Source: Clostridia bacterium
GTDB lineage: Bacteria > Bacillota > Clostridia > Oscillospirales > Acutalibacteraceae
DNA: 64,000 nt
Direction of reading: 5' to 3'
Assembly: GCA_024404095.1 (NCBI GenBank)
Contig: JAKSQO010000002.1
Span: forward strand, 62,001 to 126,000
The notes beneath the pieces are model-generated. The model saw nothing but the letters and a program-made list of their open reading frames with translations. It was not told the DNA's origin and searched no databases. Positions 1-64,000 of this stretch are shown piece after piece; positions within the stretch are counted from its first letter, which is position 1, and the number at the start of each line of letters is the position of its first letter. The position numbers and the translations under genes are program-made.

Positions 1-2
1 AG

Positions 3-539
3 AACGAAGATATAAAAGGAAAACACGGTGAGAGCTATGTAAATCCTGATTTCCCTTCTGATTTGAAGAATGCCGTTTTCTTCGGCAAAATGGCTGTCGG
101 GCAAAATGAAATTCCGGTAAGCGAGGATTTTATTGAAACCATAAGAACTAAACAGTCCTGTGTAAGCGACAAGATTGAATTAAAGGATATTGAAAATCTT
201 GAAATAAAGGGATACAAGTCCTGCGGTGACGGATATTACACAAAGGCAGATCCCGACAACTGGAAAATCGGCGACATCCGTATCAAATTCTCTTACCTTC
301 CGTCAGATGCACTTGACAAGGTGACTGTCGGAGGACTTCTGAAAAACGGAGTTGTTACATATGAGGAACAGCATTTCGGATACGCAAGCGACTCTGAAAA
401 AAGCATACCGGAGATAATAACCGAAACAAGAGGCGAACACGGTAATAATGCAAACGGCCTTTATACTATCGGTATTATAGAGATTATAATTGCCGTAATT
501 GTGTTCTTTATTAAGAAACTTAGAAGCAAAAAGGTTTAA
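3..539 (+). CDS. TMEM43-like membrane protein, C-terminal part (5' end outside window)
   Basis: The reading frame is open from base 3, so the true start lies left of the window; the TTG at 63 is only an internal codon. The visible 178 residues contain a segment around nt 265-350 (IGDIRIKFSY followed by a valine-rich strand) that resembles the conserved block of the TMEM43 family (eukaryotic LUMA and bacterial homologues), proteins of internal membranes with unclear biochemistry. The protein ends with one hydrophobic helix (about nt 455-515) and a basic tail KKLRSKKV, so the soluble part would face outward. It sits 17 bp before the Tim44-like gene and is probably cotranscribed. The family call rests on this motif only; the function is unknown. 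Confidence 0.65.
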   Translation, partial: NEDIKGKHGESYVNPDFPSDLKNAVFFGKMAVGQNEIPVSEDFIETIRTKQSCVSDKIELKDIENLEIKGYKSCGDGYYTKADPDNWKIGDIRIKFSYLPSDALDKVTVGGLLKNGVVTYEEQHFGYASDSEKSIPEIITETRGEHGNNANGLYTIGIIEIIIAVIVFFIKKLRSKKV

Positions 540-556
540 GACAGGAGGGACTAAGC

Positions 557-1624
557 ATGAAAAAAAGAATTATTGCTCTCATCTTTGCGTTACTGCTTAT
601 CGTATTCATTCCTGTCTATTCCCATGCGGAGTTCGGTGAATTTGCAGGCGACAGCGATTATGGGTATGATTCAGGCGGTTATGACAGCGGAAACGATTAC
701 AATTATAACTATGGCGACGACGATGACGATGATGATAACTACTACGTTTACGAAAAAGAAGAAAAAACAACACGTTATTATTCAAGCGTTTCGGGTTCAC
801 ATTCAGGCAGCAGTGGATTCGGAGGACATTTTGATTCAAAAGGAAATGCATTGTCAGTTGTCAGTATAAAAAATGCTGATGATGTCGAAGCAGATTACAG
901 TACGGTTTTAGGCGCAATAATTGCGGGCTTTATCGCTATTATTGTTATTTCCGTTAAACGCTCAAAGCGCGGAGGAACACCGACACGTAATTATTCGGCA
1001 ACACCGAAACCGATTAACCCCGGCGCAGAGCCCACACGTTTGGATACGCTTAAACAGATGAGCGAATATACTGCAAATGACCCGGAATTTTCGGAGACAG
1101 AGCTGAAGGAAAAAGTATCGAATATGTATATTCAGATGCAGAACTGCTGGCAGAAGAAAAATCTTGAGCAGCTTCGTCCTTACTTCACCGATGCATTGTA
1201 TGCTCAGTTTGACCGTCAGCTTGAGCCGTACAGAACACGTCACGAAACAAATATCGTCGAACGCATTGCGGTTCTCGGAGTTGCGTTCAACGGCTGGAGA
1301 ACTGTCGGAGATAATGATGAAATTATCGCAACGGTAAGAACGAGAATAGTTGACTATACTATTGATGATAAGACTCAGCAGGTTGTCCGCGGTGACAGGA
1401 ACAGAGAAAAGTTCATGACCTACGAATGGACTCTCAGCCGTAAGTCGGGAGTAAAGACAACAACCGAATCGGGAACACGTTCCATTTCCTGTCCTCATTG
1501 CGGTGCTCCGCTGGATATTAACAAATCTGCGAAGTGCGAATACTGCGGTTCGATTGTTACTGTTGATTCAAGCGATTGGCTGATAAGCGAAATCAAAGGA
1601 ATAGCACAGAGAACGGCAAAATAA
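557..1624 (+). CDS. Tim44-like domain surface protein with zinc ribbon
   Basis: ATG at 557 follows AGGAGGG (542-548). The 355-residue protein has a cleavable signal peptide ending near SHA-E, then a low-complexity segment rich in Asp, Tyr and Gly including seven consecutive Asp (about residues 55-61). A transmembrane helix lies near residues 118-137. Residues about 185-300 read like a Tim44-like (mba1/TIM44) domain: a long helix, then a cystatin-like fold with WRTVGDNDE and a YEWTLSR strand. A C-terminal zinc ribbon has two CxxC pairs (CPHCG and CEYCG). In this lineage such proteins are uncharacterised membrane proteins. It follows the TMEM43-like gene and is closed by a terminator. Confidence 0.8.
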   Translation: MKKRIIALIFALLLIVFIPVYSHAEFGEFAGDSDYGYDSGGYDSGNDYNYNYGDDDDDDDNYYVYEKEEKTTRYYSSVSGSHSGSSGFGGHFDSKGNALSVVSIKNADDVEADYSTVLGAIIAGFIAIIVISVKRSKRGGTPTRNYSATPKPINPGAEPTRLDTLKQMSEYTANDPEFSETELKEKVSNMYIQMQNCWQKKNLEQLRPYFTDALYAQFDRQLEPYRTRHETNIVERIAVLGVAFNGWRTVGDNDEIIATVRTRIVDYTIDDKTQQVVRGDRNREKFMTYEWTLSRKSGVKTTTESGTRSISCPHCGAPLDINKSAKCEYCGSIVTVDSSDWLISEIKGIAQRTAK

Positions 1625-1637
1625 AACTGAATTTTCT

Positions 1638-1670
1638 GAACTGCATCTGAACGGTGCAGTTCTCTTTTTC
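1638..1670 (+). terminator. Rho-independent terminator after Tim44-like gene
   Basis: Perfect 8-bp stem GAACTGCA (1638-1645) / TGCAGTTC (1655-1662) with a 9-nt loop, followed by a T-rich run. Confidence 0.85.
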
Positions 1671-1682
1671 TTTGCATTTTAA

Positions 1683-1711
1683 TTGACTAAACGTGTTAAA
1701 AATTGTATAAT
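1683..1711 (+). promoter_or_regulatory. Sigma-A promoter of the phosphoesterase/GH38-like operon
   Basis: TTGACT (1683-1688), a 17-bp spacer and TATAAT (1706-1711), about 30 bp before the ATG at 1741. It should drive the four-gene operon that ends at 6776. Confidence 0.85.
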
Positions 1712-1740
1712 AACTCTATCTATCCGAAAGGGGACTTTAT

Positions 1741-2832
1741 ATGAAGCTTTCAAAGAAAATTTTATCTTTACTGCTTGCCGTCATTATGCTTATGACAGTT
1801 GGTGTAACTGCATTTGCGGAGGGTGAGTCAGACACATCAAAGAAATTCACAATCATTTCTTCAAATGTTGCAGGACTTCCGATTCCTGCCATGTTTGACG
1901 AGAACGGCAAGGTTGTTTCTCAGACACAGAAGATTATGGGTACACTTCTCAACGAAAGCGGTGTTGATATTGTATGTGTTCAGGAGGACTTCCAGTATCA
2001 CAGCGTGCTCGCAAAACAGATGACAAACTATCCTTATACGACATTCACAAGCGGCGGTATTCCTGTCGGTGACGGACTGAACATCTTTTCAAAGTATCCG
2101 ATTTACAACATCGACCGCGTAGCGTGGGAAGAGTTCAACGGTATTCTTGATGCCGCTAATGACGGACTTACTCCCAAGGGTTTCCTCAAGTGCACAGCTG
2201 ATATTGACGGTGTGCTTGTAGATATTTACGATATTCACGTTGACGCAAACGGCTCATACGAGGATTGTATGGCTAAGAAAGCTCAGTTCAAACAGCTTTG
2301 CGCTTATATGGATGAAAATTCCGCAGGCAGACCGATTGCAATTACGGGTGATTACAACGCACTCTTACACGGTGACATTGCGGCGGAGCTTTATCCGATT
2401 ATGATTCAGGGTGCAGGCTTCAATGACGGATGGACACTTTTCTGCAATGACGGTGTTTACTTCACAGGCTACCTTTCGCAGGAGGAAATCGCTTACTATG
2501 ATGCAAAGTGGGGCGGATATTACTGGGGTCACTGGGACTCTGTTGAGCGTCTGCTTTTCCGTGACGGTGACGGTACAAATATGACAGTAACAGATTTCAA
2601 GTATATTGACTACAATCAGCTTGCAGGTCAGCAGGTAACTGACCATAATGTTATGGTCGGCGAGCTTACAATCGACACAACCGGTTATGTAAGACCCGAC
2701 ATGGAGCTTAAGACAGAGGAAAAGAAGCCGGCGGCATGGACATTCGGTCACACAATCGAAATGTTCCTCAGAAGCCTTTCTCTTCTTATCACAGACCTTA
2801 TCGCAAAGCTCACAGCAGGTACACTTTTTTAA
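1741..2832 (+). CDS. Secreted endonuclease/exonuclease/phosphatase (DNase I-fold) protein
   Basis: The 363-residue protein has a clear signal peptide ending AFA-E at about residue 27. The remainder follows the DNase I/sphingomyelinase-type EEP fold in order: a first strand with SNVAG, the metal-binding glutamate in VCVQEDF, DIYDIHVDAN in the middle, GDYNA for the catalytic Asp/Asn pair, and DHNVM for the final Asp-His. It is therefore a likely extracellular phosphodiesterase or phospholipase; the substrate is not evident. The last 30 residues form a hydrophobic amphipathic stretch (MFLRSLSLLITDLIAKL) that may hold it at the membrane. First gene of an operon with a metallophosphoesterase and two glycosidase-like proteins. 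Confidence 0.85.
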   Translation: MKLSKKILSLLLAVIMLMTVGVTAFAEGESDTSKKFTIISSNVAGLPIPAMFDENGKVVSQTQKIMGTLLNESGVDIVCVQEDFQYHSVLAKQMTNYPYTTFTSGGIPVGDGLNIFSKYPIYNIDRVAWEEFNGILDAANDGLTPKGFLKCTADIDGVLVDIYDIHVDANGSYEDCMAKKAQFKQLCAYMDENSAGRPIAITGDYNALLHGDIAAELYPIMIQGAGFNDGWTLFCNDGVYFTGYLSQEEIAYYDAKWGGYYWGHWDSVERLLFRDGDGTNMTVTDFKYIDYNQLAGQQVTDHNVMVGELTIDTTGYVRPDMELKTEEKKPAAWTFGHTIEMFLRSLSLLITDLIAKLTAGTLF

Positions 2833-2847
2833 TTTGGGAGATATAAA

Positions 2848-3999
2848 ATGAGACCTATCACAACATTTGTAAGACACAACGGCATTAAAGCACTTATCGG
2901 TGCCGAAAAATGCGTTAAGACTGTTTCGGGCGGAAAGCTCTGCAACAATCTTTTTGATTGCAAGCCGAAGTACGTCGGCAGCAGTGTGCGTGTCCTTAAG
3001 GAAACGGAGGATATGACATACATTGCAAAGTACGGCGCAGACGGAAAAATCAGCGATGGCAGATTCAAGATTCTTGTAACAACCGACCTTCATCTTTGGG
3101 ATGAAAAGCCGTTGATTGAAAAGTCGCTCGAAATGCTTGCTCGTCACATTGCGGCGGAAAAGCCTGACCTTGTGCTTTTCACGGGTGACGTTATCCTTAC
3201 CGACTTTCAGCAGATTGATTCCGTTCAGTTTGCTCAGTTTATGGAAAAAATCGGTGTTTACTGGGCGATATGCTTCGGTAATCACGAGGCAAGAGACGAA
3301 AAGGAATATCACAAGTATTTTATGCTGAAAAATATTGTCGGTTTCCCTCATTGCCTTTCAAAGTTCGGTGACGAAAAGCTGTTTGGCTACGGCAACTTTG
3401 CAATCAACATTATGAATTCAGACAACACAATCCGTCAGAGCATTTTTATGTTCGATTCGGGCCGTGATGTCTATATGAAATATCTTGTCCGTCATGATGC
3501 TCCGCGCACAATCAAGGGCTATGATTTTCTTAAGAAAAATCAGATTGACTGGTACAAAAACAGTATCAGAAAGCTTGAGGCTGAGCACGGCAAGTTCAAA
3601 TCAATGATGATGATGCATATTCCTCTCTGTGAATATCAGGAGGTTATGGAGCTTGACGAAAACGGAAACTATGTTCCGACAGGCAAGGCTGAAATTCTCT
3701 ACGGCGGAATGTATGAGTCCGTCGGCTGTTCGCAGTTCAACAGCGGAATGTTTGATGCCGTGCTTGAAATGGGTTCAACTCAGGCGATTTTTGCAGGACA
3801 TGATCACATCAATGATTTCTGCGCAAAGTATAAGGGTGTGTACCTTGTCTATGCGCAATGCAACGGATATAATACCTACACAATGGGTTCAAATTACGGA
3901 TGGGATGAAAAGGACTGGATGCAGGGCGTAACTATGGTTGACCTTCAGGCTGACGGTTCAATCTCATTCAGACAGAAATTCAACAGAGATTATTTATAA
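2848..3999 (+). CDS. Calcineurin-like metallophosphoesterase (cytoplasmic)
   Basis: 383 residues with the complete metallophosphoesterase motif series: DLH near residue 75, GD near 112, GNHE near 145, a metal-ligand His in MMHIPL near 255, and GHDH near 316. The spacing resembles the Dcr2/PhoD-like class of purple-acid-type phosphatases acting on small phosphoesters. No signal peptide is present, unlike the related secreted protein at 17.5-18.7 kb. The start follows GGGAG with 16 bp between genes, so it is co-translated with the secreted EEP protein. The N-terminal ~70 residues before the catalytic domain are not assignable. The natural substrate is unknown. Confidence 0.88.
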   Translation: MRPITTFVRHNGIKALIGAEKCVKTVSGGKLCNNLFDCKPKYVGSSVRVLKETEDMTYIAKYGADGKISDGRFKILVTTDLHLWDEKPLIEKSLEMLARHIAAEKPDLVLFTGDVILTDFQQIDSVQFAQFMEKIGVYWAICFGNHEARDEKEYHKYFMLKNIVGFPHCLSKFGDEKLFGYGNFAINIMNSDNTIRQSIFMFDSGRDVYMKYLVRHDAPRTIKGYDFLKKNQIDWYKNSIRKLEAEHGKFKSMMMMHIPLCEYQEVMELDENGNYVPTGKAEILYGGMYESVGCSQFNSGMFDAVLEMGSTQAIFAGHDHINDFCAKYKGVYLVYAQCNGYNTYTMGSNYGWDEKDWMQGVTMVDLQADGSISFRQKFNRDYL

Positions 4000-4011
4000 A
4001 GGAGACTTCAA

Positions 4012-5793
4012 ATGACAGTTCTGAAGCCACATGTTTCACGAAAAATTACAATTATGAAAAAGGATGACCCGAGAGTGCCAAAGGCTCTTTTTGAGATAAA
4101 GAGCGTTGCTCCTGATCTTGAGGGCTTCCCTTATCCGCTTCCGTCAAAAAAGAGCGATTACACCTGTTTTGCTGAGGGTAACAACAGCGTTTTCTGGTAC
4201 GGCGGAAAGTCGGGTCTTACAAGATACGATTCAAAAACAGACTGCAAGGCTGACAAGATAATGTTTTTCAGCGCTTGCAGACATCTTGCAGACAATAAGA
4301 TTGACGCACTTCTTGCCGAGGGCGACAATGTATGGGCACTCACAGGTGATGAGGTTTCCTACATAGAAATGCCCACCGTTTCCTGCGAACAGAAGGCTGA
4401 TATTCTTCACGAGGAAACAAAGAAATATGTTCAGCGCCGAGGAATGGTAAGTCAGAAGGATCTGAGAATTCCCCGTGACCTCGAGTCAAGATATCCTTAT
4501 GCTTCCTGCGACAATGACGGACTGTTCACCTCGGGCTACGCCATGGCTGAAATGTTCCACTATGCAACTCTCAGACGTGAGCTTGGTGAAGACCACCCGA
4601 AAACAAAGCAGGCAAGAGCTGACGCAACACTCGGCTGTGAAGCCTGTTTGCTGCTGATGTATATTCACGGCAGACCTGAGGGCTTTATCGCACGTTCATA
4701 TCACGTCGGTGAAGAGCCTGTTCCCGATGACGGACATTTCTACAAGCGTCAGGGCGACAAGGCAATCTGTGTTGAAACAACATGTTCAAAAAAAAGCGGC
4801 AGAGCAGGAGAGGAATATCCCGCAGGTTACCCGATTCCCGACAGACTTGAAAAGCTTTACCGTGACCTCGGCTACACGGATGACGATGTAACCTATAAGG
4901 CAGATACAAGCTCTGACGAGGTAACAGGCCACTTCTTACAGATGCGCTATGCACACGACATTCTCGGCCCTGATGACCCCGAGCTTGATGAGCTGATTAA
5001 GGATGCCGCAAAGAGAACAACTGCTCACATTATAAAGGGTGGTTTTGAATTCCTTGAAAGCTCAGGCAAACCGACAACGTGGGCAAAGTGGAGCCGGAAT
5101 TACTTTGAAAATGATGATATCGGTTACTGTGATGCACCGCTTAATGCGTCCGAAATGCTGATGTTCCTTAAGCTTACAATGTATATCACAGGTGAAGAGG
5201 GCTTATGGAAGGAAACATATGATAAGCTTATTGCCGAGGGCTATGCGGAGCTTGGCCCGAAGCATTTTGACCGATTTTTCCAGTGCTCAACCGCAGGCCA
5301 TCTCGCTCCCGAGGAGGATCTGATGTACGGCGACAACACCCTTGCCGTGCTTACATTCTGGCAGTTATGCACACTTGAAAAGGACGAAAAGCTTCTTGAA
5401 ATTTACAGAAATGCATTTAAGTCCTGGAAGGGTACTATTCTCAGAGAGCATACCCCCGGATTTGACTTTATGTATAAAATGGGTTGCCCCGATGAAGAAA
5501 TTGACATGGAAAAGGATGTTGACTGGTTCAATAACTTTGAACTGTCAAGACTTTGCGGTTCAGTACATATGAGCGACCGCCACGATGTTCCGCGCAAGAT
5601 TCCGAGAGGCGGAGACCGTGAGGTTTCGGCACTTCTTCCGCTTGCAGAAATCCCGATTTCAAAGTTTGACCGCAACCCGTTCAGCGATGTTGAATTTGGT
5701 TATCAGCCCGGTACTTGTGTTGAAAGCTGTTATGTTTTCACCTATTCCTACTGGTTAGGCAGATACTTCGGCTTTATTAGTGAGGAGGAATAA
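4012..5793 (+). CDS. Cytoplasmic alpha/alpha-toroid (glycosidase-like) protein with N-terminal propeller-like repeats
   Basis: 593 residues without signal peptide, start after AAAGGAGA. Residues about 45-115 show short repeats of the kind seen in sensor-type propellers (NSVFWYGGKSGLTRYD, then DNKIDALLAEGDNVWAL). The remainder is helical with a Trp-, Asp- and His-rich layout typical of six-hairpin toroid enzymes, including CDNDGLFTSGYAMAEMFHY near residue 165 and the phrase DTSSDEVTGHFL near 300, seen in uncharacterised toroid proteins. A carbohydrate-processing or carbohydrate-binding role is an inference; no catalytic residues can be assigned. It lies between a phosphoesterase and a degenerate GH38-like gene, whose reading frame overlaps its stop codon. 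Confidence 0.6.
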   Translation: MTVLKPHVSRKITIMKKDDPRVPKALFEIKSVAPDLEGFPYPLPSKKSDYTCFAEGNNSVFWYGGKSGLTRYDSKTDCKADKIMFFSACRHLADNKIDALLAEGDNVWALTGDEVSYIEMPTVSCEQKADILHEETKKYVQRRGMVSQKDLRIPRDLESRYPYASCDNDGLFTSGYAMAEMFHYATLRRELGEDHPKTKQARADATLGCEACLLLMYIHGRPEGFIARSYHVGEEPVPDDGHFYKRQGDKAICVETTCSKKSGRAGEEYPAGYPIPDRLEKLYRDLGYTDDDVTYKADTSSDEVTGHFLQMRYAHDILGPDDPELDELIKDAAKRTTAHIIKGGFEFLESSGKPTTWAKWSRNYFENDDIGYCDAPLNASEMLMFLKLTMYITGEEGLWKETYDKLIAEGYAELGPKHFDRFFQCSTAGHLAPEEDLMYGDNTLAVLTFWQLCTLEKDEKLLEIYRNAFKSWKGTILREHTPGFDFMYKMGCPDEEIDMEKDVDWFNNFELSRLCGSVHMSDRHDVPRKIPRGGDREVSALLPLAEIPISKFDRNPFSDVEFGYQPGTCVESCYVFTYSYWLGRYFGFISEEE

Positions 5794-5795
5794 TG

Positions 5796-6776
5796 ATGAA
5801 AAAGATTGCAGTATTGAATGAATTCAGCATTGAGGCTGTCAGAGATGCGCTTCAGAAGCTCGACGATTTCCCGAAGCTCATTGTAAACGGACTTAACGCA
5901 TATCAGCTCAACGAAATCGAAAGCATAGACCCGATTCTTTTCGGTGCAATCGGAAAAAGAATTGCTGACGGCAGATGGTTCCCCGAGGTTGGAACATGGT
6001 GCGGTGAAAAAGGTAAGATTTCAGAAGCAAATCTGATTAAAAACATTCTCTATTCCGCTCTTTATTTTAAAGATAAGTTCGGCAAAAAGTTTCGTGTATT
6101 CCACGGTGAAACTGTTTATAACAATGCGCTTGCACAGATTGTATATGCGGCGGAGTTTGATGCCTGCTACATCAAGGACGAGAAAGAAGCTGTCTGGCTT
6201 GACAGCGCAGATGATTCAAGAGTTCTTGTTGGCGGTGCACTTGATGTTGTCGATATCAATGATATAGATGATGATTTTATAAATGCAAATGAGTTCGGCT
6301 CGATAGAGGATGAGGTTATCGGCCTTTACAGTCAGCCGCTTGACCTTAAGACAGTAAGACTCGGTTACGAAATATCTGTGCCGACAGAAACTGAATCACT
6401 GCTTCTTGAAGCTGAAAAGCTTGCTGTTCAGAATGGAGATAAAATCAACGAAGAGCTTGGAAATCTCTGGCTTGGATTGTTTGTCGGTGATGACGTCAAG
6501 GAAGATGCCGAAAAGCTTATCGGCGGCAGAAGCTTTGACGACAAAATGTTGACCGTTGACAGCGACGAGGTTGAGCTTGTCGAAATGAAGTATGCCGAGG
6601 ACGAAAGCGGAGATGTTGTTATCCGACTTAAAGAAACCGCAGGCAAAGAGAAAACACTCTTTGTTATGTGTGATGCGCTTAACGCAGGCTTCAGATGTCA
6701 GATTCTTCCCTATGAATTACAGACATTCAGAATTGACAAAGACGGCTTTGTAACGGAAATCTTTATAACTGAATAA
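5796..6776 (+). CDS. Small degenerate GH38 alpha-mannosidase-like protein
   Basis: I chose the second ATG (5796) because AGGAGG at 5783-5788 is 7 nt away; the ATG at 5793, inside TAATG, is only 4 nt away. The 326-residue product resembles two pieces of GH38 mannosidases. Residues 50-115 follow the family's GRW..GG.WVE..., LYGKRYFKEEFG and ALPQI blocks (here GRWFPEVGTWCGE and ALAQIVYAA). The last 50 residues resemble the C-terminal strand block (RLKETAG... PYELQTFRI). GH38 enzymes are normally 800-1000 residues. The N-terminal zinc motif HxHxD is absent and the nucleophile Asp of the LPD motif is replaced, so it is probably non-catalytic. Last gene of its operon. Confidence 0.6.
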   Translation: MKKIAVLNEFSIEAVRDALQKLDDFPKLIVNGLNAYQLNEIESIDPILFGAIGKRIADGRWFPEVGTWCGEKGKISEANLIKNILYSALYFKDKFGKKFRVFHGETVYNNALAQIVYAAEFDACYIKDEKEAVWLDSADDSRVLVGGALDVVDINDIDDDFINANEFGSIEDEVIGLYSQPLDLKTVRLGYEISVPTETESLLLEAEKLAVQNGDKINEELGNLWLGLFVGDDVKEDAEKLIGGRSFDDKMLTVDSDEVELVEMKYAEDESGDVVIRLKETAGKEKTLFVMCDALNAGFRCQILPYELQTFRIDKDGFVTEIFITE

Positions 6777-6781
6777 AAACA

Positions 6782-6808
6782 AACAGCTCCTTTTGCGGGA
6801 GCTGTTTT
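6782..6808 (+). terminator. Terminator of the phosphoesterase/GH38-like operon
   Basis: Perfect 9-bp stem AACAGCTCC (6782-6790) / GGAGCTGTT (6798-6806), 7-nt loop and a short T-run. Confidence 0.85.
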
Positions 6809-6819
6809 GCATATAAGAA

Positions 6820-6857
6820 AACTCCCGCGGCATAAAACCGCAGGAGTTGATTTTTTA
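6820..6857 (-). terminator. Terminator of the lipoprotein gene (minus strand; possibly bidirectional)
   Basis: Inverted repeat AACTCCCGCGG (6820-6830) / CCGCAGGAGTT (6838-6848). On the minus strand it follows the lipoprotein stop codon; on the plus strand it ends in a run of six T, so it may work both ways. Confidence 0.7.
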
Positions 6858-6866
6858 ATCGGAATT

Positions 6867-7859
6867 TTAGAACTGGAAGCCTGAAATCTTAACTGTTGAA
6901 TCAGCGTGACCTGTACCGCTTACAGTAACGATTGTGTACTTAACCTTTGTAAGGTCAGCATCCCAATGCCATGAAGCGTCAAGAGATGAAACGTTACCTG
7001 TCTTTGAGTCAACCTTGATTGTGATTGTTGTCTTAGATGTCTTCTCTGAAACAGCCTGAACTGAAGCATCGCCTGAGTTGTTAAGACCGAGGTAGATATT
7101 TACAGCACTCTTATAGTCGTATGCGTCCTTATCATCGTTACCAACGAAGAGACCGCTGCGCTTAAGTGAACCGTTATCAACCTTTGTTGATGCATCAGCC
7201 TTGCTTGTGCCGTCTGCAAGAGTAAGAGTGATTGTGTAGATACCGCCGTTGTCTGTGCACTTTGCATCCTTAACATCAGCTTCTGTAAGAGCTGCATTTG
7301 AAAGGAACTTTGCTTCACCCTTCTTGTTGACATACTTTGTATCGCCAACACCGAGGAAACTGTTAACCGCATCAGCAGCAATCTTAATCTTCATGATTGC
7401 CTCTGCGCCTTCAAGCTGACCGAGGTCTGTATGTCTAACCTTTGTGTAACCGGCTTTTGAAGAAACAACCTTGTTCATTGCTGTGTTGTAATACTTGATG
7501 ATATCAGCCTTTGATGAGGGAGCAGTTGAACCTGCGGGCTTACTGTCAGCGGGCTTGCTGTCGCCTGCCGGTGTTGTCTCGCCGCTGTCAGCCGGTGTTG
7601 TTTCGCTGCTGTCAGCCGGTGTAGTCTCGCTACCGTCTGTGGGTGTTGCTTCGCCGTTATCTGAGGGAGCAACAACATCGCTTGAGGAATTTGCTTCACC
7701 GTTATCAGAAACGACCGCAGATGTCTGGCTTGACGCAGGCTGCTTTTCTGCTGCTTCTTTCTTTGCATCAGCAATCTTGCCGAGACCGTTCGAGCAGGAT
7801 AAACCTACAAGAGCGGTGCAAAGAACAGCTGTAACGCACTGGATAATTGTCTTTTTCAT
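6867..7859 (-). CDS. Lipoprotein with Thr/Pro/Glu/Ser repeat linker
   Basis: 330 residues. The N-terminus is a lipoprotein signal with lipobox GLSC near residue 22, so the mature protein would be lipid-anchored outside the membrane. A disordered linker (about residues 40-118) includes four eight-residue units of the TTPADSSE type, then Lys/Pro/Ser-rich sequence. The folded part (120-330) is beta-rich, contains YYNTAMNKVVSSKAGYTKVR and ends in a strand. It resembles uncharacterised surface lipoproteins common in ruminococci, but no named domain is recognisable. GGAG lies about 9 nt before the start. It stands alone, convergent with the upstream operon. Confidence 0.75.
   Translation of the reverse strand: MKKTIIQCVTAVLCTALVGLSCSNGLGKIADAKKEAAEKQPASSQTSAVVSDNGEANSSSDVVAPSDNGEATPTDGSETTPADSSETTPADSGETTPAGDSKPADSKPAGSTAPSSKADIIKYYNTAMNKVVSSKAGYTKVRHTDLGQLEGAEAIMKIKIAADAVNSFLGVGDTKYVNKKGEAKFLSNAALTEADVKDAKCTDNGGIYTITLTLADGTSKADASTKVDNGSLKRSGLFVGNDDKDAYDYKSAVNIYLGLNNSGDASVQAVSEKTSKTTITIKVDSKTGNVSSLDASWHWDADLTKVKYTIVTVSGTGHADSTVKISGFQF
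7567..7662 (-). repeat. 24-bp tandem repeats encoding the TTPADSSE linker
   Basis: Four consecutive 24-bp units (7567-7590, 7591-7614, 7615-7638 and a diverged 7639-7662) each encode eight residues of the linker. The first two differ at only two positions, so the array could change length by slippage without loss of frame. Confidence 0.85.
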
Positions 7860-8011
7860 GTTTTACCGACTCCTATGTTTTTAGTCTATTAGTCCTTTAT
7901 CAGACTTTTTAATAATAACATATCATTTCTATAAAATCCACTAAATTTTAATAAATTTTTAATTTTTATAAAAGTCGCAAAAAATAAGCATTTTCAATGG
8001 ATTTTTCTTTA

Positions 8012-8039
8012 TTGATATGTTATAATGTTTCAGTATAAT
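8012..8039 (+). promoter_or_regulatory. Sigma-A promoter of the exonuclease III operon
   Basis: TTGATA (8012-8017), 16-bp spacer, TATAAT (8034-8039). A second TATAAT at 8021-8026 lacks a good -35 box. The leader to the ATG at 8094 would be about 48 nt. Confidence 0.65.
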
Positions 8040-8093
8040 GCAATAATATTTTTCTGCATTGAAATAATTAAAATGCTGACCGGGGTGCAAAAG

Positions 8094-8852
8094 ATGGGAA
8101 AAAAGTTTATTTCGTGGAATGTTAACGGAATAAGAGCCTGTATGGGCAAGGGTTTTCTTGACGCGTTCAATTCGCTTGAAGCTGATATTTTCTGCTTACA
8201 GGAAACTAAAATGCAGGAGGGTCAGCTGGTTCTTGAGCTTGACGGGTATCATCAGTACTGGTGCTATGCGGAGAAAAAAGGCTACTCGGGCACGGCGATT
8301 TTTACAAAAGAAGAGCCACTCAGCGTCAGCTACGGCATAGGCGTTCCCGAGCTTGATACTGAGGGCAGAATGATTACCCTTGAATTTGAGGATTATTATT
8401 TCATCACCGAATATGTTCCGAATGCACAGGACGGACTTAAGAGAATCGACCACCGTATGAAGTGGGAGGATGCTTTTAGAGAGTATGTTAACGAGCTGAA
8501 ACAGAAAAAGGGCGTTGTACTTTGCGGTGACCTTAATGTCGCACATAATGAAATCGACCTCAAAAATCCGAAAACCAATGTCGGCAATCCCGGATTTTCA
8601 AACGAAGAAAGAGGTAAGTTTTCCGAACTGCTCGATTCGGGCTTTATTGATACCTTCAGATATTTTTATCCCGACCTTGAAAATGCGTACAGCTGGTGGT
8701 CTTACCGCTTCCACGCAAGGGATAAGAATGTAGGCTGGCGTATTGATTACTTTGTTGTTTCGGAAAATATGAGAGACAGGCTTGAAAGTGCGGCAATTCA
8801 TCCCGAGATTTTCGGCTCTGACCATTGTCCGGTAGAGCTTTGTATAAAGTAA
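8094..8852 (+). CDS. xth: Exodeoxyribonuclease III (AP endonuclease)
   Basis: I take the ATG at 8094 rather than the upstream one at 8025: this gives 252 residues, the usual size, beginning MGKKFISWNVNGIRA, and the promoter's -10 box lies between the two ATGs. All Xth-family motifs are present: WNVNGIRA, LQETK, GYSGTAIF, VPNAQ, GDLNVAHNEIDL, SWWSYR with RIDYF, and the final GSDHCPVEL. The enzyme incises at abasic sites and removes 3' blocking groups in base-excision repair, using a metal ion, in the cytoplasm. First gene of an apparent operon with a membrane protein of unknown function and a dCMP deaminase. Confidence 0.95.
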   Translation: MGKKFISWNVNGIRACMGKGFLDAFNSLEADIFCLQETKMQEGQLVLELDGYHQYWCYAEKKGYSGTAIFTKEEPLSVSYGIGVPELDTEGRMITLEFEDYYFITEYVPNAQDGLKRIDHRMKWEDAFREYVNELKQKKGVVLCGDLNVAHNEIDLKNPKTNVGNPGFSNEERGKFSELLDSGFIDTFRYFYPDLENAYSWWSYRFHARDKNVGWRIDYFVVSENMRDRLESAAIHPEIFGSDHCPVELCIK

Positions 8853-8864
8853 GAGGTTTTAAGG

Positions 8865-10124
8865 ATGACTAAAAATCAAAAAATTGTTATATCCGTACTG
8901 TCGGTTATTCTCGTTATCGGAATTGTACTTGCTGTTCTGACTTCGGGAAAAGGTTTCCTGACAAAGGTTACGGGCGGAGTTGATACCGCTTCGGGCAAGG
9001 GACTTTCAGATATTCAGACTGTCAGCTTCGAGTCAGATTATCCGCTCGTTCAGACACAGCAGAAAAATTTGTTTTACGAGCCGTATCCCGACGGCACAAT
9101 AAAATATTTCAGATATGACGGCGGCAGTTTTAACGAGGTTACAGATGTAACCGTTAAAAATGTTACGCTTGAATGCAGTTATCAGAAGGTCAATGTCAAG
9201 CTGTACTATCTCAAGACTGAGGTCGGTACTGTCGGATACGGTCTTTTTGATACCGAACAGCAAAGCAATGTCAAACTGTTCTCTTATATTCTGGTGCGTA
9301 TGATGGACTGTCCTGCCGCATATAAAAATGCTGCAAAGACCGACTATATTCTTTTGACAGATATGGATGCCGAGGATGCGTACAAGGCTGATAAGACCTA
9401 TTCCGATATGTATTCATTTGATTTGAAATCGGGTAAGGCTTCGCTGGTTATGTCTCAGCGTGACAGAACTGCTCAGGCAGACGGAACTGTCAGCGAGGGC
9501 TGGACAATCTTTACCGATTCATCACTCAACAGCGAAAAAACAAAGGATTTGTTTGCTTCGACACGTATTCACGATTCAAATGCGGAGAATAAGGTTTACT
9601 GTTTTATGACGGTTGCGAATTCCAACGCAGGCAAGCGTGTTAATGCGGTTACTCTCGACAACAGCCCGAGCTATGAAATCCGAGAAAAGGATAAGAGCTA
9701 TTTCTGCTTTGTAAATACTGCAAACGGTTTTGACCTTGTTAAAAACGGCGACAAAAAGAAACCGCTGAAATCCTTTGAAGGTAAGTTTGCGGATTATCTC
9801 GTAAGCGGTGACTGGATTTACAATCCTGCCGCAAGCGAGTTTACAAGCATTATAACGGGCGAAACAAAGACTGTAAAATCTGCTGAATTTGCGAAGCTTT
9901 CGGGCTTTATTGCAGACGAAAGCGGAACAAAGTTCGTTCTTTTTGCGGACGGAGAAAAACAGTCAATGATTATGTACGATACCGCAAAGGACAGCGTTGA
10001 GGTTATCTCGGATAAGCTGTTTGACAACGGTATACGCAATTTCTGCTTTATCGACGGCGAAAGCGGTATGGTTTCGGATTATACCGAGTCAGGCGGCGCT
10101 GTCAATGTTATATTCAAATTTTAA
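8865..10124 (+). CDS. Membrane-anchored protein of unknown function
   Basis: 419 residues, 12 bp after the exonuclease gene. A short cytoplasmic N-terminus is followed by one transmembrane helix (about residues 8-27, IVISVLSVILVIGIVLAVL). The rest is predicted extracellular and rich in short beta strands, with recurring turns such as YPDGTIKYFRYDG and SDMYSFDLKSGKASLV that suggest a beta-propeller-like fold. I recognise no named domain or catalytic motif. It lies between two nucleotide-related genes, but an outward-facing protein is unlikely to share their role; the link is probably transcriptional only. Confidence 0.75.
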   Translation: MTKNQKIVISVLSVILVIGIVLAVLTSGKGFLTKVTGGVDTASGKGLSDIQTVSFESDYPLVQTQQKNLFYEPYPDGTIKYFRYDGGSFNEVTDVTVKNVTLECSYQKVNVKLYYLKTEVGTVGYGLFDTEQQSNVKLFSYILVRMMDCPAAYKNAAKTDYILLTDMDAEDAYKADKTYSDMYSFDLKSGKASLVMSQRDRTAQADGTVSEGWTIFTDSSLNSEKTKDLFASTRIHDSNAENKVYCFMTVANSNAGKRVNAVTLDNSPSYEIREKDKSYFCFVNTANGFDLVKNGDKKKPLKSFEGKFADYLVSGDWIYNPAASEFTSIITGETKTVKSAEFAKLSGFIADESGTKFVLFADGEKQSMIMYDTAKDSVEVISDKLFDNGIRNFCFIDGESGMVSDYTESGGAVNVIFKF

Positions 10125-10138
10125 GGAGTGTGACCTCA

Positions 10139-10639
10139 ATGCCGAAAAGAGAAGATTACATTTCGTGGGACGAATATTTTATGGGTGTTTCAATTCTTGC
10201 CTCCAAGCGAAGCAAGGACCCTAACACGCAGGTAGGTGCCTGCATAGTAAACGAAAACAAAAAGATTATGTCGGTGGGTTACAACGGCTTCCCTTCAGGA
10301 TGCAGCGATGATGATTTCCCGTGGGAGAGAAGCGGTGACAGCTCAATCGACACGAAATATCCGTTTGTGTGCCACGCTGAGCTGAACGCAATTCTCAATA
10401 ACGCAGGCGCACCGCTGAACGGATGCACAATTTATGTTGCGCTTTTTCCCTGCAATGAGTGTGCAAAGGCAATTATTCAGTGCGGAATAAAAAAGGTCTG
10501 CTATCTGTCCGATAAATATAAGGACACAGACGGCGTAAAGGCTTCAAAGAAAATGTTTGACGCGGCAGGCGTTGAATATAAGCAAATTTCACTTAAACAT
10601 AAGGAGATTACTATCAGTTTTGATGAAACACTTGTATAA
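10139..10639 (+). CDS. dCMP/CMP deaminase family protein
   Basis: ATG at 10139 is 10 nt from AAGGAG (10123-10128); the GTG at 10130 is too close to that site. The 166-residue protein has the zinc-dependent cytidine-deaminase signature: CHAELNAI (His ligand and proton-shuttling Glu) and PCNECAK (two Cys ligands). Upstream, ASKRSKDPNTQVGACIV and GYNGFPSGC match deoxycytidylate deaminase, the ComEB-like enzyme that converts dCMP to dUMP for thymidylate synthesis. It is cytoplasmic. Last gene before secA; the secA promoter begins inside its last codons. Confidence 0.9.
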   Translation: MPKREDYISWDEYFMGVSILASKRSKDPNTQVGACIVNENKKIMSVGYNGFPSGCSDDDFPWERSGDSSIDTKYPFVCHAELNAILNNAGAPLNGCTIYVALFPCNECAKAIIQCGIKKVCYLSDKYKDTDGVKASKKMFDAAGVEYKQISLKHKEITISFDETLV

Positions 10640-10660
10640 ATAACTGATGTATGATATAAT
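10632..10660 (+). promoter_or_regulatory. Sigma-A promoter of secA
   Basis: TTGTAT (10632-10637), 17-bp spacer, TATAAT (10655-10660), 36 bp before the secA ATG. The -35 box overlaps the end of the deaminase gene. Confidence 0.7.
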
Positions 10661-10695
10661 TTTTAGTCAGAAACATGAAAGGATAGAGGAAACCA

Positions 10696-13440
<2,745 letters not shown>

Positions 13441-13453
13441 ATCGGACAATAAG

Positions 13454-13490
13454 AGAACCACGGTATGTTTATGATACCGTGGTTCTTGAT
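13454..13490 (+). terminator. Terminator of secA
   Basis: Perfect 13-bp stem AGAACCACGGTAT (13454-13466) / ATACCGTGGTTCT (13474-13486) with a 7-nt loop and a T-containing tail. It faces the end of the convergent gene at 13513. Confidence 0.85.
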
Positions 13491-13512
13491 TTGTGAATAA
13501 TTGCGATTATTT

Positions 13513-14403
13513 TTACTCAATATTGATAATTGCATCAAGTTCTTTGTAATAATACAATCCGTTTTCTAAATTAGATAGATCAACTGTAAAATAACCATTT
13601 CGAGTTTTTTGTGTAGGGATAGTCACTTTGTCTTTATCATTAACTATATAATATTGAGTATCTGCTTGGAACTCATATGTATCCCAGTTAATTCCATGAT
13701 ATCCGCCGACTTCAATTCTATCACCTTTTTGTGACTTTAGAATCATATAACCATCATATATTAAACTAAACTGATAATTTACAAAACAAAAAGAATTCTT
13801 TTTAACATATTTTTCATAATCCTCGTTATTTATTTCAATCTCATCGCTGTCAAGAAAATTAAAAAGAGGATATCCACCTGATATTGGTTCGACACATTCT
13901 GTTACTTGATACTTTGAGCAATTATAACCACTAGTTATTGTAAAGTTTATATCATACGTATATGATTTATTATCAGTAATTTTTATTAAATTTATTTCTT
14001 GGAAGTCCGAATAAATAGCAGTTGTTGAGTTTTTATTAAAAGAGCCTATTTTATGATCGATACTAGAGTAAACAAAATATTTTTTGTTTTCCTTTTTTAA
14101 ATTTATTGCACTGGTTGCATCATAGTCACTTTCGTAGAAAACTGCATCTAGACATCTCCATGATCCGAAGCTTCCTAAATCGTATACACCGTCCTGATTT
14201 ATTGATGCAGGTACAATACCTAGTTCAGATTCTTCCTCTTTACTGTTTTCAAATAAAGTAGAATTGTTATCGTAAAAACTAATATCTGTGTTTTTGGGAG
14301 GTGTGTCTCCGTTGGTTGGAGATTTAATAATAGACACTAAAATGGCAATGGTTACGGAAACAAAGAGTATTGTAACGGAAACTATTTTTAAACTTATTTT
14401 CAT
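13513..14403 (-). CDS. AT-rich membrane-anchored protein of unknown function
   Basis: The start is the ATG at 14403, not the GTG at 14421, because AAGGAG lies 8 nt upstream of the former. 296 residues: an N-terminal transmembrane helix (KIVSVTILFVSVTIAILVSII), an acidic linker, then an extracellular beta-rich domain with GSWRCLDAVFYE near residue 90 and a GYYTV-like strand pattern near the end. No family is recognisable. Codon use and base composition are visibly more AT-rich than in secA or GH130 on either side, suggesting recent acquisition together with the divergent XRE regulator, whose likely operator overlaps this gene's promoter. Confidence 0.75.
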   Translation of the reverse strand: MKISLKIVSVTILFVSVTIAILVSIIKSPTNGDTPPKNTDISFYDNNSTLFENSKEEESELGIVPASINQDGVYDLGSFGSWRCLDAVFYESDYDATSAINLKKENKKYFVYSSIDHKIGSFNKNSTTAIYSDFQEINLIKITDNKSYTYDINFTITSGYNCSKYQVTECVEPISGGYPLFNFLDSDEIEINNEDYEKYVKKNSFCFVNYQFSLIYDGYMILKSQKGDRIEVGGYHGINWDTYEFQADTQYYIVNDKDKVTIPTQKTRNGYFTVDLSNLENGLYYYKELDAIINIE

Positions 14404-14442
14404 ACTTTTTCTCCTTTTCACTTATAAATATGACTTAATTGT

Positions 14443-14471
14443 ATTATAAGTCGAAAAAATCATATTGTCAA
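14443..14471 (-). promoter_or_regulatory. Consensus sigma-A promoter of the AT-rich membrane gene
   Basis: On the minus strand, TTGACA (14466-14471), exactly 17 bp, and TATAAT (14443-14448), about 40 bp before the ATG at 14403. All twelve consensus bases match. Confidence 0.88.
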
Positions 14472-14485
14472 GCGAAATTCGACTT
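14448..14485. promoter_or_regulatory. Inverted repeat, probable operator of the XRE regulator
   Basis: AAGTCGAA (14448-14455) and TTCGACTT (14478-14485) are perfect inverted copies that bracket the -35 box and spacer of the minus-strand promoter, in the divergent gap next to an XRE regulator gene. A shorter CGAAATTCG lies at the inner edge of the right arm. Binding by the regulator is inferred from position. Confidence 0.55.
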
Positions 14486-14541
14486 TTAGTTTGTTTTGTT
14501 TTTTGACAATTGATAATAATATCATGATGAGGTGACTTATC

Positions 14542-14874
14542 ATGTATGTGGATTATAAAGTTGTTGGAAAAAGAATATCTGCAAGAAGGAAAGAGCTTGG
14601 ATTGAAACAGTTTCAGGTAAGCGAAGATGCAGGGTTAAGCGATAAATACCTGTCAAATATCGAAAGAGCAACATCTATTATGAGCGTGGACGTACTGATG
14701 AAAATTTGCGATGTTTTGAAGGTAACCCCTGATTATTTGTTGCTTGGAGCAACCGAAAAGAAGAACGAGATTGAAATTGAAAATCATTTAAAACAGTTGT
14801 TATCGTCAATGAATGAAAAGCAGATAAAAATGGTGTTTTCTTTTATTGATTGGCTGTCATCGCAGGAAATATGA
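14542..14874 (+). CDS. XRE (Cro/CI) family transcriptional regulator
   Basis: 110 residues. Residues about 7-65 form a classic XRE helix-turn-helix: VGKRISARRKELGLKQFQVS, then the recognition region AGLSDKYLSNIERATS, closing with LMKICDVLKVTPDYLLLG. The C-terminal 40 residues are a short helical tail (LLSSMNEKQIKMVFSFIDWL) likely used for dimerisation. GAGGTGA lies 8 nt before the ATG. It is divergent from the AT-rich membrane protein gene, and the pair looks like a small regulator-target cassette inserted between secA and GH130. A -35-like TTGACA at 14503-14508 has no well-spaced -10, so its own promoter is uncertain. Confidence 0.9.
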   Translation: MYVDYKVVGKRISARRKELGLKQFQVSEDAGLSDKYLSNIERATSIMSVDVLMKICDVLKVTPDYLLLGATEKKNEIEIENHLKQLLSSMNEKQIKMVFSFIDWLSSQEI

Positions 14875-14879
14875 AATAA

Positions 14880-14907
14880 AGACGTCGGCAACGGCGTCTG
14901 TTTTTGT
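14880..14907 (+). terminator. Terminator of the XRE gene
   Basis: AGACGTC (14880-14886) pairs with GGCGTCT (14893-14899) through one G-U pair, followed by TGTTTTTG. Confidence 0.7.
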
Positions 14908-14908
14908 A

Positions 14909-14937
14909 TTGACACTCAATTTTGTGTAGGATATAAT
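14909..14937 (+). promoter_or_regulatory. Consensus sigma-A promoter of GH130-MATE
   Basis: TTGACA (14909-14914), exactly 17 bp, TATAAT (14932-14937). All twelve bases are consensus, suggesting strong expression. Confidence 0.9.
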
Positions 14938-14979
14938 AAAAGAGTAAGTTTGCAAAACTTGAAAAACGGAGGAATAAAT

Positions 14980-15930
14980 ATGGCAAAAATTATCGGCGAT
15001 TCAATTAAAAATATACCGTGGCAGGACAAGCCCGAAAACTATATCTATCCTGTATGGCGTTATGACGGCAACCCCATTGTAACAAGGGATAATCTGTATA
15101 TGGCAAACAGTATTTTCAACTCTGCCGCCGTTCCGTTCGGTGACGGCTTCGCGGGTGTTTTCCGTGTGGATATGCGCTCGAGAGATCAGAAAATCTTTGT
15201 CGGATTCAGCAAGGATGCTATAAACTGGGAAATTAAGGACAAGGCTATTTTTAACGGCTACGACCCCCGACTTTGTGAGATTGACGGCAAGTATTATCTT
15301 ACATGGGTAAACCATACTCCGCATGGCACAACAATCGGCATTGCTTATACCGAGGACTTTGAGAACTGGACACAGCTCGAGGATGCCTGCTACCCGGTTG
15401 CACGTAACGGTGTGCTTTTTCCGAGAAAGGTCAACGGTGAATATATGCTTCTTATCCGTCCGTGCGACAGAGGTCATACACCGTATGGCGATATTTTCCT
15501 TTCTCACTCAAAGGATCTCACATATTGGGGTAAGCACCGATTTGTGATGGGTCCTGTCAAGAACTGGGAGATGACAAAGGTCGGCGCAGGCCCGACACCA
15601 ATCGAAACAGATGAGGGCTGGCTTCTTTTCTATCACGGCGTTATTACAAGCTGTAACGGTTTTACGTACAGCATGGGTGCGGCGATTCTTGATAAGGATG
15701 AGCCGTGGAAGGTTATCCACCGTGCGGACAGCTTCCTGCTTGCTCCCCATGAGGATTATGAGTGCTTCGGTGATGTTCCGAATGTTGTTTTTCCGTGTGC
15801 AGCTCTTGCTGATGCTGACAGTGGTAAGATTGCAATTTATTACGGCGCGGCAGATACAAGCATTGCACTTGCATTCACAACTGTTGATGAAACAATAAAG
15901 TACATCAAAGATAACGATATGATTAAATGA
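14980..15930 (+). CDS. GH130 beta-mannoside phosphorylase
   Basis: ATG at 14980 follows GGAGG (14969-14973); the upstream ATG at 14950 has no such site. The 316-residue cytoplasmic protein has the five-bladed GH130 layout: NPIVTRDNLYMANSIFNSA near the start, GYDPRLCEIDGKYYLTW (the region of the catalytic Asp), and later GPTPIETDEGWLLFYHG. GH130 enzymes phosphorolyse beta-mannosidic bonds, releasing mannose 1-phosphate. The sequence is most like ruminococcal mannooligosaccharide phosphorylase (RaMP2-type), but mannosylglucose phosphorylase cannot be excluded. It is translationally coupled by an ATGA overlap to a MATE transporter. Confidence 0.88.
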   Translation: MAKIIGDSIKNIPWQDKPENYIYPVWRYDGNPIVTRDNLYMANSIFNSAAVPFGDGFAGVFRVDMRSRDQKIFVGFSKDAINWEIKDKAIFNGYDPRLCEIDGKYYLTWVNHTPHGTTIGIAYTEDFENWTQLEDACYPVARNGVLFPRKVNGEYMLLIRPCDRGHTPYGDIFLSHSKDLTYWGKHRFVMGPVKNWEMTKVGAGPTPIETDEGWLLFYHGVITSCNGFTYSMGAAILDKDEPWKVIHRADSFLLAPHEDYECFGDVPNVVFPCAALADADSGKIAIYYGAADTSIALAFTTVDETIKYIKDNDMIK

Positions 15931-17315
15931 GTAATTTGAATGTAAGAGGTTTTATCGGCAGTAAAGATTTTTACAGGCAGACACTTGCAATCGCTCTGCC
16001 GATTATGATTCAGAATTTCATAACCAACTTTGTCAGTATGCTTGACAATCTTATGGTTGGTGCAGTCGGCACGGAGCAGATGTCAGGCGTTTCCATTGAT
16101 AATCAGCTGATTTTTATATTTAATCTTGCTCTGTTCGGTGTTCTGAGCGGAGCAGGAATTTTCACGGCACAGTACCACGGCAAAGAGGACACGGACGGTG
16201 TCAGATATACTTTGCGCTATAAAGCAATATCGGCAATGCTGCTCTTCTCGGTTGCTGTAACTGTTTTTGCAGTATTTAAGGAAAATCTCATAAGCCTCTA
16301 TCTTCACGACGGTGAAATGCAGGGCAGCGTTGACCTGACAATGAAGTTTGCAAAGCAGTATTTTAATATTATTCTGCTCGGTCTGTTTCCGTTTGCTGTG
16401 TCGCAGGTTGTGGCAAGCACCTTGCGTGAAACAGGGGAAACCGTTGCTCCGATGGTAATGGGCTTTGTAGCGGTTTTTACAAACTGTTCGCTGAATTATG
16501 TTCTGATTTTCGGAAAACTCGGCATGCCGATTCTCGGTATCAGAGGTGCGGCTATTGCGACGGTTGTATCAAGATATGTTGAATGTATCTGTATTGTAAT
16601 TTATGCAATAGTAAAGCGAGAAAGATTTCCGTATATCAAAGGCGCGTTCAGCAGTTTACGTATTCCGCGTAAGCTTACGGGAACAATTACTGTTAAGGCA
16701 TTGCCATTACTGATGAATGAGTTTTTCTGGTCGCTTGGCATGTCCCTGCTGACAATGGGTTACAGTATGCACGGCATAAATGTTGTTGCGGGTACGAGCA
16801 TAAGTTCAACGGTTATGAACCTGTTTAATATTGCATTTCTTTCGCTCGGTTCAAGCATCGGAATCATTGTCGGTAAACAGCTTGGTGCAGGCAAATTTGA
16901 AGATGCGGTTGATACAAACAGAAAGCTGACTGCTTTCAGCTTTGCGGTTGCGGTCGGAATTGGGATAATTGTTTTGCTCTCGGGCGGTGCAATACCGATG
17001 TTATACAGAACTAACGAGGCCTCAAAAATGTATGCTTCATATTTCATTCGTGTCAGCGGATGTTTCCTGCCGTTTGTTTCTATTTCAAACGCATCATATT
17101 TTACCCTGCGTTCCGGTGGAAAAACCTGGCTGACAATTCTGTTTGACAGTGTTTTTGTAATGTGCCTGTGGGTTCCGTTTGTGTTCATTCTGTACTGGGC
17201 AGGTCTTTCGATATGGATAGTTTATCCGCTTGTTCAATCGCTTGAAATATTAAAAGCATTGTTAGGCGTTTTCCTTGTCAGAAAACGTGTATGGGTGCGT
17301 AACATAGTAGAATAA
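15927..17315 (+). CDS. MATE family efflux transporter
   Basis: 462 residues, twelve predicted transmembrane helices in two repeated halves. N-terminal IALPIMIQNFITNFVSMLDNLMVGAVG and the corresponding mid-protein segment LPLLMNEFFWSLGMSLLTMGY are typical of MATE (multidrug and toxin extrusion) carriers, cation-driven exporters of the cytoplasmic membrane. The ATG overlaps the GH130 stop as ATGA, so both proteins are made from one mRNA. Coupling with a mannoside phosphorylase may be accidental or may mean that an organic metabolite is moved; the sequence does not decide. Transcription ends in the hairpin element just downstream. Confidence 0.93.
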   Translation: MSNLNVRGFIGSKDFYRQTLAIALPIMIQNFITNFVSMLDNLMVGAVGTEQMSGVSIDNQLIFIFNLALFGVLSGAGIFTAQYHGKEDTDGVRYTLRYKAISAMLLFSVAVTVFAVFKENLISLYLHDGEMQGSVDLTMKFAKQYFNIILLGLFPFAVSQVVASTLRETGETVAPMVMGFVAVFTNCSLNYVLIFGKLGMPILGIRGAAIATVVSRYVECICIVIYAIVKRERFPYIKGAFSSLRIPRKLTGTITVKALPLLMNEFFWSLGMSLLTMGYSMHGINVVAGTSISSTVMNLFNIAFLSLGSSIGIIVGKQLGAGKFEDAVDTNRKLTAFSFAVAVGIGIIVLLSGGAIPMLYRTNEASKMYASYFIRVSGCFLPFVSISNASYFTLRSGGKTWLTILFDSVFVMCLWVPFVFILYWAGLSIWIVYPLVQSLEILKALLGVFLVRKRVWVRNIVE

Positions 17316-17319
17316 AAAG

Positions 17320-17527
17320 GGGCTGTCGCATTTAGCGCAGACCGAAAAACAAGATAAAGCAAAACGGGGATTTAAGGCTATCCGAAACTCGGATAGCCTT
17401 AAATCCCTTATTTTTAATAAATTTAATAAAAGTCAGCTGTTTTTCTAAGCGTTTTTTCACTCTCTCGGAGTATCATATACGCCTTCGGGTCGAAGAAAAC
17501 GCTTTCTGCATCTAAACGCGACAGCCC
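17320..17527. mobile_element. MITE-like element with 16-bp terminal inverted repeats
   Basis: The left end GGGCTGTCGCATTTAG (17320-17335) and the right end CTAAACGCGACAGCCC (17512-17527) are inverted copies with 15 of 16 bases matching, delimiting 208 bp without a coding frame. Inside are an 18-bp perfect hairpin (17367-17407) and a second stem AAGCGTTTT (17447-17455) / AAAACGCTT (17496-17504). Ends of the GGGCTGTC type occur on some transposase-encoding IS, so this may be a non-autonomous derivative; that link is from memory. It lies 4 bp after the MATE stop codon and serves as its terminator. No clear target-site duplication is visible. Confidence 0.6.
17367..17416 (+). terminator. 18-bp perfect hairpin acting as MATE terminator
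   Basis: Left arm 17367-17384 and right arm 17390-17407 are perfectly complementary with a 5-nt loop, followed by TTATTTTT. It sits inside the MITE-like element. Confidence 0.75.
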
Positions 17528-17541
17528 TCTTTGTTTTGGGT

Positions 17542-18720
17542 TTATTTAACGATTGTAAAGATTGACTTGAACCACGCAAAGATGAGCTTGAAGAAGCAGG
17601 CAAACTGAGTTTTGCCGTCAGATGTGCTTGAGTTCAGCTTGAACTGATATCTTGCAACGTCATCGTTGAAGTCGAAAAGGTCAAAGTAAGTGATTGACTC
17701 AGTTTCAAAGCTCCACGGATCATTCTCGTCAAGAGTGATGATTCTTACGCCTTCGTTCCAACCGTTATATGAGTTAAAGCCTGCGCCTGCTGTGTTGATA
17801 AGACCTACGCCCTTATAGTTAAGCTCGTATGTATTTGTGTGGTCATGTCCGAAGAACATTGCCATAACGTCTCCGCGCTCAAGAACTGCGTCAAACTGAC
17901 CGTTGTTGTAGTTTGGCGGGCACGGTGTTTCGCAGAGTGCTCCGACTGTACCCTCGGGAAGCTTGTATGATTTGTCACCGCGGCCTACACTTCCCGGAGT
18001 TCCGCTTTCACAGGTTTCAAGTGCATCCCAGATTTCGGGAACAACAATATGCTGGAACATGAGTGAAGGAATCTTTCTGCCGTATGCATCCTCAAGCTCA
18101 GCTGATTTCTGCTTGTACCACTCAATCTGAGCCTTTGTTGTGGCGGCATATCCGCCGAGGTCATTTTCTGTATTGTATGTACCTGAGTCAATCATCCATA
18201 CGTTTGAAACCATTTTGTTCATATTCTTTGAAGAATAAATGGGAACATAATATGTGCAAAGGTTTGTGTCGCCGAGATTTTCGCCTGCACAGCCTATAAA
18301 GCAGTCATACTTTTCATAAACTGAAAGCTGATATGCCTTTGTTGCGGTTGTGTTTTCATCATCGTGGTTGCCGAATGTCATTGCAACAGGAATACCGTAT
18401 TCCTCAAAGATTGACATAAACTGCTTGATTGAGTTCTTTGCACTTACCTTTGTCAGCGAGCTGCTTGAAATATTATCGCCTGTAAGAACGATAAGGTCAA
18501 CAGGATAGTTATCAAGAGCGGCACGGAGAACTTTTTTTGTAAGAGGGGAAAGTGCGACGTCATCCTGAATGTCGGAAATCTGCATAATTCTGAACTTACC
18601 GTCGGCGTTGTACTGAAGATGTCTGTCAACCTGCTCACTTGTCTTTGCAAAAGCGGCAAGCTGAAGAACGCCGAGCATCATTATAATCGCCATTAAAATC
18701 GAAATAGTTTTCTTGAACAT
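17542..18720 (-). CDS. Secreted calcineurin-like metallophosphoesterase
   Basis: ATG at 18720 (MFKKTISILMAI) is preceded by AAGGAG at a suitable distance; the GTG at 18729 overlaps that site. 392 residues: a signal peptide ending AFA-K, then MQISDIQDD near residue 50, TGDNI near 80, FGNHDDE near 115, FQHIVVPEIW near 205 and FGHDHTNTYE near 275. This is the full metallophosphoesterase metal-binding set, in the same arrangement as the cytoplasmic homologue at 2848-3999. The protein should hydrolyse phosphoesters outside the cell. The C-terminus is hydrophobic and aromatic (FKLIFAWFKSIF). It is divergent from a DtxR-type regulator with a palindrome over its -35 region. Confidence 0.9.
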   Translation of the reverse strand: MFKKTISILMAIIMMLGVLQLAAFAKTSEQVDRHLQYNADGKFRIMQISDIQDDVALSPLTKKVLRAALDNYPVDLIVLTGDNISSSSLTKVSAKNSIKQFMSIFEEYGIPVAMTFGNHDDENTTATKAYQLSVYEKYDCFIGCAGENLGDTNLCTYYVPIYSSKNMNKMVSNVWMIDSGTYNTENDLGGYAATTKAQIEWYKQKSAELEDAYGRKIPSLMFQHIVVPEIWDALETCESGTPGSVGRGDKSYKLPEGTVGALCETPCPPNYNNGQFDAVLERGDVMAMFFGHDHTNTYELNYKGVGLINTAGAGFNSYNGWNEGVRIITLDENDPWSFETESITYFDLFDFNDDVARYQFKLNSSTSDGKTQFACFFKLIFAWFKSIFTIVK

Positions 18721-18749
18721 TGCTGTCACTCCTTATAAAGATTGATTTC

Positions 18750-18755
18750 ATTATA
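18750..18755 (-). promoter_or_regulatory. -10 box of the secreted metallophosphoesterase gene
   Basis: TATAAT on the minus strand, 29 bp before the ATG at 18720. The -35 position (18773-18778) has only TGTACT and falls within the 17-nt palindrome, as expected for a regulated promoter. Confidence 0.65.
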
Positions 18756-18769
18756 CACATTATTTCGGG

Positions 18770-18786
18770 AAAAGTACAGTACTTTT
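18770..18786. promoter_or_regulatory. 17-nt palindrome, possible DtxR-family operator
   Basis: AAAAGTAC-A-GTACTTTT is a perfect inverted repeat around one central base. It covers the -35 region of the divergent metallophosphoesterase promoter and lies in the gap next to a DtxR/MntR-type gene. It does not match the classic DtxR or MntR consensus I know, so assignment to this regulator is positional. Confidence 0.5.
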
Positions 18787-18872
18787 TGTAAAAAGAAAAC
18801 AAAAATAACAGCTTGAAAAAAATCAGCTGTTATGATAAAATATTTTATAATCTTAAAAAGGGAGGGTTGAAT

Positions 18873-19244
18873 ATGGCGTTACAGGAATCGGGAGAGATGT
18901 ATCTTGAAACAATACTTGTGCTGTCGAATAAGCAGAAGTTGGTTCGTTCAATTGATGTTGTTGATTATATGGGCTTTTCAAAGCCGAGCGTCAGCCGCGC
19001 AATGAGTATTCTTAAAAGCGGCGGATATATAACTGTTGAAGCAAACGGCCATATAACCCTTACGGACAGCGGACTTGAAATTGCCGAAAAAATTTACGCA
19101 CGTCACAAAATGCTGACAGAATTTCTTGTTGCACTTGGTGTGAGCGAGAATGTTGCTTCTGAAGATGCCTGCAAGATGGAGCATGACATCAGCGATGAAT
19201 CGTTTGAAGCAATTAGAAAACACGTTGAAAAAAACAGGAAATAA
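18873..19244 (+). CDS. Short DtxR/MntR-family metal-dependent regulator
   Basis: ATG at 18873 follows AAGGGAGGG; the TTG at 18813 has no binding site. The 123-residue protein starts ESGEMYLETILVL, the family hallmark, then a winged helix (SIDVVDYMGFSKPSVSRAMSILKSGGYI) and a dimerisation part with metal-ligand candidates in ARHKMLTEFL, EDACKMEHDISDES. It lacks the C-terminal SH3-like domain, like MntR, so Mn(II) or Fe(II) sensing is plausible. A TATAAT (18846-18851) may be its -10 box. No transporter gene adjoins it; the only divergent neighbour is a metal-dependent secreted phosphoesterase. Confidence 0.88.
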   Translation: MALQESGEMYLETILVLSNKQKLVRSIDVVDYMGFSKPSVSRAMSILKSGGYITVEANGHITLTDSGLEIAEKIYARHKMLTEFLVALGVSENVASEDACKMEHDISDESFEAIRKHVEKNRK

Positions 19245-19246
19245 AC

Positions 19247-19270
19247 AAGGCGGAGCAGCTGCTCCGCCTT
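19247..19270. terminator. Bidirectional terminator between dtxR-like gene and metF
   Basis: A 24-nt perfect palindrome with half-site AAGGCGGAGCAG fills the gap between the two convergent genes. Confidence 0.75.
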
Positions 19271-19281
19271 AACTATTGTGT

Positions 19282-20166
19282 TTAAAATACCTTGCCGATA
19301 ATGTCCGAAACGTTTTTCTGTATGCCCTCGGCAACATCGGGCTTGTTCATTGAATAAACGTGAATGTTGTTTATTCCGTTTGCATAGAGGTCGATAATCT
19401 GGTCGGTTGCATAGGCTATGCCTGCCTGCTTCATTGCGGCAGGGTCTGAGCCGAACTTGTCAACGAGCGACTTGAATCGCTGAGGCATAAACGAGCCCGA
19501 AAGCTTTATGGCTCTCTGAACCTGATTTGCATTTGTTATGGGCATAATTCCCGGCAAAACCGGAATGGTTATACCTGCCTCACGGATTTTATACATAAAG
19601 TTGAAGAACAGATTATTGTCAAATACCATCTGAGTTGTGAGAAAATCAACGCCTGCGTCAACCTTTTCTTTGAGATGTTTTATATCCTCTTTCTGACTTG
19701 TGCTTTCGGGATGAACCTCGGGGTAGCATGCCGCACCGATACAGAAATCACCGTCACTTTCCTTAAGCTGACGCACAAGGTCAATAGCGTAGCCGTATTC
19801 CCAACCGCTTCGGTCGCTTTCGAGAAGCTCGGTAGTAAGGTCTCCGCGCAGAGCCATTACGTTCTGTATGCCGAAATTTTTCATCTTTTCTATCTGAGCG
19901 GTTACGGTCTTTTTATCAGATGATACACAGGTGAGATGTGCAAGGGCAGGAATATCGAATTTATCCATTATGTTCTTAACGATGTCAAGAGTGAAGTTGC
20001 TCACACCGCCGCCTGCGCCGTAGGTAACACTCATAAATGACGGATTCAGAGCCGCAATAGCCTCGGTTGCCGCTTTTACATTTTCAAAGGATGTTTCTTT
20101 TTTCGGCGGAAAAACCTCAAAGGAAAGCGAAATTCTTTCATCTTTTATGATATCAATAATTTTCAT
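19282..20166 (-). CDS. metF: 5,10-methylenetetrahydrofolate reductase
   Basis: ATG at 20166 (MKIIDIIKD) is preceded by GGAGG; the upstream ATG at 20196 is not. 294 residues, the usual size for the single-domain bacterial enzyme. Family motifs: SFEVFPPKKE near the start, FMSVTYGAGGG, HLTCVSSDKK, the NVMALRGD folate/FAD region, GAACYPEVHPES and the C-terminal FLTTQMVFDN and VLPGIMP. The flavoprotein reduces methylene-THF to methyl-THF, supplying methyl groups for methionine synthesis or serving one-carbon metabolism in anaerobes. It is cytoplasmic and seems monocistronic. Confidence 0.95.
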   Translation of the reverse strand: MKIIDIIKDERISLSFEVFPPKKETSFENVKAATEAIAALNPSFMSVTYGAGGGVSNFTLDIVKNIMDKFDIPALAHLTCVSSDKKTVTAQIEKMKNFGIQNVMALRGDLTTELLESDRSGWEYGYAIDLVRQLKESDGDFCIGAACYPEVHPESTSQKEDIKHLKEKVDAGVDFLTTQMVFDNNLFFNFMYKIREAGITIPVLPGIMPITNANQVQRAIKLSGSFMPQRFKSLVDKFGSDPAAMKQAGIAYATDQIIDLYANGINNIHVYSMNKPDVAEGIQKNVSDIIGKVF

Positions 20167-20251
20167 ATGTGTACCTCCGATGTGCTGATTGAACATTTTT
20201 TACATTTTAACATAAATAATCCGATTTGCAAGCTAAAGTTTTATACTGTAC

Positions 20252-20280
20252 TTGTAAATTGTGAGCTTTTCCGATATAAT
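20252..20280 (+). promoter_or_regulatory. Sigma-A promoter of the YolD-like gene
   Basis: TTGTAA (20252-20257), exactly 17 bp, TATAAT (20275-20280), 31 bp before the ATG at 20312. Confidence 0.75.
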
Positions 20281-20311
20281 AAAGGCAATGTATAATGAAA
20301 GGAGCGGTGAT

Positions 20312-20707
20312 ATGGGTAAATATGATGACATAATAAATCTTCCGCACCACGTTTCAAATAACCGCTCCCGTATTCCGAGAGAAGAGCGTGCCGCTCAGTT
20401 TTCACCGTTTGCCGCGTTAACGGGATTTGACGATATGATAACCGAGGAAGGCAGATGGGTTGACAGCAAAAGTGAAACAGACGAAAATCAGAAAGTAATA
20501 ATAAATGAAAAGCTGATTGAAATTCAGACAAAAATTGAGGAGCATCCGACAGCAACAGCAGAATACTTTCTGCCTGACAGCGAAAAAGAGGGCGGAGCTT
20601 ATACACATATAACGGACATAGTTAAAAAAATAGATTCTCAAAACAGCGAGATTGTTTTTGAAAGCGGAACAAGGATTCCGTTTGAAAATATTATCTCAAT
20701 AGATTAG
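20312..20707 (+). CDS. YolD-like family protein
   Basis: ATG at 20312 follows AAAGGAGCGG. The 131-residue protein carries the characteristic start of this clostridial YolD-like group: YDDIINLPHHVSNNR, then RAAQFSPFAALTGFDDMI, followed by a helical stretch and an ending like TGTRIPFENIISID. YolD-like proteins in Bacillus are associated with UV-damage tolerance and usually sit before a Y-family DNA polymerase gene. Here no polymerase follows: a terminator and then a PnuC-like gene come next. Its role is therefore undefined; an accessory part in lesion bypass is only a family-based guess. Confidence 0.85.
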   Translation: MGKYDDIINLPHHVSNNRSRIPREERAAQFSPFAALTGFDDMITEEGRWVDSKSETDENQKVIINEKLIEIQTKIEEHPTATAEYFLPDSEKEGGAYTHITDIVKKIDSQNSEIVFESGTRIPFENIISID

Positions 20708-20712
20708 CATAC

Positions 20713-20754
20713 AGGGCTTTATTCTTTGCGGGGATAAAGCTCTTTTATTTTTTT
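20713..20754 (+). terminator. Terminator of the YolD-like gene
   Basis: AGGGCTTTAT (20713-20722) pairs with ATAAAGCTCT (20734-20743) through one G-U pair, followed by a T-rich tract. Confidence 0.8.
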
Positions 20755-20755
20755 G

Positions 20756-20784
20756 TTGCAAGACGAGACTGACGGTGATATAAT
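20756..20784 (+). promoter_or_regulatory. Sigma-A promoter of the PnuC-like gene
   Basis: TTGCAA (20756-20761), exactly 17 bp, TATAAT (20779-20784). The predicted start site leaves only about 25 nt of leader, too short for a riboswitch. Confidence 0.75.
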
Positions 20785-20816
20785 GAGCGAAGATTTCTGA
20801 AATAGAGGGGATTATT

Positions 20817-21482
20817 ATTAACAGTTTTATAAAACCGAAAGAGCTTGTTACTGTTCTGATAATGGCGATTCTGCTTACTGTATCGGGTTTAATTTTTCAT
20901 CAAAGCTTTTTCAGAATACTGCCGCTGTTTATTTCACTTGCGGTAATGATTTTACAGGCAAAGGTCAGCCGTTACGCATTTCTTGTCGGCGGACTTAATT
21001 CAATTCTTTATGCTGTGGTTTATTTTTATTACGGACTTTACGGCGTTGCGGCTCAGGCTTTTCTGTTTTCTTTTCCGATGCAGATTATCACATTTTTTAA
21101 CTGGAAAAAGAATGCGGAGAAAGATACCGTCAGATTCAGAAGAATGAAGGGCTGGCAATATGCCGTATGCATCGTTTCGTACATTGTGGCGTGGGTTGGC
21201 TTGTACTTTATCCTTAAACACATTGGCTCGGATTATGCGGTGCTTGATAACACGGTGACTTTGTTAGGCATTTTTGCCTCGGTTCTGACAGTATTTGCAT
21301 ATATCGAATATGCGTGGCTGCTTTTGTCTGTGTCGATAATGAATATTTTCCTTTATATTCAGGTTATTCCTGTTCACCATGACCAGGTAACATATCTCGT
21401 ATACGGTATTTATTCGCTGGTTTGTATTTCAATGCACTTCCGAAAAGCAAGAAGATTGTATAAAGAACAACAGAATAAATAA
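20817..21482 (+). CDS. pnuC: PnuC-like nicotinamide riboside transporter, probable AUU start
   Basis: A membrane protein with about seven helices; the C-terminal segments (ASVLTVFAYIEYAWLLLSV, then YGIYSLVCISMHFRKARR) and the central FFNWKKN fit the PnuC family of facilitated carriers for ribosylated vitamin B3 precursors. The first ATG in frame (20862) would cut into the first helix and has no ribosome site. The open frame upstream encodes NSFIKPKELVTVLIMAI, matching typical PnuC N-termini. A GAGGGG sequence (20805-20810) is placed for an ATT at 20817, giving 221 residues. The true start is uncertain; the family call is moderately firm. Confidence 0.78.
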   Translation: MNSFIKPKELVTVLIMAILLTVSGLIFHQSFFRILPLFISLAVMILQAKVSRYAFLVGGLNSILYAVVYFYYGLYGVAAQAFLFSFPMQIITFFNWKKNAEKDTVRFRRMKGWQYAVCIVSYIVAWVGLYFILKHIGSDYAVLDNTVTLLGIFASVLTVFAYIEYAWLLLSVSIMNIFLYIQVIPVHHDQVTYLVYGIYSLVCISMHFRKARRLYKEQQNK

Positions 21483-21516
21483 TAATAAGGTCGGCTTTTA
21501 CGCCGACCTTATTATT
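21481..21516. terminator. Bidirectional terminator between pnuC and htrA
   Basis: Perfect 15-bp stem (21481-21495 / 21502-21516) with a 6-nt loop; A- and T-rich outer arms give a T-run on either strand. Confidence 0.88.
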
Positions 21517-21518
21517 AT

Positions 21519-23093
21519 TTAAAATCCGAACTGTTCAAAGAAGTTTGTTGTTGTTTCCTGTTCAAGCTCTGAGCCTGTGCCGTCATCCTCGACAAGCTTT
21601 ACATTGATTGTGAACTCGCTGACTGAGTAATCGTCATTGGGTCTGCAAATGGTAAGCTTAAGCTCGTCGCCGACCTTGCCGTTCTGAATGGTGTCAAGCA
21701 GAACATCGGCTGTTGTAAGCTCCTTGCCGTTAACCTTTGTAATAATATCGCCAACCTGAGCCTTGGTGCCTATGAGTGCGCTGTCATCTGAAATTTTAGC
21801 AATAACAAGAGAGCCTGCGGGCAGACGGTTGATTCTTACAACCATACCGTAGTCCTGTCTGCTTGTTGCACCGAGGTAGGAAATTCCAAGCTTGGGTCTG
21901 TTGGTAACGTAACCGTTAGCTATGATGTCATCAATAATCGGCTTTGCATCTGTAATCGGAATGGAGAATGCCATTCCTTCGTAACCTGTGCTTACGATTT
22001 TTGAAGAGTTGATTCCGATAACCTGACCGGATTCATTAAGAAGTGCGCCGCCCGAGTTGCCTGAGTTAATCGGAGTTGTGTGCTGAATACATTCCATTTC
22101 GTATCCGCTTTCACTGCTTATCGGTCTGTCAATCGCAGAAATCATACCGTTTGTGAATGAACCGAAGAAATCTGTTCCGCCGGGGTTACCGATTGCATAA
22201 ACCTGCTGACCGATAACAAGATTTGAGGAATCGCCGAATACTGCGGCGGTAAGACCTGTTTTCTTGATTTTGATAACACCGATATCTGTCTTTACATCAA
22301 AACCGACCATTTCTGCATCGTATGTTTTATTATCGCAGTCCTGTACGGTCATTTTATATTCGGGAGATTTTGCTTTCTTGATAACGTGAGCGCAGGTAAG
22401 GATGTATGTGTATGTGCCGCTCTTATCCTCGCCCATAACGATTCCCGAGCCTTCACCGATTTTGTTTTCGGTGGTTGAGGATGTCAGGAAAGACTGAGAC
22501 TGACCGTAAACAAGTATACCGACATTGAATTTTTGAGCTTCGGAAGCGATTTCCGCTGAGCTTTTAGAAGCCGCGCTGAGTGAAGGCGCATCGGAAATCT
22601 GAATCTGTGTAGTATCCTTTTTGGCAGCCTTCTTATTGTCTGTGCCTTTCAGCTTTGGAACAACTGTGATGGCAGTAAGAAGTATTGCAACACAGACAAA
22701 GACAGCAACAACAGCAGCGAGAAAAGCTACAAAGCCTTTTTTGCTTTTCTTTTTCTTTACATCAGCTTCTACATACGGTGCGTTTGCGCCGTTCATGTAC
22801 TGATAATTCTGCTGAGGCGGACGGTTATTGAACTGATTGTCCGAATACGGGCTGTAAGTCGGTTCGGAGTGGTTCTGTGAATAATTCGGCTGAGAGTTGT
22901 ATCCGCTGTACGGATTCTGACTATTGTAAGAATTATTCTCCGAATAGTTATTTTCGGGCTGAGGCGGAGTAGCGCTTTCAGGCTCCGTATAGGGGTTTGC
23001 CTGCTGATATGCGTTTTCCTCAGCGGGTTTTTCTTCAGTTTTTTCGGGTTCATTGTTTTCTGTCGGATTGAACCCGTATTCGTTGTCGTTCAT
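21519..23093 (-). CDS. HtrA/DegP-like membrane serine protease with PDZ domain
   Basis: 524 residues. A cytoplasmic N-terminal region of about 110 residues is rich in Asn, Gln, Pro, Tyr and Ser. One transmembrane helix follows (GFVAFLAAVVAVFVCVAIL). The extracellular trypsin-like domain has the triad His in LTCAHVI, Asp in KTDIGVIKI and Ser in NSGNSGGAL. The C-terminal PDZ domain has the AQVGDIITKVNGKEL signature. Such proteins degrade or refold damaged exported proteins. It is the last gene of a response regulator-kinase-HtrA series on the minus strand, recalling CssRS-HtrA of Bacillus, which senses secretion stress; that functional parallel is inference. Confidence 0.93.
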   Translation of the reverse strand: MNDNEYGFNPTENNEPEKTEEKPAEENAYQQANPYTEPESATPPQPENNYSENNSYNSQNPYSGYNSQPNYSQNHSEPTYSPYSDNQFNNRPPQQNYQYMNGANAPYVEADVKKKKSKKGFVAFLAAVVAVFVCVAILLTAITVVPKLKGTDNKKAAKKDTTQIQISDAPSLSAASKSSAEIASEAQKFNVGILVYGQSQSFLTSSTTENKIGEGSGIVMGEDKSGTYTYILTCAHVIKKAKSPEYKMTVQDCDNKTYDAEMVGFDVKTDIGVIKIKKTGLTAAVFGDSSNLVIGQQVYAIGNPGGTDFFGSFTNGMISAIDRPISSESGYEMECIQHTTPINSGNSGGALLNESGQVIGINSSKIVSTGYEGMAFSIPITDAKPIIDDIIANGYVTNRPKLGISYLGATSRQDYGMVVRINRLPAGSLVIAKISDDSALIGTKAQVGDIITKVNGKELTTADVLLDTIQNGKVGDELKLTICRPNDDYSVSEFTINVKLVEDDGTGSELEQETTTNFFEQFGF

Positions 23094-23183
23094 GTATATT
23101 CCTCCTGTTCCTTATGGAACTTAATATGCCTTTACTGTAAACCTATGTTTTTAAAAACTCTTATAGATTTTGTGAACAAATTT

Positions 23184-24695
23184 TTAAATATTGTTCGGAA
23201 TCCAGAATGCAAATTCGGTGTACTCTCCGACCTTACTTTCTACTTTGATTTCGCCGCCGTGAAGCTCAACAATGCTCTTGCAGAGATAAAGTCCCAGACC
23301 TGCGCCGCGGACATCGTAGCTGCGGGATTTGTCAATCTTATAAAAGCGTTCAAATACCTTTGACAGTTCGTCACGCTCAATTCCTTCACCGCTGTTGCGG
23401 ATGCTGACAAAGGTTTTTTCACTGTCGCGGAAATCTTTTATAAATATATATCCGCCTTCGGGAGTAAACTTGACAGCGTTATCAATCAGATTGTAAACCA
23501 CCTGCATAAGCATATCCTCATCGGCTCTTATCATTGTGCTTTCCATTGAGTCAAGACCGATGATTTCAATTGATTTATCGTTGATTTTCTTTTCAAAAGA
23601 AAGAAGTGTTTTGAAAATATTCTTGCTGATATCAAACTCTTTTACATTCATCGGCATTTCGCCAGCTTCAAGCTTTGACATATTGAGCATACCTGTTACA
23701 AGACGGGAAAGACGTTTGACTTCGTCGGAAACAATGTGCAGATAATGGTTGTAGCTTTCCTGCGGAATGGTTCCGTCAAGCATGCCGTCAATGAATCCGC
23801 CGATTGATGTCATCGGTGTTTTCAGCTCGTGTGAGACATTGGCAACAAAGCTGCGGCGTGTAACCTCAAGCGTGGAAAGTGCCATCGCCATTGAGTTAAA
23901 TGCCTGTGCAAGCTCCGCCATTTCATCGTGCCCCCTAACGGTAACCTTGTAGCTGAAATCGCCCTGGGCATAGTGCTTTGTAGCCTCGGACATCTGACGA
24001 AGCGGACGTGTGAGCCTGTACGAAAGGAAGTAAACAGTGATAAATGAAACAACCATTGCGAGCAGAGCGGCAATCAGGAAAATCTGAAGAATTCTTCTTG
24101 CGTATTCATACCAGCTCTGAGTAATCGGTTCAGTCGCAAATACAATTGCGTTCGTCTTGCCGTTGACCGTTATCGGTGAGGCGGTTGTTATCTGATTAGT
24201 GCGGAATATTCCGCCGAGAGTGGAAACCTCGCTGAACTCACCGTCGGATGCTTCCTCGATGAACGATTTGTCAATGTGATAGTTTTTATGAATGAAGCAC
24301 GAAAAATGGCTGTTAATCATAAACTTTCCGTCATTCATCTCTTTGCAGACAATGACGTCACCGTTCATATTTGTGATAAAAATATCAGCACCTATCGCCT
24401 CAGACATAATGCTCATGTTGTTGCATATCATCATCAGCGGTGTGAATTCGGTGTCATCATTTTCATCTAAGGTAGGATAGTGCTCGTAAAAGCTCTGAAG
24501 CAGCTGCTCCGAGTTTGAAGCGATGATATCCGAATTGTGCTGAAGCGTTTTTTTCTGTTCGGTGTTCCAGTTCTTTGTTGCGATAAAAAGATAGGACGAG
24601 CAGAGGATGAAAACGCTCAGAAGAATAATTGAGGTAATGACTATCAGATATTTATTAAATATTTTTCTTGATTTTTTCTTTCTGTTCTTACCCAC
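23184..24695 (-). CDS. Sensor histidine kinase with HAMP domain
   Basis: 503 residues from a GTG at 24695, six bases after the response regulator stop. Order: transmembrane helix (about 17-35), extracellular sensor region of about 145 residues, second helix (about 190-215), HAMP domain (TRPLRQMSEATKHYAQGDF), phosphoacceptor helix VSHELKTPMTSIGGFIDGM, and HATPase domain with N box (VVYNLIDNAVKFTP), G1 box (NSGEGI) and G2 box (GAGLGLYL). It should autophosphorylate on the His and pass phosphate to the adjacent OmpR-type regulator. The signal is unknown; an htrA gene downstream suggests envelope stress. Confidence 0.94.
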   Translation of the reverse strand: MGKNRKKKSRKIFNKYLIVITSIILLSVFILCSSYLFIATKNWNTEQKKTLQHNSDIIASNSEQLLQSFYEHYPTLDENDDTEFTPLMMICNNMSIMSEAIGADIFITNMNGDVIVCKEMNDGKFMINSHFSCFIHKNYHIDKSFIEEASDGEFSEVSTLGGIFRTNQITTASPITVNGKTNAIVFATEPITQSWYEYARRILQIFLIAALLAMVVSFITVYFLSYRLTRPLRQMSEATKHYAQGDFSYKVTVRGHDEMAELAQAFNSMAMALSTLEVTRRSFVANVSHELKTPMTSIGGFIDGMLDGTIPQESYNHYLHIVSDEVKRLSRLVTGMLNMSKLEAGEMPMNVKEFDISKNIFKTLLSFEKKINDKSIEIIGLDSMESTMIRADEDMLMQVVYNLIDNAVKFTPEGGYIFIKDFRDSEKTFVSIRNSGEGIERDELSKVFERFYKIDKSRSYDVRGAGLGLYLCKSIVELHGGEIKVESKVGEYTEFAFWIPNNI

Positions 24696-24700
24696 AGAAA

Positions 24701-25402
24701 TCAGTCCCTGGTTTCAAATTTGTAGCCTACGCTCCATACTGTTTTGAGCTCCCATTTATCGGAAACTCCCTCAAGCTTTTCGCGTATTCTCTTAACGTGA
24801 ACGTCAACTGTACGGCTGTCACCGTAATAATCAAAGCCCCATACCTCGTCAAGAAGCTGGTCGCGTGTGAAAACACGGTTTGGGTTGCTTGCAAGGTGAT
24901 AGAGAAGCTCCATTTCCTTCGGCGGAGCCTCAACGCGCTTGCCGTCAACCTGAAGCTCATAGTTGGTAAGGTTAATCATAAGCTTGTCATAGATAACCTG
25001 CTTGATGTTTGCGCCTGTCTCCGCACCCGATGCACCTGATGTGCGACGGAGAACAGCCTTGATTCTTGCGAGAACCTCTTTGGCTTCAAAGGGCTTTGTA
25101 ATATAGTCATCAGCTCCGAGCTCAAGACCGAGAACCTTGTCGAAGGTTTCACCCTTGGCTGAAAGCATTATAATGGGCTTGTTTGAATATTTTCTGATTT
25201 CACGGCACACCTGCCAGCCGTCAAGCTCGGGGAGCATGATATCAAGAAGCATAAGGTCGGGCTGGTGTTCTGCAAAGGATCTGACTGCCTGCATACCCGT
25301 GTTTGCAATAATGACGGTGTAGCCCTCTTTTTCAAGATAAAGTCTCAGAAGCTCACAGATGTTTGTGTCGTCATCAACTACAAGTATTTTTTCGGTTGCC
25401 AT
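24701..25402 (-). CDS. OmpR/PhoB-family response regulator
   Basis: 233 residues. The receiver domain has acidic residues in VVDDD, the phospho-acceptor Asp in LMLLDIMLPELDG, the Thr/Ser position in IIMLSAKGE and the Lys in DYITKPFEAKEV. A short linker is followed by a winged-helix DNA-binding domain with LEGVSDKWELKTVWSVGYKF at the end. A GGAGGGA site precedes the ATG and a TATAAT (minus strand, 25435-25440) lies 32 bp upstream. First gene of the regulator-kinase-HtrA operon, so it probably controls htrA along with other envelope genes. Confidence 0.95.
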   Translation of the reverse strand: MATEKILVVDDDTNICELLRLYLEKEGYTVIIANTGMQAVRSFAEHQPDLMLLDIMLPELDGWQVCREIRKYSNKPIIMLSAKGETFDKVLGLELGADDYITKPFEAKEVLARIKAVLRRTSGASGAETGANIKQVIYDKLMINLTNYELQVDGKRVEAPPKEMELLYHLASNPNRVFTRDQLLDEVWGFDYYGDSRTVDVHVKRIREKLEGVSDKWELKTVWSVGYKFETRD

Positions 25403-25492
25403 AAATATCCCTCCGTGGTAAATTATTTAATTACATTATAAATTATTATTTGTCTAATTTATGAACTAATGTAAAATAATTTTTAAAATGAT

Positions 25493-26536
25493 TTATTTGA
25501 GTCCTACCTCAAAAACAGTAGTGGTTTTGTATTCTTCGCCTGCTTTGAATGTGCACTGCGGGAATGAGGGCTGGTTTGGTGTATCGGGATAGAACTGAGT
25601 TTCAAGGCAGAAGCCTGCGTGCTTTACAAGCGGCATACCGCCCTTGCCGAGAACCTTGCCGTTGAGAAAATTGCCTGTATAAACCTGAACGCCGGGCAGG
25701 TCTGTGTAAACCTTAAGCGTCCTGCCGCTTACCGGCTCATAAGCTGTTACGTCAGCCTCGCCGTCAACGTGTTTAATGCAGAAGTTATGGTCATAGCCCC
25801 CGCACTGTGTCAGCTGAATATCATCGGCATAGATTCTTTCGCCGATTGTGTGCGGCGCTGTGAAGTCAAATGCTGTGCCGTCAACGCTTCTGAGCTCGCC
25901 TGTGGGGATGCTGTCGGCATCGGTCGGAGTATAGTAAGGTGTGTTCATCTGCAGAACGTGACCGAGAACATCGGACATTGCCGAGCCTGTGAGATTGAAA
26001 TAAGTGTGGTTTGTGAAATTCATAACTGTGTCCCTGTCGCACACAGCGGAGTAGTCGATTACAACCTTGTTGTCCTCGGTAAGAGTGTATCTGACCTTTG
26101 CTGTCAGTTCACCCTCAAATCCGCTTGTGCCGTCGGGACTTGTGTATGAAAGCTCAACGGCATTATCGCCGACGATTTCGGCGTCCCATACTACGCAGGA
26201 AAATTCGCCGTCGCTGTGAAGGCAGGTTATGTCACGCTCGTTTTTATTGAGCTGATATTCCTTGCCGTTAAGGCTGAACTTGCCGTGAGCGATTCTGTTT
26301 GCGTATCTGCCGACTGTTTTACCCTGATTGTCGCTGAAAGAAACATGGCCGAAAAGACTGTCAAAGCCGACGGTGATATCGTTTATTCTGCCATACTTGT
26401 CGGGTGTGTAAAGTGCCTGCAGGGTTGCGCCGTAGGTGATAACCTGAAGCGTTACGTTATTGCTGTTTGATATTGAGTAAAGACGGACTTCATCGCCGTC
26501 GGGCATAAAGCCGAAGAATGATTCTTTAACTGACAT
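25493..26536 (-). CDS. galM: Aldose 1-epimerase (mutarotase)
   Basis: The open frame extends back to 26707, but that part overlaps the upstream acetyltransferase; the ATG at 26536 follows AAAGGAGAAA and gives the normal 347 residues. Motifs: ATLQALYTPDKYG near residue 35, GRYANRIAHGKF near 80 (substrate Arg), NFTNHTYFNLTG near 175 (acid His), GGYDHNFC near 245 and the catalytic Glu in CLETQFYPDTPNQ near 305. It interconverts alpha and beta anomers of galactose, glucose or related sugars in the cytoplasm. It is the last gene of a three-gene operon with an Eis-like acetyltransferase and a phosphoesterase. Confidence 0.94.
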   Translation of the reverse strand: MSVKESFFGFMPDGDEVRLYSISNSNNVTLQVITYGATLQALYTPDKYGRINDITVGFDSLFGHVSFSDNQGKTVGRYANRIAHGKFSLNGKEYQLNKNERDITCLHSDGEFSCVVWDAEIVGDNAVELSYTSPDGTSGFEGELTAKVRYTLTEDNKVVIDYSAVCDRDTVMNFTNHTYFNLTGSAMSDVLGHVLQMNTPYYTPTDADSIPTGELRSVDGTAFDFTAPHTIGERIYADDIQLTQCGGYDHNFCIKHVDGEADVTAYEPVSGRTLKVYTDLPGVQVYTGNFLNGKVLGKGGMPLVKHAGFCLETQFYPDTPNQPSFPQCTFKAGEEYKTTTVFEVGLK

Positions 26537-26549
26537 ACTGATTTCTCCT

Positions 26550-27713
26550 TTACATTGTGTCTGAGCCTGAAAGGTATGAGGGGAGCGGGAACCACTGCTG
26601 AACCTCGGGCGGAAGAACTCTTCTGTCTGAGGGGTAGTTTGAGAAGAATGCTCTTTCAGCGGCATGGTGACTGAATTCAAATTCTGCATCGCCGATAAAT
26701 TTTTCAACAGAGGTTACGTTGTTCTCTGATTTTATCTTAAGCTTTTCATCACCGCTTATGCCGTGAATCAGCACGGTAAGCTCACCGTCGCAGAGCTTAT
26801 CATAGCTTGACTTTGCCTTAAGGAATGCACGGATAACCTTTTCAAAATTATAAACAAGTATTGATTCACATCCACCTATGTCAAGACCCTCGCAGTTTTC
26901 GGTGAAAAACTTCACCTTGTCAACCTCAAACGGAGCGGTCGGGAATGACATACTGAAGCAATCTGTGTTTTCAAAGATACAGAGCACCGCTCTGCCGTAA
27001 TACTCGGGGCTGATAACGTCAAACTCCTGAATATAGTCAAAGTTGCGGGTTGTAAGATAGCCGACAAATTTACCGTTTTCCTTAATGACATAGGGAGTTA
27101 CATTCCACGAGCTGAGAATATCAAAATATTTTCCAGCAGGTCGCACGGAAATAACAGGAAGCTTTTCGTAAATTGCTGAAATTTTTCCGATTGTCTCTTT
27201 ATCAGTCGGGTCAAGCTTTTCAAGTGTCAGACCGCTCGGATTAGGGCCGAGAGTGTGCTTTACGGTCTGTCGGTTATAACGGAAGCAGTAGCGAACGCCT
27301 GCGGACTCAAAACCGAAGTAGCCGTATCTCTGACGCTGACCGCCAAGGTAAGCCATATCTGTGCCGTTCTGCTTCATATCCTCAACGGATATCTGCATAA
27401 GCTCTTTCATATAACCCATTGAGCGGTAGCTTTTGCCGACTGCAACATTGCCGATACAGCAGGTCTTAACGCTCTCGCCGCCGATAAGCATATCGTTGTA
27501 GAAATTGCCGATTGCCGAACGGAAATTTCCGTTTTCGTCCTGAACTACAAAGTTGTTGTATGCAGGACGGTATTCATCTTTATATATTTTCGGAAGCAGC
27601 TGAAGGAACTCTCTGTCATCATCTTCTTCATCTGTAAAGAAAACTTCATCAAGAAAGCTGATAAGCTTTTTGTTGTCTTCATCTCTGCCTCTGCCGTAGT
27701 AAAGTTCTGCCAT
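26550..27713 (-). CDS. Eis-like GNAT acetyltransferase
   Basis: 387 residues. An N-terminal GNAT domain includes the acetyl-CoA loop region CCIGNVAVGKSYRSMGYMKEL near residue 90 and the family phrase GGQRQRYGYFGFESAG near 125. A second GNAT-like half follows, and the C-terminal ~100 residues resemble the SCP2-like sterol-carrier fold found at the end of Eis proteins (CDGELTVLIHG, later FSHHAAERAFF). Eis-type enzymes acetylate amines such as aminoglycosides or peptides; the substrate here is unknown. Spacing is 12 bp from the phosphoesterase gene and 13 bp to galM. Confidence 0.82.
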   Translation of the reverse strand: MAELYYGRGRDEDNKKLISFLDEVFFTDEEDDDREFLQLLPKIYKDEYRPAYNNFVVQDENGNFRSAIGNFYNDMLIGGESVKTCCIGNVAVGKSYRSMGYMKELMQISVEDMKQNGTDMAYLGGQRQRYGYFGFESAGVRYCFRYNRQTVKHTLGPNPSGLTLEKLDPTDKETIGKISAIYEKLPVISVRPAGKYFDILSSWNVTPYVIKENGKFVGYLTTRNFDYIQEFDVISPEYYGRAVLCIFENTDCFSMSFPTAPFEVDKVKFFTENCEGLDIGGCESILVYNFEKVIRAFLKAKSSYDKLCDGELTVLIHGISGDEKLKIKSENNVTSVEKFIGDAEFEFSHHAAERAFFSNYPSDRRVLPPEVQQWFPLPSYLSGSDTM

Positions 27714-27725
27714 GTCTTTTCTCCT

Positions 27726-28418
27726 TTATTTTACAAGCTCACCTGTCTGCACGTTTACAAGATTCTGGAACAGTGCGATCTGAGACGGTGAAACAAATTT
27801 ATCCTCGTGCAGACTGCCGAAAAACCAGCGTGTGTACTCGCAGTTTGCACTAAGCTCCTGAAAGTATGCGTTGAGTGCCGAAACCCGAGGAGCTTCAACA
27901 TCCTTAAGATTTAGGAAGGTTTTAATCTTCTGAGCAGGCTCGTGAGTGACTATGTAATCAACCTTGAACTTGTATTTCTCAAGATTCTTTGCGCCCTCAC
28001 GCATTTCCTCACGGTTGGGAAGCTCGTCATTCGTCCATGTTGTATCCTCGGGACGGATATCAATGTCGGGGCTTTCGCCGCCGCCCATTGCGAAAATCTT
28101 TTCGCCCTCGATTTCGAAAACCTGACCTCTCATAAGGTGGAAAATGTTGTCGCGGATTTTGTGTGCAAGACCGCCCGAAAAACCGACGACGGGGAACTTG
28201 TCCAGCAGGTCAAAGTTTTCATGCGTTCCGTCGACAAAACAGATGTTGTATTTTTTCTTTGCGAGCTTGTCAAGAATCTTTCTCTCCTTGCTGTCGCCCT
28301 TCCAGATAAAACCGAAATCGCCGCAGACAATAAGGGTATCACCCTCGTTTATATTCTTGAACTTTTTCTGCGAAAAAACGGAATAGTCGCCGTGCATATC
28401 TCCTGTGGCGTATATCAT
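27726..28418 (-). CDS. Small cytoplasmic metallophosphoesterase
   Basis: 230 residues, first gene of the operon with the GNAT and galM genes. Motifs run GDMHGDY at the start, VCGDFGFIW near residue 35, VDGTHENFD near 65, VTHEPAQ near 155 and a C-terminal FFGSLHED. The third motif reads GTHEN where most family members have GNHE or GNHD, a form found in some small clostridial phosphoesterases; the final motif is also diverged from GHxH. It is probably an active phosphodiesterase or phosphatase of unknown substrate, but activity should not be assumed. Confidence 0.82.
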   Translation of the reverse strand: MIYATGDMHGDYSVFSQKKFKNINEGDTLIVCGDFGFIWKGDSKERKILDKLAKKKYNICFVDGTHENFDLLDKFPVVGFSGGLAHKIRDNIFHLMRGQVFEIEGEKIFAMGGGESPDIDIRPEDTTWTNDELPNREEMREGAKNLEKYKFKVDYIVTHEPAQKIKTFLNLKDVEAPRVSALNAYFQELSANCEYTRWFFGSLHEDKFVSPSQIALFQNLVNVQTGELVK

Positions 28419-28555
28419 TTTATATCACTCCTCAAAAATGACAATTTTTTTGAAATCAGTGTTTATTTTTGATAATATATCTGCTATAATAAACTATACA
28501 AAAATAACGATATTTACTTATTATATATAATACTACAAGTTAAGGTGTCTTGTCT

Positions 28556-29947
28556 ATGAAAAAATTTACAATTTTTATATGCACGATTACAATTATCATA
28601 TCTTCGCTGCTTATGCCTGCCTCGGCGCAGAATTATATTAACGATTTGCAGAAGGAAAACGGTGACAAAACCATTCAGCTCCATTGTAAGGTCGATTTTA
28701 TGATGAGCATTGATGACGGCACGGTGATTTTTGAAAAGAATGCCGATACTCCCGTTGCGCCTGCCTCACTTACAAAAATTATGACCGCGCTTGTTGTGCT
28801 GAAAAACTGTCCCGATCTTAATCAGACCGTTACGGTTGAACAGGCGGCACTCGAAAGTCTTTACGGAACAGGAAGCTCGATAGCAGGACTTAAGGCCGGC
28901 GAGACAATGACGTTATACAATATGCTTTGCTGTCTGCTTATTCCGAGCGGTAATGATGCCGCCGTGACGCTTGCGGTTCACGTCGGAGGAACAATCGAAA
29001 ACTTTGTCAAGATGATGAATGACACGGCGAAGGAGCTCGGATGTACCAACACTCATTTTGACAATCCTCATGGTCTTGACTCCGCAACACATAAGACCTC
29101 GGCACGAGATTTGTCAAAAATGGCTCTTGCGGCACTCAAATATCCTGCCTTTGAAACCATAGTCGGCTGCAAGACCTATGACCTGCCTGCGACGAATATG
29201 AATAACGAACGTCAGCTTGTTAACACAAATTTCCTTATCAATCCCTACCGTGTAACATATTACAATCAGTACTGCAAGGGTATTAAAACAGGTTCGACCG
29301 ACAACGCGGGCAAATGCCTTGTTTCCTATGCCTCGAAGGACGGCTATAACTATCTTGCAGTTGCAATGGGCGGCGAACAGATAGATACAGATAACGATAA
29401 AATAGAAGAGAATCAGGCATTTATGGACACCAACAAGATGTATAACTGGGCGTTCAAAAATCTGAAATATGAAATAGTTACTCAGGAGGGACAGTTTATC
29501 TGCTCGGTAACGGCTAACAACAGCTGGAGCGGAGATGCGGTAAGACTTGTTGCAAAGTCGGATGTTCTTGCGCTTGTGCCTCAGGGCAACAATTCCGAAA
29601 GTGTCAGCTTTGAACCGATAGATGTTCCCGGGTCGGTGGATGCGCCGATTGCAAAAGGTGATTCAATCGGCAAGGTTAAGGTGATATATGCAGGTCAGCA
29701 GATTGCGACAGCGGAGCTTGTTGCGGCTGATGATATCAAGCTTAGCGTAATTCTGTTTATCGGCTCTAAATTGAAAGCGTTGTCAAAGAGCGCGATATTC
29801 AAGATTATTGTTGTTTTTGTAGTTGTCTGCGCGCTTGCTTATGCAGGTCTGTGCATAAAGGTCAACAAGGTAAGAAAGAAGAAGCGTCAGATCAAAGTTG
29901 TAAAATACAACGAGCTTCAGCGAAATACGCAGAAGAAAAAGAAATGA
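28556..29947 (+). CDS. D-alanyl-D-alanine carboxypeptidase (DacF/PBP5 type)
   Basis: ATG at 28556 follows AAGGTG; the TTG at 28550 is too close. A TATAAT lies at 28485-28490. 463 residues: a signal peptide ending ASA-Q, then the penicillin-binding triad of a peptidase S11 domain: PASLTKIM near residue 72 (Ser nucleophile), PSGNDAA near 132 and IKTGSTDNAG near 242. A beta-rich C-terminal domain and a terminal transmembrane helix (IIVVFVVVCALAYAGLC) with a strongly basic tail follow, so the enzyme is held at the outer face of the membrane. It trims the terminal D-Ala of peptidoglycan pentapeptides. It is monocistronic with its own terminator. Confidence 0.95.
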   Translation: MKKFTIFICTITIIISSLLMPASAQNYINDLQKENGDKTIQLHCKVDFMMSIDDGTVIFEKNADTPVAPASLTKIMTALVVLKNCPDLNQTVTVEQAALESLYGTGSSIAGLKAGETMTLYNMLCCLLIPSGNDAAVTLAVHVGGTIENFVKMMNDTAKELGCTNTHFDNPHGLDSATHKTSARDLSKMALAALKYPAFETIVGCKTYDLPATNMNNERQLVNTNFLINPYRVTYYNQYCKGIKTGSTDNAGKCLVSYASKDGYNYLAVAMGGEQIDTDNDKIEENQAFMDTNKMYNWAFKNLKYEIVTQEGQFICSVTANNSWSGDAVRLVAKSDVLALVPQGNNSESVSFEPIDVPGSVDAPIAKGDSIGKVKVIYAGQQIATAELVAADDIKLSVILFIGSKLKALSKSAIFKIIVVFVVVCALAYAGLCIKVNKVRKKKRQIKVVKYNELQRNTQKKKK

Positions 29948-29951
29948 GTTA

Positions 29952-29983
29952 AACGGTTGGCTTTCGGGCCGACCGTTTTTTGG
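29952..29983 (+). terminator. Terminator of the carboxypeptidase gene
   Basis: AACGGTTGGC (29952-29961) pairs with GCCGACCGTT (29968-29977) through one G-U pair; six T follow or overlap the stem end. Confidence 0.85.
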
Positions 29984-30042
29984 ATACTTTGCACTTGAAA
30001 AAAAGAGCGATTCATAGTAAACTTATATGGGTAGGTGTTTTT

Positions 30043-31107
30043 ATGGAAATATCAAAAAAAGAAAACTGCGCAATTGATATAATGAAGTATGTGATGTCGG
30101 TTTTAGTAATTATTATTCATAAGCCTGTTTTTGATAACAATTTAGTTTTTGAAAATTATTTTCTTCAAAATATTATTGCTGCGGTTGCAGTTCCTTTTTT
30201 CTTCATTGTATCTTCCTATTTTTTCTTTTCTAAAATAGATAATAAGTATAAAAAAAGTAACAAAAATTATTTGTTTAATTATGAAAAAAGATTGTTTATA
30301 ATATATTTTTTGTGGACAATAATTTATGCACCATGCATTTTTGTTAAATATAATTCTGGACAATACAATTTACTATCTTTTAAAATACTAATTGGTCAAG
30401 TTCTTCTGACAATTAAGAACTTTTTTTTATCACGGTCTTTTGTTCATTTTTGGTATTTAACAACACTGATGCTTTCGGTTGCAATTATTTATTTTTTATA
30501 TTTAAAATTAAACTATAAACAGATTATGATAATTTGTTTTGCTTTGTTTGCATGTTCACGTTTAATGTTATATTTAAACGTAAAAGGAAATGTAATAGGA
30601 CAGGCTTATTCTTCTTTTCTTCCTGATGTTTTGAGAAATTCCTTAGAAAAGGGCTTGATAAATATTGCTTTTGGACTATTTTTGAGCAAATCAGATATTA
30701 AAATAAAAAGAAGTTCCGGGTTCTGCATAGGTATTATTGTTTATATGTTTATGGTGGTGCTTGGAATATTGAATTATAATAAAGATAGCGAAGTTTTAAA
30801 TGCTGCGTTTTATGTTCTGGTTGCACTTTCTGCGCTGTCTATAGTCATTTTATGCCTGAAGACGGATATAAAAAAGAAAAAGATATATGTATATCTAAGA
30901 AAAAGTAGTGCATTAATATATTTTTCGCATTTGTTGATGATGTCAAATGTTTATGATTTCATCGCCGAGAAAAGTGGGATTACAATGATTTCAGAAAGTA
31001 ATCTGTTTATGTTTATTTCAACCTTTGTGTTCGCCAATATAGTAGCTGCCTTGATTATTCATCTAAGTAAAAATGAGAAATTTAGGTTTTTAAAATATTT
31101 ATATTAA
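30043..31107 (+). CDS. Acyltransferase 3 family membrane protein (AT-rich)
   Basis: ATG at 30043, preceded by a weak AGGTG; the longer frame from 29980 overlaps the upstream terminator. 354 residues, about ten transmembrane helices. The N-terminus (CAIDIMKYVMSVLVIIIHKP) carries the family's early His, and AAVAVPFFFIVSSYFFF follows, both typical of acyltransferase 3 proteins, which O-acetylate cell-surface polysaccharides. Base composition is clearly more AT-rich than in the flanking genes, with many AAA, ATA and TTA codons, so it was probably acquired laterally. The acceptor cannot be inferred from its neighbours. Confidence 0.82.
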   Translation: MEISKKENCAIDIMKYVMSVLVIIIHKPVFDNNLVFENYFLQNIIAAVAVPFFFIVSSYFFFSKIDNKYKKSNKNYLFNYEKRLFIIYFLWTIIYAPCIFVKYNSGQYNLLSFKILIGQVLLTIKNFFLSRSFVHFWYLTTLMLSVAIIYFLYLKLNYKQIMIICFALFACSRLMLYLNVKGNVIGQAYSSFLPDVLRNSLEKGLINIAFGLFLSKSDIKIKRSSGFCIGIIVYMFMVVLGILNYNKDSEVLNAAFYVLVALSALSIVILCLKTDIKKKKIYVYLRKSSALIYFSHLLMMSNVYDFIAEKSGITMISESNLFMFISTFVFANIVAALIIHLSKNEKFRFLKYLY

Positions 31108-31125
31108 ATTAGGAGTTAATTTGCT

Positions 31126-32976
31126 ATGCTTTCGGAAAAAATTAAAGGAATATTGCTCGATGTTCAGAAGCCGGGACGATATGTCGGCGGTGAACTCAAC
31201 AGCGTTGTAAAAAACAAAGAGGATGTCAAGGTGCGTTATGCCTTCTGCTTCCCCGATACATATGAAATCGGAATGTCTCATCTCGGAATGAAAATTCTTT
31301 ACTCTGTGGTCAATGATATTGACTATGCGTGGTGCGAGCGTGTTTTTGCCCCCGGAAACGATATGGAGGAAAAAATGCGAGAACTTAACGTGCCGCTGTG
31401 GGCACTTGAAAGCGGAGACCCGATAAAGGACTTTGACCTTATCGGATTCACACTTCAGTATGAGCTGAGCTTTTCAAACATTCTCAATATGCTTGATCTT
31501 GCAGGCGTTCCGCTTTATTCAAAGGATAGAACCGAGCTTGCACCGCTTGTAGTTGCAGGCGGTCCGTGTGCGTGCAACGCTGAACCGATTGCTGATTTTA
31601 TTGATGTATTCATGCTCGGTGACGGTGAGGAAACCACAGCACAGCTTGTTGAGCTTGTGAAAAAGCATAAGGAGCTCGGCTCTTCAAAGATAGATTTTCT
31701 GCGTGATATCGCTCAGTATAAGGGCTTCTATGTTCCTGCGTTTTATGATGTTGAATATAATGATGACGGCACAATTAAGAGTGTTACCGCAAAGGAAACT
31801 GCACCCGAAAAGGCAGAAAAGGCTGTTGTTGCCGATATGGATAAGGTTAAATATCCTGAAAAGTTTATTGTTCCGTCAATTGAAATTGTTCACGACCGTG
31901 TAACGGCGGAGATTTTCCGAGGCTGTATTCGCGGATGCCGTTTCTGTCAGGCAGGCTTTATATACCGACCGATTCGTGAAAAGTCTCCCGAGGTTGTTGA
32001 GGAGCAGTGCCGCAAGCTGATTGACACATCGGGTTATGATGAAATATCTCTCTGCTCACTCAGCACAAGCGACTACACGGGTCTTCAGCCTTTGCTCAAT
32101 TCAATGCTTGACTGGACAATCAAAGAAAAAATTAACGTTGCACTTCCGTCGCTTCGTGTGGATAATTTCTCCGACGAGCTTATGGAAAAGCTTGCAGTTG
32201 TGCGCCGAAGCGGTCTGACGTTTGCACCTGAAGCAGGCACGCAGAGACTTCGTGATGCGATAAACAAAAATGTAACCGAAGAGGATGTTATGAAAACCGT
32301 TGATAAGGCTTTTGCAGGCGGCTGGACAGCGGTTAAGCTCTATTTTATGATAGGTCTGCCGACTGAAACACTTGATGATGTCGCAGGAATTGCACAGCTC
32401 GGTCAGCGTGTTGTTGACGAATTCTACCGACTTCCCGACCGACCGAAGGGAAAGGGCGTACAGGTCAGCATCAGCGCATCTTCATTTGTACCGAAGCCGT
32501 TTACACCGTTCCAGTGGGAGCCGCAGGATACAAGAGAACAGCTTGAGGAAAAGCAGGCTCATCTGCTTTCGAGCGTTACAACAAAGAAAATCAAAATTTC
32601 AACCCATCTTTCACAGTCAAGCTTCCTCGAGGGCGTATTTGCACGAGGTGACAGACGTCTGTCAAAGGTTATCGAGCTTGCGTGGAAAAAGGGATGCAAG
32701 TTTGACAGCTGGGATGACCAGTTTAAGTTTAATAAATGGATGGAAGCCTTTGAGGAGGCAGGTCTTGAACCGTCATTCTATGCTAATCGCCGCCGTGAAT
32801 ACGACGAGATTCTGCCGTGGGATCACCTTGACTACGGCGTAACAAAGCAGTTCCTTATCAACGAAAACAAAAAGGCTCATCAGAGTGTTACAACACCGCA
32901 TTGCCGCATCAAGTGCGCAGGCTGCGGATCAAATAAACTTAACGGAGGTAAATGCGATGCGATCAGTAAGAATTAA
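31126..32976 (+). CDS. TIGR03960-type radical SAM protein
   Basis: 616 residues. An N-terminal B12-binding-like domain (about 1-200) with the phrase CFPDTYEIGMSHLGMKILY is followed by a radical-SAM core whose 4Fe-4S motif is RGCIRGCRFCQAGF (CxxxCxxC, near residue 267). Later family blocks include GLTFAPEAGTQRLRDAINKN and KLYFMIGLPTET. The C-terminus has five cysteines (CRIKCAGCGSNKLNGGKCD), a possible extra cluster site. The family is widespread in Clostridia and almost always precedes a DUF2344 gene, as here, with a 20-nt overlap. The reaction is unknown; RNA modification has been proposed for the pair. Confidence 0.93.
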   Translation: MLSEKIKGILLDVQKPGRYVGGELNSVVKNKEDVKVRYAFCFPDTYEIGMSHLGMKILYSVVNDIDYAWCERVFAPGNDMEEKMRELNVPLWALESGDPIKDFDLIGFTLQYELSFSNILNMLDLAGVPLYSKDRTELAPLVVAGGPCACNAEPIADFIDVFMLGDGEETTAQLVELVKKHKELGSSKIDFLRDIAQYKGFYVPAFYDVEYNDDGTIKSVTAKETAPEKAEKAVVADMDKVKYPEKFIVPSIEIVHDRVTAEIFRGCIRGCRFCQAGFIYRPIREKSPEVVEEQCRKLIDTSGYDEISLCSLSTSDYTGLQPLLNSMLDWTIKEKINVALPSLRVDNFSDELMEKLAVVRRSGLTFAPEAGTQRLRDAINKNVTEEDVMKTVDKAFAGGWTAVKLYFMIGLPTETLDDVAGIAQLGQRVVDEFYRLPDRPKGKGVQVSISASSFVPKPFTPFQWEPQDTREQLEEKQAHLLSSVTTKKIKISTHLSQSSFLEGVFARGDRRLSKVIELAWKKGCKFDSWDDQFKFNKWMEAFEEAGLEPSFYANRRREYDEILPWDHLDYGVTKQFLINENKKAHQSVTTPHCRIKCAGCGSNKLNGGKCDAISKN

Positions 32977-33631
32977 CTATTCAAAATCGGGCAGAGCTAT
33001 TTATATCTCCCATCTTGACCTCAACCGAATGATGTCACGTGCCGTTCGTCGTGCACAGCTTCCGATGTGGTATACCGAGGGCTTCAATCCTCATCCGTAT
33101 ATTGCTTTTGCGCTTCCGCTGTCTCTCGGTCAGTCGAGCGACTGTGAGTATATGGATATCCGCATTGAGGGCGATATGACGGACGATGAGGTTAAGGACA
33201 GACTTGCTGCCGTGCTTCCCGAGGGATTTGAAATTATTTCTGTCGGAGCGCCGACCTGCGACCCGAAGGAGATTCAGAAGGCTCAGTATTTTGTTAAGGT
33301 GATTTTTGCAGATGAAGAACAGGCAAAGTTTTTTGCCGAAAAAGCGGACGAACTTGTAAAGGGCGACGAGCTTCTTGCCGAAAAGTCGGGTAAAAAAGGT
33401 CACCGCAAGGTTATGAAGCAGGTTAACCTTATTGATTATATTTACGATACAAAAATCACGGCAGCCGACTGCGCCGTCAATCTTCAGTGCGTGCTTGCAG
33501 CAGGAAACACAAACAATCTTAATCCTGCGCTGCTTGTTGAAACGATAGAGAAAAATATCGGTGTAAGACACACGCAGATGCACATTATGCGTAAAAAGCT
33601 TATAACGGCAAACGGTAAAGTTTTTAAATAA
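32957..33631 (+). CDS. DUF2344 / TIGR03936 protein, partner of the radical SAM protein
   Basis: Start at ATG 32957 (MRSVRINYSKSG), 9 bp after GGAGG, inside the end of the upstream gene. 224 residues with the family's features: YISHLDLNRMMSRAVRRAQLP near residue 17, then TEGFNPHPYIAFALPLSLG. In some bacteria this domain is fused to the C-terminus of the TIGR03960 radical-SAM protein, so the two very probably act together. No catalytic residues are known. The short ATG at 32952 is out of frame. Confidence 0.9.
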   Translation: MRSVRINYSKSGRAIYISHLDLNRMMSRAVRRAQLPMWYTEGFNPHPYIAFALPLSLGQSSDCEYMDIRIEGDMTDDEVKDRLAAVLPEGFEIISVGAPTCDPKEIQKAQYFVKVIFADEEQAKFFAEKADELVKGDELLAEKSGKKGHRKVMKQVNLIDYIYDTKITAADCAVNLQCVLAAGNTNNLNPALLVETIEKNIGVRHTQMHIMRKKLITANGKVFK

Positions 33632-33645
33632 TTCAGGAGAAAATT

Positions 33646-34521
33646 ATGGGTGATTTTCAGAAGCAGACGGTACAGTGGTTTCCGGGTCATATGGCAAAGA
33701 CAAGACGACTTATCAAAGAAAGTCTTTCACGGGTTGACTGCGTTACCGAGGTGCTTGACGCAAGAATTCCGCTTGCAAGCCGCAATCCCGAAATCGGAGA
33801 TATAACGGCAGGCAAGCCGAGAATAATTTTATTGAATAAGTGCGACCTTGCTGACGAAGCGGTTACTGCTCAGTGGATAAAATATTTCAAATCAACGGGA
33901 GCGGAGGCTATGCCTGTTGACTGCCGCTCTGGTAAGGGGCTTAACAGCTATCACGGAGTTGTGCGCAAGGTGCTTGCCGATAAAATCAAGGCTAATAATG
34001 ACCGTGGCATGGTAGGCAAGGCTCTCAGAGTTATGGTTGTCGGTATTCCGAATACGGGCAAGTCATCGTTTATAAATAAGATGGCAGGCAGGGTGCGTGC
34101 AAAGGTTGCTGATCGACCCGGTGTTACAACAAGTAACCAATGGTTTAATATCGGAAACGGAATTGAACTGCTCGACACTCCCGGTGTTCTGTGGCCGAAG
34201 TTTGACGACCCTGTTGTCGGCGACAAGCTTGCTTTTATCGGTTCGGTCAAGGACGCTGTTCTGGACGTTGAAACAATGGCGGTGCGTCTGATTGACGTTC
34301 TGCGTGAGGGCTATCCCGACAGGCTTAAGGAACGCTACAAGATTGACGATTTTGACGATCTGCAGTCATGGGAAATTCTTGAGCTTATCGGCAGAAAAAG
34401 AGGTATGCTCATAAGCGGCGGTGAGGTCAACACAGAGCGCGCATCGGTTATGCTTCTTGACGAGTACCGTGGCGGAAAGCTCGGCAGAATTTCAATGGAA
34501 TTTCCGCCGAAGAGTAATTGA
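33646..34521 (+). CDS. rbgA: Ribosome biogenesis GTPase RbgA (YlqF)
   Basis: 291 residues with the circularly permuted GTPase order of the YlqF/YawG group: G4 motif LLNKCDL near residue 62 comes before G1 GIPNTGKSS near 130, G2 near PGVTTSNQW and G3 DTPGVLW near 182. The N-terminus WFPGHMAKTRR is the family hallmark. RbgA is needed for late maturation of the 50S subunit. It follows the radical-SAM pair by 14 bp. Its last 49 bases (34471-34519) are repeated exactly at 34928-34976, beyond a small orphan gene, so its 3' end was duplicated or is an integration boundary. Confidence 0.96.
   Translation: MGDFQKQTVQWFPGHMAKTRRLIKESLSRVDCVTEVLDARIPLASRNPEIGDITAGKPRIILLNKCDLADEAVTAQWIKYFKSTGAEAMPVDCRSGKGLNSYHGVVRKVLADKIKANNDRGMVGKALRVMVVGIPNTGKSSFINKMAGRVRAKVADRPGVTTSNQWFNIGNGIELLDTPGVLWPKFDDPVVGDKLAFIGSVKDAVLDVETMAVRLIDVLREGYPDRLKERYKIDDFDDLQSWEILELIGRKRGMLISGGEVNTERASVMLLDEYRGGKLGRISMEFPPKSN
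34471..34519 (+). repeat. 49-bp direct repeat, copy 1 (end of rbgA)
   Basis: Identical over all 49 bases to 34928-34976; the distance between copies is 457 bp. Each copy also contains an inverted repeat GGCGGAAA / TTTCCGCC able to form a hairpin. Confidence 0.92.
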
Positions 34522-34553
34522 TAGATAAATCAAAATTTATCGGAGCGATTTAT

Positions 34554-34883
34554 ATGGCAAACTATGAATTTGGAATTATGAAGATAACTCCAAAAAAGAA
34601 TTCCCGATATGATGTTTATGAACCGGAGAAGTACGATTGTATTTCTGTTCATGATGATTTTATTGATCCTTTGCTGGAAAAGCTGTCTGATGTTGATTGC
34701 TATTGGCATACATTGGAACAGCCTGAAAAAGGATTAGCTTATTGTGGTATAACTTTAATTCCGCCTTCTTCGATGGATAGGTTTGCGGAGATTCTTGAGA
34801 GAAATGCCGGTACAGAGAAACTGAAAAATCTGTTGTTAAAAGCAAAAGAAGAGGATAAGTTTGTTATTGCTTTTGGTATTTAA
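34554..34883 (+). CDS. Orphan protein of unknown function between duplicated rbgA ends
   Basis: ATG at 34554 (MANYEFGIMK) follows CGGAGCG; the frame open from 34518 overlaps rbgA. 109 residues, soluble, no signal peptide. It begins with a strand-like IMKITPKKNSRYDVYEPEKY, contains CYWHTLEQPEKGLAYCGITLIPP and ends with two helices. I recognise no family; its size and its acidic, aromatic make-up would also fit an immunity- or antitoxin-type accessory protein, but nothing proves that. It lies between two copies of the rbgA 3' end (34471-34519 and 34928-34976), suggesting that it arrived with the rearrangement. Confidence 0.65.
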   Translation: MANYEFGIMKITPKKNSRYDVYEPEKYDCISVHDDFIDPLLEKLSDVDCYWHTLEQPEKGLAYCGITLIPPSSMDRFAEILERNAGTEKLKNLLLKAKEEDKFVIAFGI

Positions 34884-34897
34884 AATCTGTTAATGGA

Positions 34898-34978
34898 GTG
34901 ATTATCAGAAGAAGTATGCTCATAAGCGGCGGAAAGCTCGGCAGAATTTCAATGGAATTTCCGCCGAAGAGTAATTAA
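34898..34978 (+). pseudogene. Duplicated, internally deleted fragment of the rbgA 3' end
   Basis: 34914-34932 equals rbgA 34403-34421 (19 nt) and 34928-34976 equals rbgA 34471-34519 (49 nt). The 54 bp between the two GGCGG copies in rbgA are missing here, an in-frame loss of 18 codons. The fragment reads on from a GTG at 34898 as a 26-residue frame ending PPKSN, like RbgA itself, but with TAA in place of TGA. Confidence 0.85.
34928..34976 (+). repeat. 49-bp direct repeat, copy 2
   Basis: Second copy of the rbgA 3' end, located after the orphan gene and 35 bp before the beta-helix protein gene. Confidence 0.92.
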
Positions 34979-35011
34979 AAGAATAATCGATCAGGGCTTG
35001 GAGGATTGAAA

Positions 35012-36172
35012 ATGAAAAACCATTTAACGAAGAAATTTATATCTGTTGTTTTATGCGTATGCTTAAGTTTAAGCTGCTGCGTTTTTTCTTTTGCGGCGCA
35101 GACACCACTTAACGTGGGGGATTTTGTCGCTCCCGATTCAGGGGTGGATGTATCTTCGGAGCTTCAGAGGGTGATTGACGAGAATCCGAACAGAACACTG
35201 TTTTTCCCTGACGGAGAATATCTTGTTTCTGCTCCTTTGTATACTCCCGCAAATCCGAAGAAAAGTGTTGATTTACAGCTTTCAAACTACACAATTATTA
35301 AAGCAACTGATGATTTTTCAGGTGAAGCTGTTATTGCGCTCGGCGGAAAAGATCCTTTTAACGACATTAAAACTCCCGGCAGCAATTATTCGTTGACAGG
35401 TGGGATTATTGACTGTTCGGGTATAGCTGTGGGAGCTGCGATTCTGAGCGGACGGGAAACAAAGATTCAAAATACTTCAATTAAAAATGCAGTAACGGGA
35501 ATATATATAGGCAATGGTGCAAACAACGGATCGTCTGATTCTGATATAAGAGATGTCAACATAACAGGTACAGAAAAGTCAAATTCTGTCGGAGTTCTTG
35601 TTGAAGGTCATGATAATACATTTACCAATATGCGTATTGGCGGAGTTCATACAGGATTTCATATCAAATCAGGCGGAAACTCTTTATATAATATTCACCC
35701 GCTGTTTTACGGCAGCTTTTCGGAATTCGATACAAGTATAGGCTTTTATGTTGAAGGCTCTAACAATACTCTTACATACTGTTATTCCGACCAGTTCTGT
35801 ACAGCGTATCGTGTCAAAAACAAGAACACCTTTGATAACTGTTTCTGTATGTGGTGGACAAATGAGGGCGAGAAATGTACGGTTATTCAATCGGACGGAA
35901 AATTTGATTCCGTATTTACAAATCTTTCTGTTTCATTGCGTCACGATACAGATAACACTATGTTAAAGGGTACTGTTGTCGGAAAGGGAACAATTCAGAA
36001 CCTTATGGCGGATGAATCAAGATTTAATCTTAATCGTTCTTATAAGATTTTTATGAGCAACTCTCCGATACATTTTATTAAAACGCTTTTTACAAAATTT
36101 ATAAATATATTCAAAAACTTATACTATCTTATAGTATATGATCTTATCAAAGCAGGTATAGTATCTGCATAA
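35012..36172 (+). CDS. Secreted parallel beta-helix protein (pectate-lyase-like)
   Basis: ATG at 35012 follows GGAGG (35000-35004). 386 residues with a signal peptide ending SFA-A. The N-terminal GDFVAPDSGVDVSSELQRVID and TLFFPDGEYLVS are typical of the pectate-lyase-like (right-handed beta-helix) fold used by polysaccharide-active and phage-tail proteins. Following rungs have repeated Asn/Gly-turn strands (TKIQNTSIKNAVTGIYIGNG and similar). The last 35 residues form a hydrophobic, amphipathic tail (IKTLFTKFINIFKNLYYLIV), a likely membrane contact. Substrate and catalytic residues cannot be assigned. It is probably extracellular and stands alone. Confidence 0.78.
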   Translation: MKNHLTKKFISVVLCVCLSLSCCVFSFAAQTPLNVGDFVAPDSGVDVSSELQRVIDENPNRTLFFPDGEYLVSAPLYTPANPKKSVDLQLSNYTIIKATDDFSGEAVIALGGKDPFNDIKTPGSNYSLTGGIIDCSGIAVGAAILSGRETKIQNTSIKNAVTGIYIGNGANNGSSDSDIRDVNITGTEKSNSVGVLVEGHDNTFTNMRIGGVHTGFHIKSGGNSLYNIHPLFYGSFSEFDTSIGFYVEGSNNTLTYCYSDQFCTAYRVKNKNTFDNCFCMWWTNEGEKCTVIQSDGKFDSVFTNLSVSLRHDTDNTMLKGTVVGKGTIQNLMADESRFNLNRSYKIFMSNSPIHFIKTLFTKFINIFKNLYYLIVYDLIKAGIVSA

Positions 36173-36229
36173 TTGTATTGATCACATAAGTATAATGTCA
36201 TTCAAAATCCTTTCTCAGGGGGTGAGCTT

Positions 36230-36919
36230 ATGTCACTGTTTGCAATAGGTGATACGCACCTGTCTTTCGGTGTTGACAAGCCGATGAATATTTTTCGTGG
36301 ATGGGATAATTACGAAAAACGTCTTGAGGATAACTGGAATAAAATAGTTGAACCCGACGATACTGTTGTTATCGCAGGCGACATTTCGTGGGCAATGGAT
36401 ATAAACGATGCTCTTGAGGATTTTCGCTTTCTTGACCGTCTTAACGGCACTAAGATTATAATGAAAGGCAACCACGATTACTGGTGGGCGACAAAAAGTA
36501 AGACGGAAAAGTTCCTTGCCGACAACGGAATTGAGTCGGTGAAAATTCTTTTTAATAACGCTTACCGCGTCGGCGATTATACTGTCTGCGGAACAAGGGG
36601 CTGGTTCTTCGACTGTCCTAAGGATGCGGATAAAAAGGTTCTTCTGCGTGAGGCGGGACGGCTGAAGCTGTCACTTGAAGCCGCTGAAAAGCTCGGGGGA
36701 GAGCCGATAATTTTTCTTCACTATCCGCCTGTCAGTCTTACGCAGACCTGCGACGAAATATACAATGTTGTGATAGAATCGGGCGCAAAAATATGTTGTT
36801 ATGGGCATTTGCACGGAGCTTCACTTAACTGGGCGTTCAACGGTGAGCGTGACGGAGTGAACTTTAAATTGATATCGGCGGATTATCTTGAATTTTGCCC
36901 GAAGCTGATTGTGAAATAA
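36230..36919 (+). CDS. Metallophosphoesterase (phosphohydrolase)
   Basis: 229 residues. Motifs: IGDTHLSFG at the N-terminus, IAGDISWAMD near residue 48, MKGNHDYWW near 82, FLHYPPVS near 165 and CYGHLHGASL near 188, a complete and well-conserved calcineurin-like metal site. It is cytoplasmic, with no signal peptide or helix. GGGGGTGA provides the ribosome site. It lies 9 bp before a half-size EamA protein gene, probably cotranscribed. The substrate is unknown. Confidence 0.92.
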   Translation: MSLFAIGDTHLSFGVDKPMNIFRGWDNYEKRLEDNWNKIVEPDDTVVIAGDISWAMDINDALEDFRFLDRLNGTKIIMKGNHDYWWATKSKTEKFLADNGIESVKILFNNAYRVGDYTVCGTRGWFFDCPKDADKKVLLREAGRLKLSLEAAEKLGGEPIIFLHYPPVSLTQTCDEIYNVVIESGAKICCYGHLHGASLNWAFNGERDGVNFKLISADYLEFCPKLIVK

Positions 36920-36928
36920 GGTGAGATT

Positions 36929-37342
36929 ATGTGGCTTATACTTGCTGTTCTTTCCGCTGTCTTTGCGGCGCTGACATCAATTCTTGCAAAGGTCGGCATT
37001 GACGGTGTTGACTCAAATCTTGCAACGGCGATACGTACAATGGTTGTTGTCATTATGGCATGGGTGATGGTCTTTATCACGAGTGCGCAGAGCGGATTTT
37101 CTGAAATCAGCAGAAAAAGCTGGATATTTTTAATACTTTCAGGACTTGCGACAGGTGCATCATGGTTGTGCTATTACAAGGCGATTCAGCTCGGTGACGT
37201 GTCAAAGGTGGTGCCGATTGACAAGCTCAGCGTTATAATAACTCTTGTGCTTGCGTTTGTTTTTCTGCACGAAAAATTCACACCGAAATCGGCAATCGGA
37301 TGCATACTTATCGGTGCAGGAACGCTGATAATGGTGTTATAA
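36929..37342 (+). CDS. Half-size EamA (DMT) transporter protein
   Basis: 137 residues with about five hydrophobic segments, corresponding to one EamA domain; most members of the drug/metabolite transporter superfamily have two. Family features are the N-terminal LAVLSAVFAALTSILAKVGI and the end block DKLSVIITLVLAFVFLHEK followed by AIGCILIGAGTLIMVL. Single-domain members act as dimers in the membrane. Start at GTGAGATT-ATG, 9 bp after the phosphoesterase gene. The transported compound is unknown. Confidence 0.87.
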   Translation: MWLILAVLSAVFAALTSILAKVGIDGVDSNLATAIRTMVVVIMAWVMVFITSAQSGFSEISRKSWIFLILSGLATGASWLCYYKAIQLGDVSKVVPIDKLSVIITLVLAFVFLHEKFTPKSAIGCILIGAGTLIMVL

Positions 37343-37407
37343 AGCCCTTTTTGTCAAAAAAAGATGAGAAATTATTGTTAATATTTTGAAAAAAATGAAA
37401 AAAACTA

Positions 37408-37436
37408 TGGAAAAACCTGAAACTATCTGCTATAAT
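37408..37436 (+). promoter_or_regulatory. Sigma-A promoter of tig
   Basis: TGGAAA (37408-37413), exactly 17 bp, TATAAT (37431-37436), 66 bp before the trigger factor ATG. Confidence 0.65.
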
Positions 37437-37502
37437 ACTGAGGTTAATAGGTATTTGTGGAAGTATGTTCCAGATTAAATACCAAACAGGAGGAAGTATT
37501 TA

Positions 37503-38858
37503 ATGTTAAAATCAGCTAACAAGACAGAGACAAACATCTACACACTTGAAGTTGCAGTAAGTGCAGAGGACTTCAACAAGGCTATCGTTAAGGCTTACAA
37601 CAAGCAGAAGGGCAAGATTCAGCTCCCCGGCTTCCGTAAGGGTAAGGCTCCTCTCGCTATGATTGAGAAGTTCTACGGCAAAGAAGTATTTTTTGAGGAT
37701 GCACTCGACATCGTTTATCCCGAGGTTGTAGGCGCAGCTATTGAGGAAGCGGGTATTGAGCCTGTTGCAGCTCCTCATGATATCGACGTTAAGAAGATGG
37801 ATAAGGAAACAGGCGTTGAGATGACAATGAAAATCACAGTTAAGCCTGAAATCACTATCGCAAACTACAAGGGCGTTGAGGCTGACAAGGGCGACGCAAC
37901 AGTAACAGCGGACGATGTTAAGAAAGAGCTTGCATCAATGCAGGAGAGAAACTCTCGTACAGTAACTGTTGAGGACAGAAAGGCTAAGAAGAACGATATC
38001 GCAGTTATCGACTTTGAGGGCTTTGTTGACGGCGTTGCTTTTGAAGGCGGCAAGGGCGAAAACTATGAGCTCACACTTGGCTCAGGTCAGTTCATCCCCG
38101 GCTTCGAGGAGCAGATTGTCGGCCATAACACAGGCGACGAGTTCGACGTAAACGTAACATTCCCCACAGAGTATGCTGAAGAGCTTGCCGGCAAGGATGC
38201 TACATTCAAGTGCAAGCTTCACGAGTTAAAGGTTAAGGAGCTTCCGGCTCTTGACGATGAGTTCGCAAAGGACGTTGACGACGAAGTTGAGACACTTGCA
38301 GAGCTCAAGAAGAAGATTAAGGCTGACCTTGCTGAGAAGAAGGCAGAGGAAGTTAAGCGTAACTTTGAGAGCGCAGTTCTGGAGAAGGTTGTTGACCTTG
38401 TTGAGGGTGAGATTCCTGAGGTTATGTTTGACAACAAGCTTGAGGATGACCTCAAGAACTATGAGAATCAGCTTGCACAGCAGGGTATTCCTCTTGATAT
38501 GTATCTCCAGTACATGGGTATGGATAAGGAAACGTTCAAGGAGAACCAGAAGCCCAATGCGGTTAAGCAGGTTAAGCTTCAGCTTGCAGTAGAAAAGATT
38601 GCAGAGCTTGAGAAGATTGAAGCAACTGACGAAGAGGCAGATGCTAAGATTGCTGAGATGGCAGAAATGTATCAGATGGAAGCAGACCAGATTAAGAAGT
38701 TTGTTGCTATTGAGGACGTTAAGAAGGATATCGTAGGCGAAAAGACAGTTAACTTCCTTGTTGACAACGCTAAGGCTATCGTTGCTGAGAAGCCGAAGAA
38801 GACTGCTAAGAAGGCAGCTAAGAAGGAAGAGGAAGCAACTGAGGCAGCTGCTGAATAA
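37503..38858 (+). CDS. tig: Trigger factor (ribosome-associated chaperone, prolyl isomerase)
   Basis: 451 residues. The N-terminal ribosome-binding domain includes the signature LPGFRKGKAP near residue 40. The FKBP-type isomerase domain follows (DIAVIDFEGFVDGVAFEGG ... FIPGFEEQIVGH, about 160-250), then the long helical substrate-binding domain. The C-terminus has a Lys/Ala/Glu-rich extension (KKTAKKAAKKEEEATEAAAE) not present in most trigger factors. It binds nascent chains at the ribosome exit. Highly biased codon use (GAG, AAG) fits strong expression. It precedes clpP and clpX, the classic order. Confidence 0.97.
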   Translation: MLKSANKTETNIYTLEVAVSAEDFNKAIVKAYNKQKGKIQLPGFRKGKAPLAMIEKFYGKEVFFEDALDIVYPEVVGAAIEEAGIEPVAAPHDIDVKKMDKETGVEMTMKITVKPEITIANYKGVEADKGDATVTADDVKKELASMQERNSRTVTVEDRKAKKNDIAVIDFEGFVDGVAFEGGKGENYELTLGSGQFIPGFEEQIVGHNTGDEFDVNVTFPTEYAEELAGKDATFKCKLHELKVKELPALDDEFAKDVDDEVETLAELKKKIKADLAEKKAEEVKRNFESAVLEKVVDLVEGEIPEVMFDNKLEDDLKNYENQLAQQGIPLDMYLQYMGMDKETFKENQKPNAVKQVKLQLAVEKIAELEKIEATDEEADAKIAEMAEMYQMEADQIKKFVAIEDVKKDIVGEKTVNFLVDNAKAIVAEKPKKTAKKAAKKEEEATEAAAE

Positions 38859-38955
38859 TTTTACTTAAAAAGCCAATATTAAAGTGCGGATGGATGGCGG
38901 TTTGCCATTCATTTGCGCTATTTAGGAAAATTTAATCACGAACGGAGGATTATTT

Positions 38956-39537
38956 ATGGCACTTGTACCTTATGTTATTGAACAGACTAACAGAGGCGAA
39001 CGCTCATATGACATTTTCTCACGTCTTCTGAGCGACAGAATAATTGTACTTTCAGACGAGGTTAACGATGCAACCGCAAGTCTTGTTGTTGCACAGATGC
39101 TTTTCCTTGAGGGTCAGGATCCTGAGAAGGATATCAGCCTTTACATCAACAGCCCCGGCGGCTCAGTTACCGCAGGTATGGCTATCTATGATACAATGCA
39201 GTACATCAAGTGCGATGTTTCAACAATCTGCATGGGTATGGCTGCATCAATGGGTGCATTCCTTCTTTCTTCAGGTGCAAAGGGTAAGAGAATTGCTCTT
39301 CCCAACAGCGAAATCATGATTCATCAGCCTCTCGGCGGTGCTCAGGGTCAGGCAACTGAGATTGAAATCGCTGCACAGCACATCATCAGAACAAAGAAGA
39401 AACTCAATACTATCCTTGCTGAGAACACAGGCAAGACAGTTGAGCAGATTGCCGCTGACACAGACCGTGACAACTGGCTAACAGCTCAGGAGGCTATGGA
39501 GTACGGCCTTGTTGACAAGGTTCTCTACAAAAGATAA
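38956..39537 (+). CDS. clpP: ATP-dependent Clp protease proteolytic subunit
   Basis: 193 residues. Catalytic Ser in [12 protein letters not shown], His in [10 protein letters not shown] and Asp in [10 protein letters not shown]-terminus [19 protein letters not shown] is typical. ClpP forms the tetradecameric chamber fed by ClpX, encoded 15 bp downstream. Upstream, between tig and clpP, is an imperfect hairpin (about 38887-38920) that could uncouple expression of the two genes. Ribosome site CGGAGG. Confidence 0.97.
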
Positions 39538-39552
39538 TTCAGAGGTGTAACA

Positions 39553-40818
39553 ATGCCAAGAGATGACGAGAGACGCGAAAAGAACGTCCGTTGTTCCTTT
39601 TGTCAGAAAACTCAGAGTGAGGTTGACAAAATAATTGCAGGACCGGGTGTGTATATCTGTAACGAGTGTATCGACCTTTGTCAGTCGATAATTGAAGAGG
39701 ATATTGGCTTTAAAAAGAAGAAAAAGGCTAAGACAAATTTCACTCTTCCAACTCCTATGGAAATCAAGAAAGGTCTTGACGAGTATGTTATCGGTCAGGA
39801 CGATGCAAAGATTGCTCTGAGCGTTGCGGTTTATAACCACTACAAGCGAGTATTCAAGTCGGATGAAAGCGACGTTGAAATTCAGAAGAGCAACATTCTT
39901 ATGCTCGGACCGACAGGTGTAGGTAAAACTATGCTTGCCCAGACGCTTGCAAAGATAATTGATGTTCCGTTTGCAATTGCGGACGCAACCACTCTTACCG
40001 AAGCAGGCTACGTCGGCGAGGATGTCGAGAACATTCTGCTCCGACTTATTCAGGCGGCAGATTTCGATATTGAAAAAGCGGAAAAGGGTATTATTTATGT
40101 TGATGAAATTGATAAGATTGCCCGCAAGTCCGAGAATCCGTCTATCACACGTGACGTAAGCGGTGAGGGTGTTCAGCAGGCACTCCTCAAAATTGTTGAG
40201 GGTACTGTTGCAAATGTTCCTCCGCAGGGCGGAAGAAAGCATCCTCAGCAGGAGTGTATTCAGGTTAACACATCGAATATTCTCTTTATCTGCGGCGGTG
40301 CATTTGACGGAATCGAAAAGACAATTGAAAAGCGTATCGGCGGTTCTGCCCTCGGCTTCGGTGCCGATGTAAAGAATAAGGCTGAGTTCACAATTGAGAA
40401 CGCTGTTTCAAAGGTTATTCCGCAGGATATCACAAAGTTCGGTATTATCCCCGAGCTTGTCGGCAGACTTCCGGTTATCACAACTCTTAAGGAGCTTGAC
40501 GAGGAAGCGCTTATCAAGATTCTTACAGAGCCGAAGAATGCAATCACAAAGCAGTACAAGTCGCTTCTTAATATGGACGGTGTAAGCCTTGAGTTTACTC
40601 CCGAGGCACTTTCTGCTATTGCCAAGCTGACACTTGAAAAGAAAACAGGTGCGCGAGGACTGCGAGGCATTATGGAAGGCATTCTTATGCCGATAATGTA
40701 TGCTGTTCCGAGCGACAAGACAATTCAGAGCGTACAGATAACAGACAAGTGTGTTACTGACAACGAGCCGCCGATTGTTGAATACAAGGGCGGCAAAAAG
40801 GCAAAAGCCGAAGCATAA
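39553..40818 (+). CDS. clpX: ATP-dependent Clp protease ATP-binding subunit ClpX
   Basis: 421 residues. An N-terminal four-Cys zinc-binding domain ([15 protein letters not shown] ... CNECIDLC) is followed by a AAA+ module with Walker A GPTGVGKT near residue 120, Walker [12 protein letters not shown] near 185, and the substrate-pore loop GYVGEDVE near 152. C-terminal sensor-2 block [15 protein letters not shown]. ClpX unfolds tagged proteins and delivers them to ClpP. Followed by a terminator. Confidence 0.97.
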
Positions 40819-40823
40819 AATTA

Positions 40824-40856
40824 ACGCCATTCTGGTTTTCAGAGTGGCGTTTTTCT
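40824..40856 (+). terminator. Terminator of the tig-clpP-clpX cluster
   Basis: ACGCCATTCTG (40824-40834) pairs with CAGAGTGGCGT (40840-40850) through one G-U pair, followed by TTTTCTC. Confidence 0.85.
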
Positions 40857-40861
40857 CATTC

Positions 40862-40938
40862 TTGTCATTCTGAACAAAGGAAGAATCTCGGCTTCATTCA
40901 ATAAGAGATTCTTTATCGCACGTTCCTCAGAATGACAA
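40862..40938. repeat. REP/MITE-like palindromic element with TTGTCATTCTGA ends
   Basis: TTGTCATTCTGA (40862-40873) and TCAGAATGACAA (40927-40938) are perfect 12-bp inverted repeats; inside are AGAATCTC (40882-40889) and GAGATTCT (40905-40912). Elements with this TCATTCTGA...AGAATCT layout recur in intergenic DNA of many bacteria. It makes up the first part of the 428-bp gap between clpX and the hydrogenase operon; the rest of the gap holds the promoter and Rex-type operator and no gene. Confidence 0.72.
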
Positions 40939-41082
40939 ATTATGCGAATGGCATGAGTAAATTACCTTCACAGGGTTTAAGATGAAACATTATTCCGCTT
41001 AAAAAACATAGCTGAAAACTGCATAAACAATATAATTATGCAGAAATATGTAAAAACGGTAAAAATAAATTGGAATTTAAGG

Positions 41083-41111
41083 TTTACTATTTTATTTATT
41101 TGTGTTATAAT
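41083..41111 (+). promoter_or_regulatory. Probable sigma-A promoter of the hydrogenase operon
   Basis: TTTACT (41083-41088), exactly 17 bp, TATAAT (41106-41111). A TTGACA (41115-41120) and another TATAAT (41124-41129) follow but are not correctly spaced with each other. Confidence 0.55.
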
Positions 41112-41148
41112 ACCTTGACATTGTATAATGTTATAGTGCGGCTTAATA

Positions 41149-41166
41149 ATGTTATTTTTTTAACAT
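41149..41166. promoter_or_regulatory. Rex-type redox operator
   Basis: ATGTTATTTTTTTAACAT contains TGTTA-N6-TAACA, the core of the clostridial Rex consensus TTGTTAANNNNTTAACAA, embedded in a longer inverted repeat AATGTTA/TAACATT. It lies downstream of the likely promoter and 82 bp before the first hydrogenase gene, so Rex bound here at low NADH/NAD+ would block transcription. Rex control of hydrogenase genes is established in several Clostridia. Confidence 0.72.
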
Positions 41167-41247
41167 TTTCTTGAGAGCGACAGATTTTTCTGTCAGACTT
41201 GAAAGACTGTCGCTTGATATCACTTTGTTGTAAAGGAGGAAAACTCA

Positions 41248-41745
41248 ATGCTCAAGAAAATCAGCAAAATCCCTTTCAAGGGAACACCCGAGCAGGAAGC
41301 ACAGCTCAAGGCTGTAATTGAGGAATGCAAAGACAACAAGAGTATGCTTATGCATGTAATGCAGCAGGCACAGGCAATTTACGGTTACCTCCCCTTTGAG
41401 GTTCAGACAATGATTGCCGACGGTATGGATATTCCGCTTGAAAAAGTTTATGGCGTATCCACATTCTATGCTCAGTTTGCTCTTTCACCTAAGGGTCAGT
41501 ACAATGTATCAGTTTGCCTTGGTACAGCTTGCTACGTTAAGGGCTCTCAGGATGTTCTCGACAAAATCTGCGAGAATCTCGGTGTAGGCGAAGGCGAGTG
41601 CACAGAGGATGGCGTATTTTCAATCGAGGCTTGCCGCTGCATCGGCGCATGCGGACTTGCACCGGTTATTACCGTAAATGATGAAGTTTACGGCAAGCTT
41701 ACCGCTGACGATGTTGACGGTATTCTTGCAAAGTATAAGGCATAA
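41248..41745 (+). CDS. NuoE-like / HndA subunit of bifurcating hydrogenase
   Basis: 165 residues. C-terminal thioredoxin-like 2Fe-2S domain with the four-Cys pattern CLGTACYVKG ... CRCIGACGLAPV; N-terminal helical part with MHVMQQAQAIYGYLPFEVQ typical of the 24-kDa NuoE subunit. In NADH/NADP-linked [FeFe] hydrogenases this subunit (HndA or HydC-like) passes electrons to the flavin subunit. The ATG follows AAAGGAGG. First gene of a five-gene operon behind a Rex-type operator. Confidence 0.92.
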   Translation: MLKKISKIPFKGTPEQEAQLKAVIEECKDNKSMLMHVMQQAQAIYGYLPFEVQTMIADGMDIPLEKVYGVSTFYAQFALSPKGQYNVSVCLGTACYVKGSQDVLDKICENLGVGEGECTEDGVFSIEACRCIGACGLAPVITVNDEVYGKLTADDVDGILAKYKA

Positions 41746-41748
41746 GCT

Positions 41749-42297
41749 ATGAGAGAGCTTTCTTTGAATGTTCTTGATATTGCTCAGAATTCCATTTCCG
41801 CCGACGCTTCACTTATTGAGATTGAAGTGCTCGAAAACACGGAAAGAAAAGAGCTTGTTATCGGTATTTACGATAACGGCAGAGGAATGACACCCGAGCA
41901 GGTACAGAATGTTCAGGATCCGTTCTTTACCACCCGCACAACACGTAAGGTCGGAATGGGAATTCCGCTTTTCAAGCTTGCCGCCGAACAGACAGGCGGA
42001 AGCCTTGAAATCACTTCCGAGGTCGGTGTAGGAACAAGAGTACGCACACTCTTCAAAACCGACAGCATTGACTTTACGCCGCTGGGTGATATGGACTCGA
42101 CAATTATTATGCTTATTACAATGAATACCGACCGTGACTTTATTTACCGTTTCGGTATTGATGAAAATGAATTTACCCTCTCCACACAGGAGCTTAAAGG
42201 AATTCTCGGCGATGTACCGCTTTCCGAACCTTCTGTAACGCAGTGGATAAGGGAATATCTTTCAGAACAAACACAAAACATTCGTGGAGGTGTATGA
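41749..42297 (+). CDS. HATPase-domain protein within the hydrogenase operon
   Basis: 182 residues. The sequence begins LSLNVLDIAQNSISA, an N-box-like helix, followed by GIYDNGRGMTPEQV and a G2-like GMGIPLFKLAAEQTGG, so it has the ATP-binding (GHKL) fold of histidine kinases but no phosphoacceptor, receiver or membrane part. Such genes recur in clostridial Hnd-type hydrogenase operons. Regulation, or help in assembling or switching the complex, is conceivable; nothing is proven. Only 3 bp separate it from the NuoE-like gene. The second half (after residue 105) is of unknown fold. Confidence 0.85.
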   Translation: MRELSLNVLDIAQNSISADASLIEIEVLENTERKELVIGIYDNGRGMTPEQVQNVQDPFFTTRTTRKVGMGIPLFKLAAEQTGGSLEITSEVGVGTRVRTLFKTDSIDFTPLGDMDSTIIMLITMNTDRDFIYRFGIDENEFTLSTQELKGILGDVPLSEPSVTQWIREYLSEQTQNIRGGV

Positions 42298-42299
42298 TA

Positions 42300-42674
42300 A
42301 TGAAATCACTCGAAGAATTGATGGCTATCCGCGATAAGGCTAAGGCATCAATGACTGACCGTGAAGGCACAGGCGACGGCATCCGTGTTGTTGTCGGCAT
42401 GGCTACCTGCGGTATCGCAGCAGGCGCACGCCCCGTTCTCAACGCATTTGTTGAGGAGGTTGCCAAGAGAAATCTCAAGAACGTTTCTGTTGCTCAGACA
42501 GGCTGCATAGGTATGTGCCAGTATGAGCCTATCGTTGAAGTATTTGAACCGGGCAAGGAGAAGGTTACTTATGTTAAAGTAACTGCTGAAAAGGTGTCCG
42601 AAATCGTTGCAAGCCACATCGTCAACGGCAATCCCGTTGTTGACTATACAGTTGGCGCAGTAGTTAAAGACTAA
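42300..42674 (+). CDS. HndB-like 2Fe-2S thioredoxin-fold protein
   Basis: ATG at 42300, 9 bp after GGAGGT (42285-42290); ATG 42294 is too close and the frame open from 42243 overlaps the upstream gene. 124 residues, thioredoxin-like ferredoxin fold with the Cys set GMATCGIAAGA ... AQTGCIGMCQYEP. This is the small electron-carrier subunit seen as HndB in NADP-reducing hydrogenases. It lies between the HATPase gene and the flavin subunit gene and has the same reading direction and close spacing. Confidence 0.87.
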   Translation: MKSLEELMAIRDKAKASMTDREGTGDGIRVVVGMATCGIAAGARPVLNAFVEEVAKRNLKNVSVAQTGCIGMCQYEPIVEVFEPGKEKVTYVKVTAEKVSEIVASHIVNGNPVVDYTVGAVVKD

Positions 42675-42686
42675 GGAGGAAAAACT

Positions 42687-44474
42687 ATGTATCGTTCACA
42701 CGTACTTGTCTGCGGCGGTACCGGCTGTACCTCCTCTCACAGTGCCGAGATCATTGCTGCTCTTGAGAGTGAACTCAAGGCAAAGGGTCTCGAAAATGAG
42801 ATTAAGGTTGTTAAAACCGGTTGCTTCGGACTTTGCGCTTTAGGCCCGATTATGATTGTTTATCCCGAGGGATGCTTCTACAGCCAGGTTACTGTTGAAG
42901 ACGTTCCCGAAATCGTTGAGGAGCATCTCCTCAAGGGTCGTATGGTTAAGCGTCTTCTTTATGATGAGACAGTCATGAAGGATGAAATCAAGCCCTTAAG
43001 CGAAACTAATTTCTACAAAAAGCAGAAGAGAATTGCTCTTCGTAACTGCGGTGTTATCGATCCCGAAAACATCGACGAATATATCGCAATGGATGGTTAT
43101 CAGGCTCTTGCAAAGTGTCTTACAGAGCTCAAGCCTGAAGACGTTATCCAGATAGTTAAGGATTCAGGCCTTCGAGGCAGAGGCGGCGGCGGATTCCCCA
43201 CAGGCCTTAAGTGGAGCTTCACCGCTAAGAACAATGCAGACCAGAAGTATGTTGTCTGCAACGCTGACGAAGGTGACCCGGGTGCATTCATGGACCGTTC
43301 AGTTCTTGAAGGTGATCCCCACTGTATCGTTGAAGCTATGACAATCTGCGGTTACGCAACAGGCGCAACTGAGGGTTATGTATACGTTCGTGCTGAGTAC
43401 CCGATTGCTGTTTCACGTCTTCAGAAGGCTATCGAGCAGGCTCGTGAGTACGGTCTTCTCGGCAAGAACATCTTCAATTCAGGCTTTGACTTCGATCTTC
43501 ATATCCGTCTTGGTGCAGGCGCATTCGTTTGCGGTGAAGAGACAGCTCTTATGACATCAATCGAAGGCAACCGCGGTGAGCCTCGTCCCCGTCCGCCGTA
43601 TCCGGCAGTAAAGGGTCTTTTTGCTAAGCCGACAACAGAAAACAACGTTGAGACATTTGCTAACATTCCTCAGATTATTCTCAATGGTGCTGAGTTCTTC
43701 AACTCAATGGGTACTGAGAAGTCATCAGGTACAAAGGTATTTGCTCTCGGCGGTAAGATTAATAACACAGGCCTTGTTGAAATCCCCATGGGTACAACAC
43801 TCCGCGAAATCATCGAGGACATCGGTGGCGGCGTTCCCAACGGAAAGAAGTTCAAGGCTGCTCAGACAGGCGGTCCTTCAGGCGGATGTATTCCTGCTTC
43901 ACTTATGGACACACCTATCGACTATGACAACCTCACAGCTATCGGCTGTATGATGGGTTCAGGTGGACTTATCGTTATGGACGAAGACAACTGTATGGTT
44001 GATATCGCTAAGTTCTTCCTCAACTTCACCGTTGACGAGTCATGCGGTAAGTGTACTCCCTGCCGTATCGGTACTAAGAAGATGATGGAAATCCTCGATA
44101 AGATTACAAGCGGTAAGGGAACTCTTGAAGATCTTGACGAGCTTGAGAGACTTGCATATTACATCAAGGATAACTCACTTTGCGGTCTTGGTCAGACAGC
44201 TCCCAACCCGGTTCTTGCAACACTTCGCTTCTTCAAGGATGAGTACATTGCTCATGTTGTTGACAAGAAGTGCCCCGCAGGTGTATGTAAGGCTCTCCTT
44301 AACTTCTCTATCGATGCTGATAAGTGTAAGGGCTGTACTGCCTGTGCAAGAAAGTGCCCGGCAGGTGCTATCTCAGGTACTGTAAAGAATCCGCACGTTA
44401 TCGACACAGACAAGTGCCTCAAGTGCGGCGTATGTATGGATACATGTAGATTTAATGCAATTTCAAAGAAGTAA
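42687..44474 (+). CDS. NuoF-like / HndC flavin subunit
   Basis: 595 residues in three parts: an N-terminal thioredoxin-like 2Fe-2S domain (1-110, with CGGTGCTSSHSAEI and CFGLCALGP), the NuoF core (about 130-520) with the FMN/NADH region GLRGRGGGGFPTGLKW and the 4Fe-4S motif SCGKCTPCR, and a C-terminal pair of ferredoxin clusters (CKGCTACARKCP and CLKCGVCMDTC). This subunit carries the FMN at which electrons from NAD(P)H and ferredoxin are confurcated to the hydrogenase. The C-terminal ferredoxin is typical of HndC/HydB. Confidence 0.95.
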   Translation: MYRSHVLVCGGTGCTSSHSAEIIAALESELKAKGLENEIKVVKTGCFGLCALGPIMIVYPEGCFYSQVTVEDVPEIVEEHLLKGRMVKRLLYDETVMKDEIKPLSETNFYKKQKRIALRNCGVIDPENIDEYIAMDGYQALAKCLTELKPEDVIQIVKDSGLRGRGGGGFPTGLKWSFTAKNNADQKYVVCNADEGDPGAFMDRSVLEGDPHCIVEAMTICGYATGATEGYVYVRAEYPIAVSRLQKAIEQAREYGLLGKNIFNSGFDFDLHIRLGAGAFVCGEETALMTSIEGNRGEPRPRPPYPAVKGLFAKPTTENNVETFANIPQIILNGAEFFNSMGTEKSSGTKVFALGGKINNTGLVEIPMGTTLREIIEDIGGGVPNGKKFKAAQTGGPSGGCIPASLMDTPIDYDNLTAIGCMMGSGGLIVMDEDNCMVDIAKFFLNFTVDESCGKCTPCRIGTKKMMEILDKITSGKGTLEDLDELERLAYYIKDNSLCGLGQTAPNPVLATLRFFKDEYIAHVVDKKCPAGVCKALLNFSIDADKCKGCTACARKCPAGAISGTVKNPHVIDTDKCLKCGVCMDTCRFNAISKK

Positions 44475-44487
44475 GGAGCGTGTCATA

Positions 44488-46233
44488 ATGGAAATGGTAA
44501 ATATTAAAATTAACGGCATGCCCTTCAGCGTGCCCAACGGCATTTCAATTCTTGAGGCAGCTCGCTATGCAGGAATCGAAATTCCTACACTTTGCTTCCT
44601 TAAGGAAATTAACGAAATCGGCGCTTGCCGTATCTGCATGGTTGAGGTTAAGGGCGCAAGAAGCCTTGTTTCAGCCTGCGTATTCCCCGTAAATGAGGGT
44701 ATGGAAATTTTCACAAACTCAAAGAGAGTTCGTGATTCAAGAAAAACAACACTTGAGCTTATCCTTTCAACTCATAACCGTAAGTGCCTTTCCTGCGTAA
44801 GAAGCGGCAACTGCGAGCTTCAGAAGCTCTGCAAGGAGTACGGTGTTGAGGATGAAGGCCGTTTCGACGGTGCAAAGCCGAACTATGCATATGACGATTC
44901 AATGGCTCATATGATTCGTGATAACAGCAAGTGTATTCTTTGCCGTCGCTGTGTAGCTGCTTGTAATAATCAGGCTATCTCAGTTATCGGCGCAAATGCC
45001 CGTGGCTTTGATACCTGCATCACTTCTCCCTTCGAGAGAAATATTCAGGAATACTCATGTATCTCCTGCGGTCAGTGTATTGTAAACTGCCCCACAGGTG
45101 CTCTTCGTGAGAAGGATGATACAGACAAGGTTCTTGCTGCTATCAATGATCCTGATAAGTATGTTGTTGTTCAGACAGCTCCTGCTGTTCGTGCTGCAAT
45201 CGCTGAGGAATTCGGCAATCCTATCGGCACAAACGGCGAGGGCAAGATGGTTGCAGCTCTCCGTCGTCTCGGATTCGATAAGGTATTCGATACAAACTTC
45301 TCTGCTGACCTTACAATTATGGAAGAGTCAAACGAGCTTGTTGAGAGAATTACAAACGGCGGTACACTTCCGATGATCACATCATGCTCACCCGGATGGA
45401 TTAAGTACTGTGAGTTCTACTATCCTGAGCAGCTTGATCACCTTTCAACATGCAAGTCACCTCAGCAGATGTTCGGCGCAACAATCAAGACATGGTATGC
45501 TGATAAGTTCGGCATTGATCCTGCTAAGATTGTTTCAGTCAGCGTTATGCCCTGTACTGCAAAGAAGTTCGAGGTTGGACGTGACGATCAGAGCGCTGCG
45601 GGTTATCCCGATGTTGATATTTCAATCACAACACGTGAGCTTGCAAGAATGATCAAGGGCGCAGGCATCAACTTCAATATGCTTCCCGATGAAGCATTTG
45701 ACAGTCCTCTTGGTGAGGGTTCAGGTGCAGCTGTTATCTTCGGCGCAACAGGCGGTGTTATGGAGGCAGCTCTCCGTACAGCAGTTGAGAAGATTACAGG
45801 CAAGACTCTTGACAATGTTGAGTTTGCAGAAGTTCGTGGCATGGACGGCGTTAAGGAAGCAACTTACGCAGTAGGCGACCTCGAGGTTAAGGTTGCTGTC
45901 GTAAGCGGTACAGCTAACGCAAAGAAGATTATGGAGCAGGTTAAGAATGGTACAAGCGAGTATCAGTTCATTGAGATAATGGCTTGTCCCGGTGGTTGTA
46001 TCAACGGCGGCGGTCAGCCCATTGTTGATGCAAATGTTCGTAACTTTGAAGACTTCAGAGCAAAGCGTGCATCTGTTCTTTACAATATTGATAAAGAAAA
46101 CGCAAACCGTAAGTCACATGAGAACACAGCTATTAAGCGTGTTTATGAGGAGTTCTTCGGTGAACCCGGCAGCCATAAGGCTCACGAGATTCTTCATACA
46201 AGTTATGTAAAGCGCGGACTTTATAACAACTGA
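44488..46233 (+). CDS. hydA: [FeFe] hydrogenase catalytic subunit
   Basis: ATG at 44488 follows AAGGAG (44473-44478). 581 residues. N-terminal 2Fe-2S domain (CFLKEINEIGACRICMVEV), a His-containing 4Fe-4S site (THNRKCLSCVRSGNCELQ), two further 4Fe-4S motifs (CILCRRCVAACNN and CISCGQCIVNCP), then the H-cluster domain with L1 TSCSPGWIKYCE, L2 MPCTAKKFE and L3 MACPGGCINGGGQP. The short C-terminal SSU-type end is fused as usual. With the NuoE- and NuoF-like subunits it forms a soluble multimeric enzyme producing H2 from NAD(P)H and, probably, reduced ferredoxin; the electron donors are inferred from subunit make-up. HndD/HydA by homology. Confidence 0.97.
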   Translation: MEMVNIKINGMPFSVPNGISILEAARYAGIEIPTLCFLKEINEIGACRICMVEVKGARSLVSACVFPVNEGMEIFTNSKRVRDSRKTTLELILSTHNRKCLSCVRSGNCELQKLCKEYGVEDEGRFDGAKPNYAYDDSMAHMIRDNSKCILCRRCVAACNNQAISVIGANARGFDTCITSPFERNIQEYSCISCGQCIVNCPTGALREKDDTDKVLAAINDPDKYVVVQTAPAVRAAIAEEFGNPIGTNGEGKMVAALRRLGFDKVFDTNFSADLTIMEESNELVERITNGGTLPMITSCSPGWIKYCEFYYPEQLDHLSTCKSPQQMFGATIKTWYADKFGIDPAKIVSVSVMPCTAKKFEVGRDDQSAAGYPDVDISITTRELARMIKGAGINFNMLPDEAFDSPLGEGSGAAVIFGATGGVMEAALRTAVEKITGKTLDNVEFAEVRGMDGVKEATYAVGDLEVKVAVVSGTANAKKIMEQVKNGTSEYQFIEIMACPGGCINGGGQPIVDANVRNFEDFRAKRASVLYNIDKENANRKSHENTAIKRVYEEFFGEPGSHKAHEILHTSYVKRGLYNN

Positions 46234-46241
46234 TTATAAAT

Positions 46242-46272
46242 AAAAATCCCCGGGTTCGCTCGGGGATTTTTT
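46242..46272 (+). terminator. Terminator of the hydrogenase operon
   Basis: AAAAATCCCCG (46242-46252) and CGGGGATTTTT (46261-46271) form an 11-bp perfect stem with an 8-nt loop, ending in T. Confidence 0.92.
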
Positions 46273-46289
46273 CATGGAGGTAAACAAAT

Positions 46290-47264
46290 ATGCTTAAGTT
46301 TGGCGTTATAGGGTCGGGCTGGATAGCAGAAGAGTTTATAAAAGGCACACAACTTGTTGTCGGAATGGAATTTTCGGCTATGTATTCGCGTACATATGAA
46401 AAAGGGAAAGCGTTTTCCGTTAAGTATGCCGATGTCCCGATTTTTACAGACTTAAACAAATTTGCTAAGTCTGATATAGACGCAGTTTACATTGCAAGCC
46501 CTAATTCCTTACATTATTCACAGAGTAAGCTGATGCTTGAAAACGGAAAGCACGTTTTGTGTGAGAAGCCGATAACAAATTCACCCGATGAATTCGTTGA
46601 ACTCTCTGAGCTTGCGAAGAGCAAAAATCTTATCTATACAGAAGCGATTATGATGCTTCATCTTCCTGCGAAGAATGAATTAAAAAATGCGTTAAAAAAG
46701 ATTGGAAAAATTTCGTCAGCTCACTTCGATTTTTCTCAGCTTTCTTCAAAATATCCTGCGCTGAAACGGGGAGAAAACCCGAACATTTTTAACCCGGAAA
46801 TGAAGACGGGTTGCTTGCGTGATTTAGGTATCTATTGCTTCTATCCTGCGGTAGAGTATTTCGGAATTCCCGAAAGAGTTACAGCGACAGCGGGCTTTGT
46901 TGAAACAGGTGCAGACGGCTGGGGTACTGCAATTCTTGATTATGCGGATAAGCAGGTAACGCTTACATACTCTAAACTTGGACAGAGCTATCTCGGTTCG
47001 CAGATTTTAGGCGATGAGGGTACAATCACCATTGAATCAATCTCGAAGCTTTGCAATATAAATATTCATTATAAAGACGGGAGTTCAGAGAAAATATTTG
47101 GTGAAATTCCAAAGCACGAGCTTATGAGCTATGAAGCAAAAAGTTTTTATAATTACATAAAAAACTTTGATGAATTCAAGGAAGAATACTTTGAAAATAA
47201 TTCAAAAATTCTTGCGGTTTCCAAGCTCATGTCTGAAGTGAAAAAACAATCACAAATTAAATAA
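46290..47264 (+). CDS. Gfo/Idh/MocA family oxidoreductase
   Basis: 324 residues. Rossmann start FGVIGSGWIAEEFI, then AVYIASPNSLHY and the family Lys in CEKPITNSPDEF near residue 93; the C-terminal alpha/beta domain has DLGIYCFYPAVEYFG, the usual active-site region. NAD(P)-dependent dehydrogenases of this family oxidise or reduce sugars, inositols or related alcohols; the substrate is not predictable. GGAGG lies 10 bp before the start, just behind the hydrogenase terminator. It appears monocistronic. Confidence 0.92.
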   Translation: MLKFGVIGSGWIAEEFIKGTQLVVGMEFSAMYSRTYEKGKAFSVKYADVPIFTDLNKFAKSDIDAVYIASPNSLHYSQSKLMLENGKHVLCEKPITNSPDEFVELSELAKSKNLIYTEAIMMLHLPAKNELKNALKKIGKISSAHFDFSQLSSKYPALKRGENPNIFNPEMKTGCLRDLGIYCFYPAVEYFGIPERVTATAGFVETGADGWGTAILDYADKQVTLTYSKLGQSYLGSQILGDEGTITIESISKLCNINIHYKDGSSEKIFGEIPKHELMSYEAKSFYNYIKNFDEFKEEYFENNSKILAVSKLMSEVKKQSQIK

Positions 47265-47273
47265 AAAATTCAA

Positions 47274-47316
47274 AAAATTGCGGGAATCTTTTTTGTTTAT
47301 TTCCGCAATTTTCTTT
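47274..47316 (+). terminator. Terminator of the oxidoreductase gene
   Basis: AAAATTGCGGGAA (47274-47286) pairs with TTCCGCAATTTT (47301-47312) with one bulged G, followed by a T-rich run. Confidence 0.75.
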
Positions 47317-47326
47317 TGCTTTTGTA

Positions 47327-47355
47327 TTGACTATTTTGCTAAAATGTGATAAATT
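47327..47355 (+). promoter_or_regulatory. Probable promoter of the EAL/surface-fibre locus
   Basis: TTGACT (47327-47332), exactly 17 bp, TAAATT (47350-47355). The leader to the ATG at 47457 is about 95 nt. Confidence 0.55.
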
Positions 47356-47456
47356 AGTTGATGTGTATAAGTGTCTAAATGGGTATAGTGCGCCCTTTTG
47401 CAGACAACCACAATATCTTGTATTGCAGGATAATAACCTTACGGAGTGTGTCGCTT

Positions 47457-48203
47457 ATGGCTGAAAAAAAGACAAATTCTGCGTCAGGCAGCAAGCTCAG
47501 ACCTTTAGAGCTTTTGTACAGACCGGTATTTGATATTCATTTGAATATGGCGATTGACTATGAAACGTCAATGCGAATCAACGATCGTTCGCTTGGTGTT
47601 CTTCTTGAAAAAACTTTTATTCCCGTTGCGGAAAAGTCAAGCCAGGTTATTCAGCTCAATCTCTGGGCAGTCGAGGAAGCCTGTGAAGCGATGAAGCGAT
47701 GTGAGGAACGAGAGGCTGATGTAAACAGTGTTATACTCTGGATTTCTGTCAAATCTCTTGCTAAAAAGAATTTTGTTGATAAGGTAATTAAAATTGCCGA
47801 TAAATACGGAATTAACCACGACAGCTTCTGCTTCAATATAAACGAGAGTATTCTTGAGGCTGTTAAGGAACAGGTTATAGAAAGTATTACAAAGCTTCGT
47901 GAAAACGGTTTCAAGGTTTCAATTGATGACCTTGGTCTTGAATATACATCACTTTCAAACCTTACTCATTATGAAGTTGATTATATAGGCATTCATTCAA
48001 GCCTTGTTGACGGAATAATGACAAGTGAAAAAGTTCAGAATATGCTTCAGGGCATTATTGATTTCTGTAAGAAACTTGATACGCAGGTCAGAGTTGACGG
48101 CGTTGAATCAAAAGAAATGTTTGATTTACTTAATAAGATGGGTGTTGACCAGTTTACAGGACCTTATTTCGGAGAGCCCATGAAGGAAAAGCAAATCAGT
48201 TAA
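47457..48203 (+). CDS. Degenerate EAL-domain protein
   Basis: ATG at 47457 (MAEKKTNS) lies 10 nt after GGAG; the frame from 47379 is open but lacks a site. 248 residues. The fold follows a c-di-GMP phosphodiesterase EAL domain: LLYRPVFDIHLN, then YETSMRIND where EALLR is usual, FCFNINESIL for LEITES, SIDDLGLEYTSLSNL for AIDDFGTGYSSL, and RVDGVESKEM for AEGVET. Several metal and catalytic positions are replaced (E to N in LEITE; the KID lysine is missing), so it is more likely a c-di-GMP receptor than an enzyme. It opens the fibre-like locus. Confidence 0.8.
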   Translation: MAEKKTNSASGSKLRPLELLYRPVFDIHLNMAIDYETSMRINDRSLGVLLEKTFIPVAEKSSQVIQLNLWAVEEACEAMKRCEEREADVNSVILWISVKSLAKKNFVDKVIKIADKYGINHDSFCFNINESILEAVKEQVIESITKLRENGFKVSIDDLGLEYTSLSNLTHYEVDYIGIHSSLVDGIMTSEKVQNMLQGIIDFCKKLDTQVRVDGVESKEMFDLLNKMGVDQFTGPYFGEPMKEKQIS

Positions 48204-48216
48204 GGAGAGGATAAGC

Positions 48217-49023
48217 TTGGCAAAGAAGAATAAGAACGACCAGGCACCGAACGAGGAAGCTCTTCAGTATGACGACAGAATGAGTAAATACGGTGTTAAA
48301 ACCGAGTCGAAAAAAGTTAAAAAGAGAGAGGCTCTCATAAGAATACTTGTTATTATACTTGTTATTCTTTTACTGTTCCTTTCAATTATGTTTGCTTGTT
48401 CATCATACATAAACAAGGCCGGTGACTTCACGGTTACTATGGATAAGGATGCTTTCAACATGGGTATCACCCTTTCGGAAACACCAGATTTCAAAAGACC
48501 TACAAGATTCCTTGCAGGTGAAAAGTGCGAGGATATGCGCGAATGTACGCTTGGATGGCTGCCCGAAGATATCGATGATATCAACGGTACACATAATCGT
48601 TCCAACGGACAGGAATTTCTTGCATATACATTCTATGTAAAGAATGCAGGCGAGGTTGACGTAGGTTATTATGCATCAATCAAAATTGATTCAGCCGCTC
48701 TCGGCGTTGACGATGCGATGCGTGTAATGGTATATCATAATGGCGAGCCTTCAATTTACGCAAAGCCGAAGAAGGGCACACAGAGCGTGCTTGAAGATAA
48801 CGCAGGTTATTATGAAATAGATAAGAACTTCATTTCAGACGAAAAGGTTATGAGTCGTGAAGAGAAGTATTTCCCGGTTGGAGCAATTGACAAGTATACA
48901 GTTGTTATCTGGCTGGAAGGTTGGGATCCTGAATGTGTGGACGACATTCTTCAGGGAGAGGTTAAGCTTTCAATGAATTTCGCTGCTTACGAGCTCGATG
49001 GTAGTGACGGATCGGCTGCATAA
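48217..49023 (+). CDS. Membrane-anchored TasA-like domain protein (TTG start)
   Basis: TTG at 48217 is correctly placed after AAGGAGAGG (48202-48210), 13 bp behind the EAL gene. 268 residues: a hydrophilic basic N-terminus of about 40 residues, one uncleaved transmembrane helix (LIRILVIILVILLLFLSIMF), then an extracellular domain. Its end, TVVIWLEGWDPECVDD, and the earlier AMRVMVYHNG match the two SipW-type proteins downstream (VYIWMEGQDANCTND; AMRMGFVNCG), so it carries the same fold but with a permanent anchor in place of a cleavable signal. It may hold or nucleate the fibre; this is inference. Confidence 0.75.
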   Translation: MAKKNKNDQAPNEEALQYDDRMSKYGVKTESKKVKKREALIRILVIILVILLLFLSIMFACSSYINKAGDFTVTMDKDAFNMGITLSETPDFKRPTRFLAGEKCEDMRECTLGWLPEDIDDINGTHNRSNGQEFLAYTFYVKNAGEVDVGYYASIKIDSAALGVDDAMRVMVYHNGEPSIYAKPKKGTQSVLEDNAGYYEIDKNFISDEKVMSREEKYFPVGAIDKYTVVIWLEGWDPECVDDILQGEVKLSMNFAAYELDGSDGSAA

Positions 49024-49135
49024 AAGCAGAAATTCAGTTAAGCTTGATTTTTCAGAAGAATATCCGAAACATTTTGGATATATAAATCATTTTAACGTTT
49101 TCCCGTTTTAATGAAATCTATAAGGAGGTAAAGAA

Positions 49136-50080
49136 ATGGAAAAGAAGAATCAGAAGAAAAGAGCAATATATGCTGCTATCGCAATGCTCCTTGTTTCAGC
49201 TATTGTAATGACAACAGCATCATTTGCTTGGTTCTCACTCGGAAGAAGCGCTCAGGTTGATAACCTTGATCTTAAGGTTACAAAAGAAGGCGAAGGTATA
49301 GCAATTTCTGCAAATGCATCAAAGTTTACAGATACAATTACTTTTGAAGAACTTCAGGGTACAGCATCTTCAGACTTTAAAGCAGTTTCTACAGAGTATA
49401 ACTATTTCCCTGAGAGAATCAGCCCTTCATCATCAGAATTTACAACTAACTCTCTGCCCGCATTCTTCACAGGCGGCATTGATAAGGTTGCAAAGAAGAT
49501 GTATGCTACTGCTTCAACATCTGCTGACGGTAAAACAATTTACGGTAAAGGCAATGATGAAGTCCCTTCAGGTGCAACAGCTGCAAGCTTCTACGCTTTT
49601 GACATCTTCATTAAGCTTGAAGGTAAGGATTCAGCTAAGATTAAGATGAGCAATTCTGCTATCAACGTTACAGCTGATCCCGACGAGTCAAGAGAAGAAG
49701 GCAATGCTGCTTTCTATGAAGCAACAGCTAAGGCTATGAGAATGGGTTTTGTTAACTGCGGTGTTACAACTTCAGAAAACCAGACTCCTTCAGGTACTGA
49801 GGCAACTATTTTCGGTATTGCAGAATCCGATGCTCGTAACACAAAGCCTGTTAAGGCTGCCGGCGAGTATGACGTTGCTGAAGGTGCAAGCACAGTTACA
49901 AGTCTTTCTACAAGCTATGCTTGCCAGGTTGACCAGGGTTCTGAGGATGTTACTCTTACTCTTTCCAGAGGTGTTAACCAGCTCAGAGTTTACATCTGGA
50001 TGGAAGGTCAGGATGCTAACTGCACAAACGATCTTATGAGTGAGTACATATCAGCAAATATCGTTTTCACACTGGTTTAA
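49136..50080 (+). CDS. SipW-type exported fibre-like protein, paralogue A
   Basis: 314 residues, ATG after AAGGAGG. The N-terminus (KKRAIYAAIAMLLVSAIVMT followed by ASFAWFSLG) is a SipW-cognate type signal peptide (TIGR04088-like) as in TasA/camelysin proteins. The mature part is Ser/Thr/Ala-rich and ends with AKAMRMGFVNCG near residue 200 and the block LRVYIWMEGQDANCTND near 285, shared with the next protein and with the membrane-anchored protein upstream. Family members form extracellular fibres in biofilm matrix. Lack of an anchor suggests release or assembly outside. A very strong ribosome site suggests abundance. Confidence 0.85.
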   Translation: MEKKNQKKRAIYAAIAMLLVSAIVMTTASFAWFSLGRSAQVDNLDLKVTKEGEGIAISANASKFTDTITFEELQGTASSDFKAVSTEYNYFPERISPSSSEFTTNSLPAFFTGGIDKVAKKMYATASTSADGKTIYGKGNDEVPSGATAASFYAFDIFIKLEGKDSAKIKMSNSAINVTADPDESREEGNAAFYEATAKAMRMGFVNCGVTTSENQTPSGTEATIFGIAESDARNTKPVKAAGEYDVAEGASTVTSLSTSYACQVDQGSEDVTLTLSRGVNQLRVYIWMEGQDANCTNDLMSEYISANIVFTLV

Positions 50081-50113
50081 CCTAAATTATTTCTTTACTA
50101 ATTATGTTTAATA

Positions 50114-50201
50114 CTTCCGGGAAAGATTAAACGATTGGTAATGACCTTTTTAGGAAATTGCCTGCAAACAGGCCTGTAAAAAGTTTATTTTTCCCGGGAA
50201 G
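50114..50201 (+). other. Structured intercistronic region between fibre-like genes
   Basis: CTTCCGGGAAA (50114-50124) can pair with TTTCCCGGGAAG (50190-50201) with one bulge, enclosing about 65 nt that include a hairpin GCCTG-CAAA-CAGGC (50160-50173). A third stem, TTTGGCG (50231-50237) / CGCCAAA (50251-50257), follows. None ends in a clear T-run, so this may be an mRNA stability or processing region rather than a terminator. Confidence 0.55.
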
Positions 50202-50288
50202 AAAAACATTTTTAGATTATCACTTGTGCGTTTGGCGGCGCGTTAACGGTCGCCAAAAAGCATAAAATCTTTATGGAGGTAAAGATAA

Positions 50289-51182
50289 ATGAAAAAAACA
50301 ATGAAAAAACGCGCATTCATTTCTGCAATTGCAATGCTTATCGTTTCTGCAATTGTTCTTACATCATCAACATTTGCATGGTTCTCAATGTCAAAAGAAG
50401 CTCAGGTTTCTTCAATGAACCTTAATATCACAACTGCTGATGGTATTTCAATTTCTGCAAACACAAAGAAGTTCGGTACAACAGTTACTGTTGACGACAT
50501 TATTCCTACAGCTGACAATGCCGGCAAGGGTCTTGCAGCTGATGCAGATCATACAAATAACATTCCTGAGCTTCTCGCTCCTGCGTCCTCAAGACTTACA
50601 CTTAGTGCATCTGATGGTTATCTTCCTGCGTTTTTCACAGGCTCAATAAGTGAAAATGGTTATTATGTTAATACAACAAAGGTTGCCAGCGATAAGGACG
50701 GTAAGTATGTTGTATTTGATCTTTTTGTTCAGGTTTCAGAGAACAATAAGGTCGTAAGTTTTAAGGGATCTTCAATTGAAAATACTGAAGAAAGTGTTCT
50801 TAAAGTTATGAGAATGGGTATCATTAACTGCGGATATGAAGAGTACCAGAATAGAGCAAATGTTAAGACAAAGACAACAAGCAATAGAAGTAATATTTCT
50901 CTTTGGGTTGTAGATGGAAATGCATCAGATAACACTCTCTACATCGACCACGCGGGTGATTTCGTCAAAGAAAGTGGTGGTGTATATACACAGTACGGTG
51001 TTGATCCCACATATGCAGCCAATGTATGCAAATCAGCTGATGCAGATGGTCTTACATTCACTGCAATGAAGGGCGTTAACCGCATAAGAATCTATCTTTG
51101 GGTAGAGGGTAATGATCCTGATTGTACAAATGATGTTGCCGGTAATAATTTTGACTTCAACCTTAAGCTCAGCATCGACTAA
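50289..51182 (+). CDS. SipW-type exported fibre-like protein, paralogue B
   Basis: 297 residues, start after GGAGG. The signal region (KKRAFISAIAMLIVSAIVLT then STFAWFSMS) is nearly the same as in the preceding gene. The following block SMNLNITTADGISISANTKK parallels DNLDLKVTKEGEGIAISANA of paralogue A, and the C-terminal half has LKVMRMGIINCG and IRIYLWVEGNDPDCTND. The two genes thus derive from a duplication. It is probably the second structural subunit, exported by Sec and cleaved by a SipW-like peptidase encoded next. Function as a fibre subunit is inferred from the TasA/CalY family. Confidence 0.85.
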   Translation: MKKTMKKRAFISAIAMLIVSAIVLTSSTFAWFSMSKEAQVSSMNLNITTADGISISANTKKFGTTVTVDDIIPTADNAGKGLAADADHTNNIPELLAPASSRLTLSASDGYLPAFFTGSISENGYYVNTTKVASDKDGKYVVFDLFVQVSENNKVVSFKGSSIENTEESVLKVMRMGIINCGYEEYQNRANVKTKTTSNRSNISLWVVDGNASDNTLYIDHAGDFVKESGGVYTQYGVDPTYAANVCKSADADGLTFTAMKGVNRIRIYLWVEGNDPDCTNDVAGNNFDFNLKLSID

Positions 51183-51205
51183 TTATTACTTATTCCGTCA
51201 CTGTA

Positions 51206-51231
51206 CGGGTGACGCCTTAGGGCGTCACCCG
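51206..51231 (+). other. Intercistronic hairpin before the SipW-like peptidase gene
   Basis: Perfect 11-bp stem CGGGTGACGCC (51206-51216) / GGCGTCACCCG (51221-51231) with a TTAG loop. No T-run follows, so it could stabilise the upstream mRNA or reduce read-through into the peptidase gene. Confidence 0.65.
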
Positions 51232-51324
51232 AGTAATCCGGTTAAAGGCGATTTATAGGCACTTTTATAAGGTGCTTATAAATGACCTTTAAAAGGCTCA
51301 AATAAATCAGAGGTGAATGTTTTA

Positions 51325-52017
51325 ATGAATGCAAAATTAAAAAATGCGATGGGGGTTATATCTGATATTTTGCTGGTAGTTATTATTGTTATAGCTATTG
51401 CAATTACTGTTATGACTTTCACATCAAAAAGCTCGGACAACAATGTGGGTAATATCCTCGGATATACACCTTTTTCAATTCAATCAAATTCAATGGCACC
51501 GACGTTTACAAGCGGTGACCTGATAATAGGTAAAGAAGTAACAAACGTTAATGAACTTAAGGTCGGAGATGTTATTACTTATTCAACAGTACTTGTTGAC
51601 GGAACCGGCAGAAGCGTCAGAGGTAACAATACCCATAGAATTTATGATATTGAGCTCAATCCCGACGGTACGGTTTCGTGCTTTGAAACAAAGGGAGACG
51701 CAGGGGATATGACCGACGCAATGCGAGTCCTTCCCGATGAGGTTCTCGCTAAGCAGGTTAACTCAGGCATAAATGAAGACGGAACATATAAAAACGGCGT
51801 AACAATCAAAAGCCTCGGTTCGGCATTGAATTTCCTGCAGAGCCGTACAGGATTTATGGTATGTATTATTATTCCTCTTGCACTGTTCTTTATCTGGCAG
51901 ATTTATAAGCTGATTGCTATGTTTATGGAAGTAAAGGCTGCTGATATTGACGAGGATACAAAACGACGTGCAGTAGAAGAGTATCTTGCTGAGCAGGCAA
52001 AAGCAAAAGAGGAATAA
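51325..52017 (+). CDS. SipW-like (ER-type) signal peptidase I, copy 1
   Basis: ATG at 51325 is 7 nt after AGAGGTGA; the GTG at 51313 lies within that site. 230 residues with an N-terminal helix (ISDILLVVIIVIAIAITVMTF) and a C-terminal one (CIIIPLALFFIWQIYKLIAMF). The catalytic Ser is in SIQSNSMAPTF (about Ser56) and the paired residue is His in NNTHRI (about His104), not Lys, as in SipW and eukaryotic/archaeal peptidases. It should cleave the SipW-type signals of the two proteins encoded just upstream. An acidic C-terminal tail follows. Confidence 0.92.
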   Translation: MNAKLKNAMGVISDILLVVIIVIAIAITVMTFTSKSSDNNVGNILGYTPFSIQSNSMAPTFTSGDLIIGKEVTNVNELKVGDVITYSTVLVDGTGRSVRGNNTHRIYDIELNPDGTVSCFETKGDAGDMTDAMRVLPDEVLAKQVNSGINEDGTYKNGVTIKSLGSALNFLQSRTGFMVCIIIPLALFFIWQIYKLIAMFMEVKAADIDEDTKRRAVEEYLAEQAKAKEE

Positions 52018-52130
52018 GAAAAGAAAAAGAACTCTGAAAACGCAGAGAATTCTTAACCAGAGAAATAAAAATGACATTCACATCTTAACACATAAATATG
52101 ACCTAAATCAAAATTAAAGGGTGGCTGAAA

Positions 52131-53684
52131 ATGGTAGTTACAAAATTCATTGCGGAGTTTTTAAATCAGTTCTTTATAAAAGGTGTCTGGGGTATATTTA
52201 AGGGTATTGGTCTTGGTATAGCTAATATCTTCAATATCCCTGAATATGTAAAAATATTCAAGTCATGGTCAGGCGATTTCAGCGCCGTTGACTGGATACT
52301 TGCAATTGTATCGGTTCTTGCAACAGTAGCAGTTCTTGCAGCAATTGTAATTATTCTTGTTGTTCTTATTAAAAAATACATCCGAGTACGTAAGACTCTT
52401 GTTGATCAGGAAGAGCTTCTTAACGAGGTTGGTAATCTTAACCGTGAAATTATCAAGCTTTCAAATGAGAAAGAAAAGATTCTTGCAATGAAGGTTTCAC
52501 AGCTTGGACTTAAGCCCGGTGAAAGCCCGTATCTTGAAAATGAAGAAAACGGTGAGGAGCAGGAAGAAAAGAAAGACGGCGAGGTTGATAAGACCGCAGA
52601 CGATTACAGCCGATTCTACAAATGTACTCAGGTTGACCTTGAACTTCCGAATTACGTTGCTCCTGATTTCGATAACGAGATTACACTTCCCGAGATCTGC
52701 GAAATGTTCCGTAACTATGCTTGCTCAAGACTTGGTCTTTTCTATGAGATAAAGATTATCCGTCTTTTCCTTTCGGCATTTGCTTCAACACGTCTTATTA
52801 TCCTTCAGGGTATTTCAGGTACTGGTAAAACTTCGCTTGCTTATGCTTGGGGTAAATTCCTCCAGAACCCTGTTACAATTGCATCTGTTCAGCCTTCATG
52901 GCGTGACCGTACTGAAATCTTCGGTTACTTTAACGAATTCACAAAGCGTTTTAACGAAACTGAAGTTCTTAAGAAAATGTACGAAGCAACATTTAAAGAG
53001 GAAATCTATCTTACAGTTCTTGACGAGATGAATATTGCCCGTGTTGAGTATTACTTCGCTGAGCTTCTTTCAATCCTTGAAATGCCGTCAAGAGATGAGT
53101 GGGTTGTTTCGCTTGTTCCGAGCGTATGGCCTACAGACCCTGCACACGTTATCGACGGTAAGCTCAAGCTTCCTGAGAATATGTGGTACATCGGTACAAT
53201 CAACAACGACGACTCTACGTTCGCTGTTTCCGATAAGGTTTACGACCGTGCTATTCCTATCGACCTTAACAGTAAGGGTAAGTTCTTTGAGGCTCCTTAC
53301 ACAGAGAACCTCGCCCTCAGCTACAAGCATCTTGAATCTATGTTCAGAGAGTGCCAGACAAAATACAAAGTATCTGATGAAAATCTTAAGAAAATTGAAG
53401 AGCTTGACGACTATGTTATTGAGCATTTCCGTCTTGCATTCGGTAACCGTATTGTTAAGCAGCTCAAGGAATTTGTTCCTGCATATGTCGGCTGCGGCGG
53501 TACAGAAATTGACGGTATCGACTTCGTTCTTGCAAAGAAAGTTTTCCGTAAGTTTGAAAGTCTGAACCTTTCATTTATCCGTGATGAAATCGACGGACTT
53601 GTTACATATCTTAATAAACACTTCGGTAAAGCTAACATGAACGAGTGTAAGGAATATCTTGAACTCCTCAAGAGACTTATGTAA
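52131..53684 (+). CDS. Membrane-anchored McrB-like AAA+ ATPase
   Basis: 517 residues. The N-terminus has an amphipathic region and a transmembrane helix at about 54-84 (WILAIVSVLATVAVLAAIVI), then a coiled-coil/acidic linker. The AAA+ module starts near residue 190; Walker A is GISGTGKTS (about 227-235) and Walker B is LTVLDEMNIARVEYYFAELL (about 293-312). This LDEMN-ARVEYYF wording is characteristic of the McrB family, followed by WYIGTINNDDSTFAVSDKVYDRA (sensor 1/Arg finger region). McrB proteins are cytoplasmic GTPases of restriction systems; membrane anchoring and the neighbouring fibre genes point to another role. The nucleotide (GTP or ATP) is not evident. Confidence 0.85.
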   Translation: MVVTKFIAEFLNQFFIKGVWGIFKGIGLGIANIFNIPEYVKIFKSWSGDFSAVDWILAIVSVLATVAVLAAIVIILVVLIKKYIRVRKTLVDQEELLNEVGNLNREIIKLSNEKEKILAMKVSQLGLKPGESPYLENEENGEEQEEKKDGEVDKTADDYSRFYKCTQVDLELPNYVAPDFDNEITLPEICEMFRNYACSRLGLFYEIKIIRLFLSAFASTRLIILQGISGTGKTSLAYAWGKFLQNPVTIASVQPSWRDRTEIFGYFNEFTKRFNETEVLKKMYEATFKEEIYLTVLDEMNIARVEYYFAELLSILEMPSRDEWVVSLVPSVWPTDPAHVIDGKLKLPENMWYIGTINNDDSTFAVSDKVYDRAIPIDLNSKGKFFEAPYTENLALSYKHLESMFRECQTKYKVSDENLKKIEELDDYVIEHFRLAFGNRIVKQLKEFVPAYVGCGGTEIDGIDFVLAKKVFRKFESLNLSFIRDEIDGLVTYLNKHFGKANMNECKEYLELLKRLM

Positions 53685-53723
53685 TTTACTTGAATCTATC
53701 AATGTCAAAAGGGGACATAGTAC

Positions 53724-55991
53724 ATGGAAAAATCATATCTTGAACTGTTTTTGGAGCACAAGGATAGTCTTGCTGCCCTTACCGAGGGTAATGTGTTCTA
53801 TGATGCAATGGAAAATTGCATTGAAACAGGTGATAACAAATATTCTTTGTTTAACAGATATTTTGAAAAGAAAATCGACCTCAGATGGGTTGAGGAAATA
53901 GAAGCATGTATTATCCCCCTTGATAACATTATGCGTGTTCCGAGAAAGTTCATTGTTCAGGAGGAAGAAATTGTTCCGATTGAGCGTGCACGAAAGATTA
54001 CAAATGAATCTATACGTCACCTTGCTCAGCACACAAATATGATTGCCAAGGTTGAGGGCGACGATGTTACTCCCAACCAGATACTCAATGTTTTCCGTGA
54101 GGAAAGCTTTGAGGTTTATGAAAACAGATTTGTTTTCACTTTGATGCAGAATCTTATCAGATTTATCGATATCAGATATAATGTAATTTTCAATGTATCC
54201 GATGACGATAACATGGCTTCACTTAAAACCGAAAGCTCATTTTATCGCGGACGTGAGAAAATTACATATAAGCTTGAGGTTTCAGCTCAGTCAGGCGGCG
54301 GTGAAACAGACGACACCGCAACCGGTCTTGACGGAGAAAACGCATCAGCATTTCAGAGAATTGAGCGTATTAAGAAGATTATCAATGAGTACGCACATTC
54401 TTCATTCATGAAGGAGCTTCAGAACTGCGTTCCTGTCCGTCCTCCTATTATGAGAACAAATGCTATTCAGAAGAATCCAAATTTCAGAGCTTGTCTTAAG
54501 CTATGGCAGTTTATTCAGTCATATACAGACCTTGGTTATGAGATTACCGTTAAGGAATCTAATGATATGGTCAGCGATGAGTACAGAAGACAGATCGGTC
54601 AGATGGCCGCTATCAATTATATGATGCTCAAAGCCAATACGATGTCAGAGGATGCAGTCGGCAAGCAGAAGCGCCGTAAGATTAAGCCAAAACTTCTTAA
54701 GAGACTTGCTGAGGAGCTTGTTCTTGACTACGATATGGAAGACGTTGAGATTCAGCGTGTTTTCGTTGATGAAATTAAGCGTGTAAGCAAGCGCAAGATG
54801 GAAGCAGAAAAGAAGATTCAGGAAGCAATCCAGCGTTCTCTTGATGCTGAGAATGCACGCAAGAAGGCTATTGAGGATAAAATTAAAGCTCAGATTGCTC
54901 ATGAAAAAGAGATGGAGCGCAAGCGTATCGCAAGAGAAAAAGAGAGAGAACGTATTGCACTTCAGAAAGAGAAAGAGCGCATTGCAAAAGCAAAGGCGAA
55001 AGAGAAGGCAAGAATTGCAAAAGAGAAAGAAATGGCAAAGATTGCAAAACAGAAGGAAAGAGAAAAAGCAAGAATTGCCAAGGAGAAAGAAAAGCTCCGT
55101 CTTCAGAAAGAAAAAGAACGTGCCGAAAAGCTCAAAGCACGCGAAGAAGCACGTATTGCAAAGGAAAAGCAGCTTGAAGAAATGCGCATAGCAAAAGAAA
55201 AAGCTAAGAAGCAGGCAGAACTCGAGAAGCAGAGAGCTGCAAAGCAGGCTGCAATAGATAAAGAGAAAGCTGCAAAGGCTAAGGCGAAAGAGAAAGAGAA
55301 AGAGCGTCAGGCAAAGGCTCTTGCTGCCGAAAAAGCAAAAGCCAAGGCTGCGGCAGCAAAGCAGAAAGAGAAAGAAGCTATTATTAAGGCTCGTGAGGCA
55401 CAGGCTGAAAAAGACCGCATAGCTAAGGCAAAGGCTAAGGAAAAAGAACGCCTTGCAAAAGAGAAAGCTAAAGAGCAGGAAAGAATAGCAAAAGAAAAAG
55501 CTGCTGAAAAAGCAAAGATAGAGAAGCAGAAAGCTGCTGAAAAGGAAAAAGCAAAAGCTGCTGCGGCAAAACAAAAAGAAAAAGAAGCTGTTCTGAAAGC
55601 TCGTGAAGCACAGGCTGAGAAAGAGCGAATAGCTAAAGAAAAGGCTAAGGAAAAGGAAGCCATAGCAAAGCAGAAGGCTGCTGAAAAAGCAAAGGCTGAC
55701 AAGGAAAAAGCCAAGGCAAAAGAAAAAGAGCGCATTGCAAAGATGAAAGCGGCTCAGGCGGAAAAGGACCGAATAGCTAAAGAAAAAGCTAAGGAAAAAG
55801 AACGCATTGCCCGCGAGAAAATCAAAGAGCAGGAGCGCATTGCCCGTGAGAAGGCAAAGGAAAAAGAGCGTATAGCAAAAGAAAAAGCTAAAGCAAAAGC
55901 CAGGGAGCAGGAGCGAATAGCCCGCGAAAAGGCAAAGGCTAAGGAAAAGGCTCTTAAAGAGAAGACAGCAAAAGCTTCTAAGGAAGATTAA
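53724..55991 (+). CDS. DUF2357-like protein with 400-residue charged helical tail
   Basis: 755 residues, no signal peptide or transmembrane helix. Residues 1-350 include REESFEVYENRFVFTLMQNL (about 124-145), the hallmark of DUF2357, a domain found in McrC-like partners of McrB ATPases, here usually joined to a PD-(D/E)xK nuclease. In this protein no nuclease motif is visible; from about residue 354 to the end the sequence is almost only Lys, Glu, Ala, Arg, Ile and Gln in repeated units such as ERIAKEKAKEKERIAK, predicting a very long single helix or coiled coil. It is encoded 39 bp after the McrB-like gene, a conserved-looking pair. Confidence 0.8.
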   Translation: MEKSYLELFLEHKDSLAALTEGNVFYDAMENCIETGDNKYSLFNRYFEKKIDLRWVEEIEACIIPLDNIMRVPRKFIVQEEEIVPIERARKITNESIRHLAQHTNMIAKVEGDDVTPNQILNVFREESFEVYENRFVFTLMQNLIRFIDIRYNVIFNVSDDDNMASLKTESSFYRGREKITYKLEVSAQSGGGETDDTATGLDGENASAFQRIERIKKIINEYAHSSFMKELQNCVPVRPPIMRTNAIQKNPNFRACLKLWQFIQSYTDLGYEITVKESNDMVSDEYRRQIGQMAAINYMMLKANTMSEDAVGKQKRRKIKPKLLKRLAEELVLDYDMEDVEIQRVFVDEIKRVSKRKMEAEKKIQEAIQRSLDAENARKKAIEDKIKAQIAHEKEMERKRIAREKERERIALQKEKERIAKAKAKEKARIAKEKEMAKIAKQKEREKARIAKEKEKLRLQKEKERAEKLKAREEARIAKEKQLEEMRIAKEKAKKQAELEKQRAAKQAAIDKEKAAKAKAKEKEKERQAKALAAEKAKAKAAAAKQKEKEAIIKAREAQAEKDRIAKAKAKEKERLAKEKAKEQERIAKEKAAEKAKIEKQKAAEKEKAKAAAAKQKEKEAVLKAREAQAEKERIAKEKAKEKEAIAKQKAAEKAKADKEKAKAKEKERIAKMKAAQAEKDRIAKEKAKEKERIAREKIKEQERIAREKAKEKERIAKEKAKAKAREQERIAREKAKAKEKALKEKTAKASKED
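54784..55988 (+). repeat. Low-complexity region encoding the Lys/Glu/Ala-rich helix
   Basis: About 1.2 kb of purine-rich, imperfectly repeated codons (AAA, GAA, GCA, GAG) with no exact repeat unit. It produces long false open frames on the opposite strand (for example 54645-55574). Confidence 0.88.
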
Positions 55992-56037
55992 ATTATTTGA
56001 TTCGCCGACGTAAGTCGGTTAGTGGAGGTCTTGGAAC

Positions 56038-59000
56038 ATGAAAAAGAGGAGACTTGAAAGGGTTGCGGTGATGATCCTCAGCAGTGCTATGCTGATTTCA
56101 TCAACCGGAATAATGTCATCACTGGCTGCAACTGTCAGTGAGTCTTCCTCTGCGCCTACAAGTGCGTTTTCTGAGTCTGTTTCCTCCACAACAGTAGCTC
56201 AGGAAGGCGGAGTTGTAGCAAAGAATGATGTTGTTGAAGAGGGCGGAGCCCTTGTTCAGAACGAAAAGGGTGACGGAAGTGTTGAGAATCCTTATCAGAT
56301 TTCAAACGCAGAAGACTTCCTTAGAATGACCTCAAAAATCAATCTTACTACCGGCTCAGATAAATACTTTATTCTTACTTCAGATATTGACCTTTCTACA
56401 GTTACAGAAGAAAACTTTATAAAGAACGGCGGTTCACTTGTCGGTGTCAGCAAGAAGCTTGCGAAGAGCTCAGAAAATGTTTTCTTTAACCTTAACGGTA
56501 ACGGACATAAAATCAAGGGTCTTAATGTAAATGTAACATCCTCATCTATTGTTTCGATTTTTGGTTTCGTTAATGACAAATCTACAATCAAGAACATAAT
56601 TGTTGAGAAGCCGAGAATTACTTCAACGAGTGAAAATCTTGTTTCAGCTTCAACACTTGTATATGAAAACAAGGGTACAATCAACAATGTTCAGATTACA
56701 TATCCTGTAATCACGCTTGCCAAGTCAAAGTCTGCTGCTTTCGTTGCTTCAGTAAATGATGGAACAATATCAAAAGTTACAGTAAAGGCTTCGCACACAA
56801 ATGCAAGTGCAGCATCTGCTGACAATCACACAATATCTGCATTCGGTTCTGTTGGTGCTATTGCAGGCGTTAACCGCGGAAAAATTATTTCTTCATCTGC
56901 AATCAATATCGGTATGTTCATACCGACAGCGGCAGATTCTAAGACAGTTTACGGCGGCATTGCAGGTCGCAGCTCGGGCATCATCTCCGACTGTGTATCG
57001 ACAGGTAATGTTTTCGGCGGAAAATCAACTGATATTGCATCAGGTATTGTTGGTAAGGCTGAGACAGGACTTAAATTAACAAACAACTATACACTTGTTA
57101 CACTTTCAAATTCGGTGTCAGGTTATGCTGTAATCGGTACAGCTGGTACAGCCGATATGCTGACTGATTGTTACTGGTCAAGTGACGTAAGCCGCAGAAG
57201 TGTTCCGACAGCGGATTATGCAAATAATGAAAACAATCTTGCTGTAAGCTCATTCAAGGTTCTTCCTGCCGGAAAAACTCTGAAAATAGGAAAGTCCGAT
57301 ACTATGACAACATCATGGAGCAAGGCTGTATTTGAGCTTGACGGCGGATACAAAACAAAGAATGAAAATATTACTGCGAATGACAACGCAACTGAGATGA
57401 CTGTCAAGAGCGGAAAGATTGATTCTGTAAATACAGTATCTTATGCTGCTAAGATTTCTCTTCCGGCTTCTGTCGGTTCGGGTGCTCCTGTCAAGCAGAA
57501 TATGCGTATATATGTTCTTAATGTTCCTGCGGATACAAAGGGTAACGGAACAAAGGAGAATCCTCTCGAAATAAAAAATACAGCTGAATTTGGTTTCCTT
57601 GCTTATGCAACAGGCATACACTGCAAACTTGTGAATAATATAACAGCCACCAGCAAGGTGAATATGTTCAGAGGTTCAATTGACGGTTGCGGATATACTA
57701 TCAGCACAAAGAGTCCTCTTTTCAACACCTTCAGCGGTAAAGCAGAGAATCTCAATATTATTGTAAACAAGGATATATCAAGAGCTGTATTCGGTAACGT
57801 AATCGGTGCTTCTATGAGCAATATCGGTGTAGTCTTGAAAGATGGTGTAAGCTTTAAGGCTGAAAGCTCAAATTCAGGTATCCTCGCTGATAAAATTATA
57901 GGCAAATCAGCATTTGACGATTGCCGAGTAAAGGGCAATATCGTTGTTACTTCGGATAAAATTACAAATATCGGCGGTTTTGCAGGTATTGCAGCAGGTG
58001 AAGGCTCAATATTTACAAACAGCGGTGCAGTAACAAACATCACATCAGCTGAAGGTGTAAAATACAAATCAGCGGTAAACTTTATCGGTACTGTTTCTGC
58101 TGATAAGAGTATATTTGAAAACTGTTATGCAGGCGGTGCAAACAAAGCCGGTTCATATATGTTTATCGGTACGGCAGATGTGAAGTCTATAGCTGTAAAG
58201 AATATCTGCGTTGATTACGGCGCTGATAAGTCGGCGGCAGCACTTCCTGTTGATTTCAATTCCTGCGGTGAAAAGATAGACAAGAATCAGTTTACAGAGT
58301 GGAAGTTTGACAATGGAAATACAGGCTTCTTTACAGGCAACGGAAGCAAGTTTGAAACAACTCTTCCGTCAGTAAAAGCTGTTAAGAATTCATCTGCGTC
58401 AGACTTAAGCCTTGCTTATGACAAGACAAAGATTTCTGCATCAGTTACTGTTGCGGATGGCAAAGCAGTTCTCAGCGTCAGCCGTTTAAACGGTGTTGTT
58501 ACTGTCAAGGCGGTTCCTGTAACTGTTATCAATACAAAGACAGGTCTTTCAGCTGTTATATATGTATCAAACGGACTCGAAAAGGACGCAAAGGGCAACT
58601 GGATTGTTTCTTCTGCATTTGACCTTGCTTATATCGGAGAAAACATCGAAGAGATGAACAAGGCGAGCTTTGCGGTGAGCAAGAATATTGATATGTCGGT
58701 TGTCGATGGTTTTACACCGATTGGTTCAACGGGTACTGCATTCAGCGGAACCTTTGACGGAAACGGTCATACAATTTCAAATCTTAAGATAAACGGCACA
58801 GCAAAGACGGCTCTCTTCGGAACGCTTGCTGACGCAACCGTAAAGAATATTAAGCTTTCAAACGCTTCGGTTACTTCCGAAGGCGGATATGCGGCAGTTG
58901 TCGCAGGTCAGGCAACAGGAAAGACTGTTATCAGCGGAATTACTGTTGAAAAGTCAAACGTAAATGTCGCAGATAATTACTCAGCAATTATTGTTGCTTC

Positions 59001-62000
59001 GGTTGACAATGCATCGAATGTTAAAATTTCTGATATCAATGTTAAGAATTCAGCTGTTAAGTCAAGCGCAAACTATGCTGGTGCGGTTGCAGGTAAGATT
59101 ACCGATAACTGCTCTGTAAACAATGTAACCGTTGACGGCTTCACGGCGGTTGGTTCAAACTTTATTTCAGGTATTGCAGGCCTTGCAACCGGTGAAAAGT
59201 CAATCAATATAAGCAATGTTAAGGTAAATGCATCTGATATCAGCGGTGTATCCGAGATTTCAGGTATTGCTTCGGGCATCGGTTCGGGCGCTGTTATTAA
59301 GAATACAGAGGTTAAGTCCTCAGGGCTTTATACCCTTTCAACCGATTCGTCATTTGTTGCCGGCGGTATTTCGGCTGTATTCGGTTCAGTAATTGAAAAC
59401 GCTGTTGTTGATACAGCAAAAATTACAGCAGGTATTGCAGGCGGAATTGTCGGTAAGACTTCGGCTGATTGTGCACTTACAGTTAAGGGTGCAAAGGTTG
59501 TGTCAACTGATGTTTCTTCAGACGGTGCCAATACTGCTGCCGCAGGTATTCTTGCAGTACACAATACGAAGGGAAGCGCTGTAATTGAGAGTGGCTTCGT
59601 TGACGAAAAAACAAGTATAAACGGCGCAGCTGTGACAGCCGGAATTGTCGGTGATTGCTCAGGTGCTGACAGTATACTTAAAATAGAAGAAACAAAATCG
59701 TTTGCAGATGTAAATGGTTCGGAAACAGCAAATGCGGTTTCTGCCGCAGGTGGTCTCGGACGTATAGGCACATCAGCAATCAACAGCGTTTCAATCAACG
59801 GTGTTACAGTCGGCGGCTCGGTAAGCGGACTTAACACAGTCGGCGGAATTATAGGTCTTATCAAGAAGGGCGAGAGCTATAATTCAAAATCACCGGTTGT
59901 TTCAGCATCAATCGCTTTCTCCCGGCTCGAGGTGCTCAATCCTCAGACACAGGCAGGAATGATTGTCGGCGGTCTTGAATCTGACAAGGTTCTTGATTCA
60001 AAAATGCTCAATAAGGCATTTACAAATGTAATTGTTTCAACTTATTACGGTTCTGTCGGAGTTTACTCTCAGCAGAGCGAACTTGCAGGCGGAAATGTAA
60101 TTGATATGGATAAGCCGAATGGCAATCCGATAGTTGCTTCTGTTTCAAAGATTTCAACATATGACGAAGTGCCTGTATCAATCAGCAATCTTCCGAACGT
60201 TGACGGCTTTGTATTTGATTCGACAACAGGTTGGATTTCAGAATCTGACGAAAGAATCGAAGTGGTATCTTCAACAGAGAATTCTGCTGTTCTTAAGGCA
60301 AAACACATGGCAGATATTTCAGTTGTTTCATATTATGTACTTGACAGTGATGCACAGGTAAGAGTTCCGGTTCACTTTGAAGTTTCTTCTGATATCAGAA
60401 CACCTCTTAAGGGTAACGGCACAAAAGCAAGTCCGTACCTTGTTTCAAGCGCATATGACCTTGAAACAGTAGCTCAGTACAGTAGTGACAATGCATATTT
60501 TGTTCTTAGTGAGGATATTGTTCTTACTCCTGCTGATTTTGAGTTTGGTGGCGCATTCTACAATGTCGGAAACGGTTTCATTACAATCGGCAATGCAGAA
60601 AACGGCTTCAAGGGATCATTTAGCGGACTTTACAACGGAAAGATTCATTCAATCACAGGTCTTTCACTTGCAGGTAATGCTTTTGGCGGTCTCTTCGGTG
60701 CAACAGACGGTGCAGAGATTTCAGATATCGTAATTAACAAAGCTGATGTTTCGGGTCTCAATTACGCAGGTGTAATTGTAGGACACGCAAAGGATACTGT
60801 AATTAAGAACATTACAATCAATTCATCAGAGGTTAAGGCAACTGAATTTGGCGGATATGCAGGTTCTGTTGTCGGATATGCTGAGAATACGGAAATCGAG
60901 AATGTAAAGATTAACAGTTCTGCAATAAGGACAAATCTTGATGCAACCTCAGCTACTGTTGAGATTGCAGGCGGAATTGCAGGTGTATTCAACGGAACTG
61001 TTAAGAATATTGCAGTGAACAATTCAAGCGTCGAAGCAGGTACACTTGCAGGCGGAATTATCGGTGAAGTTCGTGGCGGCAAAGCTGTCATTAACGGTGT
61101 TTCAGTAAACGCTGATGTTACAGCGGATATAGCAGGCGGCGCAGTCGGAAGTGTTGATAACATTCTCAAGCTTAGTATTAACAAGTGTTACATAAGCGGC
61201 GAGGTTAACGGAACAGAGACTGCTGCGGGCTTGATAGGCTCAGTAAACGGTCAGACGGGTCTTGATAATGCTAAGGCTCCTGTCGCTGTTGATACAGTAA
61301 TTACTTCAAAGATTTCCAAAGCGGAAACAAACGGTATTCTCTTTGGTGCTGTGTCTGAAAAGGTTGTATGTGATAAGAAGAATGTTAATACAAAAGTATT
61401 TAATGATATTTATTATTCTTCTTACCAAAACGATATGAGCCTGTTCGGAAATGATAAGATTAAGGCATATCAGTATGCGGATTACGATGCAACAGATCTC
61501 AACAATATAGTGTTTGTTGCGGACGGTGCTGAATACGATTCAATTGTTTGCGGTGCGGATGCGGTTGTACTTGATGCAGATTCGCTTAAGCTGAATGGTG
61601 TCAAGGGCGATTACAAGTCATTTACCGCAGCGGATAAAATCTTTAAGCTTGAAAATGTCAAGTCTGTTTCCGAAAATGCGTTAGTATATAATAGTGCAGA
61701 TTCTTCTTTGAGGTTCAGCTCGGATAATGTAGACAATGCAACAGCTGTTCTTGAATATAATGACGGTCTTGAAATTGCAGTTGATGTAGTAAGAGGTGCA
61801 GATAATAAGCCGGAAGCTGCGGACACAACGGTTGTTACTGCAAAGATTAAGGATAAGACTGACGGTGCACTTAAAGATAAGCTTATCGGTGTTTCATTAA
61901 AGACTAAGGACAATGATAAAGTATATTCAGCAGACAGCTTTATAAAGGTTAACTCAAAGACGGTTGCCGCTGTTGCGGGAGCTGACAACGGAATTTATAT

Positions 62001-62199
62001 CAGCGCTGTTCTTCCCCAGAACGTATCTTACAGCGTAACTGCTGTTGACGAAAACGGAAATGAGCTTAAAACCGTAAATGCAGGCAGCGAAGGTTACTTT
62101 GTTTCTGCTGAAAATGCTGAGTCAGCAGCTGTAACGATTACAGCTGAGAGCAATAGCGTATGGGGCTTGCACGCTGTTTGGGGTGCAATAGGTAAATAA
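56038..62199 (+). CDS. Giant secreted GLUG-type beta-helix protein
   Basis: 2053 residues. The signal peptide starts KKRRLERVAVMILSSAMLIS and ends near SLA-A. At least four modules open with an entry motif of the form GxGTxExPyxIxxAxDL: about residues 80, 502, 850 and 1458. Between them run many short Gly/Ala/Val/Asn-rich repeats such as AGAVAGKITDNCSVNNVTV, typical of GLUG repeats that stack into a beta-helix. No LPxTG, S-layer or dockerin motif is visible; the C-terminus is SVWGLHAVWGAIGK. It is presumably an adhesin or matrix protein, 46 bp behind the DUF2357-like gene. The anchoring mode is unknown. Confidence 0.85.
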   Translation: MKKRRLERVAVMILSSAMLISSTGIMSSLAATVSESSSAPTSAFSESVSSTTVAQEGGVVAKNDVVEEGGALVQNEKGDGSVENPYQISNAEDFLRMTSKINLTTGSDKYFILTSDIDLSTVTEENFIKNGGSLVGVSKKLAKSSENVFFNLNGNGHKIKGLNVNVTSSSIVSIFGFVNDKSTIKNIIVEKPRITSTSENLVSASTLVYENKGTINNVQITYPVITLAKSKSAAFVASVNDGTISKVTVKASHTNASAASADNHTISAFGSVGAIAGVNRGKIISSSAINIGMFIPTAADSKTVYGGIAGRSSGIISDCVSTGNVFGGKSTDIASGIVGKAETGLKLTNNYTLVTLSNSVSGYAVIGTAGTADMLTDCYWSSDVSRRSVPTADYANNENNLAVSSFKVLPAGKTLKIGKSDTMTTSWSKAVFELDGGYKTKNENITANDNATEMTVKSGKIDSVNTVSYAAKISLPASVGSGAPVKQNMRIYVLNVPADTKGNGTKENPLEIKNTAEFGFLAYATGIHCKLVNNITATSKVNMFRGSIDGCGYTISTKSPLFNTFSGKAENLNIIVNKDISRAVFGNVIGASMSNIGVVLKDGVSFKAESSNSGILADKIIGKSAFDDCRVKGNIVVTSDKITNIGGFAGIAAGEGSIFTNSGAVTNITSAEGVKYKSAVNFIGTVSADKSIFENCYAGGANKAGSYMFIGTADVKSIAVKNICVDYGADKSAAALPVDFNSCGEKIDKNQFTEWKFDNGNTGFFTGNGSKFETTLPSVKAVKNSSASDLSLAYDKTKISASVTVADGKAVLSVSRLNGVVTVKAVPVTVINTKTGLSAVIYVSNGLEKDAKGNWIVSSAFDLAYIGENIEEMNKASFAVSKNIDMSVVDGFTPIGSTGTAFSGTFDGNGHTISNLKINGTAKTALFGTLADATVKNIKLSNASVTSEGGYAAVVAGQATGKTVISGITVEKSNVNVADNYSAIIVASVDNASNVKISDINVKNSAVKSSANYAGAVAGKITDNCSVNNVTVDGFTAVGSNFISGIAGLATGEKSINISNVKVNASDISGVSEISGIASGIGSGAVIKNTEVKSSGLYTLSTDSSFVAGGISAVFGSVIENAVVDTAKITAGIAGGIVGKTSADCALTVKGAKVVSTDVSSDGANTAAAGILAVHNTKGSAVIESGFVDEKTSINGAAVTAGIVGDCSGADSILKIEETKSFADVNGSETANAVSAAGGLGRIGTSAINSVSINGVTVGGSVSGLNTVGGIIGLIKKGESYNSKSPVVSASIAFSRLEVLNPQTQAGMIVGGLESDKVLDSKMLNKAFTNVIVSTYYGSVGVYSQQSELAGGNVIDMDKPNGNPIVASVSKISTYDEVPVSISNLPNVDGFVFDSTTGWISESDERIEVVSSTENSAVLKAKHMADISVVSYYVLDSDAQVRVPVHFEVSSDIRTPLKGNGTKASPYLVSSAYDLETVAQYSSDNAYFVLSEDIVLTPADFEFGGAFYNVGNGFITIGNAENGFKGSFSGLYNGKIHSITGLSLAGNAFGGLFGATDGAEISDIVINKADVSGLNYAGVIVGHAKDTVIKNITINSSEVKATEFGGYAGSVVGYAENTEIENVKINSSAIRTNLDATSATVEIAGGIAGVFNGTVKNIAVNNSSVEAGTLAGGIIGEVRGGKAVINGVSVNADVTADIAGGAVGSVDNILKLSINKCYISGEVNGTETAAGLIGSVNGQTGLDNAKAPVAVDTVITSKISKAETNGILFGAVSEKVVCDKKNVNTKVFNDIYYSSYQNDMSLFGNDKIKAYQYADYDATDLNNIVFVADGAEYDSIVCGADAVVLDADSLKLNGVKGDYKSFTAADKIFKLENVKSVSENALVYNSADSSLRFSSDNVDNATAVLEYNDGLEIAVDVVRGADNKPEAADTTVVTAKIKDKTDGALKDKLIGVSLKTKDNDKVYSADSFIKVNSKTVAAVAGADNGIYISAVLPQNVSYSVTAVDENGNELKTVNAGSEGYFVSAENAESAAVTITAESNSVWGLHAVWGAIGK

Positions 62200-62218
62200 A
62201 CAAAGGGTTGATGTTGTG

Positions 62219-62833
62219 ATGAAGAAAAAGTTTCAATTTTATAAAAACATAATATTAGTTGTGGCATCAGCCCTCACTCTTATAGCTGTTACATTTGCAT
62301 GGTTCAGCACGTCAAATCTTAACGGCGTTTCAGGATTTAGGCACAACATCGGTGCAGACCTGATTGACGTAGACTTTTATGAAAAGACAGGCTCGGTTTA
62401 TGAAAAGCTTGACGGCGATATAAGTCTTGAGGGTGCTGTAAGCGGTACTTTTTCTCAGTATAAAATGGTTGTAACAACACTTACTTCTGACAAGCTTAAG
62501 CTTTCGTTTGGCATTGATGATTTACCGGGAAATATGAATGCTGACCTTAAAAAAGCTGTTTGCATAAAGTATTCACTTTACTCTGCTACTAAGAACCAGA
62601 ACGGAACATTTACTGAAGGTACATTGATTTCATCTTCCAACGATGCATATGTTCCTTTGTCTGAACTTTCAGACGGTGTAATTATCAATTCACTTTCGCT
62701 TGGTCAGTATCAAAGCACAGATATGGATTACTTTGTTGTATATTACGAAATAGGAATCGCAGAAGGTGCAAGCAACATCCAGGGTCAGTCATCTTCGCTT
62801 GGTAGTGTTCGCTTCAGCGCACAGGTTGCTTAG
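62219..62833 (+). CDS. SipW-type exported small protein C
   Basis: Start at ATG 62219 or GTG 62216; both follow AAAGGG. 204 residues. The signal region (YKNIILVVASALTLIAVTFA then WFSTSN) is SipW-type. The mature part has TasA-like strands (SQYKMVVTTLTSDKLKLSFG; later MDYFVVYYEIGIAEGAS) but lacks the WxEGxDPxC block of proteins A and B, so it forms a second subgroup. It is encoded 17 bp after the giant protein and 5 bp before a second SipW-like peptidase; it is probably a minor subunit or the partner linking fibre and giant protein. Confidence 0.82.
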   Translation: MKKKFQFYKNIILVVASALTLIAVTFAWFSTSNLNGVSGFRHNIGADLIDVDFYEKTGSVYEKLDGDISLEGAVSGTFSQYKMVVTTLTSDKLKLSFGIDDLPGNMNADLKKAVCIKYSLYSATKNQNGTFTEGTLISSSNDAYVPLSELSDGVIINSLSLGQYQSTDMDYFVVYYEIGIAEGASNIQGQSSSLGSVRFSAQVA

Positions 62834-62838
62834 AACTT

Positions 62839-63438
62839 ATGGAAAAAGCAAAAAAAATATTTACAAGGATAATGTCAGTTCTGTCTGTGCTGATATTCCT
62901 CTTCGGTTTGTTTATATTTGTTACTGTACTAAATGCTTCAGCAGGTAAGGTACCGAGCGTATTCGGATATAGTTTTCTACAGGTTCAGACAGGCAGTATG
63001 GAACCGGAGTATCCCGTCGGATCAATTGTTATTGCAAAAAAAATTGATACAAAAGAACTGAAAACAGGAGATGTAATCAGTTTTTATTCTACAGATAAAG
63101 AGATATCACAGAAAGTTGTTACTCACAGAATTACTGAAATTTCTTCTAATATGAAGGGCGTACCTACCTTTACTACTAAGGGTGATGCAAATACTATTGA
63201 GGACAGAGAGTCTGTAAGTTCAATAATGGTTATCGGAAAGGTTGTATACAGCATCGGTGCTGTCGGCGGTTCGGTAATCAGCGTTTTAAAGAATCCGAAT
63301 GTTATTTTCTTTTTTATTGTTCTTCCGTTGATTTTTATAACTTTTGGTGAAGCAGTCAACCTTGTTACGCTGGTTGTAAACAGTAAAGAGGAAAAGAAAG
63401 AAGAAGAAAATGAACGACCTGAAAAAACAGAAGATTAA
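62839..63438 (+). CDS. SipW-like signal peptidase I, copy 2
   Basis: 199 residues, two membrane helices (LSVLIFLFGLFIFVTVL and VIFFFIVLPLIFITFGEAV). Catalytic Ser in QTGSMEPEYPVGS (about Ser53) and His in VVTHRI (about His96), again the Ser-His type. The C-terminus is strongly acidic and lysine-rich. The gene starts 5 bp after the small SipW-type protein and overlaps the next peptidase gene by 29 bp. It differs well from copy 1, so it is probably specific to the substrates at this end of the locus. Confidence 0.93.
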   Translation: MEKAKKIFTRIMSVLSVLIFLFGLFIFVTVLNASAGKVPSVFGYSFLQVQTGSMEPEYPVGSIVIAKKIDTKELKTGDVISFYSTDKEISQKVVTHRITEISSNMKGVPTFTTKGDANTIEDRESVSSIMVIGKVVYSIGAVGGSVISVLKNPNVIFFFIVLPLIFITFGEAVNLVTLVVNSKEEKKEEENERPEKTED

Positions 63439-63919
63439 CGCATTACTGACAGCTGTAATAATTTTCGTTTCGGTTATTTGTGTCGGTGTTGTATATGCGC
63501 CAAAGCTCATGGGTTATCAGTCCTACTCGATTGAAACCGGAAGCATGGAGCCGACAATACCGCGCGGCAGTATGGTTTATGTTAAACCGATATCCGACCC
63601 TTCGGAATACTGCGTTGATGATGTTGTTACATTTTCTGCTAATGATGAACAGGGTAGTTTTACACATAGAATTGTCAGGATAGACAGCGAGAAAAGAACC
63701 TTTGAAACTCAGGGTGATGCAAACGCTGACATTGACATATCACCGACTCCCTTTGAATTTGCTGTCGGTAAGGTTCAGTTTGCAATCCCATTGCTCGGAT
63801 TTATTGCGGGTTTTCTCAGAAAAACAGTTATCAAAATAGCGGTTGCCGTTATTTATATTGCGTGGGCAGCCATAGAAATAGAAGTATTTATCGCGGAAAG
63901 GAAGAAGAGAGATGAGTAA
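63410..63919 (+). CDS. SipW-like signal peptidase I, copy 3
   Basis: 169 residues; ATG at 63410 overlaps the previous gene by 29 bp, so translation is coupled. N-terminal helix (ALLTAVIIFVSVICVGVVYA), catalytic Ser in ETGSMEPTIPRGS (about Ser45), His in SFTHRI (about His86), and a C-terminal helix (IKIAVAVIYIAWAAIEIEVF). It is the shortest of the three. Two peptidases adjacent to each other and two SipW-type proteins on either side suggest one-to-one pairing of enzyme and substrate. Confidence 0.92.
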   Translation: MNDLKKQKINALLTAVIIFVSVICVGVVYAPKLMGYQSYSIETGSMEPTIPRGSMVYVKPISDPSEYCVDDVVTFSANDEQGSFTHRIVRIDSEKRTFETQGDANADIDISPTPFEFAVGKVQFAIPLLGFIAGFLRKTVIKIAVAVIYIAWAAIEIEVFIAERKKRDE

Positions 63920-64000
63920 AAGAGTAATTTTACTGATTGCATCACTTGCGGCTGTTATCGGTCTTATGACTTCAAGCAGTTCTTATGCATGGTTCTCGAC
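63912..64000 (+). CDS. SipW-type exported protein D, 5' end only
   Basis: ATG at 63912 overlaps the end of peptidase copy 3 by 8 bp and continues open to the window edge. The 29 visible residues (KRVILLIASLAAVIGLMTS then SSYAWFS) form a SipW-type signal peptide ending in the AWFS motif, so a fourth substrate of the locus starts here. The remainder is outside the window. Confidence 0.85.
   Translation, partial: MSKRVILLIASLAAVIGLMTSSSSYAWFS

Follow-up and report, generated by a model that had tools for sequence, protein, structure and literature searches.

A pair of McrBC-like genes in a Clostridia bacterium is, judging from its sequence features, almost certainly a CoCoPALM system, a kind that has been named and is still uncharacterised. 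The pair consists of an AAA+ protein related to the restriction motor McrB, with a predicted N-terminal membrane anchor, and a McrC-like partner, and it is encoded among genes for SipW-type signal peptidases and exported proteins. The preferred reading, to which a probability of roughly 55% is given from sequence, structural models and analogy, is that the locus is a CoCoPALM-type derivative of McrBC in which a membrane-held AAA ring, triggered by the DUF2357 protein, would drive or gate SipW-processed surface fibres instead of moving along DNA. The window referred to below is the whole stretch of 64,000 nucleotides that was analysed, and all features given with window coordinates lie on its forward strand.

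The name CoCoPALM was given to a clade of McrB-like GTPases of the NxD type that carry a fused FtsB-like transmembrane and coiled-coil domain and are accompanied by signal-peptidase genes (Bell et al., 2024, eLife RP94800, PMC11090510). In that article's treatment of the clade, the name is confined to a single paragraph, with a later paper promised (Bell et al., 2024). Full-text literature searches returned no further work on CoCoPALM and no experimental test of it.

The McrB-like AAA+ protein

The AAA+ gene (52131..53684) has an ATG start and a plausible ribosome-binding site, AAAGGGTGG, and encodes a protein of 517 amino acids. In a phmmer search, E. coli McrB was its sole PDB match below 1e-3 (E 4e-07, residues 205-417), and the NCBIfam McrB model NF008457 was matched with E 8.4e-08 at 31 of 637 bits, far below its cut-off. 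Pfam AAA_5 is marginally under threshold in the window protein and is detected in 21 of 22 relatives; the AAA part of the AF2 model is similar to McrB and to other AAA_5-type ATPases. Walker A is GISGTGKT (residues 227-234; 52809..52832), invariant in the alignment of relatives, Walker B is LDEMN (residues 297-301; 53019..53033), and the sensor-1/NxD motif is NNDD (N358-N359-D360-D361; 53202..53213), invariant as well. These motifs and the phmmer match confirm the McrB wording around Walker B that had been pointed out in the sequence-only reading. All 22 diverse relatives keep Walker A, the acidic pair of Walker B, NNDD and then DxxxDR. When the window sequence is aligned alone, NNDD falls gap-free on the NTAD of E. 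coli, so that the NxD motif is ambiguous without the relatives. Relatives outside the transmembrane clade carry NIDE, NMDE or NQDE at this position, and the D at +2 is thus the common residue of the motif. From the aligned sequences, the domain belongs to the NxD branch, like that of CoCoPALM.

The N-terminal part starts with a conserved amphipathic segment (residues 1-50), followed by a predicted transmembrane helix (residues 54-84; 52290..52382), a conserved coiled-coil stalk continuous with this helix (residues 85-124; 52383..52502) and an acidic linker whose pLDDT is mostly low (residues 125-160; 52503..52610). The top 19-residue window of the helix has a mean Kyte-Doolittle value of 3.42, and a hydrophobic window of at least 2.9 is found at the same position in 56/56 full-length orthologues, with identity down to 53%. 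KKYIRVRK follows the helix directly, and the AAA part would therefore be cytosolic by the positive-inside rule. In the AF2 model, computed with 22 relatives, residues 52-124 form a single unbroken helix that lies apart from the AAA fold (mean pLDDT 76.6). The earlier reading had proposed a hydrophobic helix at about residues 54-84 and had named structure prediction as a check, with a helix buried in a soluble fold speaking against the proposal; hydropathy, the orthologues and the model all agree with the helix as proposed, and the model places it outside the fold. Its claim that no DNA-binding domain occupies the N-terminus also holds: a Pfam search found no match to a DNA-binding family there, and the amphipathic segment, transmembrane helix, coiled coil and acidic linker are present instead. 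The acidic linker that it described is retained for residues of about 125-160, while those of about 85-124 are better seen as the coiled coil. By sequence and model, this arrangement corresponds to the N-terminal transmembrane and coiled-coil domain fused to the GTPase in CoCoPALM.

The McrC-like partner

The partner gene (53724..55991) starts 39 bases 3′ of the AAA+ gene in the same direction, and its product combines DUF2357 with a helical tail of about 415 residues rich in K, E, A and R; no nuclease domain was detected in it. DUF2357 (PF09823) was found in the window partner with E 1.7e-9, and also in 31/31 relatives tested. The full-length window partner gives no Pfam match whereas its first 400 residues do, probably because of the biased tail. 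When the AF2 model was compared with known structures, four McrC structures ranked first to fourth (Z 7.0-7.7 over 133-146 residues), and in Foldseek alone the match was weak (E 0.08). In McrC, the N-domain, DUF2357, provides the stalk that enters the McrB ring (Bell et al., 2024, eLife RP94800; Nat Commun 2019, 10:3058), and the profile and model indicate that the partner is the McrC homologue expected of a CoCoPALM system, usually one with a coiled coil. Scanned over its full length, the window partner showed no PDDEXK match at E 1, and five other full-length partners from the transmembrane clade showed none at E 0.01; among the genes adjoining relatives without the transmembrane helix, DUF2357 occurs together with PDDEXK_7 in three of the four tested.

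The tail of the window partner contains neither Pro nor Gly. Among relatives, tails are K/E/A/R-rich in the window's group and form heptad coiled coils in Ruminococcus, in both cases with few Pro or Gly. A single alpha-helix of the ER/K type was considered for the window tail and rejected: opposite-charge pairs at i/i+4 number 55 versus 64 ± 6 in shuffled sequences, i.e., not above them, and the claim is therefore limited to a long helix free of Pro and Gly. The sole match in a PDB profile search with the partner was discarded as a chance match between coiled coils. In two relatives (L046, 5313-7778, and L054, 4919-7534), the partner has an additional C-terminal domain ending in STxGIYYYR.

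The gene cluster

Upstream of the pair, an EAL-domain protein (47379..48203; PF00563, E 1.8e-49) is encoded, as it is upstream in part of the relatives (about 20). Its catalytic motifs are degenerate, with alterations at the EAL, Lys and EGVE-Glu positions, and it is possibly a c-di-GMP sensor instead of an active phosphodiesterase. It is followed by a single-TM membrane protein kept in most relatives (48217..49023), by two fibre-like exported proteins whose signal peptides end in SFAWFS (49136..50080) and TFAWFS (50289..51182), respectively, and by a SipW-type (ER-type) signal peptidase I (51313..52017). The peptidase matches NF046067 with E 1.4e-23, below the cut-off curated for the Bacillus equivalog, and the archaeal-type model TIGR02228 with 68 bits, above the cut-off of 51.85; it has SM and THRI motifs, the His of the latter being expected of ER-type enzymes. 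On these matches, it has the features of the SipW (ER-type) signal peptidase of a SipW/TasA fibre system.

Downstream of the pair are a repetitive exported protein of 2053 aa, GLUG-like by eye and without a Pfam match (56038..62199), a further fibre-like exported protein with TFAWFS (62216..62833), and a second (62839..63438; PF10502, E 1.4e-5, and a match to NF046067) and a third (63410..63919; PF10502, E 1.1e-5) SipW-like signal peptidase. Close relatives have orthologues of the repetitive protein, of similar size, in the corresponding position. The cluster extends past the window (L002, 217-5705) with more exported proteins of the A-[WYF]-F type, a fourth SipW-like peptidase and two small membrane proteins. 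All four SipW-like genes of the genome, three of them in the window, and the sole DUF2357 found there are located in this cluster. Promoter-like sites occur at background and terminator-like sites somewhat above it, and neither defines an operon.

Conservation and evolution of the locus

The setting was compared over 66 related loci from named genomes and 20 from class-level genomes, and the layout proved to be fixed. The partner gene comes next after the AAA gene in 67 of 70 loci. Within the 3 kb upstream of the AAA gene, a SipW-type signal peptidase is encoded in 58 of 64 loci (HMM count), so that associated genes of the signal-peptidase family, a further feature of CoCoPALM, are observed here too. 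Signal peptides ending in A-[WYF]-F were found in 112 of 285 same-strand neighbours versus 1 of 44 opposite-strand genes, although some of these genes may be unrelated because the search was based on the pattern; in 33/33 exported proteins, the A-W-F motif is invariant. An aromatic residue just past the cleavage site is the mark of TasA, which is cleaved by SipW in Bacillus. None of the exported proteins matched TasA or camelysin in searches with NCBIfam, Pfam and PDB profiles, with one of the 33 giving a weak match to TapA; as neither model recognizes them, they can be called fibre subunits only by inference. In a sample of 150 genomes of the family, SipW is present in 19/19 with the AAA gene versus 69/131 without it (Fisher p 1.6e-5). 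The many AAA-less genomes having SipW imply that the motor is not required for every SipW pathway.

A tree built from 43 AAA domains places all 35 that have a membrane helix on one side of a single branch (SH-aLRT 83), several outgroup branches being long, and the topology is consistent with one gain of the helix. The nearest relative without the helix is found in a faecal "Bacteriophage sp." contig (MT835511.1, locus L139, 10681-15250), in which a soluble, coiled-coil McrB-like AAA protein with NQDE precedes a DUF2357-like ORF. A SipW gene is absent there, and this phage AAA, soluble and without SipW, was rejected as a member of the clade and treated as an outgroup. A variant arrangement also occurs: in L129 (7241-11511), L130 (8031-12603) and L131 (7749-11722), a single DUF2357 gene lies between the genes of two membrane AAAs that are paralogues. 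These three form a sub-branch with no SipW nearby and with large membrane-anchored exported proteins; L131 has in addition a 903-aa membrane protein with a transglutaminase-core domain.

Relation to known systems

The four features described above, i.e., the NxD(D) McrB-like domain, its transmembrane and coiled-coil N-domain, the DUF2357 coiled-coil partner and the signal-peptidase genes, place the locus with CoCoPALM. No tested feature differs between the two; at this locus, the peptidases are of the SipW/ER type and their probable substrates are visible. The conserved helix, the secretion context and a partner in which no nuclease domain was detected lend support to the idea of a membrane-tethered McrB-like motor that departs from restriction, but such a motor has a precedent in CoCoPALM, which was already named.

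E. coli McrBC, the Type IV restriction system (PDB 6hz4, 6ut6), shares with the locus the AAA+ core and the helical-bundle/stalk domain of McrC, and by sequence and model an McrB-like AAA+ protein is paired with an McrC-type DUF2357 partner here as well. In contrast to the locus, the E. coli system is soluble and has an N-terminal DNA-binding domain, an active PD-(D/E)xK nuclease and an NxxD motif; neither a PD-(D/E)xK domain in the McrC homologue nor, as far as sequence and model indicate, a DNA-binding specificity domain appears at the locus. CoCoNuT systems share with the locus the NxD branch and coiled coils, and an active nuclease is often absent from their McrC homologues, but they pair with HEPN or other nucleases, whereas the locus has none among the domains tested and has a membrane helix. 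The tapA-sipW-tasA fibre operon of B. subtilis resembles the locus in that a SipW-type peptidase adjoins exported proteins that carry an aromatic residue close to where they are cleaved; as described, this operon has no McrBC pair, and the exported proteins of the locus, in turn, fit no TasA/camelysin model.

Possible functions

The mechanism proposed here is derived from McrBC and from the genomic setting. The AAA domains would form a hexameric ring at the inner face of the membrane, held by six transmembrane helices with the N-terminus out. The stalk of the DUF2357 protein would enter the ring and set off NTP hydrolysis as McrC does, and the long tail of the partner may serve as a lever, a spacer or a tether. 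The motor would then drive or gate the export, release or assembly of SipW-processed surface fibres, not the translocation of DNA. Counted for a fibre motor of this kind are the transmembrane helix (56/56), DUF2357 in the partner (31/31), SipW upstream (58/64) and the partner as next gene (67/70), and counted against it are the variant with two membrane AAAs and no SipW, the occurrence of SipW without the AAA gene, the lack of a TasA/camelysin match and a PADLOC match to PDC-M26A. To our knowledge, the SipW fibre pathway has no cytosolic NTPase of its own. A further form of the proposal, in which a restriction-derived AAA+ protein is the energy engine of Gram-positive fibre secretion or assembly, a membrane McrB ring and a nuclease-free McrC powering the export or polymerisation of SipW-processed fibres, is put forward tentatively, and the odds are somewhat against it.

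Unlikely, and yet the best of the alternatives, is a membrane-anchored anti-phage system, in which the two McrBC-like proteins would detect infection at the envelope and then either shut the cell down or keep the phage out, the surface proteins covering the receptor or acting as the effector. The ancestry of McrBC is defensive, the presence of the gene is patchy (about 19/150 genomes of the family), and PADLOC reports the related candidate defence family PDC-M26A with E 6.4e-37, which is, however, a candidate family and not an established function. Against defence, scans of the window partner and of class-level partners detected no toxic effector domain, be it a nuclease, HEPN or another kind, and the linkage to SipW and fibre-like genes is stable across many genera. 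A scaffold or positioning device is next and likewise improbable: here the transmembrane helix, coiled coils and long tails would organise a secretion site or the envelope, and NTP turnover would control assembly only. The helical tails are long and similar in length while varied in chemistry, the N-domain was called FtsB-like (Bell et al., 2024, eLife RP94800), and weak Pfam matches to FtsL/FtsL_2 were obtained for it in 3 of 22 members (best 0.011); the invariance of Walker A, Walker B, sensor-1 and the arginine of DxxxDR, however, implies selection for catalysis. A conventional Type IV restriction enzyme bound to the membrane by chance, which McrB/McrC homology would suggest, is disfavoured and very improbable: the N-terminus matches no DNA-binding family, no nuclease domain was detected in the partner, and the context is one of secretion genes.

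Implications

If the fibre-motor reading is true, not every McrB-like match should be counted as phage defence. A DNA-cutting defence machine would have become an envelope machine through replacement of its DNA-binding domain by a membrane anchor and loss of its nuclease, and SipW-type fibre systems would gain a dedicated motor. For the CoCoPALM idea, in turn, there would be a defined gene cluster to work on, with probable substrates and clear tests.
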